DNA of 39,544 nt from Nitrososphaerota archaeon. GTDB lineage: Archaea > Thermoproteota > Nitrososphaeria > Nitrososphaerales > Nitrosopumilaceae. The notes beneath the pieces were generated by a model. That model had not been told where the DNA came from, ran no database searches, and saw only the letters and a list, made by a program, of their open reading frames with translations. The translations under genes and the position numbers were made by a program. Numbering within the stretch: the stretch's first letter is position 1; every line of letters begins with the position of its first letter. Below are positions 1 through 39,544 of the stretch, piece after piece. Where the stretch lies: contig JAGWGA010000016.1 of the NCBI GenBank assembly GCA_028867675.1, forward strand, positions 1 to 39,544, given 5' to 3'.

Positions 1-481
1 CATCCATCTTGTAGATCACATCAAATAAGCTATGGTAGAGCTTTCTTGCACTACCTCCGGGAAGGTCAACTCTTCCGCAATTTCCTACAAAAAGAGTATC
101 TCCTGAGATTATTTTTCCATCTCCAACAAGACAGATACTATCTTTTGAATGTCCCGGAGTATGTATCACAGTAAGTTCAGAATTACCAAACTTTATTTTT
201 TCACCATTAGATAATTTGACATCGTTTTTCAGAGTAGAATATTCATGCTGTAATATTTTAGAGTAGGTGTGTTTTATCATTGCATCATTTCCTATAGTAT
301 GATCAAAGTGATGATGTGTGTTTATGATGTATTTTATTTTTAAATCATTTCTTTCTATGGTTTCTATTACCAAGTCCAAGTCCCATGATGGGTCTATAAC
401 TACAGCTTCCTTTGTTTCTTCATCTTCAAGAACATAGGTAAAGTTCTGCATATTTCCTACTTCAAGTTGATACACTTTCAT
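1..481 (-). CDS. MBL-fold metallo-hydrolase (glyoxalase II / persulfide dioxygenase-like), 3' end outside window
   Basis: The first 160 residues are visible; the C-terminus lies beyond base 1. The metal-binding signature THHHFDH sits at residues 55-61, followed by a PGH motif and a GNCGRVDLPGG segment typical of hydroxyacylglutathione hydrolase/ETHE1-like proteins. The family hydrolyses thioesters or oxidises persulfides with one or two metal ions; which substrate is used here cannot be told. The ATG at 481-479 overlaps the stop of nnrE as ATGA, so the two are probably co-transcribed and translationally coupled. No signal peptide is seen, so it is likely cytoplasmic. Confidence 0.85.
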   Translation of the reverse strand, partial: MKVYQLEVGNMQNFTYVLEDEETKEAVVIDPSWDLDLVIETIERNDLKIKYIINTHHHFDHTIGNDAMIKHTYSKILQHEYSTLKNDVKLSNGEKIKFGNSELTVIHTPGHSKDSICLVGDGKIISGDTLFVGNCGRVDLPGGSARKLYHSLFDVIYKMD

Positions 482-1128
482 AATACACCAATCTCCGCTT
501 CTGGAGGTATACCTATTTTCTCAACTATTATTTTTCCACACATATCTTGATTTTTTGGCATTCCAATTTTCATTTTATGAAAAGTTATAGTGATATCAGC
601 TTTTACACATTTGTCATGTACTAATCCTGTATCAGGATCAAGACCAGTTGGCACATCAACAGCCACTTTGAAGGCATCAGATTGATTTATGAGATCTATT
701 GCTGATGAGTATGGTTCTCTAATTTTTCCAGATATTCCAGTTCCAAGAATTCCATCGATTATTATTTCAGCAGAATTTACAAGCCCACTAGTTTCAGATG
801 CAAGTACAAGATTTACAGAATTCATCTTCTCCAAAATTTTCCAGTTAGATCTTGCTTCTTCAGTTTTTATCTTATCAGGATGTCCTAGAAGTATTACCGT
901 AGGTTGACATCCAAACCCAGTCAAATGTCGTGCTACAACAAAAGCATCACCCCCATTATTTCCCAAACCAGCAAAAACAGTAACTTTTTTGGATTTTAAA
1001 TCTGAAAAACGTTCAACTACATGTCTTGCCATAGCAGCGCCTGCATTTTCCATCATAAGTTTTCTAAAAAAACCCATTTGATGTCCATTCTCTTCAATTT
1101 GCATCATTTGTTTTACAGTGATTTCCAT
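478..1128 (-). CDS. nnrE: NAD(P)H-hydrate epimerase (YjeF N-terminal domain)
   Basis: A metabolite-repair enzyme that interconverts the R and S forms of damaged hydrated NAD(P)H so that a dehydratase can restore it. The diagnostic GLGNNGGDAFVVAR loop is at residues 54-67, and the DVPTGLDPDTG segment is typical of the family. The ATG at 1128 gives a normal N-terminus (MEITVKQMMQIEENG); a longer frame to 1176 adds 16 atypical residues and is not preferred. This is the stand-alone epimerase domain: the dehydratase domain (NnrD), often fused to it in prokaryotes, is absent and must be encoded elsewhere. It is followed by the MBL-fold gene with a 4-nt overlap. Confidence 0.9.
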   Translation of the reverse strand: MEITVKQMMQIEENGHQMGFFRKLMMENAGAAMARHVVERFSDLKSKKVTVFAGLGNNGGDAFVVARHLTGFGCQPTVILLGHPDKIKTEEARSNWKILEKMNSVNLVLASETSGLVNSAEIIIDGILGTGISGKIREPYSSAIDLINQSDAFKVAVDVPTGLDPDTGLVHDKCVKADITITFHKMKIGMPKNQDMCGKIIVEKIGIPPEAEIGVL

Positions 1129-1287
1129 AATAATGTAGAATTCTATGTCAAATAAGGGCTTTACCAAAATACACATTCACACAGGAAATAAAAAATAACA
1201 TCATCGGATGTAATTTAAAATTCAGATATACAAGATATAACAATAGTTTGTAATCAATCAATTTGAAAATTATTTTAAATTTTTAAT

Positions 1288-1371
1288 GCGGGAGAAGGGA
1301 TTTGAACCCTCGAAATCCTAAGATACTAGCCCCTCAAGCTAGCGCCTTTGACCAGGCTGGGCGACTCCCGC
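1288..1371 (-). tRNA. tRNA-Leu (anticodon GAG)
   Basis: Read on the minus strand, the acceptor GCGGGAG pairs with CTCCCGC. The anticodon stem CTAGC/GCTAG encloses the loop TTGAGGG, giving anticodon GAG (Leu, CUU/CUC). The long variable arm (paired around ATCTTAGGAT) marks it as class II. The T-arm is GAGGG-TTCAAAT-CCCTT. No intron and no encoded CCA are seen. Its 5' end lies about 30 nt from a TATA-like box shared with divergent rpoN. Confidence 0.96.
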
Positions 1372-1395
1372 ACATTTGGTTTTACCCATGTATGG

Positions 1396-1405
1396 TTTTT
1401 ATAAG
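1396..1405. promoter_or_regulatory. TATA box between tRNA-Leu and rpoN, possibly bidirectional
   Basis: TTTTTATAAG reads as an archaeal TATA box on both strands. Its centre is about 26 nt before the GTG at 1427 of rpoN and about 30 nt before the 5' end of tRNA-Leu at 1371. The spacing to 1427 decides the rpoN start and implies a leaderless mRNA. Confidence 0.6.
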
Positions 1406-1426
1406 CCTTGATTACTTTTTGTGTCT

Positions 1427-1663
1427 GTGCTGATTCCTGTTAGATGTTTTAGTTGTGGAAATTTGATTGCTGACAAGTTTAAAGAATATCAAAATCGTGT
1501 AAAAAGTGGGGAAGATCCAAAAAAAGTTTTAGATTCTTTTGGTTTCAAAAGATATTGTTGTAGAGCAATGATATTGACATCGGTTGAGACAATACACCAA
1601 GTCATTCCATTTTTCGAAGCAATTAGAAGAAGAGAACAAGAAGTAAGATCTGAATTAGAATAG
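1427..1663 (+). CDS. rpoN: DNA-directed RNA polymerase subunit N (Rpo10)
   Basis: A small zinc-binding subunit of archaeal RNA polymerase, orthologous to eukaryotic Rpb10, needed for assembly of the polymerase platform. The N-terminal signature LIPVRCFSCG and the later KRYCCRAMIL give the CxxC...CC zinc site. The GTG at 1427 is preferred over the GTG at 1421 because the family starts MLIPVRC and because 1427 lies 26 nt from the TATA centre. It is followed by enolase after one base, the conserved archaeal rpoN-eno-rps2 arrangement. RpoK and the L13/S9 genes often found here are absent from this window. Confidence 0.95.
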   Translation: MLIPVRCFSCGNLIADKFKEYQNRVKSGEDPKKVLDSFGFKRYCCRAMILTSVETIHQVIPFFEAIRRREQEVRSELE

Positions 1664-1664
1664 A

Positions 1665-2903
1665 ATGCCTCTGATTACCTCAATCAAAGGTAGAGTACTT
1701 TACAATAGTAGAGGAAGTCAGACTATAGAAATTGATGTAATATCAGACAATCAACATATGGGACGAGTATGCGCTCCCTCAGGTGCAAGTGTTGGAAAAT
1801 ACGAAGCACAAAGTTTTCCTCAAAACAAGCCAGAAAAGAGCCTAGAGATTTTAAAAAAGAACGCAAAGAAATTTGTCGGTCTTGATCCATCAAACCTTAA
1901 AGTAATTCATGAGACCTTAAGAGAAATCGATTCTACACCGAATTATTCTCAAGTTGGAGGTTCACTTGCATTTGCATTAACCATTGCATCAATTGAGTCT
2001 GCTTCGAGATCTTTAGATGTACCCATGTTTAAGATAATGACAAAAAATTCAACTTTTAGATTTCCATTTCCTCTTGGAAACATTATAGGAGGTGGGGCAC
2101 ATGCTGGTCCCGGTACACCAGATATTCAAGAAATTCTAGTTTGTGCTACCGGTTCTAAAACTATTCGTGATGCAATTGAAGTTAACTTAATTGTGCATAA
2201 AGAAGTAGGAAAAATTCTAGCTAAAAAGGATCCGAGCTTTACAAATGGAAGAGGAGACGAAGGTGGTTGGGCTCCCAAATTGAAAAATGATGAGGCCTTG
2301 GAAATAGCTGCAAAAGCTTGTGAGCAGCTTGGTTTTACATTAGGAAAAGAAGTTTCGTTAGGAGTGGATTTTGCTTCGTCCACACAATGGAATGAGAAAA
2401 AAAAGAGATATGTATACAACAGAGCAGGTTTTGATAACACATCACAAGAACAGATTGAATTTGCTTCTAAAATAATAAAAAAATACAAACTTGTCTACGC
2501 AGAAGATGCTGTCCATGAGGAAGCTTTTGAAGATATGGCGGTTTTGACCAAAAGGTTCCCTCGTGTACTAATAACTGGTGACGATTTGTTGGTAACAAAT
2601 ACAAAGATTCTCAAAAAAGCGGTAAAAATAAGGGCGTGTAGTGGCGCCATATTAAAAGTAAATCAGGCAGGAAGTCTCTATGATGCTTTAGAGTTTGCAA
2701 AAGAGGCAAACAATAACAATGTAAAACTGATTACATCCCATCGATCTGGAGAATCTACCGACTCCCACATATCACATATTGGACTTGCAACAAAATCAAA
2801 GATGCTAAAGGTAGGAGTTCTAGGAGGAGAAAGAATAGCGAAACTTAACGAATTGGTACGACTATCAGAGTATGATTTAATACGTGGAATGGCCGAGATT
2901 TAG
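1665..2903 (+). CDS. eno: Enolase (phosphopyruvate hydratase)
   Basis: It converts 2-phosphoglycerate to phosphoenolpyruvate in glycolysis/gluconeogenesis. The 412-residue length is normal for archaeal enolases. Visible motifs include the NSRGSQTIE N-terminal loop, GDEGGWAP (catalytic Glu), the Mg2+ ligands in GVDFASS, YAEDAV and TGDDLL, the lysine in LKVNQAGS, and SHRSGESTDS near the C-terminus. The later segment GVLGGERIAKLNEL replaces the usual GAPCRSER stretch but keeps the Arg-Ala-Lys pattern. The ATG begins one base after the rpoN stop, and rps2 starts 9 nt after the enolase stop, so the genes form one operon. Confidence 0.97.
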   Translation: MPLITSIKGRVLYNSRGSQTIEIDVISDNQHMGRVCAPSGASVGKYEAQSFPQNKPEKSLEILKKNAKKFVGLDPSNLKVIHETLREIDSTPNYSQVGGSLAFALTIASIESASRSLDVPMFKIMTKNSTFRFPFPLGNIIGGGAHAGPGTPDIQEILVCATGSKTIRDAIEVNLIVHKEVGKILAKKDPSFTNGRGDEGGWAPKLKNDEALEIAAKACEQLGFTLGKEVSLGVDFASSTQWNEKKKRYVYNRAGFDNTSQEQIEFASKIIKKYKLVYAEDAVHEEAFEDMAVLTKRFPRVLITGDDLLVTNTKILKKAVKIRACSGAILKVNQAGSLYDALEFAKEANNNNVKLITSHRSGESTDSHISHIGLATKSKMLKVGVLGGERIAKLNELVRLSEYDLIRGMAEI

Positions 2904-2912
2904 AAACACGCA

Positions 2913-3584
2913 ATGAGCAAGCAAGACGACTTTGAACACATGGAGAAGTACGTATTATCCACAGGAATAAGAGTTGGAACTCAAGTAAAAACAAAATTCA
3001 TGAATTCATTTGTTACAAAGGCAACAAATGAAGGGTTATACATCATCGATAGCAAGAAAACATTATCAAGAATTCAGACCGCTGCCAAATTTATCAATAG
3101 AGCAGATATTACAAAAGTTCTAGTTTGCTCAGGTAGAGAATATGCAAGTACTCCTGTTGAGAAATTCTGTGAGATTACAGGTGCAACACCAATGCTTGGA
3201 AGATTCATGCCAGGAACTCTGACAAATCCATCATTACCATACTATAGAGAACCAGAATTAGTTTTCATTTCAGATCCTCAGGTAGATGAACAAGCAATTG
3301 TGGAAGCTACCAATGCAGGAATTCCAGTCATAGGTATTTCCAACACAGATAATGTTACTTCTAAAATTGATTTGGTAATTCCAGCAAACAATAGAGGAAG
3401 AAAATCCCTAGCTGCTACTTATTGGCTATTAGCAAGAGAGATTCTAATGCAAAAAGGTAAGCTAAAAGATGCAGAGTCTATGAAATACAAAATAGATGAT
3501 TTTGAGACAAAGATAACCGAAGAAGAACTAGAAGAAGAAAGTGAGAGAATGTCGCCTTCAAGAATGAGAACACAGAGGCAATAA
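2913..3584 (+). CDS. rps2: 30S ribosomal protein S2 (uS2)
   Basis: A small-subunit ribosomal protein. The 223 residues carry the uS2 pattern: GIRVGTQVKTKFM near residues 19-31, then the IDSKKTLSRIQTAAKF helix, then FMPGTLTNP, and then the C-terminal VIGISNTDN segment. The highly acidic tail (EEELEEESER) is an archaeal-type extension. It sits between enolase and the MEMO-family gene, a syntenic position seen widely in archaea; only 4 nt separate it from the next start. Confidence 0.97.
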   Translation: MSKQDDFEHMEKYVLSTGIRVGTQVKTKFMNSFVTKATNEGLYIIDSKKTLSRIQTAAKFINRADITKVLVCSGREYASTPVEKFCEITGATPMLGRFMPGTLTNPSLPYYREPELVFISDPQVDEQAIVEATNAGIPVIGISNTDNVTSKIDLVIPANNRGRKSLAATYWLLAREILMQKGKLKDAESMKYKIDDFETKITEEELEEESERMSPSRMRTQRQ

Positions 3585-3588
3585 CACA

Positions 3589-4425
3589 ATGCAGGTAAGG
3601 ACGCCAGCTGTTGCTGGAATGTTCTATCCAAAAACAAATCAAGAGTTAAAATCAAGCATAAAGAATTGTTTTCTACACAGTTTTGGTCCCGGAAAATTAC
3701 CACCTTCACAAGATAATAAAAAAATTATTGGTGCAATATGTCCTCATGCCGGATACGAATATTCTGGTCCAATAGCTGCAAATTCATACTATACAATATC
3801 CTCACAAAGACCTGATCTTGTAATAATAATTGGTCCAAATCATTGGGGAATAGGACGAGACGTTGCATCAATGAAAGAAGGAATATGGAAAACCCCTATA
3901 GGAGATATCGAAGTAGATACAGAATCCGCAATTGAAATTAACAAGATTTGCAAATTGATAGAATTAGATTCTTTTTCCCATACAAGGGACCATTGTTTAG
4001 AAGTACAACTTCCGATGCTTCAAGAGATATTTTCTTGTAAATTCAAAATTTTACCTTTAATTTTAATCGACCAAAGTCATCGTACCATAATTGAAATTGG
4101 TAAAGCTATAGCAAAGATTGCAAAGATTAAGAATACCATCATAATTGGTTCCTCAGATTTCACTCATTACGAATCAAATGATTTTGCACATATGCAGGAC
4201 AAATCTTTGATAGAAACAATAGTAAGTTTGGACGTAGACAAGTTTTACCGGGTTTTACAAGAAAAACATGTTAGTGCATGTGGATATGGAGCGATTGCAT
4301 CCACCATGATAGCTTGCAAGGAACTTGGAGCAACTAAGGGCACCTTGATCAAATATGCCACTAGTGGTGACATAACAGGCGAAAAAAACTCAGTGGTTGG
4401 ATATGCATCGATAGTTTTTTCATGA
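3589..4425 (+). CDS. MEMO1 / AmmeMemoRadiSam-B family protein
   Basis: A cytoplasmic MEMO-family protein, related in fold to class III extradiol dioxygenases. The N-terminal RTPAVAGMFYP is the family hallmark. Candidate metal or active-site residues equivalent to those of human Memo are His53 (CPHAGYEYSG), His85 (GPNHWGIG) and Cys231 (SACGYGAIA). The archaeal function is not established. The gene overlaps mevalonate kinase by 4 nt, and this link between memo and the mevalonate genes is common in archaea, hinting at, but not proving, a role near isoprenoid metabolism. Confidence 0.92.
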   Translation: MQVRTPAVAGMFYPKTNQELKSSIKNCFLHSFGPGKLPPSQDNKKIIGAICPHAGYEYSGPIAANSYYTISSQRPDLVIIIGPNHWGIGRDVASMKEGIWKTPIGDIEVDTESAIEINKICKLIELDSFSHTRDHCLEVQLPMLQEIFSCKFKILPLILIDQSHRTIIEIGKAIAKIAKIKNTIIIGSSDFTHYESNDFAHMQDKSLIETIVSLDVDKFYRVLQEKHVSACGYGAIASTMIACKELGATKGTLIKYATSGDITGEKNSVVGYASIVFS

Positions 4426-5375
4426 AATCCATTGCATCTGCACCTGGAAAAATCATACTTTTCGGGGAGCATTTTGTGGTGTATGGCATCAAAGCAATAC
4501 TATGTTCTATAGACAAGAGAATAACTGCAACATCACAATTTTTGGATGAGAAGATAATCAGAGTAAGATCATCGTTAGGAGATTCAGTTATGGATCTAAA
4601 TTCATTAAATAATTTAGAAAATGTGCCACAAAAATTTATGAAACCATTTTTTTACATTGCACAAAAAGCAATAGAAGAAAATTCCACAAAGCAAGGTATT
4701 GAGATAGTTTTAGAATCAGAGATACCTACAGGAGTAGGACTTGGTTCATCATCTGCAGCATGTGTTGCAGCTACAGCTTCTGTCAACGGATTGTTTGTTA
4801 GATTAACAAAAGACGAAATTGTAAAAAAAGCCATAGAGGCAGAACGTACCATATTTGAACAGAATTCAGGTGCGGATTCATCAGTTTCCACATTTGGTGG
4901 ACTAATGTTATATGATCTAAAGAATGGTTTTCAAAATATTTCATCTAGAAATGACTTGAATTTTATAATAGCAAACTCTGCTCAGGTTCATGATACTCAA
5001 GATGTTGTAAGACAAGTCAGAAATTTTAAAGAAAAAAATGAAGATATTTTTAGAAAATTATGTGAGCAAGAAGTCGAGATAGTTAACAATGCAACAATAG
5101 CCTTGAAAAAAAATGATTTGAATCAGTTAGGTTCATTGATGTTAAAAAATTATGAGTTGTTAAAACAAATAGGAATTTCAACAGAAAAAATTGATTTGTT
5201 AGTAAGAGAGGCAAAAAAGACATCCTATGGAGCAAAGATAACAGGAGCCGGTGGAGGAGGATGTATTATTTCACTTGTTGACAATTCCAACATGAAAAAT
5301 ACTTTAGATAGTCTAAGAAAACTTTCGGATTGTTTTTTAGCAAAAATAGATTACAAAGGACTTTTGTATTCATAA
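4422..5375 (+). CDS. mvk: Mevalonate kinase
   Basis: A GHMP-superfamily kinase that phosphorylates mevalonate with ATP, early in isopentenyl diphosphate synthesis. It starts with SAPGKIILFGEH (residues 5-17), has the ATP-binding PTGVGLGSSSAA loop at 102-113, and ends with the GHMP motif 3 ITGAGGGGC. The length of 317 is normal for archaeal MVK. The ATG overlaps the stop of the MEMO gene (ATGA). A gap of about 170 nt with a TATA box separates it from isopentenyl phosphate kinase, so the downstream genes can be transcribed independently. Confidence 0.95.
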   Translation: MKSIASAPGKIILFGEHFVVYGIKAILCSIDKRITATSQFLDEKIIRVRSSLGDSVMDLNSLNNLENVPQKFMKPFFYIAQKAIEENSTKQGIEIVLESEIPTGVGLGSSSAACVAATASVNGLFVRLTKDEIVKKAIEAERTIFEQNSGADSSVSTFGGLMLYDLKNGFQNISSRNDLNFIIANSAQVHDTQDVVRQVRNFKEKNEDIFRKLCEQEVEIVNNATIALKKNDLNQLGSLMLKNYELLKQIGISTEKIDLLVREAKKTSYGAKITGAGGGGCIISLVDNSNMKNTLDSLRKLSDCFLAKIDYKGLLYS

Positions 5376-5510
5376 AATTGACCAAGATTTAGTTCTAAAT
5401 AAAATTTTACTATTTGCAAGACAGGCATTTGTTAAGAAAGAAAAAATAGCAAAATTGTCACCTTATACCAATCAAAGAATTTCCTAATCGCCATGTGATT
5501 TCAGGGAGAT

Positions 5511-5520
5511 ACTTTTTAAA
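5511..5520 (+). promoter_or_regulatory. TATA box of the ipk-idi-prenyltransferase group
   Basis: ACTTTTTAAA has its centre about 30 nt before the ATG at 5546. It supports 5546, and not the upstream in-frame start at 5495, as the beginning of the kinase gene, giving a nearly or fully leaderless transcript. Confidence 0.5.
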
Positions 5521-5545
5521 ACCGTTCATAGCACTGATAAAAATC

Positions 5546-6286
5546 ATGATCTTGATGAAACTTGGCGGTTCAATAATTACCGACAAAGAAAAACCATTGA
5601 CAGCCAACAGGAATTCAATAAGAAAGATTGCATCAAGTCTCAAAAATGTAAAGGAGCCAATCGCAATCATACATGGTGGAGGTTCTTTTGGACATTATTG
5701 GTCAGTAAAGTATGATATGCATACAAAACCACAAAGATACAGTGTCAAGGGAGTTTCTGTTGTCAAAAATTCAATGGTAGAACTAAACAAAATTGTATTA
5801 GAATCATTTCTAGAATCTGGTCTAAAACCATATTGTTTACCTCCAAGTGATTTTATGATTGGAGATAAGCCACTAATCAATAAAGTTAAAGAAATTCCAA
5901 AGATTGCAAAGACAGGATTAACGCCAATTTCCTATGGTGATGCAATGTGGTTTGGAAAAAATAAGTTTTACATCTTGTCTGGAGATAGAATCATGGGAAT
6001 TCTTTGTAAACTATTACGTCCTCGTCTTGCAATTTTTATTACAAATGTGGATGGAGTATATTCAGATATGAAAGAAAAGAGACTTTTGAGAGAGATTACT
6101 AAAGAGAAACCGATTACCTCGGAAGTAGCAATGGATGTTACCGGAGGGATGTCACGTAAAATAAAAGAAGCATTTAGCATATCAAAAGGTGGAACAGATG
6201 TTTTCTTTGTTAATGGAAATATTCCAAAAAGAATAACAGATGCAATAAATGACAAGGGTTTTGAGGGAACAATATTTAGAGGATAA
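5546..6286 (+). CDS. Isopentenyl phosphate kinase
   Basis: An amino-acid-kinase-fold enzyme that phosphorylates isopentenyl phosphate to isopentenyl diphosphate, the last step of the archaeal alternative mevalonate pathway. Visible motifs are MKLGGSIIT with the conserved Lys, HGGGSFGH ending in His50 (equivalent to the catalytic His of characterised IPKs), ITNVDGVY and DVTGGMSRK. The start is placed at ATG 5546 from the TATA spacing; ATG 5555 (MKLGGS) is also possible. It lies between mvk and the IDI-like gene and ends 2 nt before the next start. Confidence 0.94.
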   Translation: MILMKLGGSIITDKEKPLTANRNSIRKIASSLKNVKEPIAIIHGGGSFGHYWSVKYDMHTKPQRYSVKGVSVVKNSMVELNKIVLESFLESGLKPYCLPPSDFMIGDKPLINKVKEIPKIAKTGLTPISYGDAMWFGKNKFYILSGDRIMGILCKLLRPRLAIFITNVDGVYSDMKEKRLLREITKEKPITSEVAMDVTGGMSRKIKEAFSISKGGTDVFFVNGNIPKRITDAINDKGFEGTIFRG

Positions 6287-6288
6287 TC

Positions 6289-6927
6289 ATGGAATATCTA
6301 ATTCTTGTAGACAGTAATGATAATCAAATAGGAACTGAAGAGAAAGTAAAATGTCATTTGCCCAATGGAAAACTTCACAGAGCTTTTACCATATTTTTAT
6401 TCAATAAAGAGGGAAAGATGTTGCTTACGCAGAGAAGTAAAGATAAGATGTTATGGCCAGGAGATTGGGATGGAACCGTAGCTAGTCATCCAAGACAGTC
6501 AGAGAATTATATTTCATCTGCAGAAAGAAGACTACCTGAAGAATTAGGAGTAAGTTGCAAATTAGATTACTTACACAAGTTTGAGTATCATGTTCCCTAC
6601 AAAGACATTGGATCTGAAAATGAAGTTTGTGGTACTTTAATCGGCATATTAGATGAACCTTCAAAGATAAAGCTTGTAGAAGGAGAAATTTCAGATTTCA
6701 AGTGGGTTACATTTGAAGAGTTATTATCTGAAATAAAAAAGACTCCTCACATTTTCTGTCCATGGCTACTTGTCGCACTGTATTTTCTACCAGAGTCAAG
6801 TCAAAATATCAATGACAGACATAAAGAGATTATAAAAATGTGGAATAAAAGCGACTTAAAGAGTAGACTAGAAGAACCGTTAAAACATCATTTTCCAGAT
6901 AATAAATGGGAGTTAAAAAGAGAATGA
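6289..6927 (+). CDS. idi: Type 1 isopentenyl-diphosphate isomerase-like Nudix protein lacking the catalytic Cys
   Basis: By fold and position this is an IDI-1 enzyme, which interconverts IPP and DMAPP. Metal-ligand equivalents are all present: His23 (KCHLP), His30 (KLHRAF), His67 (SHP) and the Glu110/Glu112 pair (SENE), plus a Nudix-like AERRLPEELGV helix and FCPWL near residue 158. However, the catalytic cysteine of the WTNxxCxHP motif (Cys67 in E. coli) is Ala65 here (WDGTVASHP). The second catalytic acid is retained. Either chemistry is altered, or the protein is a Nudix hydrolase that acts on another prenyl phosphate. Its place between isopentenyl phosphate kinase and a prenyltransferase favours an isoprenoid role. 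Confidence 0.8.
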   Translation: MEYLILVDSNDNQIGTEEKVKCHLPNGKLHRAFTIFLFNKEGKMLLTQRSKDKMLWPGDWDGTVASHPRQSENYISSAERRLPEELGVSCKLDYLHKFEYHVPYKDIGSENEVCGTLIGILDEPSKIKLVEGEISDFKWVTFEELLSEIKKTPHIFCPWLLVALYFLPESSQNINDRHKEIIKMWNKSDLKSRLEEPLKHHFPDNKWELKRE

Positions 6928-7907
6928 AATTAGAAACACTTGCAGATACAGCATCCAAGATAGATTCATTTCTATCAGATAGACTTTCTGGAGAACCAAG
7001 AGATCTATATCATGCAGCAAGTTATTTGATTGATCACGGAGGAAAAAGATTGAGACCATATATGGTCATAAAGAGTTGTCAACTTTTAGGAGGAACTACA
7101 AAACAAGCCATGCCTGCAGCAGCAGCAGTTGAGATGATACACAATTTTACACTTGTTCATGATGATATCATGGATAATGATGAAGTAAGACATGGTGTGC
7201 CTACAGTTCATGTAAAATTTGGAATGCCAATAGGAATCCTTGCAGGAGATTTGTTGTTTTCAAGAGCATTTGAGACCATTTCAAAGCCTTACCTCCATAA
7301 ATCAAGAGATGTGGGCTTGAATTTAGTTACTACATTAGCAAAAGCCTGTACAGATGTGTGTGAAGGTCAAGCACTTGACATCATCATGGCAAAATCAAGT
7401 AAGATACCAAATGAAAATCAATACATAAAGATGATTGAGAAAAAAACATCTTCATTATTTGTAGCATCATGTGCAATGGGAGCAATAACAGCAAACAGAA
7501 AGTTCACCGATGTAACAAGACTATCCACCTTTGGAAGAAACCTAGGAATTGCTTTCCAGATAATTGATGATCTAATCGGAGTCATAGGCGATCCCAAGAT
7601 TACAAAAAAGCCTGTTGGAAATGACATCAGAGAAGGAAAAAAGTCACTTCCAATTTTGATGGCAATTAAAAAAGCAAATAATCAAGAAAAGAAGATAATT
7701 CTTAATGCTTTTGGTAATTCCTCTGTTTCAAAAAGTGAAGTTGAAAAAGCTGTTTCTACAATTTCTTCTCTTGGTATAGAAAAGACAATAAAACAAAAGG
7801 CTACACTGCATTCTAACGCAGCCAAGAAATCCATATCAATATACAATGGATCTGCAAAAAAAGAACTGCTCTCTTTGCTTGATTTCGTGGTAGAGAGGAG
7901 TCTTTAG
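6924..7907 (+). CDS. Polyprenyl diphosphate synthase (geranylgeranyl diphosphate synthase type)
   Basis: A trans-prenyltransferase that condenses IPP onto allylic diphosphates to make the C20 precursor of archaeal lipids. The first Asp-rich motif DDIMD is at residues 80-84 and the second, DDLIGVIGD, at 215-223. GGKRLRP near 39-45 binds IPP. Phe75, five residues before the first motif, is consistent with a chain-length stop around C20. ATG 6924 overlaps the previous stop as ATGA and is preferred to ATG 6906, which would run 22 nt into the idi gene. The next gene starts immediately after its stop. Confidence 0.93.
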   Translation: MKLETLADTASKIDSFLSDRLSGEPRDLYHAASYLIDHGGKRLRPYMVIKSCQLLGGTTKQAMPAAAAVEMIHNFTLVHDDIMDNDEVRHGVPTVHVKFGMPIGILAGDLLFSRAFETISKPYLHKSRDVGLNLVTTLAKACTDVCEGQALDIIMAKSSKIPNENQYIKMIEKKTSSLFVASCAMGAITANRKFTDVTRLSTFGRNLGIAFQIIDDLIGVIGDPKITKKPVGNDIREGKKSLPILMAIKKANNQEKKIILNAFGNSSVSKSEVEKAVSTISSLGIEKTIKQKATLHSNAAKKSISIYNGSAKKELLSLLDFVVERSL

Positions 7908-9614
7908 TTGGATGAGGAATTAAAAAGAGCAATTCGAGGAATTGCTCTTCTGAATGCGTCTGAACACGATGGAAAAACTAGAAATGATTCAATTATTTCA
8001 AAAGTAATTGGTACCAAGCCAGAACTTCGCTCTAGAATCAAAGATATCATTCCACTTATTTCACAAGAAGTAATTGATGTTAACAAATTATCAGTCGAGT
8101 CACAAAAAGAGGAACTTGAGAGTAAATATCCAGAATTATTAATAGTAAAACCAAAATCTGAGAGAATAGGTCTTCCGCCTCTTGAAGGTGCAGAACAAGG
8201 CAATGTAATAACACGTTTTCCTCCTGAACCTAATGGTTATCCTCACATCGGACATGCAAAGGCATCGATAATTGACGAAGAGTATGCAAAAATGTACGGA
8301 GGTAAACTGATTCTAAGATTCGATGATACTAATCCAGAGAAGGAAAGATTGGAGTATTATGCTGCAATTAAAGTCGGTCTAGATTGGCTAGGTGTAAAAT
8401 ATGATCTTGTAAAAAACACATCTGATGACATGGAGTTAATTTACAAAAAAGCTAGAGAACTCATAGATGCGGGTCATGCATATGTTTGTACATGTGATAA
8501 AGAATCAATTAGCAAAAACAGAAGAGAAATGTTGTCTTGTAAATGCAGATCTGGCAATCTTGAACAAAACATTACTCGTTGGAACAAAATGTTTGAAAAA
8601 TTCAAACCGGGAGAAGCCATTGTTCGATTTCTAGGAGATATGAGTTCAGAGAATACCGTCATGCGAGATCCAACTTTATTAAGAATAATAGATGAAACGC
8701 ATCCAATCCATAAGGATAAGTACAGAGTTTGGCCAAATTATGATTTTGCGGTTGCCATAGAAGATAGCATAGATGGGATTACTCACGCATTTAGAACTAA
8801 AGAATACGAACTGCGAACTGAACTCTACTACTCACTTTTAGATAAACTAGGTATGCGTAAACCAAAGATGATGGAATTTTCAAGGTTAGAGTTTGAAGGA
8901 ATGCCTGTTTCTAAAAGAGTGTTAAAGCCTCTAGTAGAAGAAGGAAAAGTATCAGGGTTTGATGATCCGAGACTTCCCACTCTTGAAGGATTACGCAGAA
9001 GAGGAATAGTTCCTGAAGCTATTAGAAAATTTGTTATCTCTCTAGGATTTACTAAATCAGATACTTTACCACCATTTGAAACACTTGAATCATTTAATCG
9101 AAAAATTGTAGATCCTACAAGTGTAAGATTATTCATGGTTTTTGATCCTGTAAAATTAACAGTGAATAACAATAATCTCACTGAAGTTGAAATTACAAAT
9201 CATCCACAAAATGATATGGGTAAAAGACGAATCAAGATAGATGGTAAATTCTTCATACCTGCACAAGATATCAAGACATTGAATGTCGGTGATGAAGTAA
9301 GATTGATAGAACTATACAACATGAGAATAACAAAAATTGGCTCAGAAATAGAAGGAGAAATTACTAGCACTGATCATAAATCTGAAATTCCCAAAATTCA
9401 ATGGATTCCAAGAAGTAATCCCGTAAACATTGAAGTTTTGATACCAAATGCACTCTTCATAAATGACCAATTTAATGAAAACAGTCTAGAAATAAGACAA
9501 GCCATTACAGAACAATACTACTTAGAGTTAAATGTGGGAGCAGAAATCCAATTCATGAGATTCGGATATTGCAGAAAAGATTCTGCGAATCAAGCGATAT
9601 ATACACACAAGTGA
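7908..9614 (+). CDS. gltX: Glutamyl-tRNA synthetase (archaeal type)
   Basis: A class I synthetase that charges tRNA-Glu, and in archaea usually also tRNA-Gln for later amidation. The HIGH motif is PHIGH at residues 112-116 after RFPPEPNGY, and the KMSKS equivalent is PVSKR near residue 345. The 568 aa include the all-beta anticodon-binding C-terminal half found in archaeal and eukaryotic GluRS/GlnRS. The start is TTG at 7908, directly following the TAG of the prenyltransferase gene; no nearby ATG fits. The protein is complete through the C-terminal barrel. Confidence 0.95.
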   Translation: MDEELKRAIRGIALLNASEHDGKTRNDSIISKVIGTKPELRSRIKDIIPLISQEVIDVNKLSVESQKEELESKYPELLIVKPKSERIGLPPLEGAEQGNVITRFPPEPNGYPHIGHAKASIIDEEYAKMYGGKLILRFDDTNPEKERLEYYAAIKVGLDWLGVKYDLVKNTSDDMELIYKKARELIDAGHAYVCTCDKESISKNRREMLSCKCRSGNLEQNITRWNKMFEKFKPGEAIVRFLGDMSSENTVMRDPTLLRIIDETHPIHKDKYRVWPNYDFAVAIEDSIDGITHAFRTKEYELRTELYYSLLDKLGMRKPKMMEFSRLEFEGMPVSKRVLKPLVEEGKVSGFDDPRLPTLEGLRRRGIVPEAIRKFVISLGFTKSDTLPPFETLESFNRKIVDPTSVRLFMVFDPVKLTVNNNNLTEVEITNHPQNDMGKRRIKIDGKFFIPAQDIKTLNVGDEVRLIELYNMRITKIGSEIEGEITSTDHKSEIPKIQWIPRSNPVNIEVLIPNALFINDQFNENSLEIRQAITEQYYLELNVGAEIQFMRFGYCRKDSANQAIYTHK

Positions 9615-9619
9615 AGAAA

Positions 9620-10480
9620 ATGAAAATTGCAAGATTGCTTAAACAAAATATTGAAACATATGCTCTAGTTAATGGCGAAAAGGTTTTAACACGTGAAAGC
9701 ATTACAACACAAACTGGAATTCCCATACCACAAAGTATCAAGGATTTCTTATTTGATGGATGGTATGATGAAATAAAGAATAATGTGAATAATTTAACAT
9801 TTAATGAAAATTTATCAGAGTTTAAGGTTCTTCCGCCAATACCAAATCCATCAAAGATAATTTGTTTGGCATTTAATTATAAAGATCATGCAAAAGAACA
9901 AAATTTGATTCCCCCAGATGAACCAGCAATAGTCATCAAACCAAGAACAACACTCAATGGAGCTACATCCGATATAATTTGTCCTTCATTTGTCTCAAAG
10001 CTAGATTATGAGATAGAGCTTGCAGTGATAATTGGCAAGGATTGTAAAAACATATCAGAAAAAGATGCTAAAGAGTCAGTATTTGGATACATGGTCTTAA
10101 ACGATACATCTGCAAGAGATATTCAAGCCAAGGATAAACAGTTTACAAGAGCAAAGGGATTTGATACTTTTGCACCATGTGGTCCTTGGATTACCACAGC
10201 TGATGAAATACCTGATCCACAGAATCTCAAAATGATGACTAAAGTAAATGGTAGTATTCGTCAGAATTCTTCAACGTCAAATATGCATCTAACTGTATAT
10301 TCCATCGTATCTCAACTTAGCAAAGCAATGACATTGGAGAAAGGAGATATCATATCTACTGGAACTCCTGCAGGAGTCATGCTAAACAAGCCAGATGCAG
10401 TCTTTTTGAAAGATGGGGATAAAATAGAAATGGAGATTGAGAATCTAGGCAAATTACAAAATACGGTAAGATTTGTTTAG
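9620..10480 (+). CDS. Fumarylacetoacetate hydrolase (FAH) family protein
   Basis: A C-C bond hydrolase/decarboxylase superfamily member. Core motifs are ICLAFNYKDHAKEQN (about residue 85), the metal-binding LDYEIELAVIIG with two Glu residues, NDTSARDIQ, and the C-terminal ISTGTPAGV. Family members act on acylpyruvates, oxaloacetate or catechol-breakdown products; the substrate here cannot be assigned. ATG 9620, 5 nt after the gltX stop, is chosen over the ATG at 9569 inside gltX. It ends the long plus-strand run; the next gene is preceded by an AT-rich gap of 170-180 nt with its own promoter. Confidence 0.9.
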   Translation: MKIARLLKQNIETYALVNGEKVLTRESITTQTGIPIPQSIKDFLFDGWYDEIKNNVNNLTFNENLSEFKVLPPIPNPSKIICLAFNYKDHAKEQNLIPPDEPAIVIKPRTTLNGATSDIICPSFVSKLDYEIELAVIIGKDCKNISEKDAKESVFGYMVLNDTSARDIQAKDKQFTRAKGFDTFAPCGPWITTADEIPDPQNLKMMTKVNGSIRQNSSTSNMHLTVYSIVSQLSKAMTLEKGDIISTGTPAGVMLNKPDAVFLKDGDKIEMEIENLGKLQNTVRFV

Positions 10481-10630
10481 AAGAAGACTTGAATTTTTAG
10501 AATAGCATTAAAATTATTCAGATAGCAAATTTTAGTATAATTGTTTCAATTTTTAATTAAAAAAATCTTTACAATAATTATAGTACTTTAATCTTACTCA
10601 GATATCGCGCTAACAAATTCTTCCTGATGG

Positions 10631-10643
10631 TTATATTATATAA
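10631..10643 (+). promoter_or_regulatory. TATA box of the TrmB-family gene
   Basis: The sequence TTATATTATATAA is a strong TATA element. Its 5' half is centred about 26 nt before ATG 10661, which favours that codon over ATG 10652 as a leaderless start. Confidence 0.55.
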
Positions 10644-10660
10644 TTAATAAAATGTTTCAA

Positions 10661-11515
10661 ATGAAAAATGACGAACTTGTACAATCAATTTTTGACGCAG
10701 ATTCTAATTCTGCAATATATGAACAGAAGGTTATATGTGATAAGCTAAAAGATGAACTTGCAAAATTTGGACTCACACCAAATCAAAGCAAGGTTTACAT
10801 CTATTTGGGCAAATACGGTTCAAAGACTGCACCTGAAGTATGTAAGGCACTAAAGATGCCACGAACAGAAACATATCACTTACTAACTACTCTACAAAAC
10901 AAAGGACTTGTATCAGCAACATTTCAACATCCTACAAGATTTTCAGCAGAGTCATTGAACAAAGCAATATGGGTTCTTGTTAACGCAGAAAAAGAACGAG
11001 TAAATACACTAGAGAGTCAGGAAAGTGAAATCAAGAAACTATGGGATTCAATACCAGAATTTATCTCGGTTCAAGAGACTAAAGAGGAGAAATTCCAGAT
11101 GCTGGAAGGGCCAAATCAAATAAACAGTAAGATAAAAGAGATGATCAAAACTGCAAACGGTGAATTTCTAGTATTAGGGGCAGAAAAGGACTTTTTAAAG
11201 TTCTACCATGCAAATCATCTTGAAGACTTTAAACAATCAAAGATTAATTTTAAATTATTATCGTCGATTTCTGAAAATGCAATATACATTTTTGATGATA
11301 TAGATAGTTCTAAAATCAAAAAAATACCTACTGGTGTACATGACAATCTTTGTTTTCTGATCAAGGATAGAAAAGAAATCCTACATTTTATTAAAAATGC
11401 CAACCAAACAACACAGCAAATGAACGCCATGTGGACAGATTCAGAAACACTTGTTTATTCAATGAAGACACTTTTTGATTCATTTTGGGCAATATCAAAA
11501 AACATGCATCTCTAG
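10661..11515 (+). CDS. TrmB-family transcriptional regulator
   Basis: A winged-helix regulator typical of archaeal sugar and metabolic control. The N-terminal DNA-binding domain spans roughly residues 30-100 (FGLTPNQSKVYIYLGKYG... MPRTETYHLLTTLQNKGL), followed by a short coiled segment and a C-terminal ligand/dimer domain of about 170 residues that resembles the TrmB effector region only loosely. The start at 10661 rests on TATA spacing; 10652 adds MFQ. It stands alone as a single-gene unit, and its target and effector are unknown. Confidence 0.85.
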   Translation: MKNDELVQSIFDADSNSAIYEQKVICDKLKDELAKFGLTPNQSKVYIYLGKYGSKTAPEVCKALKMPRTETYHLLTTLQNKGLVSATFQHPTRFSAESLNKAIWVLVNAEKERVNTLESQESEIKKLWDSIPEFISVQETKEEKFQMLEGPNQINSKIKEMIKTANGEFLVLGAEKDFLKFYHANHLEDFKQSKINFKLLSSISENAIYIFDDIDSSKIKKIPTGVHDNLCFLIKDRKEILHFIKNANQTTQQMNAMWTDSETLVYSMKTLFDSFWAISKNMHL

Positions 11516-11617
11516 GACAATGAATTGTTTAGGATTTGTCATGTTTCTAGATTAATTTAATAATCAAATTTTTACATTTACATAATAATTATTAAGAGTA
11601 AAACTTCCTTATCCAGC

Positions 11618-11926
11618 ATGGGAAAGATAATTATTGGAAAAGTAAGCGATTTTACTCCAGGTAAATTACAAAAGGTTACAGTGGATGGTAAGGATGTTCT
11701 TGTTGCAAATATAGATGGAAATTATTATGCAGTTAATGATACATGTACACATGCAGGAGCAAGTCTTTCTGAAGGAAGTTTGGATGGAACAATTGTAACA
11801 TGCGGCTGGCATGGTGCAAAATTCGATTGTAAAACAGGCAAGCTTTCTGCTTTTCCGGCCAAGATTAAAGACTTGAATTCGTATAAAGTAGTAATAGAAT
11901 CAGAAAATATCTTTGTTGAAGTATAG
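11618..11926 (+). CDS. Rieske [2Fe-2S] ferredoxin
   Basis: A small soluble Rieske-type electron carrier of 102 residues. The cluster ligands are Cys43-x-His45 (CTHAG) and Cys62-x2-His65 (CGWHG). There is no membrane anchor, so it resembles ferredoxin components of Rieske oxygenases or NirD-like proteins and not the bc1 Rieske subunit. The TATA-like TAATAATTATTA lies upstream of the ATG. No oxygenase gene is adjacent, so the partner is unknown. The disulfide-forming cysteine pair of high-potential Rieske proteins is absent, consistent with a low-potential type. Confidence 0.93.
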   Translation: MGKIIIGKVSDFTPGKLQKVTVDGKDVLVANIDGNYYAVNDTCTHAGASLSEGSLDGTIVTCGWHGAKFDCKTGKLSAFPAKIKDLNSYKVVIESENIFVEV

Positions 11927-11933
11927 TGCAAAC

Positions 11934-11941
11934 TTTATAAA
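11934..11941 (+). promoter_or_regulatory. TATA box of the UPF0147 gene
   Basis: TTTATAAA is centred about 25 nt before a TTG at 11963 and about 37 nt before ATG 11975, so transcription should begin near 11963. Confidence 0.5.
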
Positions 11942-11974
11942 ATAAGCGCAATTAGCATTAGCTTGAATGGTACA

Positions 11975-12247
11975 ATGGTCGAAAAAAAGGATCCAAATAT
12001 TGACACTCTAAACACAGCCATTAGTACTCTAGTTGAAATTTCAGTAAATCCTTCCACTCCAAGAAACATAAAGAAAGATTTGACTGAGCTTATTGCAGAA
12101 TTAAAAAAATCAAATTCCCCTGTTCCAGTAAGAGCAGCAAATGCAATAAGCGCCCTTGATGAAATATCACAAGACCCTAACATGCCATCATACGTCAGAG
12201 TTACATTGTGGCAAGCAGTTTCTGCTCTTGAAAGAATAAGGGAATAA
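11975..12247 (+). CDS. UPF0147 family protein
   Basis: A 90-residue all-helical archaeal protein of unknown function. The family pattern is visible twice: LVEISVNPSTPRNIKKDL and LDEISQDPNMPSYVRVTLW, which look like an internal duplication of a helix-turn-helix-like hairpin. ATG 11975 (MVEKKDPN) is preferred, with a leader of about 10 nt. A TTG at 11963 in the same frame sits exactly at the expected transcription start and would add four residues, so the start is uncertain. The methyltransferase-like gene follows 26 nt later. Confidence 0.88.
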   Translation: MVEKKDPNIDTLNTAISTLVEISVNPSTPRNIKKDLTELIAELKKSNSPVPVRAANAISALDEISQDPNMPSYVRVTLWQAVSALERIRE

Positions 12248-12273
12248 ATTTAGTCCAGAAATATCATTATTTA

Positions 12274-13038
12274 ATGAAAATTGAGGATTACCTATCATCA
12301 CTCCCAAGTTCAATCATTAGTGGTGAGGATGTTGAATTATCTGATAATACCATAAGAGAGATCTTTCGATTTGTAGAACTTAATGAAAACGATGTTTTTT
12401 ATCATTTAGGATGTGGTAGCGGCAATAGCATCCCAATATCTTTACAGGAATTTAGAGTAAAGAAAGCTATCGGTATTGATACCAATAAAGACAAAATAGA
12501 GCATGTACAAAAACTTCTCAATGAAAAACATATTTCAAATGGATCATTTAGATGCCAAGATATTATATCTTCAGACATTAGCGATGCCACAGTAATACTA
12601 TTTTGGTTTTCAGATGAAAAAATAATCGAAAAAATGATTTCAAAATTTGAAAATCTAAAAAATGGATGTAAGATAGTAACTATATGGGGTCCTCTCACTG
12701 GATATTTGCCAGATAAGGTGGACTTTCCTTACATTCTAAATGTGACACCATTCAAGAAGGCCAAATCTCTCCGAGAACAGATGCTTGTCATATTCAATAC
12801 AGATTGTATTGATTTTTCTGTTGCATGGGAATTTGCAGATAGATATTCAAAAGTCATTGGTTCAAAGAATTTAGAAAATAGTAGGTTTCTAACTATACTT
12901 CAAACGCTTGTGATATGGATAAATGCAAAAAATCTTGGGATCGCCTGCGGGGATGACATACCAGATCCGGTGAAAAGCTATATCGGAATTCTCAAGACTT
13001 TTTTCAACATAGAAGTAGAGCACTTGCTTGACCACTAG
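12274..13038 (+). CDS. SAM-dependent methyltransferase-like protein with unknown C-terminal domain
   Basis: The N-terminal half (about residues 25-150) has a Rossmann-type methyltransferase outline: VFYHLGCGSGNS (motif I, SAM-binding), AIGIDTNKDKIE (acidic end of strand 2), and GSFRCQDI followed by ATVILFWF. The region after residue 150 does not match a domain I recognise; it is helical and rich in aromatic residues. The organisation is reminiscent of DOT1-like or tRNA/protein methyltransferases, but the substrate cannot be inferred. There is no transmembrane segment. Confidence 0.7.
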   Translation: MKIEDYLSSLPSSIISGEDVELSDNTIREIFRFVELNENDVFYHLGCGSGNSIPISLQEFRVKKAIGIDTNKDKIEHVQKLLNEKHISNGSFRCQDIISSDISDATVILFWFSDEKIIEKMISKFENLKNGCKIVTIWGPLTGYLPDKVDFPYILNVTPFKKAKSLREQMLVIFNTDCIDFSVAWEFADRYSKVIGSKNLENSRFLTILQTLVIWINAKNLGIACGDDIPDPVKSYIGILKTFFNIEVEHLLDH

Positions 13039-13087
13039 GTTAAATTCTCAGTCATGTTTTTATTTGTAAATATCTTATAGATATCAT

Positions 13088-13438
13088 ATGATGCAAGAGA
13101 GAATTAACATCAATGTATCTGCTACAGATTATGAAAACACCAGTAAAGCCATCATATCAACACTTTCAAGTGTAGAGAAGATGGTTCATGGAGAAAATGA
13201 CTTTGTAGTGACAGATTCAGAATTTGCATTTGGTTGGCACTTTTACGTGGTTTGTGTTAATAGGTCACTTGTAAGACGTTTGTCAGATCAATTGGGAACA
13301 GATTTTGAAAGGATTAAAGGAAAAGGTTTAGACCACAAATTTTTGACTTGGTTAAATGACAAGATTAGTCAAAAAAATCTGAAAGTAAAATTAGCCATCA
13401 AAGAAGAGATGGAATCAAGTAAATTCGGAATATTTTGA
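13088..13438 (+). CDS. Hypothetical protein, 116 aa
   Basis: No family is recognised. The protein is soluble, with mixed alpha/beta content: an N-terminal ERININVSATDYENTSKAI strand-helix, a central aromatic strand (FGWHFYVVCVN), and a charged C-terminal helix. An alternative ATG at 13091 shifts the start by one codon. A TATA-like TTTTTATTT lies about 27 nt upstream, so the gene is an independent, probably leaderless unit. It is convergent with the response regulator. Confidence 0.65.
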   Translation: MMQERININVSATDYENTSKAIISTLSSVEKMVHGENDFVVTDSEFAFGWHFYVVCVNRSLVRRLSDQLGTDFERIKGKGLDHKFLTWLNDKISQKNLKVKLAIKEEMESSKFGIF

Positions 13439-13548
13439 GGCCCTTGAGGTGTTGTGTGCACTTTGCTCAAGTCCCCCTTTAAAATAGGAATTATTCAGGT
13501 TAAGATTTGGGTCCGGCAAGACATCAGTGATATTCTTTTCGTTTCAAA

Positions 13549-13920
13549 TTAACTAGATGTATTGATATTGTATTGTTCTAATACTTTTTTTATGTTATGG
13601 ATTCCAAATGGTTTGTAAATAATTGCTTTAATTTTTAGTTCGTCTAATTTTTGATATGTTTCCAGTGAAAGATCAGCGGTTATTACTACAATCTTTGCAT
13701 TAGAATTAATTTGTTGAATTTTTTTAATAGCATAAAATCCATCGGTTTTTGGCATCATGAGATCAATGAAAATAACATCCGGGGCATATGTTTTATAAAG
13801 GCATACTGCTTCGCTTCCGCTAAAACCTCTTCCTACTACATGTAGCCCCATAAGTTCAAGAATGTCGGAAAAAACCTTGACAGTATTCACATCATCATCC
13901 ACAACTATACAAGTAATCAT
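13549..13920 (-). CDS. CheY-like response regulator (stand-alone receiver domain)
   Basis: A single-domain receiver of 123 residues with no output domain. The acidic pocket is VVDDD (residues 6-10), the phospho-acceptor is Asp53 (FIDLMMPK), the switch Thr is Thr81 (VVITAD) and the conserved Lys is Lys103 (YKPFG). Such proteins act through protein-protein interaction or phosphorelay. It is divergent from the histidine kinase at 14046, with a 125-nt shared upstream region, so the two are likely cognate. Confidence 0.93.
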   Translation of the reverse strand: MITCIVVDDDVNTVKVFSDILELMGLHVVGRGFSGSEAVCLYKTYAPDVIFIDLMMPKTDGFYAIKKIQQINSNAKIVVITADLSLETYQKLDELKIKAIIYKPFGIHNIKKVLEQYNINTSS

Positions 13921-14045
13921 ATAATTCCAAGACGAGGTTTATTTAAAAAGATTCAGTTGAACATTGTTCAAGAAAATTTGATTGCAAGTATAATTTTCGT
14001 AAAAAATTAATTTCTTAATATGTGGCATCATATGCCTTCATTTTG

Positions 14046-15548
14046 ATGAATTTTAAGGTAAAATTAGTCATAGGAATTTTAGCTATTGTTTCGGTCATGA
14101 TTACATACGGCTTATTCGTTAATGAAATGAAAAAAATTCCATTAAACTATGAATTAATTTCGGAACAAGAAGGACAAGATCGCATATTAAATTCCATAGG
14201 GGGAAACCTGTCAGAACCATTTGGAATAAGAGAGACTCTAAAAGAAAATGTGATAAATGTAAGCGGAGACATTTTAGAGATTAATTCTACTGTACTAGGA
14301 AAAGATCCCGTGACAAACAAAATTGTCTTTGATAACACTCACACATTTTTTGTTGACAGGTCTACTAGAATGCATCAATCAATGAATGAATATTTTACAT
14401 TTCCTCCCAATGTTCAAAAAGTAAATTATGATTTTTTCCATCCAATGATATTTGCCAAGACTCCTTTTGTTTTTGAGAAAGAAGGCAACATATACGGTCT
14501 TGACGTGTATGATTTCTCGTGTAAATATAGCGGAATTGATGTATCCTCAGGTTTTCCACAATTTCCATCTAAAACAATACTTTCTGATGGTGGATGTACA
14601 ATTTCAGTTGAGCCTGTAACTGGAATTGTAGTTTCTTTTTCGAAAGAATGGCATGACTATTTTGTAAGTAATGGCATTAGAGGAGCATCAGTAGAGATAG
14701 GTGGAAAACACACTACAGAATATTCCAAAAATATTCTAGTCAATTCTGCAAAATCTACAAAGGCTCTATATTATTTTCTTGATTATATTTTTCCAAGTTT
14801 GATTGTGATAATTGGATTTGCCATATTATTTGTGATACTTTTATTTGACAAGATAAAAAATCAATCTAAAATCATCATTCAAACACAAAGTGAAGTGATA
14901 AAAAAAGAAAAATTATCTGTAATAGGCGAGCTTACTGCAAGACTTTCGCATGACCTACGAAACCCATTAAGCGTAATCAAATTATCAGTTCAAGGAATAG
15001 AAATGAGAGTCAATAACAAATCTGATCCAAAACTTGACGAATATCTTCCAATAATTAATGATGCAGTATCTAGAATCAATCACCAGATTAACCAAGTATT
15101 AGGATTTGTTAAAACAATACCCTTGGACAAAAAACTAGTTTCAATTTCTAACATTTTAGATGATTCCATTAAAAGCATAAACATACCAGAAAATATTACT
15201 ATCACACTGCCAAAAAATGACTTTTCTCTCATGGCAGATAAAATTCAGTTATCAGTTGTATTTACCAATATTTTGTTAAATGCAATCGATGAAATAGGAA
15301 AAAACAAAGGAATCATAACAATACGGGGTAAGAGCGAACAAAACAATTTGATCATAGAGTTTGAGGATTCTGGCGATGGAATATCAAAAGAAAATATCGT
15401 TAAAATATTTGAGCCATTGTTTACCACCAAACAAACTGGTACTGGTTTAGGCCTTTCCAGCGTTCGTGCCATAGTAGAATCTCATGGTGGAACTATATCT
15501 GTCAAATCACCTCCCACCGTTTTTACAATAACACTTCCACAAAAATAG
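14046..15548 (+). CDS. Membrane sensor histidine kinase with DUF3068/PorA-like ectodomain
   Basis: A two-component kinase. Residues about 5-25 form one membrane helix and about 245-265 a second; the roughly 210 residues between them are external. The ectodomain has FFVDRSTRMHQS, PFVFEKEGNIYGLDVYDF and VEPVTGIVVSFSKEW, a pattern like DUF3068/PorA proteins (my recognition by eye). The dimerisation box has His302 (ARLSHDLRNPLSV), the N-box is LLNAIDEI, and the ATP lid motifs are DSGDGIS and GTGLGLSS. ATG 14046 is preferred over GTG 14022, which adds eight residues. The response regulator is encoded divergently next door. Confidence 0.9.
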   Translation: MNFKVKLVIGILAIVSVMITYGLFVNEMKKIPLNYELISEQEGQDRILNSIGGNLSEPFGIRETLKENVINVSGDILEINSTVLGKDPVTNKIVFDNTHTFFVDRSTRMHQSMNEYFTFPPNVQKVNYDFFHPMIFAKTPFVFEKEGNIYGLDVYDFSCKYSGIDVSSGFPQFPSKTILSDGGCTISVEPVTGIVVSFSKEWHDYFVSNGIRGASVEIGGKHTTEYSKNILVNSAKSTKALYYFLDYIFPSLIVIIGFAILFVILLFDKIKNQSKIIIQTQSEVIKKEKLSVIGELTARLSHDLRNPLSVIKLSVQGIEMRVNNKSDPKLDEYLPIINDAVSRINHQINQVLGFVKTIPLDKKLVSISNILDDSIKSINIPENITITLPKNDFSLMADKIQLSVVFTNILLNAIDEIGKNKGIITIRGKSEQNNLIIEFEDSGDGISKENIVKIFEPLFTTKQTGTGLGLSSVRAIVESHGGTISVKSPPTVFTITLPQK

Positions 15549-15636
15549 AATTCCCAGTATAATAAGATCAACAACAAATTATCTAGTGTTTGTATTACCT
15601 TGTTGAGTTTTTACAAAGACTACAATGCATTAGAGT

Positions 15637-16575
15637 TTACTTTGTTATGAATACAGATGTTCCAATTTGCGTCCATCCGCTTGGATTCGAATAATCATCT
15701 TTGAACAATATCTGTGAAGAATTTCTAGAATTATAGATTACAGTATTGTCTACCTCTGCAGTTAGTATTCTTGCCGGTCCCGCCAGTTTACTGTCTGCAT
15801 GTTGGACGAAATTAAGATTAGAATATTCATTTTCTGAGATATTTGATATTATAGGAGAGTTTTGAATTGGCATCTTTCTTGCTGGATCCGAAAAAACGCT
15901 CAGAATTAATTGTGTTGGAGTCCTCTCAAGTTTTACATAATATTTTGTGTTGACGCTAATTGGTATTGCCGTATCCGAATACCCATGATCAGTTACAATT
16001 TCTAATTGGTCTAACTCCTTTCCATGCAATATGAGGATCTCTTTTGATTGGGCAGGACTGGTAGGATCATCAGAAGTTGGAGTAAGTGCAAGTATGAAAT
16101 GATTTGGAATACTGGATGATGTAAATTTGTATTCAAATTCTGCCGTCCAATAATCACTTGGAAGTGCTGAGGACAATTTCTTGTAAATTCTATTTTCAAT
16201 TTCCCCTCCACCCCCTATGGAATTGCAAAACTCAACAACTCCCGTAGAATTATGACATGGAATGTTATACGTTGTCGGTAATTGGTTTGGATGTCCTTCT
16301 ATTGAATCCACTCGTTGTTCTAACGAAGTTATACGGTTATTTAGTGAGTTGGTTTGTCCAATTAGGATTGCATTATTTTCTTGAAGTTGAGTCAATGTTT
16401 GATTGTTCAAGTCAAGTTTATTGCCAAGATCGTTGATTGTTTGAGACTGTCCTGTTATGTTGTTGTTCAAGCGCATTATCTCAGACTGGAAATTTTGATT
16501 ATCAACAAAAAGCAGTACTATACTGACAAGGGAGACAGCAACTGCAATTATTGCTATTACCTCTGATGTGTTCAA
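15637..16575 (-). CDS. Membrane-anchored coiled-coil protein with jelly-roll-like C-terminal domain
   Basis: The function is unknown. Residues 8-25 are a single hydrophobic helix (IAIIAVAVSLVSIVLLF), followed by an Asn/Gln/Leu heptad-rich coiled coil at about 28-93, with many N-x-S/T sequons suggesting an external location. After a GGGG linker at about 120 comes a beta-rich domain of roughly 190 residues (SDYWTAEFEYKF, KYYVKLERTP, LFKDDYSNPSGW) that looks like a LamG/concanavalin-type fold. The start is TTG at 16575, since no in-frame ATG precedes the helix. It is probably a surface protein that binds a carbohydrate or another surface ligand (inference). Confidence 0.72.
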   Translation of the reverse strand: MNTSEVIAIIAVAVSLVSIVLLFVDNQNFQSEIMRLNNNITGQSQTINDLGNKLDLNNQTLTQLQENNAILIGQTNSLNNRITSLEQRVDSIEGHPNQLPTTYNIPCHNSTGVVEFCNSIGGGGEIENRIYKKLSSALPSDYWTAEFEYKFTSSSIPNHFILALTPTSDDPTSPAQSKEILILHGKELDQLEIVTDHGYSDTAIPISVNTKYYVKLERTPTQLILSVFSDPARKMPIQNSPIISNISENEYSNLNFVQHADSKLAGPARILTAEVDNTVIYNSRNSSQILFKDDYSNPSGWTQIGTSVFITK

Positions 16576-16804
16576 ACATCTGTTTCTTTCACATTATGAC
16601 AGATAAATAAGAGGGTATGCGGTACAATCACATACAAATTTCAATTTAATTAAAGGATCAGAGGTTTGAGATCAATAAGGTTCGAGTCCTGTGAGACTTG
16701 TCATAATTTGAAATTGAGTTCTAGTCCCTCATGAAATCGAGGCACAATATTGTGTTACAATAGTATAGAAAAGATTCTTATGATAAAATGACTGCTTGTA
16801 AAAA

Positions 16805-17284
16805 ATGCCCCAAGCTACAATAGAAACCAACTTTGGGAACATTGTTTTTGAACTATTACCAAATTATGCTCCTGAGACCGTAAGGAATTTTGTCAAACTG
16901 GCCAAATCCAATTTTTATGACGGCATACTTTTTCACAGGATAATACCCGGATTCATGATTCAGGGAGGAGATCCAAATACAAAACAATCAGACAAAAGCA
17001 GTTGGGGGATGGGAGGACCGGGATATACTATAAAGGCAGAATTTAATTCCAAACCCCACCAGAGAGGCGTTGTCTCCATGGCAAGGTCAGATGACCCTAA
17101 CAGTGCAGGTTCACAGTTTTTCATCGTAACAGGTGATAGTACTTTCCTTGACGGCCAGTATACAGCGTTTGGCGAGGTAAAGAGTGGCATGGACGTTGCC
17201 GACAAGATCGGTCATCTTCCAAGAGGCAAAAATGATTGCCCCGACCAAGAAGCCAAAATCTTTCGCATAACAATCTCAGAGTAG
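16805..17284 (+). CDS. Cyclophilin-type peptidyl-prolyl cis-trans isomerase
   Basis: It catalyses proline isomerisation during protein folding. The core motifs are FHRIIPGFMIQGGDP (with catalytic Arg), GSQFFIVTGD and LDGQYTAFGEV. It is a 159-residue single domain without signal peptide, so it is cytoplasmic. The Trp that precedes LDG in cyclosporin-sensitive cyclophilins is Phe here (STFLDG), as in many prokaryotic members. It begins after a gap of about 230 nt and does not appear to be in an operon. Confidence 0.95.
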   Translation: MPQATIETNFGNIVFELLPNYAPETVRNFVKLAKSNFYDGILFHRIIPGFMIQGGDPNTKQSDKSSWGMGGPGYTIKAEFNSKPHQRGVVSMARSDDPNSAGSQFFIVTGDSTFLDGQYTAFGEVKSGMDVADKIGHLPRGKNDCPDQEAKIFRITISE

Positions 17285-17346
17285 CTACAAAACTCCTTCA
17301 CATCTCTGCATATTGCTTTATAATTGAGCATTAAATCGTCAATTTA

Positions 17347-17553
17347 ATGAACGGTAAAAAGATCCTATACTCTACCATAGCATTTTTTGTAATCGCAATG
17401 ATATTCTATGCTGGAACGATGGCGATGAATCTAATATGCACAAGCAATCAAGCAGACACCCATGATCCAAATTGGGTTGACAAATCAGACCTAGTATGTC
17501 AGCTTTTTACCAATCTTGCACAATTGATCAAGCAAGTTACTAATCAAATTTAG
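17347..17553 (+). CDS. Small single-pass membrane protein, 68 aa
   Basis: No known family. An N-terminal positive patch (NGKK) precedes a hydrophobic helix at residues 7-27, then an outside-facing tail with Cys31, an Asp/Asn-rich segment (THDPNWVDKSDLVC, second Cys about 50) and a short amphipathic end. A TATA-like CTTTATAATT lies about 30 nt upstream. The two tail cysteines could form a disulfide (inference). It resembles the 42-residue protein at 28968 in plan: one helix followed by two cysteines. Confidence 0.65.
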   Translation: MNGKKILYSTIAFFVIAMIFYAGTMAMNLICTSNQADTHDPNWVDKSDLVCQLFTNLAQLIKQVTNQI

Positions 17554-17609
17554 ATTAATACTACACCCATTATTGTCGTGATTCTTGAATAAACAATTAC
17601 AACTCATCT

Positions 17610-17670
17610 AGAATAATTCATACCCATTTAGGGAATTGTTCACTAGTTCAATTCCCTAAAAGTTACGGGG
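17610..17670 (+). repeat. Dispersed repeat copy A
   Basis: The segment AGAATAATT...CCCATTTAGGGAATTGTT...AATTCCCTAAA matches copies B (18577) and C (26826) in the same orientation. In copies A and C the flank AGAATAATT and the following GGGGTTCTCTTG-like stretch are also shared. It lies just downstream of a small plus-strand gene. Confidence 0.6.
17627..17660. terminator. Perfect 12-bp stem-loop between convergent genes
   Basis: TTTAGGGAATTG (17627-17638) pairs with CAATTCCCTAAA (17649-17660) across a 10-nt loop. It lies between the stop of the small membrane protein and the stop of the HxlR-type gene, so it could end transcription from both sides. It coincides with dispersed repeat copy A; the other copies have a much less perfect stem. 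Confidence 0.55.
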
Positions 17671-18070
17671 TTCTCTTGGGTTCTTTTCCAAACACTTGTT
17701 TGATCGTTCTTGGTTTTCCATCCTTGAATACATCACAGCTACAATACTGCATTGAAAAGGCAGCCATTTGCATTATGATTGGTTTTAGTGCCTTACCTTT
17801 CTCGGTTACAGAATATTCTATTCTAATTGGAGTTTCATTGTACACTTTTCTTTTTAGAATTCCACTTTTTTCCATCTCTTTTAGCCTGACAGAAAGTGTC
17901 TTTGGATTGATTCCTTCAATTGATTCTAAAAACTGGTTGAATCTGTTTTGGTGAAGAATTGTAATGTTGCGGAGTATGTGTATTGTGAATTTTTTTCCCA
18001 CAATCTTGAATGTATTGTCTACAGGACAACATTTCATTTGATCTGATATTACCTTTAATTCCTGCGGCAT
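17663..18070 (-). CDS. HxlR-family transcriptional regulator with cysteine pairs
   Basis: A winged-helix regulator of the HxlR/YodB/MarR-like class, 135 residues. The family N-terminus CCPVDNTFKIVGKKF (Cys14, Cys15) leads into the DNA-binding region FNQFLESIEGINPKTLSVRLKEMEKSGIL and the wing IRIEYSVTEKGK. Family members such as YodB sense electrophiles or oxidants through the N-terminal Cys before Pro; here Cys15-Pro16 fits, and a second pair (Cys110, Cys112) occurs near the C-terminus. ATG 18070 is used; TTG 18073 adds one residue. It is divergent from a cysteine-rich gene, with an inverted repeat between them. Confidence 0.9.
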   Translation of the reverse strand: MPQELKVISDQMKCCPVDNTFKIVGKKFTIHILRNITILHQNRFNQFLESIEGINPKTLSVRLKEMEKSGILKRKVYNETPIRIEYSVTEKGKALKPIIMQMAAFSMQYCSCDVFKDGKPRTIKQVFGKEPKRTP

Positions 18071-18090
18071 CAACTTACCAAAACCCCATC

Positions 18091-18155
18091 TACTTTCTTC
18101 CTAGTAACTTTCTAATTAATATACTTACCTTTCTATAGTGACTATAAGAAAGTAA
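18091..18155. promoter_or_regulatory. Candidate operator: imperfect palindrome plus extra half-sites
   Basis: TTACCTTTCTATAGT (18125-18139) and ACTATAAGAAAGTAA (18141-18155) form a 15-bp inverted repeat with three mismatches around a central G. Further half-sites TACTTTCTT (18091) and TAACTTTCT (18105) lie on the HxlR side. The palindrome ends two bases before the ATG at 18157, so a bound regulator would block transcription start. A TATA-like TTAATATA is at 18116-18123. Confidence 0.6.
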
Positions 18156-18156
18156 T

Positions 18157-18501
18157 ATGGAATGCAAATCAGGAACATGCAATACAGAAGAAGAACATGC
18201 AACATGTTCATGTGAAAGCTCTGAAATGGAGTGCAATGACTGTGGTTGTGGAACAGTTGATCCTGTGAAAATGTCAATGGAGATGTTACACAAGGCATTT
18301 CACGAAGCAATGTACCAAGCAAAGGTAGAACGACTCAAAAAGAGAATCGATGCCAATTTTGGACCTACATTGGACAAGTCTGCAGATGCAATGATTGAGA
18401 CAGCAACAAAAGTCTGGCAATCAATGCTGATGCAGTCAGAGGGCAAAAAAGAGCTTGAATCAAAGTTGCAAAAGATCTATTCTGAAACAAATAGGAAGTA
18501 A
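18157..18501 (+). CDS. Cysteine-rich N-terminus, helical C-terminus protein, 114 aa
   Basis: No known family is recognised. Seven cysteines fall within the first 31 residues (positions 3, 8, 17, 19, 26, 29, 31) in CxC and CxxCxC patterns, resembling a metal-binding or metallothionein-like tail. Residues about 35-114 are amphipathic and helical (MEMLHKAFHEAMYQAKVERLKKR... TKVWQSML), suggesting an oligomerising or partner-binding domain. It is transcribed away from a cysteine-bearing HxlR regulator through a palindromic region, so metal or redox stress control is likely (inference). The start ATG is fixed by the palindrome and an upstream TATA-like box. Confidence 0.75.
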   Translation: MECKSGTCNTEEEHATCSCESSEMECNDCGCGTVDPVKMSMEMLHKAFHEAMYQAKVERLKKRIDANFGPTLDKSADAMIETATKVWQSMLMQSEGKKELESKLQKIYSETNRK

Positions 18502-18717
18502 TTCCTCCTCTTTTTTTATTTTAGTTGATACCCACTAAGAGATTTTATTTTTAATTCAACACTCTTTTAGTTAAAAAACCATTTAGGAAATTTCTCTGTT
18601 GATTTAGTTCTATGAAATGTCAGATGATAAGGTGCCGGGAGAGAGATCGTGCGAATCAATTTAGCATCATCACCTTAAAAGGTATAATCCACAGCGAATA
18701 GACCATAAAAAACACGT
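18502..18717. other. Noncoding stretch with structured repeats
   Basis: I find no gene here. It holds repeat copy B and a possible stem TAAGGTG (18628-18634) with CACCTTA (18671-18677). GATGAT (18623) could instead pair with ATCATC (18666), giving crossing pairs. A 7-bp stem GACCATA/TATGGTC (18701-18725) overlaps the stop of the small minus-strand gene at 18718 and may act as the operon's terminator. Confidence 0.4.
18577..18613 (+). repeat. Dispersed repeat copy B
   Basis: AACCATTTAGGAAATTTCTC followed by GTTGATTTAGTTC aligns with copy C at 26840-26880 (CCATTTAGGAGAATTG...GGTTTAGTTCCC) and more weakly with copy A. It lies 76 nt downstream of the cysteine-rich gene. Confidence 0.5.
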
Positions 18718-18873
18718 CTATGGTCTTAAAATTATCAAATTATGCCCATTACGAAGGCATTTGAAATGATTATTGGCAATGATTTCGTTTAATCGTTCCT
18801 CTGAGAAATATTTCTCATTATATCTGCCAAAGTTCTTCTTACAGTCGGAACAGTAAATTTCCTTAAATCCCAT
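18718..18873 (-). CDS. Small zinc-ribbon-like protein, 51 aa, at the end of the Hyf-like operon
   Basis: A short frame with protein-like composition. Cys8 and Cys11 (YCSDCKK) and Cys39 with His44 (KCLRNGH) form a plausible Cys3His zinc site; the middle (YNEKYFSEERLNEI) is helical. ATG 18873 lies inside the last codons of the NuoB-like gene (11-nt overlap), so it would be translationally coupled to the complex. The stop at 18718 is within a small stem-loop. It may be a maturation or regulatory factor for the complex, but this is only inferred from position. Confidence 0.65.
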   Translation of the reverse strand: MGFKEIYCSDCKKNFGRYNEKYFSEERLNEIIANNHFKCLRNGHNLIILRP

Positions 18874-19660
18874 TTTTAATCATTCTATCAACAGCTAGCA
18901 ATAATCCCTGAACCAACACTTGTGGTCTTGGCGGACATCCTGGAATGTATACATCAACTGGAACAACCTTGTCAATCCCACCAGTTGTAGCATATGTGTC
19001 ACCAAATATTCCCCCACTACATGCACAAGCTCCAACAGCAATCACAATTTTTGGATTGGGTGTTGCTTCATAGGTTCGTCGTAAAGCAATTTCCATATTT
19101 CTTGATGCAGGTCCTGTTACAAGTAAGACATCTGCATGTCTTGGTGATGCTACAAAATGAATTCCAAATCTTTCTATATCATAAATTGGATTGTTAAGAG
19201 CAGCAATTTCAATTTCACATCCATTACACGAACCGGCATCAACCTGACGTATTGCAAGTGATCTGCCAAACATTTTTTGAATTTTTTTGTTTAATTCATT
19301 GCCAATTTGTTCATATGGTTTTTCTGTAGATAATTGTGGACTGGAAAAATCAATCAGTTGGTTTCGGGCTTTTGTAGGCATAGCTGGTTTGCTTTTAATT
19401 TCAATTACTTTTGATGCAACTTCATTACAATATCCACACATGATGCATTTGCCATTGTCCAGACCCATTGCATTATTTTCTTTGATTGAAAATAACGCCT
19501 TTGTAGGACAAATGTTCTCAAGAATTTTTTTCTGATCATCTGTCGGGTCTACCTTGAAAACTACACTTCCACGATAATTTTTGCTTTCTAATGAATTAGA
19601 TAAATCCTTGATTGTCTCTACGCCGTTTCCAACTATTCCCTTTCTTGATGCTTTGATCAT
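18863..19660 (-). CDS. HyfI/NuoB-like small subunit with fused N-terminal half-ferredoxin
   Basis: The [4Fe-4S] subunit of a hydrogenase-4/complex-I-like membrane complex, passing electrons to the NuoCD-like subunit. The core (about 130-265) has hydrogenase-type ligands Cys145 and Cys148 (SCNGCEIE), Cys212 (VGACACSGG) and Cys242 (PGCPPRP). Residues 1-95 replace a separate HyfH/NuoI ferredoxin: Cys51-Pro and CIMCGYC (72, 75, 78) make exactly one cluster of a two-cluster ferredoxin, and the eighth cysteine is missing. ATG 19660 overlaps the previous stop as ATGA. It is the last long gene of the operon. Confidence 0.92.
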   Translation of the reverse strand: MIKASRKGIVGNGVETIKDLSNSLESKNYRGSVVFKVDPTDDQKKILENICPTKALFSIKENNAMGLDNGKCIMCGYCNEVASKVIEIKSKPAMPTKARNQLIDFSSPQLSTEKPYEQIGNELNKKIQKMFGRSLAIRQVDAGSCNGCEIEIAALNNPIYDIERFGIHFVASPRHADVLLVTGPASRNMEIALRRTYEATPNPKIVIAVGACACSGGIFGDTYATTGGIDKVVPVDVYIPGCPPRPQVLVQGLLLAVDRMIKNGI

Positions 19661-21267
19661 AGGTCATTCCCCGAATAGGACAGGTCCAGACTTTTATTGA
19701 CTAGAGGAAAGTCAGGTACGATGTCATTTAACACAGCCTGCTCAATGATAGACCAGTTGCAAAATGACGCAGTTCTAACTTTGTACCTAAATATCGAGTT
19801 ATTTTCCCCAATCATGACCCAATGAAGTGTTTGTCCCCTATGAGATTCAGCACATCCAAGTGCTGATCTAAATGGTTCAAGATGCACTGGAATGCTTGTA
19901 AACAGTGCATCATCATCAAGATCAAGCGATTCTCTAATGATGCCAAAGGAATCTTGGACCTCGTTTACACGTATTTCAAATCTAGTCAAGGCATCACCAG
20001 TTCGTTTTTCCATCTCAATTTTGTGTTGCATTAGTTGTTGTGGTGTTTTATGATCGTGTAAAGAATAACTGGCGTAAGGATGATCACGTCTTGTATCAAC
20101 ATCTATTCCTATACATCTAGCAACAACTCCCACCACTCCAAGTTCATGTGCAGTTTTTTTCGGTATGGTACCGGTTCCACGCAATCTGTCCATGAAAGAT
20201 GATTTTGATTTTAGAAGATGGATGATCTTTTCAAAATCATCTGAAATTTCACTTACAGTTTTAAGAATTAATTTCTTATTTTCATCTGTTATGTTACACC
20301 GTACTCCTCCAATTTTATTAACTCCAAAAAGAATGCGACTACCGCTAAGCGATTCATTGAGCTGCATTAGTCTTTCCTTTAGAATGTTTAATCTTGCAGC
20401 ACCGAAAGGAAAACTAGCATCGGTCGATATACCTGCCAAAGTTCCTGCATGATTGTAAATTCGTTCCAACTCTCCAAAAATAGTTCTAATCTTTTTTGCT
20501 CTGTTTGGAATTTCTACTTGCGATATCTTTTCAATTGCTTGACAATACGCAGTTGAATTTGCTACCGACTCATCTCCAGCAATGCGTTCAGATAAAAACA
20601 AGACATCATCAAGTTTCATGGACTCGGCAAGTTTTTCTATTCCTTTATGAGTGTAGAAAAGACGCGTTTCCAGATTGATTATGTTCTCTCCCAAAATACT
20701 AAATCTAAAGTGGCCTGGTTCGATTATTCCAGCATGCACTGGACCAACAGGAATTTCGTTTATTCCCTCACCCTGCACTTTCAAAAATTGGTATTCTTTT
20801 TCTTGTCTTCCTGGCTTTGTCTCAAGTTTGAACCCTTTTCTCAATGGGTATATGCCTTCAGGCCAGTGCTCATGCAAGACTAGAGGCCTTGTATCTGGAT
20901 TTCCAGTTGGAATCAGTCCAAACATGTCTTTTATTTCTCGTTCGTAAAGTGCCGCAGATGGAATTTGTAAGGCAATGCTTGGAAAAGAAAGATCTTGACC
21001 TACAGATACAACTACAAAAATAAAGACATCTTCTTTTTCAAAAACATAGCGAATTACAAAACCGCCACCATTTTTTTGTTTGTCAGAGCAAATTATTGTT
21101 GCAAGTCTTGCATTCAAATTTTTATAAATGTAATCACATATTTTTGGCATGTCATTTAATTCTACGTTGAAATGTATTTCGTCATTGTTCTGGTAAGTCT
21201 TTGTTATCATTTTTGAAAACTTGTCTGTAATTTCGTTTGCATAATTTTCTAAGTTGGTTTTATTCAT
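19657..21267 (-). CDS. HyfG-like fused NuoC-NuoD large subunit without NiFe ligands
   Basis: The peripheral-arm large subunit of the complex. Residues 1-150 are NuoC-like (EIKDMFGLIP, WPEGIYPLRKGF); 170-536 are NuoD/hydrogenase-large-like (GPVHAGIIEPGHFRF at 175-189, DVDTRRDHPYASY). In NiFe hydrogenases two CxxC pairs bind the metal; here the first is ERIAGDES (Ala230, Glu233 at the Cys positions) and the second is SLDLSYSGND (Ser530, Gly533). All four ligands are lost, so hydrogen chemistry is not expected. It looks like an energy-converting hydrogenase-related (Ehr-type) subunit. Four-nt ATGA overlaps join it to both neighbours. Confidence 0.92.
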   Translation of the reverse strand: MNKTNLENYANEITDKFSKMITKTYQNNDEIHFNVELNDMPKICDYIYKNLNARLATIICSDKQKNGGGFVIRYVFEKEDVFIFVVVSVGQDLSFPSIALQIPSAALYEREIKDMFGLIPTGNPDTRPLVLHEHWPEGIYPLRKGFKLETKPGRQEKEYQFLKVQGEGINEIPVGPVHAGIIEPGHFRFSILGENIINLETRLFYTHKGIEKLAESMKLDDVLFLSERIAGDESVANSTAYCQAIEKISQVEIPNRAKKIRTIFGELERIYNHAGTLAGISTDASFPFGAARLNILKERLMQLNESLSGSRILFGVNKIGGVRCNITDENKKLILKTVSEISDDFEKIIHLLKSKSSFMDRLRGTGTIPKKTAHELGVVGVVARCIGIDVDTRRDHPYASYSLHDHKTPQQLMQHKIEMEKRTGDALTRFEIRVNEVQDSFGIIRESLDLDDDALFTSIPVHLEPFRSALGCAESHRGQTLHWVMIGENNSIFRYKVRTASFCNWSIIEQAVLNDIVPDFPLVNKSLDLSYSGNDL

Positions 21268-22757
21268 GCAAAGCCTCCATTACTGATTACAGTTGATGCA
21301 TTTTGTATCAGTGTCTGCAACTGCACCGGTATGTAAATACCAAGAATAACTACAAGTGAACCCAGTATTGCCATTGGAAGTATTGCAAGTTTTCCCATCT
21401 CAGATTTTTTCATTTCTGATGAAGGATCTCCAAAAATCATTTTGATCAAATGTCTTAGAAATACTGCAAATGTTACAACTAAAAATAAAATTACTATTGA
21501 TACTGCAACAAACTGTCCGCTCTTAAAACCTGAACTTAGAATCATAAATTCACTTACGAAAATATTGAACGGCGGCATCCCTACAAGTGCCAGTCCTCCG
21601 ATTAAAAACAAAATACCAGTAATAGGCATCACCTTGATTATTCCGGTTATTTTCGACATTGCTTTTGCATCATATTTTTGGCTGATTGTTCCACTTGCAA
21701 AAAACATCAGGGGTTTTGCCAAGGCGTGATTGATAATCTGAAGTATTGCCCCATAGATTCCAAGTAGACCTCCAAAGCCTATGCCTAGCGATATCAAGCC
21801 CATATGCTCTACACTAGAATAGGCAAGCATCCTTTTCATGTCCTTTTGGAAGTAAATCGATGCTGCTGCTATAACAATAGAAACGACGGCAAGTATGATC
21901 AGGAGTTGGTTTGAAAATCCAGGTCCTATTGCCACGCTGCTTACTATATGAAAGCGAATTATTCCATAAAATGCACAATTCAAAAGCACTCCTGACAAGA
22001 CTGCGCTCACAGGTGTGGGGGCTTCACTGTGTGCATCAGGAAGCCAAGTGTGCATTGGTGCAAGACCAGCTTTTGTTCCAAATCCTACAAGTATGAAAAC
22101 AAATGCAATTTTGACCAAATTGGGATCAAAAAGTTTTGCATTGTGCACCATCCCAGTCCAGTTCATTGCATCTTCAGAAGGATTTGTGTTGATGTTTGCA
22201 TAATAGAAAAATACTGTTCCAATAAGTGCAAAGGAAAGACCGACTGTTGCAATTATCAGATATTTCCATGCAGCTTCAATTGCATTTTCCTTAAAGTAAA
22301 GCATTATCAACAAAACTGATACAAGTGTGGTAGCTTCAACCATCACCCACATTACTCCCAGATTATTTGCAATTGGAACTACAAGCATCGTTAACAAAAA
22401 CACATTGAATCCTTGATAGTATCTTACAATGTGTTTATCATCGACTGTGCCGTTGTCATATTGTCTTCCCATATAATTTTTGGAATATATTGCAGCGACA
22501 AAACCAACAACTGAAATTGAAAGTAGAATTACTGCACTTAACGAATCTACATAGAATGCATTTCCAAATGCAGTGATAGTTTTTTGAGATATTATTCTTG
22601 ATACTACAAAAAGTACCTGAATCAATATCAGAGATGCAGTACAAATTGTTATAGCTCCAATTACTCGTTTCTTTTTCAAGACTGTCACAAGGCATGCCCC
22701 AACTACTGGAGGCAAAAGAAGGAACAGGATTGTTAGATTAGATATGAGAGTGTCCAC
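21264..22757 (-). CDS. HyfF-like proton-pumping membrane subunit (NuoN/MrpD family)
   Basis: A multi-pass antiporter-like subunit, 497 aa with about 14 membrane helices. The pump-channel residues Glu141 (MVEATTLVS) and Lys229 (GFGTKAGLAPMHTWLP) are present, followed by HSEAPTPVSAVLSGVLLN, which is typical of HyfF. It would couple redox energy to ion transport. It starts at GTG 22757, sharing one base with the TAG of the HyfE-like gene (TAGTG), and ends in an ATGA overlap with the NuoCD-like gene. Confidence 0.92.
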   Translation of the reverse strand: MDTLISNLTILFLLLPPVVGACLVTVLKKKRVIGAITICTASLILIQVLFVVSRIISQKTITAFGNAFYVDSLSAVILLSISVVGFVAAIYSKNYMGRQYDNGTVDDKHIVRYYQGFNVFLLTMLVVPIANNLGVMWVMVEATTLVSVLLIMLYFKENAIEAAWKYLIIATVGLSFALIGTVFFYYANINTNPSEDAMNWTGMVHNAKLFDPNLVKIAFVFILVGFGTKAGLAPMHTWLPDAHSEAPTPVSAVLSGVLLNCAFYGIIRFHIVSSVAIGPGFSNQLLIILAVVSIVIAAASIYFQKDMKRMLAYSSVEHMGLISLGIGFGGLLGIYGAILQIINHALAKPLMFFASGTISQKYDAKAMSKITGIIKVMPITGILFLIGGLALVGMPPFNIFVSEFMILSSGFKSGQFVAVSIVILFLVVTFAVFLRHLIKMIFGDPSSEMKKSEMGKLAILPMAILGSLVVILGIYIPVQLQTLIQNASTVISNGGFA

Positions 22758-23431
22758 TAGTCATCCCTCAAATTTTCTAACTTGCCTACATCTAGGCTAT
22801 CAAATGTGCGACTTATCCTGAAAAGAAGTATGGAAGAGATCAAGATACCGACAAGAATATCCACGAATATGCCTATCTCAATTAGCAAAGATACTCCGTG
22901 TGTCAGCGCCATGGCAAAGAGAAATAGGCCATTTTCTATGATCAAAAGTCCTACGACCTGGCTTAGCACGGTCCTTCTGTTTACAAGCACAAACAGTCCG
23001 ATGAAAAACTGAGCCATTGAAACAGGCAGATATGCATTTACAATTTGATCTGACTTGAACGGAATTTGTTGAATAAGAAAGTACGATAGAGCTACAAGTA
23101 GTGCTGAAATTATTACTGATGCACGAATGCTGACATAGGGATTGGTTTCTAGCTTGAATTCAATTTCCAATTTTCTTGTTACATATGTTAGAACTTTGGG
23201 AATGATGATTGATTTTATTACCAGTGTGAGACCAGCTGCAATGTAGATTTCCCAAATTCCTGTCACGTATCCTATGATGGCAGTTACTCCAGAAAGCACA
23301 ATTGATTGGTACCGATATGCGTTTAACCAATCCATGAATCCACGTGTTGCCACAATACCAAATGTAGCTATTAGCAGAATTGCGCCAGAAATTGTCAAAA
23401 TATCAAATTGTATTGTGTCCATAAAAATCAC
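22757..23431 (-). CDS. HyfE-like membrane subunit (MrpC/NuoK-related)
   Basis: A membrane protein of 224 residues with about six helices in the HyfE pattern, longer than NuoK because of N-terminal helices. Segments such as NGLFLFAMALTHG and IGIFVDILVGILI match the NuoK-like core with its buried acidic residue. The gene starts at GTG 23431 using the same TAGTG junction as the next gene; ATG 23422 (MDTIQFD) is an alternative. It occupies the expected place between HyfC- and HyfF-like genes. Confidence 0.88.
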   Translation of the reverse strand: MIFMDTIQFDILTISGAILLIATFGIVATRGFMDWLNAYRYQSIVLSGVTAIIGYVTGIWEIYIAAGLTLVIKSIIIPKVLTYVTRKLEIEFKLETNPYVSIRASVIISALLVALSYFLIQQIPFKSDQIVNAYLPVSMAQFFIGLFVLVNRRTVLSQVVGLLIIENGLFLFAMALTHGVSLLIEIGIFVDILVGILISSILLFRISRTFDSLDVGKLENLRDD

Positions 23432-24372
23432 TAAAGATAACAGAGTACAATTCCTATCATCGAAGTAGCTATTGCTATTGCAATCAGATCAGGGATCCTA
23501 AAGAGTCTCCATTTTGCAACAGAAGATTCTAGAAAAGCAACAAAGATTCCAAATAATGAAATTTTTCCAATAAATGTTAGAAATCCTACTGCAAGAGTTG
23601 ACAACAAAATTGATGATGAGATTCCCCATGGAACAAAGATGTTTATCATTAGTGTGAAAAGTATTATTTGTTTGATGGATTGTGACCATTCCATCAAGGC
23701 AAGGCTTTTACCAGAATATTCTAGAATCATCGTTTCATGAACCATTGTAAGTTCAAGATGAGTAGCAGGATTGTCAAACGGTAACCGGCCTGTCTCACCT
23801 AGTATGATAATGAACAGGCCTATTGCTGCAAAGATGATTTGAGGATGGGGTAAAAATGAAGAGTTGGAAGATGCTGAAATTAGCGTGCTCAGATTTGTTC
23901 CGCCATATGTTATTGCAACAACAAATATACTCAGAAAAAGTGCAGGCTCTAAAAGAGCAGAAATCATCATTTCTCTGCTGCTTCCAAGTCCACCAAAGGA
24001 ACTTGCTACATCAAGACCCGCAAGCATTGTAAAAAATCTACCAAGTGCAAAAAGTCCTATGACAAGAAGAAGATCACCGACTAGTCCAAACGGAGTATAT
24101 GCCAAAAACACTGGAATGAAAAATGCTGCCGTTGTTATTGCTGCAAAGTTAATCCACGGACATGCTCTGAAGATCCAAGATGTTTGGTCGGATATGACTT
24201 CATCCTTTCGTACTAGTTTTAACAGATCATAGTATGGCTGCAAAATACTAGCACCAATTCTTTTTTGTGTTCTTGCCTTTGTTTTTCGTATTATTCCTGT
24301 TAGCAGTGGGGCTAGTACCAGTATGACCAGTACTTGGATCAATCCAATGATGATTGTTATCATATTAAGCAT
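23431..24372 (-). CDS. HyfC/NuoH-like membrane anchor subunit
   Basis: The subunit that docks the peripheral arm to the membrane and forms the quinone-like or ion-path cavity in complex I relatives; 313 residues and about eight helices. The acidic loop ETGRLPFDNPATHLE followed by TMVHETMILEYSG is the hydrogenase-4 version of the NuoH signature. The N-terminal IIRKTKARTQKRIGASILQPYYDLLKL loop is also conserved. ATG 24372 overlaps the HyfB-like stop by 8 nt; ATG 24363 is an alternative three codons in. Confidence 0.92.
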   Translation of the reverse strand: MLNMITIIIGLIQVLVILVLAPLLTGIIRKTKARTQKRIGASILQPYYDLLKLVRKDEVISDQTSWIFRACPWINFAAITTAAFFIPVFLAYTPFGLVGDLLLVIGLFALGRFFTMLAGLDVASSFGGLGSSREMMISALLEPALFLSIFVVAITYGGTNLSTLISASSNSSFLPHPQIIFAAIGLFIIILGETGRLPFDNPATHLELTMVHETMILEYSGKSLALMEWSQSIKQIILFTLMINIFVPWGISSSILLSTLAVGFLTFIGKISLFGIFVAFLESSVAKWRLFRIPDLIAIAIATSMIGIVLCYL

Positions 24373-26410
24373 TGTTGCTTAACCTCACAAACAACAAGAG
24401 TAGAACGAGTGTTATCATGATGTAAAGCAAGTATGCGTTTATTTTTCCGGTCTGAAGCCTGCGCACCTTGTCAAAAAAGAAAACAAATGAAGAAACTATG
24501 GGCGTGTAAAGCACATCTTCGAAAATATTTTTTATCACGGTTTCAACTTTTATGGTTTTTAACAGGTATTGGTTTTCTCCAAAAGATTCTTTCTCAGTTT
24601 GATTGTGCGGCTTGAAAAAAACCTTGAAGACTGCACGTATTGGTTGTGAAAGGGATGTCGGAGTATATTCCATCCTCTCATTGAGGCTACCAAATCCACA
24701 ATCCCAAGTGCCGTACGTAGTTTTCTTGGTATGGCCACCCAATACCCGAATAAAACCAAAGATTGCAATCGATATTGATGACAATATTATAACAACAACA
24801 GGCATGGAAAGATTTGCAAAACTTTTGCCAGAATTATTCTGAACTGATATGAAATCAAGTGGACTTGACGGTTGGAAGGACATGTGAAATGCAGTAGATA
24901 TCAATGATGTACCAAGATATGGTACAACACCAAACAATACACAAACGGCAGCAAGAATTGACATTCCTAAAATCATGCTGCGTGGAACTTCCTTGATGTT
25001 TATGATATTCTCGCTTCTTGTCTTGGAAAGAAATGTCATGCCAAACAGTTTGACAAATGTTGCAGCTGCAATTCCTATTGTCAGTGCAAAAGGTAGACTT
25101 GCAAATGCAATAGAGATTTGAAGTATTGTTGATGGAATGTGATAGCTTGACAGCAAAGCTTGCAGTGTAAACCATTCACTGATGAATCCGTTAAATGGAG
25201 GAAGACCAGAAATTGAAATCGCTCCAATCAAAAATAGCAAGGAGGTCCATGGCATTTGTTTAACAAGACCGCCCAAGTGTTCGATGTTTTTTGTGTGTGT
25301 TACAGATACTACAGAGCCTGCTCCCATAAAGAGCAGGCCTTTGAATACTGCGTGGTTGATTGTGTGATACATACTTGCCACCAATGCAAGTACGGCAAAT
25401 GCAGTAAGATTGAATGATGTAAAAACTACAGACAGTCCAAGGCCTATCAGTATTATCCCAATGTTTTCTATACTGGAAAAGGCAAGGGCTCGCTTGATGT
25501 CTCGTTCCACTACAGCATACAGGACTCCTATTATGGCCGATGCAGAGCCAAAAGCGACCAATAGCATTCCCCACCATGCAAAATCAGGAGAAGCCCCAAA
25601 TCCGCTAAAATCAAAAATCGTTCTTATCATTCCATATATGCCAATTTTTATCATAACTGCTGACATGAGAGCAGAGATGTTACTAGGTGCAGATGGATGA
25701 GCTTTTGGTAACCAGACATGCAATGGTACCATTCCTGCCTTTGTTCCAAATCCAATAAATGCAAAAACAAATACAAGATTTTTTACAAGTAAGGGAAAAC
25801 CTGTGGAACCATGACGAAATGAATCAAAACTAAAGTTTCCAGTTTGGATATAACCTAGCAAAAATGATGCAAAGATAAACGCGGTTCCAAGGTGTGTCAT
25901 TACAAGGTAAGTCATTCCAGACTTGAGATTTTCTTCTTTATCATGATCATAAATTACCAAGAAGAATGATACCAATGACATCAATTCCCAAAATATTAAA
26001 AAGAAAAACGAGTTGTTAGATGAAACTACAAGAATCATTGACAAGATAAAAATATTAAAAAGAAATCCAAAAGCCGACATTCTTTTTTTGATTTCATATT
26101 CCTTTGAATATCCAATAGAGTATAATGAAACAGCAAATGACACCAGTCCAATTATCAACATGAAGAACGCGGATATTCCATCAACAAGGATTTCAAGATC
26201 AAAGAAGGGAAGTATGTGTGGTACAGTCAACTTTAATGGCGTACCCGTTATGATACCAATTGAAAATACAATTGTAAAAATTGAACCAATCATTGAAGGA
26301 ACAAATATCATCAGTCGTGCTAGTCGGCTATTTCGTGATAGCAGGCCAGATAATGCTCCTATTACGAAGAGTAGGATTGGAATTTGAAATAAAACAAGAT
26401 TACTAATCAT
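24365..26410 (-). CDS. HyfB-like proton-pumping membrane subunit (NuoL/HycC family)
   Basis: The first gene of the operon, 681 aa. Antiporter-like core residues Glu142 (FWELMSLVSF) and Lys224 (FGTKAGMVPLHVWLP) are intact, with HPSAPSNISALMS after them. The C-terminal part has TWDCGFG, a signature of HycC/HyfB proteins, and a final membrane helix (YLLYIMITLVLLLLF). With the HyfF-like subunit the complex has two pump modules; no HyfD equivalent is present. The promoter lies in the gap before 26552, but I cannot pin its TATA box. Confidence 0.93.
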   Translation of the reverse strand: MISNLVLFQIPILLFVIGALSGLLSRNSRLARLMIFVPSMIGSIFTIVFSIGIITGTPLKLTVPHILPFFDLEILVDGISAFFMLIIGLVSFAVSLYSIGYSKEYEIKKRMSAFGFLFNIFILSMILVVSSNNSFFFLIFWELMSLVSFFLVIYDHDKEENLKSGMTYLVMTHLGTAFIFASFLLGYIQTGNFSFDSFRHGSTGFPLLVKNLVFVFAFIGFGTKAGMVPLHVWLPKAHPSAPSNISALMSAVMIKIGIYGMIRTIFDFSGFGASPDFAWWGMLLVAFGSASAIIGVLYAVVERDIKRALAFSSIENIGIILIGLGLSVVFTSFNLTAFAVLALVASMYHTINHAVFKGLLFMGAGSVVSVTHTKNIEHLGGLVKQMPWTSLLFLIGAISISGLPPFNGFISEWFTLQALLSSYHIPSTILQISIAFASLPFALTIGIAAATFVKLFGMTFLSKTRSENIINIKEVPRSMILGMSILAAVCVLFGVVPYLGTSLISTAFHMSFQPSSPLDFISVQNNSGKSFANLSMPVVVIILSSISIAIFGFIRVLGGHTKKTTYGTWDCGFGSLNERMEYTPTSLSQPIRAVFKVFFKPHNQTEKESFGENQYLLKTIKVETVIKNIFEDVLYTPIVSSFVFFFDKVRRLQTGKINAYLLYIMITLVLLLLFVRLSNNA

Positions 26411-26518
26411 TACTGTCGCCAGTGCGAATGCCCATTACATTTTTGAAATCATTTTTCATATGATGGATCTTCGAGGCTAAAGTCTCTCGTTACGAATTTA
26501 ATTGTTTATGAGAAAAGG

Positions 26519-26549
26519 TATATGTGTATGTATGTATATGTATATGTAT
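26519..26549 (+). repeat. Short (TATG)n-like microsatellite
   Basis: Alternating TATGTGTATG and TATGTATATG units lie just upstream of the ATG at 26552. They could serve as the TATA region of that gene and be prone to slippage. Confidence 0.45.
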
Positions 26550-26551
26550 CA

Positions 26552-26818
26552 ATGCAGGATTATAACAACACAGTACAATTACTATCCCTAAAACCAGAAT
26601 ACCTTAAGACACTTCAGCTGGCTGTACAAAAGGAAGAGGAAAACCTGTCAAACAAGCAGTATCAGGGATGGCAGTGGTTTGACGTGGAGACTCATCCTGC
26701 AAAGATTGTGAGACTTGTTACAAGCAGCATTGTAAAGGTGAACCTCAAGTCCAACAGTTCTACAAATTATCTTCTCAAGAACAGGGAATCTGTCAAGCGT
26801 GCCATCAAGCGCTCATAG
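26552..26818 (+). CDS. Hypothetical protein, 88 aa
   Basis: No family is recognised. Starting at ATG 26552 (MQDYNNTVQ), the protein is short, basic and helix-rich, with QGWQWFDVETHPAKIVRLV in the middle and a C-terminal ESVKRAIKRS; this resembles a small winged-helix or DNA-binding domain but is not conclusive. The longer frame to 26522 reads through the microsatellite (MCMYVYVYVS) and is not believed. TATA-like bases about 28 nt before the ATG fit a leaderless gene. It is divergent from the Hyf-like operon. Confidence 0.6.
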   Translation: MQDYNNTVQLLSLKPEYLKTLQLAVQKEEENLSNKQYQGWQWFDVETHPAKIVRLVTSSIVKVNLKSNSSTNYLLKNRESVKRAIKRS

Positions 26819-27147
26819 ATGTAGAAGAATAATTTCAGATCCATTTAGGAGAATTGTTTAGTTGGTTTAGTTCCCTAGTTTTACCATCTGGTGCGGGCTC
26901 GGGGGTTCTCTTGCTGACAGTCAGTACGAGTCCGGGACATTTTGTGAGTAAAATTTTACATAAAGTATGCAGTAAGATAATTTGGATAGCTGTAAAACTC
27001 CTACCATTTTTTATTTAAAAATTATTGATTTTGACATGCGTCAATCAATTTTGAATCCCTGTGAGCCAGATGTCAGTGTAAATGCTTTACTCGTTTAGGG
27101 TTTGGTCATACCATCAATGGACATTAGATACTCCTTTAATTGAGATC
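26819..27147. other. Noncoding stretch of about 330 nt
   Basis: I see no convincing gene. It contains dispersed repeat copy C, and then GGGCTCG (26895-26901) that can pair with CGAGTCC (26927-26933), enclosing the dyad CTGACAGTCAG (26914-26924). The remainder is AT-rich and featureless. A 20-codon frame near 27036 is too short to support. Confidence 0.45.
26826..26884 (+). repeat. Dispersed repeat copy C
   Basis: AGAATAATTTCAGATCC followed by ATTTAGGAGAATTG and GGTTTAGTTCCCTAG matches copies A (17610) and B (18577). Copy A and copy C are each followed by a GGGGTTCTCTTG-like sequence (26902 here). It lies a few nt downstream of the 88-aa gene. Confidence 0.6.
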
Positions 27148-27420
27148 CTATGAAGTGAGTTGAGTGTTTTTTGTAATAGAGTTCCCATTCAAACTTTGAA
27201 GATTTCTGGAAATTCCTTCTCCCATCAATCTGAAAGCTTCTTGAGCCATATTGTTAGAAGCAATATTATTGTTAGAAGCAATATTATTTTTAGTAACGCT
27301 TGTTGCTTGTTCTAAAGGATCCCATATTGGAACTACATTAGCAGGGACGTCATTTCCATAAGTTGTGGGATCTGATAGTGTTGAACCATGAGATCTTGTT
27401 TGACTATTGCTAATACTCAT
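27148..27420 (-). CDS. Hypothetical low-complexity protein, 90 aa
   Basis: The function is unknown. It is rich in Ser, Asn and Thr and appears disordered, with a central NNIASN unit repeated twice, encoded by an exact 18-nt tandem duplication (27251-27286), and a short helix AQEAFRLMGEGISRNL near the C-terminus. ATG 27420 is plausible, with a TATA-like stretch (TTAAAAAAGT on the minus strand) about 25 nt before it. Composition makes it uncertain as a real gene. Confidence 0.45.
   Translation of the reverse strand: MSISNSQTRSHGSTLSDPTTYGNDVPANVVPIWDPLEQATSVTKNNIASNNNIASNNMAQEAFRLMGEGISRNLQSLNGNSITKNTQLTS
27251..27286. repeat. Two perfect 18-nt tandem copies
   Basis: TTGTTAGAAGCAATATTA occurs twice head to tail inside the 90-aa minus-strand frame and keeps that frame open. 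Confidence 0.8.
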
Positions 27421-27572
27421 GTTTGTGCGATAGGATATGTAACTTTTTTAATAGTGCAAAAACCCTCTCAAAGAGCCTGTCATAGTCATAGATTTCAATC
27501 ATTTTTCCCGAATGAGACATTTTCTAACTAGTCAAAAACAACGAAAGTAAGGGAATTAAACTAAAAGGTGAA

Positions 27573-27645
27573 GGCCCTTGAGGGGAATCGAACCCCTGTC
27601 CGGGGATCCACAGTCCCCTATACTGGCCACTGTACTACAAGGGCC
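27573..27645 (-). tRNA. tRNA-His (anticodon GTG)
   Basis: On the minus strand the acceptor GCCCTTG pairs with CAAGGGC, preceded by an encoded G at position -1 and followed by C at 73, the identity pair of tRNA-His. The anticodon stem GGGGA/TCCCC encloses CTGTGGA, anticodon GTG. The T-arm is AGGGG-TTCGATT-CCCCT. No intron or encoded CCA is seen. Confidence 0.96.
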
Positions 27646-27744
27646 ACATACCGATGATCTTTTTCAGTCCAGTATTAATCTTAACTCAATTGGTCAGAAT
27701 ATAACTTTCAGCATTCGTTTGTTTTTGATAAAATCAGAGGTATT

Positions 27745-28797
27745 TTATGGATTAATTATTCCTCGGCCTATAATTTTTCCTTCTTTTAGCATTGTTAACG
27801 CTTCTGTAGCCTGATTGAGTTTGAACTTGTTTGATATCATTGGTTTGATTATTCCTCTACGAGCAAGAGAAATTAGTTCAATCATATCAGTCATGGAACC
27901 TGTGTATGAGCCCATCAACTTGTATGCTCTAGTAGGCATTGTTACAAGATTTAATTGCAAAGATCCACCAAATAATCCTACAAGAACAACACGAGCTCTA
28001 CGACGAAGAATTTGCATGTCAACTTCTACAGATTTTGTAGCATTAACAAAATCAATTACAGCGTCGGCACCCAAGTTACCTGTTAATTCCATTATAGCTT
28101 TTACAGGATCTTCCTTCGAGGAATTGATAATAATGTCTGCTCCACTTTGTTTTGCTACTTTGAGTTTATCATCATTAACATCTAATGAAATTATTCTTGC
28201 ACCACTGATTGCTTTTGCTAATTGAATACCCATCAATCCTAGTCCTCCAGCACCTACAACGACTACATTATCAGCTGGGTTTAGTTTTGCAGTTTTAATT
28301 GCACCATAAGCAGTAAGAGCAGAGCAAGACAAAGGAGCACATACATCTGTATCCATGTCATTTATTTTGGCCAAATATTTGTAATTTGGAACAAGTACAT
28401 ATTCTGCATAACCACCATCATTGTAAACACCTAAAGATCTTGGTTTGTCACAAAGATTTTCCTCACCCACTCTGCAAGCTGGGCATAAACCTTCACCAAT
28501 CCAAGGAAATACCAGAACCTTCTCATTCTTTACAAATCCCTCTACATCCTCACCCATACTCTCCACGACTCCTGCTACCTCATGTCCAGGGGTTAATGGA
28601 TATTTTACACCTCTATCAGTTGTTTTCATAAATGAGCCGGCTGGTCCTTCATATCCGCCATCCCAGAGATGTATATCGCTATGACATACGCCAGCAGATT
28701 CTACTTTAATGAGAACTTGCGCGCCTCGAGGTTTTGGAGTTTCAAGAGATTGAATTTCAAGAGCTTCTTTCACTCTAACAATTCTTGCGGCATTCAT
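27745..28797 (-). CDS. Zinc-dependent alcohol dehydrogenase (Sulfolobus ADH type)
   Basis: A medium-chain dehydrogenase oxidising alcohols with NAD(P)+. Catalytic zinc ligands are Cys38 (GVCHSD), His72-Glu73 (PGHEVAG) and a Cys near 158 (PLSCSALTAY). The structural zinc site is Glu102, Cys105, Cys108, Cys116 (GEGLCPACRVGEENLC), the same unusual Glu-plus-three-Cys set and spacing known in Sulfolobus solfataricus ADH. The Rossmann motif is GAGGLGLMG. The length of 350 is standard. It is a single-gene unit between tRNA-His and a small membrane protein; the physiological substrate is unknown. Confidence 0.93.
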   Translation of the reverse strand: MNAARIVRVKEALEIQSLETPKPRGAQVLIKVESAGVCHSDIHLWDGGYEGPAGSFMKTTDRGVKYPLTPGHEVAGVVESMGEDVEGFVKNEKVLVFPWIGEGLCPACRVGEENLCDKPRSLGVYNDGGYAEYVLVPNYKYLAKINDMDTDVCAPLSCSALTAYGAIKTAKLNPADNVVVVGAGGLGLMGIQLAKAISGARIISLDVNDDKLKVAKQSGADIIINSSKEDPVKAIMELTGNLGADAVIDFVNATKSVEVDMQILRRRARVVLVGLFGGSLQLNLVTMPTRAYKLMGSYTGSMTDMIELISLARRGIIKPMISNKFKLNQATEALTMLKEGKIIGRGIINP

Positions 28798-28934
28798 GCT
28801 TTACGGTATCAACATGTAATATAAGATAGTTTTGTGAGAAATTCCATTGAATCCATTACTAATTGATAATATGCATATTTTGAAATTTGATAAAAAGTAA
28901 GTTTTGTAGATCGCCTTTCTGGAAATCATGCGTA

Positions 28935-28943
28935 AGTTTATTA
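28935..28943 (+). promoter_or_regulatory. TATA box of the small membrane protein gene
   Basis: AGTTTATTA is centred about 29 nt before ATG 28968, consistent with a leaderless transcript. Confidence 0.45.
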
Positions 28944-28967
28944 GCAACAAAAAAATAATTCGGACTC

Positions 28968-29096
28968 ATGAAGATGAGATGGTGGTATGTTTCAATGGGA
29001 ATAGCAGCCGCATTGGTCTTCGGCAGCATGTTATACCTAGGTAAAGTATGGTGTATTCCAATGGAAAATGCCCCATGTGTGTCACTCTGGAAATAA
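28968..29096 (+). CDS. Small single-pass membrane protein, 42 aa
   Basis: A short gene with a basic, aromatic N-terminus (MKMRWWYV), one hydrophobic helix (residues about 8-25) and a tail with two cysteines and two prolines (WCIPMENAPCVSLWK). A TATA box at the correct distance and protein-like codon use support it. The function is unknown; the tail plan is like that of the 68-residue protein at 17347. Taw1 follows 41 nt later with its own TATA box. Confidence 0.65.
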   Translation: MKMRWWYVSMGIAAALVFGSMLYLGKVWCIPMENAPCVSLWK

Positions 29097-29107
29097 CTTA
29101 CCTTAGA

Positions 29108-29116
29108 TTTAATTAA
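29108..29116 (+). promoter_or_regulatory. TATA box of taw1
   Basis: TTTAATTAA is centred 26 nt before ATG 29138, supporting that codon over TTG 29132. Confidence 0.5.
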
Positions 29117-29137
29117 AACCAGCGCAACAAATTGGGC

Positions 29138-30166
29138 ATGAGTTGTTCTGGAGAGACAGTTGAAGTTGAAAATGAATTCATCCAGATTAAACCAATGATT
29201 CTAAATCAGCTAAAGAAGGCAAAGTATGGAGTTTCTGATCATGGTACAGTTGAATTATGTCACTGGACAAAAAAGTCATTCAAAGACGATGGTCAGTGTT
29301 ACAAACACAAGTTCTACGGCATATCAACTCACAGATGTATGGAGTTTTCGCCAGCGGGAATGTTTTGTGAAAACAGATGCGTGTATTGTTGGAGACCAAT
29401 GGAGTTTTACAGTTCTTTAGAAATGCCGGCAGACAAAGTTGCACCTCCCGAGGTCATAATGTCTAATTTAATGGAGGAGCGTAGAAAATTGATCATGGGT
29501 CATTATGGAGACCCAAAAAGCAACAAGGAAAAGCTAGACGAGTCACTGCTTCCCAGTCATTATGCAATTTCATTATCAGGAGAACCTACTATGTATCCAC
29601 AATTGCCTGAACTTATAAAATATCTAAAGAAACTTCCAGCTACAAAATCAATCTTCCTTGTAACTAACGGTCAAGAACCTGAAATGTTACAAAGACTCCA
29701 AGATGAAGATGCATTACCAACACAATTGTATCTCTCAACAAATGCCCCAAACGCAGAGACATTTACTCTTGTAAACAAGCCAAAGTACAAAGATGCTTGG
29801 GAGAGATGGAATACTAGTCTGGAGTTACTTGCAGAACTTGATACAAGAACAGTATTACGATTCACTTTAATCAAAGATTATAACGCTGATGAGAAACTAA
29901 TTCCTGAATATGCTGAGTTGATAAATCGTTCTAATGCACATTTCATAGAACTAAAATCGTATATGCATGTGGGTAGATCAAGAAACAGATTAGAGTATTC
30001 AAACTCTCCAGACATGTCAGAGATAAGACATTTTTCAAATCAACTTGCAAAACAAAGTGGAATGTATTCTATCATGGATGAAAGTGAGATGTCAAGAATA
30101 GTTGTACTTCAGAATCAGAAAAGACTCATTGATCGTGTGATCTCCGCTTATTCAGATACCAATTAG
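29138..30166 (+). CDS. taw1: 4-demethylwyosine synthase Taw1 (radical SAM, tRNA-Phe modification)
   Basis: It converts N1-methylguanosine-37 of tRNA-Phe to 4-demethylwyosine using pyruvate, the first step of archaeal wyosine synthesis. The radical-SAM cluster is Cys77-x3-Cys81-x2-Cys84 (FCENRCVYCWRP). A second [4Fe-4S] cluster would be bound by Cys41, Cys54 and Cys67, each 13 residues apart as in characterised Taw1. The GEPTMYPQLPELI segment is the GGE-like SAM-binding motif. The length of 342 is normal. It is convergent with the XTP/dITP pyrophosphatase gene, overlapping by 41 nt. Confidence 0.94.
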   Translation: MSCSGETVEVENEFIQIKPMILNQLKKAKYGVSDHGTVELCHWTKKSFKDDGQCYKHKFYGISTHRCMEFSPAGMFCENRCVYCWRPMEFYSSLEMPADKVAPPEVIMSNLMEERRKLIMGHYGDPKSNKEKLDESLLPSHYAISLSGEPTMYPQLPELIKYLKKLPATKSIFLVTNGQEPEMLQRLQDEDALPTQLYLSTNAPNAETFTLVNKPKYKDAWERWNTSLELLAELDTRTVLRFTLIKDYNADEKLIPEYAELINRSNAHFIELKSYMHVGRSRNRLEYSNSPDMSEIRHFSNQLAKQSGMYSIMDESEMSRIVVLQNQKRLIDRVISAYSDTN

Positions 30167-30695
30167 CAAATTTTTTCAATGCCAGATATCTATGTGATAT
30201 TTGATTTTTTTCTACAATCTCAGAATATGATTTATTCTTCCCAGATGGAATAAAGATAGGATCAAATCCCCATTTTACACCCTGTTCTTTTTTAGATATC
30301 CTCCCTTTTACATCTGCACTAAACAGGTGTACATTTCCATCTTCTTCACAATATGCAATAATTGATCTAAATGAAGCATCCCGTGGTTTTGAAACCAGTC
30401 GTAAAATTCCTTTGGTACCAATCGTATCAAATACAAATGAGGAGTATGGTCCTGGGAATTCATTTAATGACTTTATGAAAAGACCGTCATCTTCCACAAT
30501 TACAGGTTTTGAGCAAATAGAAAATGCTTGCATGGCTTTGTGTCTTGCAATATCTTCTAGATTATCTGCCTGAATTTCTTGAAGATTGGATTTTAGAAAT
30601 TCTAGTTTTAATCCAAATTTTGATACAATGTTTTTTGCTTCTTCATACTTGTTCTTGTTTGAGCTGGCAAACAAGATACTAGACGACATTTGCAT
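30126..30695 (-). CDS. XTP/dITP pyrophosphatase (RdgB/HAM1 family)
   Basis: A house-cleaning enzyme hydrolysing non-canonical purine triphosphates (XTP, dITP) to monophosphates. Motifs are FASSNKNKYEEAK, the catalytic EDDGLFI with PGPYSS, GFDPIF and SHRYLALKKF. The length of 189 is normal. ATG 30695 overlaps the bud32 3' end by 17 nt; ATG 30689 is possible. Its link with KEOPS kinase genes is common in archaea. The C-terminus overlaps that of Taw1 on the opposite strand. Confidence 0.94.
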   Translation of the reverse strand: MQMSSSILFASSNKNKYEEAKNIVSKFGLKLEFLKSNLQEIQADNLEDIARHKAMQAFSICSKPVIVEDDGLFIKSLNEFPGPYSSFVFDTIGTKGILRLVSKPRDASFRSIIAYCEEDGNVHLFSADVKGRISKKEQGVKWGFDPIFIPSGKNKSYSEIVEKNQISHRYLALKKFANWYLNKRRSHDQ

Positions 30696-31299
30696 ACCTT
30701 CCTCTTTTTTCTATCACCAAGACTTGATTGACGACTTTATCTGTGACATTTTTCCCTAAAATCTTTTGATAGCCATCAATGAATTGCATCCATGCGTTAT
30801 CTACGATTTGAGCATGAGCGCTGTTTAGAACTTCTTTGAATAAACGAAGATCAATTGCGTGGTCATCAATCTTGTCTGTTTTTTGTGAGAGTCCAAAATC
30901 AAGAATCACTAACCCTTTTTGAGAGAGGATAAAATTCGAGGTAGTCAGATCTCCATGCATGATACTATTCTTATGAAGAACTCCTACTATTTTTCCTATT
31001 TCTTTACATGTTCTTATGATTTGTTTTATAGGAAGATCTCGGACTAGTTTTCCTTTTATAAATTGGAGATATATCTCACATTTTTTCTCATCAACAAAAT
31101 AAACAAGAGGTGTAGCAACTCCAATAGATTTTGCTTCAGAAAGCATTTTTGCCTCCTTAATTGTTCTCAGTGTTCGTATTCGAGTATCAAGAGAATGAAT
31201 TCGATAGTCTTTCTTTTTTCGAATTTTTAAAATAGAGTTTTGGGCATTCCATGTTGTTATGTAAATGTCTGCCTCTGCCCCTTTTTTGAGAAGTTTCAA
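30679..31299 (-). CDS. bud32: Bud32 kinase/ATPase of the KEOPS complex
   Basis: A small atypical kinase that acts with Kae1, Cgi121 and Pcc1 in making threonylcarbamoyl-adenosine-37 in tRNAs reading ANN codons. The N-terminal GAEADIYIT loop with downstream Lys, the catalytic HGDLTTSN and the metal-binding DFG (ILDFGLSQ) are visible. The 206-residue protein is stand-alone, unlike many archaea where Kae1 and Bud32 are fused. It is separated from kae1 by a gene on the opposite strand. Confidence 0.94.
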   Translation of the reverse strand: MKLLKKGAEADIYITTWNAQNSILKIRKKKDYRIHSLDTRIRTLRTIKEAKMLSEAKSIGVATPLVYFVDEKKCEIYLQFIKGKLVRDLPIKQIIRTCKEIGKIVGVLHKNSIMHGDLTTSNFILSQKGLVILDFGLSQKTDKIDDHAIDLRLFKEVLNSAHAQIVDNAWMQFIDGYQKILGKNVTDKVVNQVLVIEKRGRYANVV

Positions 31300-31424
31300 T
31301 GGAATCTAAGAGAAATGAACATAATTTAAGTTACAATTATGATATTTCATAAAATAATTTTTTGAAATAAAATTAATTATTTTTTAAATATACAATTATA
31401 ACATAGAATAAGAGAGAAAACGGT

Positions 31425-31748
31425 ATGGAACCAGATGAGAAGCGTATAATTCAAGAAGATTGTTCTGAAGACTCTCTAGGTTCTGGCATCCTCACGTTAA
31501 CAAATAAGAGAATAGCCTTTGATAAAACAGAAGGACGAATAATGGATTTTTCAAAGAAATTTGGAAAGACAGTTCTAGATTTCAATCTCAATCAAATAAT
31601 TGCAGTTGCAAAAGAAGGATGGTTGATAAAAAAAGTAACAATAAAGATAAAGACAGATGAGGGTGAAAAAACCTACAAGTTTGGAGTATACAATACTAGC
31701 AAATGGGAAAAGGAACTAAAGGAATCTATTTCCAGATATTCTTCCTAG
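31425..31748 (+). CDS. PH/GRAM-like domain protein, 107 aa
   Basis: A small soluble protein with a beta-rich pleckstrin/GRAM-like pattern: GSGILTLTNKRIAFD, then the LDFNLNQIIAVAKEG turn, then KKVTIKIKTDEGEKTYKFGVYN, and a C-terminal helix KWEKELKESISRY. The role is unknown; such domains bind lipids or proteins. It lies between bud32 and kae1 but on the opposite strand, and its TAG shares the palindrome CTAG with the TAG of kae1. The upstream region, AT-rich, may drive it and bud32 divergently. Confidence 0.7.
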   Translation: MEPDEKRIIQEDCSEDSLGSGILTLTNKRIAFDKTEGRIMDFSKKFGKTVLDFNLNQIIAVAKEGWLIKKVTIKIKTDEGEKTYKFGVYNTSKWEKELKESISRYSS

Positions 31749-32728
31749 TAAAGAACCTCAACAGTATCTAATCTCCAAGATTGTTTTACAAAGGTGTCCT
31801 CTAGTTTTGTCCCCAGTTTCTTTGATGATTCCAACAATCCAACCCAAGATATTTGAGAACCACAGTCTCCAGCGTATTCCTTTGGTGATACAAAAAACTT
31901 GCAGTCATGTCTTTTGCATATACTTGAAAGTATGTCAGATAGTCTCTTGTTTGCAGCAACGCCTCCAACCACTAAGAGTTCTTTTTTTCCTGTAAATGAG
32001 AGAGCTCTTTCAGTAGCTTCACCTATCATGGAAAATGCAGTTTCTTGCAATGAAAAACATGCAGATTCAATTCCTTTTGGAATTACTCTTTTTGTTGCAG
32101 ACAAGAGACCAGAAAATGATACATCGTTTCCTTTTACCACATAAGGTAGTGGAAGATACTCTTTTGATTTTGATGCAAGTTCTTCAATTTTTGGACCGCA
32201 TGGTGATGCAAATCCAGCATATCTTCCAATTTGATCAAGTAATTGTCCCAGAGTAATATCCAGAGTTTCACCAAAAACTCTCCACTTTTTTGAGAGAAAT
32301 GCCAAGATCATTGTATGTCCTCCTGAAACAAGCAATACCAAAGGATCTTTTGCACCAGTCAACATCTTTCCAAGTTCAATGTGGCCTAGTGCATGATTTA
32401 CTGGATATATTGGAATATCATAGTATGAAGAAAGAGACCTTGCCACAACTGCTCCAATTCTCAAACACGGTCCAAGGCCAGGACCTGCTGCATAAGATAC
32501 AATATCAAGATCATTAATCTTTACATTGGCTTTTTGGAGACATTCAGAAAGAACTTGTGGAGAATTTTCTGCATGATGACGTGATGCTTCTCGGGGATGA
32601 ATTCCCTCTCCTTCTGGAGGTCGATAGATCTTTCTTATATCAGACAGGATCTTTCCATGCTTTCCTCTTTTTTCTATCACTGCACAAGAAAATGTATGTG
32701 CGGTACTTTCTATTCCAAGACTTAGCAT
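31745..32728 (-). CDS. kae1: Kae1, tRNA N6-threonylcarbamoyltransferase catalytic subunit (KEOPS)
   Basis: An ASKHA-fold enzyme that transfers the threonylcarbamoyl group to A37. The metal-binding HALGHIELG (His-x3-His), the phosphate loops SLGIESTAHT and SGGHTMI, and GGVAANKRL are all visible. The length of 327 indicates Kae1 alone without fused Bud32. It is preceded on the same strand by the YchF-type GTPase gene, one base apart, so those two are probably co-transcribed. The end overlaps the PH-like gene by 4 nt. Confidence 0.95.
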   Translation of the reverse strand: MLSLGIESTAHTFSCAVIEKRGKHGKILSDIRKIYRPPEGEGIHPREASRHHAENSPQVLSECLQKANVKINDLDIVSYAAGPGLGPCLRIGAVVARSLSSYYDIPIYPVNHALGHIELGKMLTGAKDPLVLLVSGGHTMILAFLSKKWRVFGETLDITLGQLLDQIGRYAGFASPCGPKIEELASKSKEYLPLPYVVKGNDVSFSGLLSATKRVIPKGIESACFSLQETAFSMIGEATERALSFTGKKELLVVGGVAANKRLSDILSSICKRHDCKFFVSPKEYAGDCGSQISWVGLLESSKKLGTKLEDTFVKQSWRLDTVEVLY

Positions 32729-32729
32729 A

Positions 32730-33923
32730 TTATCCCCTGCTTAGAGTTGACACAATTTTTAAAACATCCCCGTTTTTGAGTTGATGTTCTGCACCTACTC
32801 TTTGTTTTGTCTTTGCATCAATGGCAAAAAGAAAACCGTTTGCAAGATCCTGATGTATTGATCTTGCCAAGTCTCGTGCTGTGGAGCCTGATCGTAAGAG
32901 TTTTGCATCAGGTAGTACTTCTCCATTTTTATTTGATAGCTTTGTTTCATCTTCTACGGGAAACACTGTAATTAATTTTAAAAGATCAAAACATGCATAA
33001 TCAAGAATTTGCTGAACTCCAGTTCCACCTAATTTAGATGCAACTTTTTCTGCTAGTTCAAGTGCACTTTTCTGTTGAGGATTTAGTTGAATTCCATCTT
33101 TTATCTTGAAAGATTTTTCACCTGGAAGATATTCTATGAGTCCACCCTTTGCAGCTTTTCTTAGGAGAAGCTCTGTTTCTGCACTACATGCAATAGCTGG
33201 ATGAATTTTTTTAAGTTCATCCAATATACTGAGATCATGGCAAAGATCAGATTTATTTGCAGCAATTATGAGAGGTTTTGTTCGTTTTCTAAGCGTCTTG
33301 ACAAATAAGATGATTTCATCTTCGCTCCAATCATGAGGCTTCTTTGAATGCAAATTCAAGGCATGTAGTACAGATTCTACATCATATTCGTCTATCCCAA
33401 GTCCGCTAAATCTTTGTGCAATTGCTTGCATTACCTTTCCAGTTTTACTTTCCAATTCTCTAGTTAGTTTGTGCCATTCTCTTTGAAGTATTTGTTTCAT
33501 CCATTGATCAAATTCTTCCTCAACAAATTTTACATCTTCAAGTGGATTATGAGTCCCTACAGGTACTGATTGTCCTTGTATATCTGTAGAACCAGATGCG
33601 TCTATAACATGAATTAGTACCTCGGCTGTTCTAGCATCATCTAAAAATTTGTTACCAAGACCTTTTCCTTCGTGTGCTCCCGGAACTAAACCTGCAACAT
33701 CAATTAGCTTGATTGCAATGTACCTGATTCCATTAATGCATAACGGATGAGTGTGATTTATGGAAAAATGTTTGCACGCACAATTGGTTTTGACATAGGC
33801 AATTCCCATATTTGGTTCAATAGTAGTAAATGGATAATTACCAATCTGAGCAGTTGTTTGGGTAGCAGCTGAGAAAAATGTCGATTTTCCAACATTAGTT
33901 TTTCCTAGAAGACCAATTTGCAT
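32730..33923 (-). CDS. YchF/Obg-like GTPase with C-terminal TGS domain
   Basis: A TRAFAC GTPase of the archaeal YchF-related group, likely ribosome-associated. Motifs: P-loop GKTNVGKST (residues 6-14), G2/G3 region DVAGLVPGAHEGKG, G4 NKSD in IIAANKSDL, and a TGS domain at the C-terminus (residues about 320-397, GAEHQLKNGDVLKI). The NKxD motif is intact, unlike bacterial and human YchF (NxxE), so GTP preference is expected. A cysteine-rich loop (NCACKHF) near residue 50 is a common archaeal insertion. It lies upstream of kae1 on the same strand. Confidence 0.93.
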   Translation of the reverse strand: MQIGLLGKTNVGKSTFFSAATQTTAQIGNYPFTTIEPNMGIAYVKTNCACKHFSINHTHPLCINGIRYIAIKLIDVAGLVPGAHEGKGLGNKFLDDARTAEVLIHVIDASGSTDIQGQSVPVGTHNPLEDVKFVEEEFDQWMKQILQREWHKLTRELESKTGKVMQAIAQRFSGLGIDEYDVESVLHALNLHSKKPHDWSEDEIILFVKTLRKRTKPLIIAANKSDLCHDLSILDELKKIHPAIACSAETELLLRKAAKGGLIEYLPGEKSFKIKDGIQLNPQQKSALELAEKVASKLGGTGVQQILDYACFDLLKLITVFPVEDETKLSNKNGEVLPDAKLLRSGSTARDLARSIHQDLANGFLFAIDAKTKQRVGAEHQLKNGDVLKIVSTLSRG

Positions 33924-33994
33924 GAAAATTAATCAAAGATATGCTCTTATTAGTATTCCAAAAGTGTTTAATTTCATTCCGTTTTAGGAGCATT

Positions 33995-34546
33995 ATGAAG
34001 ATAATAACAGGCAATCCTGGAACAGGTAAGCATACTATAGCAAGATGGATTTCAAAGAAGTTAGACCTGAATATTATAGATATCAACAAGGTTGCAATAG
34101 AAGAGAAAGTATTCAAAAAAAATAACGGGATTCTTGACGTTGATGTCAACAAATTAAAAAAAATAATAAACAAAATGGATTCAGAGAATTCATTACTTGT
34201 TGGACACCTTGCCCCCTATGTAATATCACCAAAGAATGTAGAAGTTGCAATAGTGTTAAGAAAAAGCCCATACAAACTTCAACCAGTATACAAAAAGAGG
34301 AAATACACTACCAAAAAGTCACTTGAAAATCTAGGCAGCGAGATATTAGGAATTGTCTATCATGATACAGTACGTGGATTTGGAAGAGATAAGACATTTC
34401 AAATTGATACAAGTGATAAATCCATTTCTTTTACTGTAAAGAAGGTTGAATCAATTTTCAAGGAGATTAAAGTAAAGGAGGACAAAGTGGATTGGCTACA
34501 GATGGTTCTCAAGAACGGAGACATAAAGAAATTCTTTTCGTACTAG
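33995..34546 (+). CDS. AK6/Fap7-type adenylate kinase
   Basis: A P-loop nucleoside kinase of the archaeal Fap7 branch, which in other organisms helps assemble the small ribosomal subunit. The P-loop is GNPGTGKHT near the N-terminus; other features are LLVGHLAPYV and VLRKSPYKL. Length 183. ATG 33995 is preferred to ATG 33941, which would add 18 residues of unrelated sequence; a TATA-like TGTTTAATTT lies 26 nt before it. It is divergent from the YchF-type gene with 70 nt between starts. Confidence 0.88.
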   Translation: MKIITGNPGTGKHTIARWISKKLDLNIIDINKVAIEEKVFKKNNGILDVDVNKLKKIINKMDSENSLLVGHLAPYVISPKNVEVAIVLRKSPYKLQPVYKKRKYTTKKSLENLGSEILGIVYHDTVRGFGRDKTFQIDTSDKSISFTVKKVESIFKEIKVKEDKVDWLQMVLKNGDIKKFFSY

Positions 34547-34580
34547 ATTCAAATTACGTTACACAGGATTAAAATTTAAA

Positions 34581-36095
34581 ATGTTTGAGATAAAAAAATC
34601 AGATCTTGCAGGAAGGATAGGAGTACTTCATACAAATCACGGTAAGATAGAAACTCCTGCATATGTTCCAGTTATACATCCAGTCAAACAAAAAATTCCT
34701 GCTCGAAAATTAAGAGAGATTGGATTTGATCTAGTCATAACTAACGCATACATCACATTGAAAAGATATGGCGATGAGGCAATAAAACAAGGCATTCATA
34801 AAATAATTGATTATGACGGTGCGATCATGACGGACTCCGGAGGATATCAAGTCTTAGAATATGGAGACATCGATGTAGATTATAAAAAAATTTCAGCTTT
34901 TCAAAAAGGAATAGGAACTGATATTGCTATTCCCTTAGATCGCCCAACAGGACTTGGATTATCAAAAAAGAAGGCAATAGAATATGTCCAACATACACTT
35001 AGAGTTTCAAAAGAGACTCTTGATACCAGAGAGAATAATGGTCAGATATGGGTTGGACCAATACAAGGAAGTGAGCATTCGGATTTGGTCAAGAAATCTA
35101 CAAGAGCACTAATTGATTCAGGCTTCCAGATGTTGGCATTGGGAAGTCCAGTTGAATTTATGGAATCTTATGAATATAGATTACTTGCCAAAATGATAAT
35201 AACAGCAAAAAAAAATATTCCAGATTTCATCCCACTCCACCTATTTGGTGCAGGACATCCACTTACCATACCACTTGCAGTGGCCCTTGGCTGTGATACC
35301 TTTGATTCTGCATCTTACATGCTATATGCAAAACATGATAGATATATCATGGAAGACGGTACTGCACATCTCTCTGAAGTCGCATACTTTTCCTGTAACT
35401 GTGAAGTTTGTACTAAATTAAAACCAAAAGAGATGTTATCATTAGAAAAGGAGGAGAGAACCAACAAGATTGCACTCCACAATTTGTATGCCATAAAAGC
35501 GGAAGTAGATAGAGTAAAGGAGGCCATTCATGAGGGACGATTATGGGAGTACACCATAAGAAAGGCAAGAGCACATCCCAAGTTATTTGAGACAATATCG
35601 ACTTTTACCAATAACACTCCATTCTTTTTGGAAACTACTCCACGATACAAGGAAAATGCAGTATTTCTTTTTTCCAAAGAAGACCAGTTCAGACCTGAAA
35701 TATTTAGATTTCATTCACTTGTACGTAAATTTAAGACAAAAAAGAAAACACTTGTAATCATACCAGATGGTGGAATAAGACCGTTTTATACTTCAGCAGA
35801 ATACAATAATCTAAAAAAGAAATTTTCTTCTAGGTTAGACGATATCCAATTTTGTCAATACAATCCATATCTTGGAATAATTCCATTGGAACTATCAGAT
35901 GTTTATCCTGCAGCTCACTATGTCATATCTGACACAGACTTGAATCAAAATGAATTTCCCGAATTCACAAAGACTTGGAATTCATTTCTTAAGAACAACA
36001 AATTCAAGAATATTTATGCAGTAAAAGATGATTTTCTAAAATATCACTCTAAAGGACTAAAAACAAAAATCAAATCTATCAATATTAAAAAATAA
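34581..36095 (+). CDS. tgtA: Archaeosine tRNA-guanine transglycosylase (ArcTGT)
   Basis: It replaces G15 in the D-loop of archaeal tRNAs with preQ0, the first step of archaeosine synthesis. Motifs: DSGGYQVLEYGD with the catalytic Asp, DRPTGLGLSKKK, GAGHPLTIPL, and the zinc site CNCEVC followed by a distal His in KIALHNL. The 504 residues stop after the C1/C2-like region; the PUA domain usual at the C-terminus of archaeal TGT (about 580 aa) is not visible, so it may be encoded separately. It follows the kinase gene after 34 nt. Confidence 0.93.
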   Translation: MFEIKKSDLAGRIGVLHTNHGKIETPAYVPVIHPVKQKIPARKLREIGFDLVITNAYITLKRYGDEAIKQGIHKIIDYDGAIMTDSGGYQVLEYGDIDVDYKKISAFQKGIGTDIAIPLDRPTGLGLSKKKAIEYVQHTLRVSKETLDTRENNGQIWVGPIQGSEHSDLVKKSTRALIDSGFQMLALGSPVEFMESYEYRLLAKMIITAKKNIPDFIPLHLFGAGHPLTIPLAVALGCDTFDSASYMLYAKHDRYIMEDGTAHLSEVAYFSCNCEVCTKLKPKEMLSLEKEERTNKIALHNLYAIKAEVDRVKEAIHEGRLWEYTIRKARAHPKLFETISTFTNNTPFFLETTPRYKENAVFLFSKEDQFRPEIFRFHSLVRKFKTKKKTLVIIPDGGIRPFYTSAEYNNLKKKFSSRLDDIQFCQYNPYLGIIPLELSDVYPAAHYVISDTDLNQNEFPEFTKTWNSFLKNNKFKNIYAVKDDFLKYHSKGLKTKIKSINIKK

Positions 36096-36117
36096 TAAAA
36101 AAGAAGAATGAATCCGC

Positions 36118-36420
36118 TTAAAGTGCGGCGTCTTCTGCCCAGCCTTTTACGAATATACCGTTCTTGTGTAGAGGTACTGGTTGTCCTGGAGTGTAACTCA
36201 TTGGTCTCATCCAGAAGATTGCTTTTGTTGGGCAAACTCCGATGCATGCTCCGTCTGAGATGCATCTTTCTGGATAAAATACAAATGCTTTACCTCTCTT
36301 CCAACCATCTACTGGTTTTACACGAAGAACATCTGGGCCAAGAGAAGTACAGATCTCTACGCAAAGCGCACAGCCTATACATCTCTGCTCATCAATGTCT
36401 GGAATGATTGCTATTGGCAT
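36118..36420 (-). CDS. Ferredoxin with Asp-substituted second cluster motif
   Basis: A dicluster ferredoxin of 100 residues. Motif 1 is Cys14-x2-Cys17-x2-Cys20-x3-Cys24 (CIGCALCVEIC); motif 2 is Cys53-x2-Asp56-x2-Cys59-x3-Cys63-Pro (CISDGACIGVCP), where Asp replaces a cysteine. Such CxxDxxC sites occur in Pyrococcus and Sulfolobus ferredoxins and give an Asp-ligated or [3Fe-4S] cluster. A 35-residue C-terminal extension ends in VKGWAEDAAL. It is probably an electron carrier; the partner is not shown by neighbours. Confidence 0.93.
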   Translation of the reverse strand: MPIAIIPDIDEQRCIGCALCVEICTSLGPDVLRVKPVDGWKRGKAFVFYPERCISDGACIGVCPTKAIFWMRPMSYTPGQPVPLHKNGIFVKGWAEDAAL

Positions 36421-36559
36421 TCTGTTTTTGATCTTTCATCGTTTGCTATTTAAATGATCTGCAAAATCCATAACGGAGTTATAGAATTATTTCAAGTTAT
36501 AGAAATATTTCAAGTTTTTAAAATAAAAGAAAAACAAAAAGAAAGTATAAATGATATTT

Positions 36560-36781
36560 TTACTTCTTTATTTGGCGCATTGCTTCAATCTGGCCTGATG
36601 TTACCCAGTCAAGCAATTCCGCTGATGATGGATTTAGATCTCCTTTCTGATTCATCATGTTGTGAACCCAAACCCAGTTTATTTGATTCAATAATGGTTT
36701 ATTTCCTTCATCGCCTCTTCGAACTTTTTCTCTGAGGTCTTTTGGGATTGTACTCCACCATTGTTCAAAAGTTCTACCCAT
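36560..36781 (-). CDS. Hypothetical protein, 73 aa
   Basis: A small acidic/basic mixed protein, Trp-rich (FEQWWSTIP, NWVWVHNMM) and helical, with no membrane segment or metal motif. I do not recognise a family, although the composition is protein-like and the start ATG is clear. It is separated from the ferredoxin gene by 139 nt and divergent from the beta-CASP nuclease. Confidence 0.65.
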   Translation of the reverse strand: MGRTFEQWWSTIPKDLREKVRRGDEGNKPLLNQINWVWVHNMMNQKGDLNPSSAELLDWVTSGQIEAMRQIKK

Positions 36782-36863
36782 AGTCGGATCATTTTTTTTG
36801 ATCTAATTAAGTCTTTTGCAAATTATACTGCAGGGTAATAAATCTGGAGATCTGCGTGCTAAA

Positions 36864-36873
36864 GATTTAAAAG
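36864..36873 (+). promoter_or_regulatory. TATA box of the beta-CASP nuclease gene
   Basis: GATTTAAAAG is centred about 29 nt before the TTG at 36897. No ATG or GTG lies nearby in frame, and this TATA would be inside the coding region if the longer frame from 36816 were used. Confidence 0.5.
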
Positions 36874-36896
36874 TCCTTTGGAAAAGTTTTGAATTC

Positions 36897-38153
36897 TTGC
36901 AAGTAAAAGTTCTAGGGGCTGCCAAAGAAGTGGGCAGATCTGCGTTTCAAGTCAATTGTGATGGGGCTAGTTTCCTATTAGATTACGGGGTAGAGTTGAG
37001 GAAGGAGTCCCTATACCCAATCGAGGTGAATCCACATGAGATCACTGCAGCTATCATAACTCATGCTCATTTGGACCATTCAGGTAATATGCCAGCACTC
37101 TTTGCGAAGGGAAGTACTGACGTATATGCAACTCCTCCAACATTTGACCTTTCGAGATTATTAATTGAGGATATGCTTAGAATTCAAAAAACTCAGCTGC
37201 CATATGATTTTGCTAGTGTTTCAAAGATGATGATGCATTCAAAGGAAATAAAGTATAGAGAAAAAATAGAGCGCGGAAATGCCTCTTTTCAACTACTCGA
37301 ATCAGGTCATGTTTTAGGAGGAGCCTCAGTACTAGTCGAATCTGAGAATAAGAGGTTGTTTTACACTGCAGATATCAATCCTAGAGGTTCAAGAATGTTA
37401 AGAGAGGCTGATCTTGATTTTGGTGAGGTTGACCTGGTAATTACAGAAAGTACCTATTCCCAGACAAATCAGATGCCACGAAACGAATCAGAAGAAAAGT
37501 TCATGGAATTTGCATACGAAGTATTAGATAGAAAAGGTTCTCTTTTTGTACCTGCCTTTTCAGTTGAGAGATCTCAAGAAATTGCATGTGTCTTGAAGAA
37601 TGCGGGATTCAAACACAAAGTTGTAATGGATGGCATGGCAGTTAAAGTAAATGAAATAATGTTGAATTACCCAGATTACTTGCGTGATGCTAAAGTTTTT
37701 GCAGATTCTGTTCATCAAGCAGTTTGGATAAAGGGAGAAAAGGAAAGAAAGAGCACATTGGATGAACCATCTGTAATAATTTCACCTGCAGGTATGTTAG
37801 TAGGCGGTTCTGCAGTGTTTTATTTGCAACATTTAGCGTCAGATAAGAGAAACGGTATTGCGCTAGTTTCATATCAAGGAGAAGGAACACCTGGAAGAAA
37901 GCTTTTGGATACAGGACGAGTCAGTACAAGAGGAAAGGAATTCAAGTGCGAAGCAGAAGTAAGACAGTTTGAATTTTCAGGACATGCAGATAGAGATTCA
38001 CTGTTTGAAATGATGAAGAAAATCAAGGGTAATCCCAAGGTGCTTACTGTTCATGGCGATACTGATTCTTGTACAAAGTTTGCAGACGAGATACGAGAAA
38101 AGTTTGGATTTGACGCTTATGCACCAGATGCAGGTCAAATAATTACCGTATAA
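36897..38153 (+). CDS. Beta-CASP MBL-fold RNA nuclease (archaeal CPSF-like, without KH domains)
   Basis: An RNA-processing endo/exonuclease of the beta-lactamase-CASP class. The metal-binding HAHLDH is at residues 56-61, with GHVLGGAS, then YTADINPRG, then TESTYS, and motifs of the CASP region before a final SGHADRDSL and VHGDTDSC. The 418 residues lack the N-terminal KH domains of aCPSF1, so it is aCPSF2-like. TTG 36897 (MQVKVLGAAKEVGRSAF) is chosen by family start and TATA spacing; a TTG at 36816 gives a longer, unlikely frame. The glycosylase gene follows one base after. Confidence 0.9.
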   Translation: MQVKVLGAAKEVGRSAFQVNCDGASFLLDYGVELRKESLYPIEVNPHEITAAIITHAHLDHSGNMPALFAKGSTDVYATPPTFDLSRLLIEDMLRIQKTQLPYDFASVSKMMMHSKEIKYREKIERGNASFQLLESGHVLGGASVLVESENKRLFYTADINPRGSRMLREADLDFGEVDLVITESTYSQTNQMPRNESEEKFMEFAYEVLDRKGSLFVPAFSVERSQEIACVLKNAGFKHKVVMDGMAVKVNEIMLNYPDYLRDAKVFADSVHQAVWIKGEKERKSTLDEPSVIISPAGMLVGGSAVFYLQHLASDKRNGIALVSYQGEGTPGRKLLDTGRVSTRGKEFKCEAEVRQFEFSGHADRDSLFEMMKKIKGNPKVLTVHGDTDSCTKFADEIREKFGFDAYAPDAGQIITV

Positions 38154-38154
38154 T

Positions 38155-39003
38155 ATGCAGAAAACTTCCATCACCATAGACATAGAAACTACAATTAACA
38201 GCGGTCAGGTTTTCCTCTGGAATAAGATTGAAGATCAGTGGATAGGAATAGACGGTCAAGATATTCTCATTCTAAGACAATCACCTTTTGGTGTAAGATC
38301 TTCAGGTAATACAAGCAATTTTTTCAGAGAAGATGACAATTTGGAAAAAATATTATCAAACATTAGCAGAGATAAGATTGTCAAAAAAGCTGTAAAACAA
38401 TCACCAGGTTTGAGATTGATGAGACAAGATCCATTTCAATGTTATATCTCTTTTATTTGCTCATCAAATTCCTCGATACAGAATATCAAATCAATGCTAG
38501 AAAATTTATGTAAAAAATTTGGCACTAAACAAGAATTTAACGGATATAAATTACACACATTTCCAAAAGCAGAGATTCTTGCAAAGGCATCCATGAAAGA
38601 TCTTATAGAGTGCAAACTAGGATTTAGAGCAAAATATGTAAAAAATGCCTCTCAGGCAGTTAATTCTGGTAAGATCGATTTTACATTGCTAAAAAAAGCA
38701 GATTACTTTACAGCTTTAGAAAGTCTAAAAAAAACTCTTGGTATAGGCAACAAAGTTGCAGATTGCATACTATTATTTTCACTTGATAAAATGGAAGCAT
38801 TTCCAATTGATACATGGACACAAAGAATTTTGTTAAAATATTATAAGAAAAATTTTGATAACATTACAGAAAAACCTGTCACAGAAAAAAAACATGAAAA
38901 ACTTCATGAAGAAATTGTAAAATATTTTGGTCCTTATGCCGGTTATTCACAACAGTTTCTTTTCAAAATGGAAAGAGATCTCAATAAAAAAAATTGGTTG
39001 TAA
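38155..39003 (+). CDS. OGG1-type 8-oxoguanine DNA glycosylase
   Basis: A base-excision repair enzyme that removes 8-oxoguanine. The helix-hairpin-helix motif LGIGNKVADCILLFSLDK contains catalytic Lys200, and Asp219 is in AFPIDTWTQRI, matching the OGG1 arrangement. The N-terminal beta domain (residues about 1-85, DIETTINSGQVFLWN) is the OGG1-like one, and QDPFQCYISFICSSN is also a family signature. Length 282. It begins one base after the nuclease stop and is probably co-transcribed with it. Confidence 0.92.
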   Translation: MQKTSITIDIETTINSGQVFLWNKIEDQWIGIDGQDILILRQSPFGVRSSGNTSNFFREDDNLEKILSNISRDKIVKKAVKQSPGLRLMRQDPFQCYISFICSSNSSIQNIKSMLENLCKKFGTKQEFNGYKLHTFPKAEILAKASMKDLIECKLGFRAKYVKNASQAVNSGKIDFTLLKKADYFTALESLKKTLGIGNKVADCILLFSLDKMEAFPIDTWTQRILLKYYKKNFDNITEKPVTEKKHEKLHEEIVKYFGPYAGYSQQFLFKMERDLNKKNWL

Positions 39004-39007
39004 AAAC

Positions 39008-39016
39008 CCTTAATAC
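39008..39016 (+). promoter_or_regulatory. TATA-like box of tRNA-Arg
   Basis: CCTTAATAC lies about 26 nt before the first base of tRNA-Arg. Confidence 0.4.
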
Positions 39017-39038
39017 GGCTACTAATTGCCCGGTATTT

Positions 39039-39113
39039 GGGCCTGTAGCTCAGCTTGGATAGAGTGCTGGACTTCTAATCCAGTGGTCAAGGGATCGAAG
39101 CCCTTCGGGCCCG
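39039..39113 (+). tRNA. tRNA-Arg (anticodon TCT)
   Basis: The acceptor GGGCCTG pairs with CGGGCCC (one wobble), and the discriminator is G. The anticodon stem CTGGA/TCCAG encloses CTTCTAA, anticodon TCT (AGA/AGG). The D-arm is AGCTCAGCTTGGATAGAGT and the T-arm AAGGG-ATCGAAG-CCCTT. No intron or encoded CCA is seen. Confidence 0.96.
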
Positions 39114-39544
39114 TTCCAATTCTGAACTTAACAGAGGACTCGCCAGATTTTTTGCAAGTCATAGCAGTGTCAAGCTACTAACTTGTATTTAGCTCTTTTA
39201 GAAATCAACTATCGCATCTTCTTTTTTGAAATGTTTATTCTATGATAACTATCATGACATTTTCTGCGCAATATTTCCAGATTGTCAGTATCGTTTGTTA
39301 CACCAAAAGCAATTGGTGTGTGATTTATTGAAAGATTTTCTGTTGTCTCATATTCTCTGACAAGTCTAAGATCCTGGCAACTGGCATTATGAAATGTTTA
39401 TGCCCAAGGCTCAATTATTTAATAAAAAATCAAAAAATTGGGCAGACATACCAAAACAGTTAGTAAACTAGTGTTTCGAGCATATTCTTGTTCTATATAT
39501 TTTCATAGGCACTTTCACGTTCCTCAACTTTATGTATTGTAATT
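39114..39544. other. Region after tRNA-Arg, mostly without intact genes
   Basis: Apart from the HNH remnant at 39209-39397, no intact gene is seen. At the right edge, a minus-strand frame (39493-39544) reads HKVEERESAYENI before a stop and could be the C-terminal tail of a gene lying outside, but 16 codons are too few to judge. Confidence 0.4.
39209..39397 (-). pseudogene. HNH endonuclease remnant
   Basis: An open frame of 62 codons with no start codon, bounded upstream by a TAA at 39398-39400. It carries an HNH-like core: SINHTPIAFG (first His), then DTDNLEILRRKCHDSYH (Asn and the CHxxxH end), typical of small HNH nucleases and their zinc-binding Cys. Because no ATG, GTG or TTG precedes the motif in frame, it is most likely a decayed gene. 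A frame beyond the TAA shows no continuing HNH similarity. It sits 95 nt after tRNA-Arg, a common site for mobile DNA. Confidence 0.5.

Follow-up and report, generated by a model that had tools for sequence, protein, structure and literature searches.

What signal would a thiol-type regulator answer when it is encoded back to back with a small cysteine-rich protein in an ammonia-oxidizing archaeon, and what would its partner do? The pair examined here lies in a 39,544-nucleotide stretch of DNA (the window), which forms contig 77 in a draft genome of 1.74 Mb that is 97% complete. The locus of the cysteine-rich protein (CRP) has Candidatus Nitrosotalea species, including N. devanaterra, as its nearest named relatives, which identifies the source as an ammonia-oxidizing thaumarchaeon of Nitrosotalea type. 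The regulator, of the HxlR/DUF24 family (MarR-like winged helix), is encoded on the minus strand at 17663-18070 (135 aa, with its ATG at 18070; an alternative TTG start at 18073 would give 136 aa, 17663-18073). The CRP, an unnamed protein of 114 aa, is encoded on the plus strand at 18157-18501, and the two genes diverge across 86 nt. The locus is real and conserved and very probably regulatory, and on balance it seems to hold a divergent regulator-effector pair with which ammonia-oxidizing archaea respond to thiol (redox/electrophile) stress.

The HxlR family model (PF01638) matches residues 24-112 of the regulator with an E-value of 3e-23 (81.9 bits against a cut-off of 20.8). The best solved relatives are YodB (1e-16) and YybR (HypR; 2e-16), with YdzF, HxlR and QsrR also among the closest, and the regulator falls outside the NCBIfam families RrpB (59.9 versus 175 bits) and RrpA (49.7 versus 185 bits). 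As the first-pass annotation had reported, the protein carries a Cys-Pro near its N-terminus (Cys14-Cys15-Pro16) and two cysteines near its C-terminus (Cys110/Cys112). The first feature is invariant, Cys15-Pro16 preceding the first helix in 45/45 CRP-linked orthologs; the C-terminal cysteines, in contrast, are not a conserved unit, with Cys110 kept in 33/45 CRP-linked regulators (replaced by Tyr in 12/45, and absent from the regulators of genus g15, here labeled Nitrosopumilus-type as a guess) and Cys112 in just 7/45. A conserved metal site at this pair was ruled out because Cys112 is not conserved. By analogy, the regulator would most likely work like the YodB/QsrR thiol switches, with Cys15/Cys110 chemistry as in those proteins being possible.

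The pairing itself extends well beyond the window. Family-level counts were taken over 250 family genomes, of which 60 contain the CRP family and 76 the regulator subfamily, the latter in a patchy distribution; the window's genome has one gene of each. The regulator lies within 500 nt of the CRP gene in 45 of the 60 tabulated family CRP loci (35 divergent and 10 on the same strand), most of the divergent pairs having 87-93 nt between matches, and the divergent layout is found again in two other families of the order, f3 and f5 (L076, L080, L081, L082, L084-L086). The two genes thus came strongly through the refutation test set in the first-pass annotation, which was whether they are neighbors in relatives, and the reading of the locus as a thiol-type HxlR regulator facing a cysteine-rich protein across a candidate operator is supported. 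CRP and regulator distances are correlated (Mantel r 0.66, 0/2000 permutations), a correlation that shared species history explains in part.

Fifteen CRP loci have no adjacent regulator; eight of these hold a His-rich paralog (L047-L054), and some lie near contig ends. In an alternative reading, the CRP is no end effector but itself a redox-sensing co-regulator or feedback partner, for example a zinc-Cys protein able to bind the regulator or the linked TFB paralog and reset the switch. Its small size, its lack of an enzymatic domain and the predicted long helix that bears its Cys head would suit such a role, as would its persistence beside a regulator that in relatives often adjoins a TFB paralog. 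However, L002, L003 and L008 keep the CRP and the operator with no adjacent regulator (a regulator relative is encoded elsewhere in those genomes), and some genomes without the CRP still have regulator paralogs; we regard the co-regulator role as quite unlikely.

In the spacer, the proposed main operator is a 31-bp imperfect palindrome, TTACCTTTCTATAGT-G-ACTATAAGAAAGTAA, at 18125-18155, whose arms (18125-18139/18141-18155) pair at 12/15 positions (80%) and whose 3' limit is one base before the CRP ATG. The 15-bp inverted repeat noted earlier is therefore present in imperfect form, and so are the two extra half-sites noted with it: TACTTTCTT at 18091-18099, which is partly conserved, and TAACTTTCT at 18105-18113, which is conserved. 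To these is added a third, CAACTTACC at 18071-18079, which abuts the regulator start, is conserved across families and may be a further half-site or a 5' UTR element. Between the half-sites lies an A/T-rich TATA-like block (18113-18122), at which ATTTATATA/ATTTAAATA is kept across genera and which probably serves one or both of the divergent promoters; a sigma-70 promoter scan was set aside as not applicable to an archaeon.

The chance of finding the palindrome in an 83-nt spacer is about P = 0.003, but the window contains three 12/15 repeats of the same geometry, compared to one to five per simulated window. Symmetry was therefore rejected as sole evidence, since a window this long yields such repeats by chance. 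Conservation, which the first-pass annotation had proposed to check, is decisive: among 12 loci whose spacers are also 86 nt long, no change is seen at 24/31 columns of the palindrome and 57/86 of the spacer, compared to 4/54 third-codon positions of the regulator. In addition, the 34-mer TACTTACCTTTCTATAGTNACTATAAGAAAGTAA, allowing up to three mismatches, occurs in 38 of the 250 family genomes, mostly once each (0 for the reversed control), at sites that adjoin a CRP gene or a regulator gene of this subfamily. Because its conservation exceeds that of silent coding positions and the 34-mer recurs, the palindrome stands above chance. A looser pattern gave 32 sites in the genus, compared to 6 with the control, and 31 of the 32 adjoin the CRP or this regulator subfamily; a stray loose site in genome G203, in the 3'-terminal part of a cysteine desulfurase gene, was taken as chance. 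No second operator was found in the window's genome. The operator is conserved across families, with CTTTC/CTTAC half-sites toward the regulator.

It is highly likely that the regulator binds this candidate operator. The alternative that the spacer serves another factor, the HxlR regulator being merely co-regulated, would account for the CRP loci that keep the operator with no adjacent regulator, but the operator tracks the regulator gene too: it lies upstream of Nitrosopumilus-type regulators and of regulator paralogs that have no adjoining CRP (L104, L105, L092, L102), which is a common pattern of autoregulation and leaves the other-factor explanation very unlikely. Since the TATA-like block and the CRP start flank the operator, which also precedes regulator genes, repression with autoregulation is expected, and we consider it likely that the CRP gene is repressed rather than activated, although HxlR-family proteins can also activate (HypR, HxlR). 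That the palindrome acts as a 5' UTR hairpin in RNA, and not as a DNA operator, is suggested by its end adjoining the CRP start codon; however, its folding is no better than that of shuffled sequences (z -0.01), regulator genes are preceded by the same element in reverse orientation, and the start point expected from the TATA-like block falls within the palindrome, so that an RNA role is extremely improbable.

The CRP has cysteines at positions 3, 8, 17, 19, 26, 29 and 31, in agreement with the seven in the first 31 residues counted earlier, and none in its C-terminal 80 aa. Most regulator-linked CRPs likewise have 6-8 cysteines, followed by a helical part of 80 residues in which cysteine is almost never present. 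No Pfam or NCBIfam family matched the window CRP above cut-off, and below-cut-off Pfam matches to SurA_N_2 and GCSF were discarded as helical chance matches. Two AlphaFold runs on the CRP were weak (pLDDT 56 and 74, pTM 0.25 and 0.35) and modeled nothing beyond a long C-terminal helix, while the CRP alignment, searched as a profile against solved structures, returned one meaningless match (E 0.66). A search of 300 genomes from across the phylum gave no CRP outside the order, and none was found in viral contigs, leaving a viral origin unsupported. As far as searched, the CRP is a new family restricted to the ammonia-oxidizing order. Nitrosopumilus-type loci also contain a conserved 47-codon ORF, ending in ...TLTLLQRPGGEMYGM, that overlaps the CRP start (L061:2830-2973, L055:2919-3062, L063:3403-3546) and could encode a leader peptide or else a small protein.

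The composition of the CRP raises the possibility of metal homeostasis, in which the regulator would sense Cu/Zn through its cysteines and the CRP would be a metallothionein-like or SEC-C-type metal store. The CRP Cys count is nearly constant at seven, sister genera carry a SEC-C-like motif, and the loci L047-L054 encode His-rich CRP paralogs with Cys-Gly-Cys and Ser-His-Glu-His repeats, yet these paralogs, the most metal-like of the family, have neither regulator nor operator. Furthermore, the sole invariant regulator cysteine is the electrophile-sensing one of its family, and the neighbors read are redox enzymes, with no gene for a metal transporter, a P-type ATPase or a known metal chaperone seen among them. 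The cysteine content of the CRP is the sole positive evidence for metal responsiveness, and a metal-homeostasis role is unlikely. Redox/electrophile sensing is favored over metal sensing because relatives of the regulator, and CRP loci without it, adjoin genes for flavin reductases (azo/quinone-type), for nitroreductase, pirin and thioredoxin, and for a TFB paralog, and the inducer is more probably than otherwise a thiol-reactive or electrophilic compound.

At L094, L102 and L017/L038, a regulator paralog faces a divergent gene for a Flavodoxin_2-family reductase, and at L033 a regulator-TFB-reductase (Flavodoxin_2) gene run is divergent from the CRP. At two loci (L008:2037-2624, L031:4327-4737), an NADPH-dependent FMN reductase (FMN_red) occupies the regulator's slot facing the CRP, and the operator is still present. 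Other loci in relatives encode pirin, thioredoxin, nitroreductase, a DsbA-like protein, SOD or DoxX nearby. These neighbors are raw occurrences at the loci read, and the strongest evidence among them is the repeated slot replacement under the same operator. In the window itself no reductase adjoins the regulator or operator, such reductases being seen only in relatives.

A TFB (TFIIB-like) paralog also follows or accompanies regulators of the same subfamily, in many cases together with pirin or a flavin reductase (L033:2814-4917, L089:725-2897, L092:2947-3963, L104:2652-4851, L038:2702-4898). The arrangement suggests that Nitrosotalea relatives have a basal transcription factor dedicated to stress. 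The first-pass description of the pair as self-contained fits the window's genome, which has one operator, one regulator and one CRP gene, but it does not extend to relatives, in which the regulator and operator are tied to redox genes and TFB; the pair therefore fits better as a single branch within a redox/electrophile regulon. A wider thiol-stress regulon of ammonia-oxidizing archaea, consisting of an HxlR switch, a near-invariant operator and, as its core output, an order-specific zinc/thiol family, with a dedicated TFB paralog in some lineages, is a speculative and somewhat doubtful extension. If true, an electrophile signal would alter the basal transcription machinery.

Other genes flank the pair in the window. 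A cyclophilin gene (16805-17284) flanks the regulator, and at L047 a His-rich CRP paralog comes after the same cyclophilin gene. Between the cyclophilin and regulator genes lies a 68-aa ORF (17347-17553, plus strand) with one likely membrane segment and no family match. A cluster resembling complex I or membrane hydrogenases according to Pfam (18863-26410) encodes a NuoB-like protein with a ferredoxin part, a fused 30/49 kDa subunit, two antiporter subunits and NuoH-/NuoK-like proteins. It looks like a non-hydrogenase complex, since its large subunit has RIAGDES in place of the hydrogenase RxCGxC and has no C-terminal CxxC.

Under the favored regulator-effector reading, a dimer of the HxlR-family regulator would bind the 31-bp palindrome and the half-sites on its own side and, in the resting state, would repress both the CRP gene and its own. 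An electrophile (a quinone, an aldehyde or another reactive compound) would alkylate or oxidize Cys15, possibly leading to an intersubunit bond to Cys110, and the modified dimer would leave the DNA so that CRP and regulator are produced. The CRP, a Cys cluster on a helical stalk, would then act as a zinc- and thiol-binding buffer or as a redox-sensitive scaffold; this pair of roles is our best guess at its function and a tentative one, and the buffer role taken by itself is likewise held at less than even confidence. In some relatives, flavin reductases or pirin encoded beside the same operator would carry out detoxification. Ammonia-oxidizing archaea are abundant and exposed to reactive nitrogen and oxygen species, and no redox regulator of this type was described for them in the literature searched. 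The pair offers a first testable view of a possible response of these archaea to reactive chemicals, and with one short operator and one target gene, the binding, the inducer and the function of the Cys-rich family are all directly testable. In addition, the TFB link in relatives hints at the purpose of some of the many thaumarchaeal TFBs.

Several known systems resemble parts of this locus. The CRP is like metallothioneins in being small with clustered cysteines; a very high Cys content is the yardstick for metallothioneins, however, and the CRP has 7 Cys in 114 aa in one cluster, a long helical C-terminal part and no family match. The SEC-C zinc motif (PF02810; SecA C-terminus, YchJ-type proteins), with the pattern C-x-C-x8-C-[CH], is approached by the Cys region of sister-genus CRPs (CACGSxKSYxxCCGC, containing CxCGSxKSYxxCCG), but every individually scored CRP is below the Pfam cut-off (16.1-19.6 versus 20.4 bits for relatives, with a best E-value within the family of 1.7e-4), and the window CRP has no match, its pattern being degenerate (C-x-C-x6-C-x2-C-x-C). 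HypR/YybR of B. subtilis belongs to the regulator's family, and its Cys14 aligns with the Cys-Pro described here; HypR is an activator, whereas the position of the candidate operator between the TATA-like block and start codon suggests repression. The first-pass statement that the pair cannot be matched to a described system was too strong, because the regulator's family includes YodB, QsrR, HypR and CatR. The closest likeness is to the thiol-switch repressors YodB/CatR (Bacillus subtilis) and QsrR (Staphylococcus aureus), which share the Pfam family and the N-terminal Cys-Pro. Cys6 of YodB makes intersubunit disulfides with Cys101 or Cys108, and quinones alkylate Cys5 of QsrR (PMC6798810; PMC10458429), the N-terminal Cys being involved in QsrR-type sensing (PMC6798810). 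The regulator's Cys110 aligns at the YodB Cys101 position, the operator adjoins its gene, and relatives lie near flavin and nitro reductases, azoreductase and nitroreductase being members of the YodB and QsrR regulons (PMC6798810; PMC6943732). Unlike those repressors, the present system is archaeal, has about one operator per genome, includes members with no C-terminal Cys, and has as its main conserved target an undescribed Cys-rich protein and not a reductase. New here are the CRP partner family and an archaeal, order-wide, near-invariant candidate operator.
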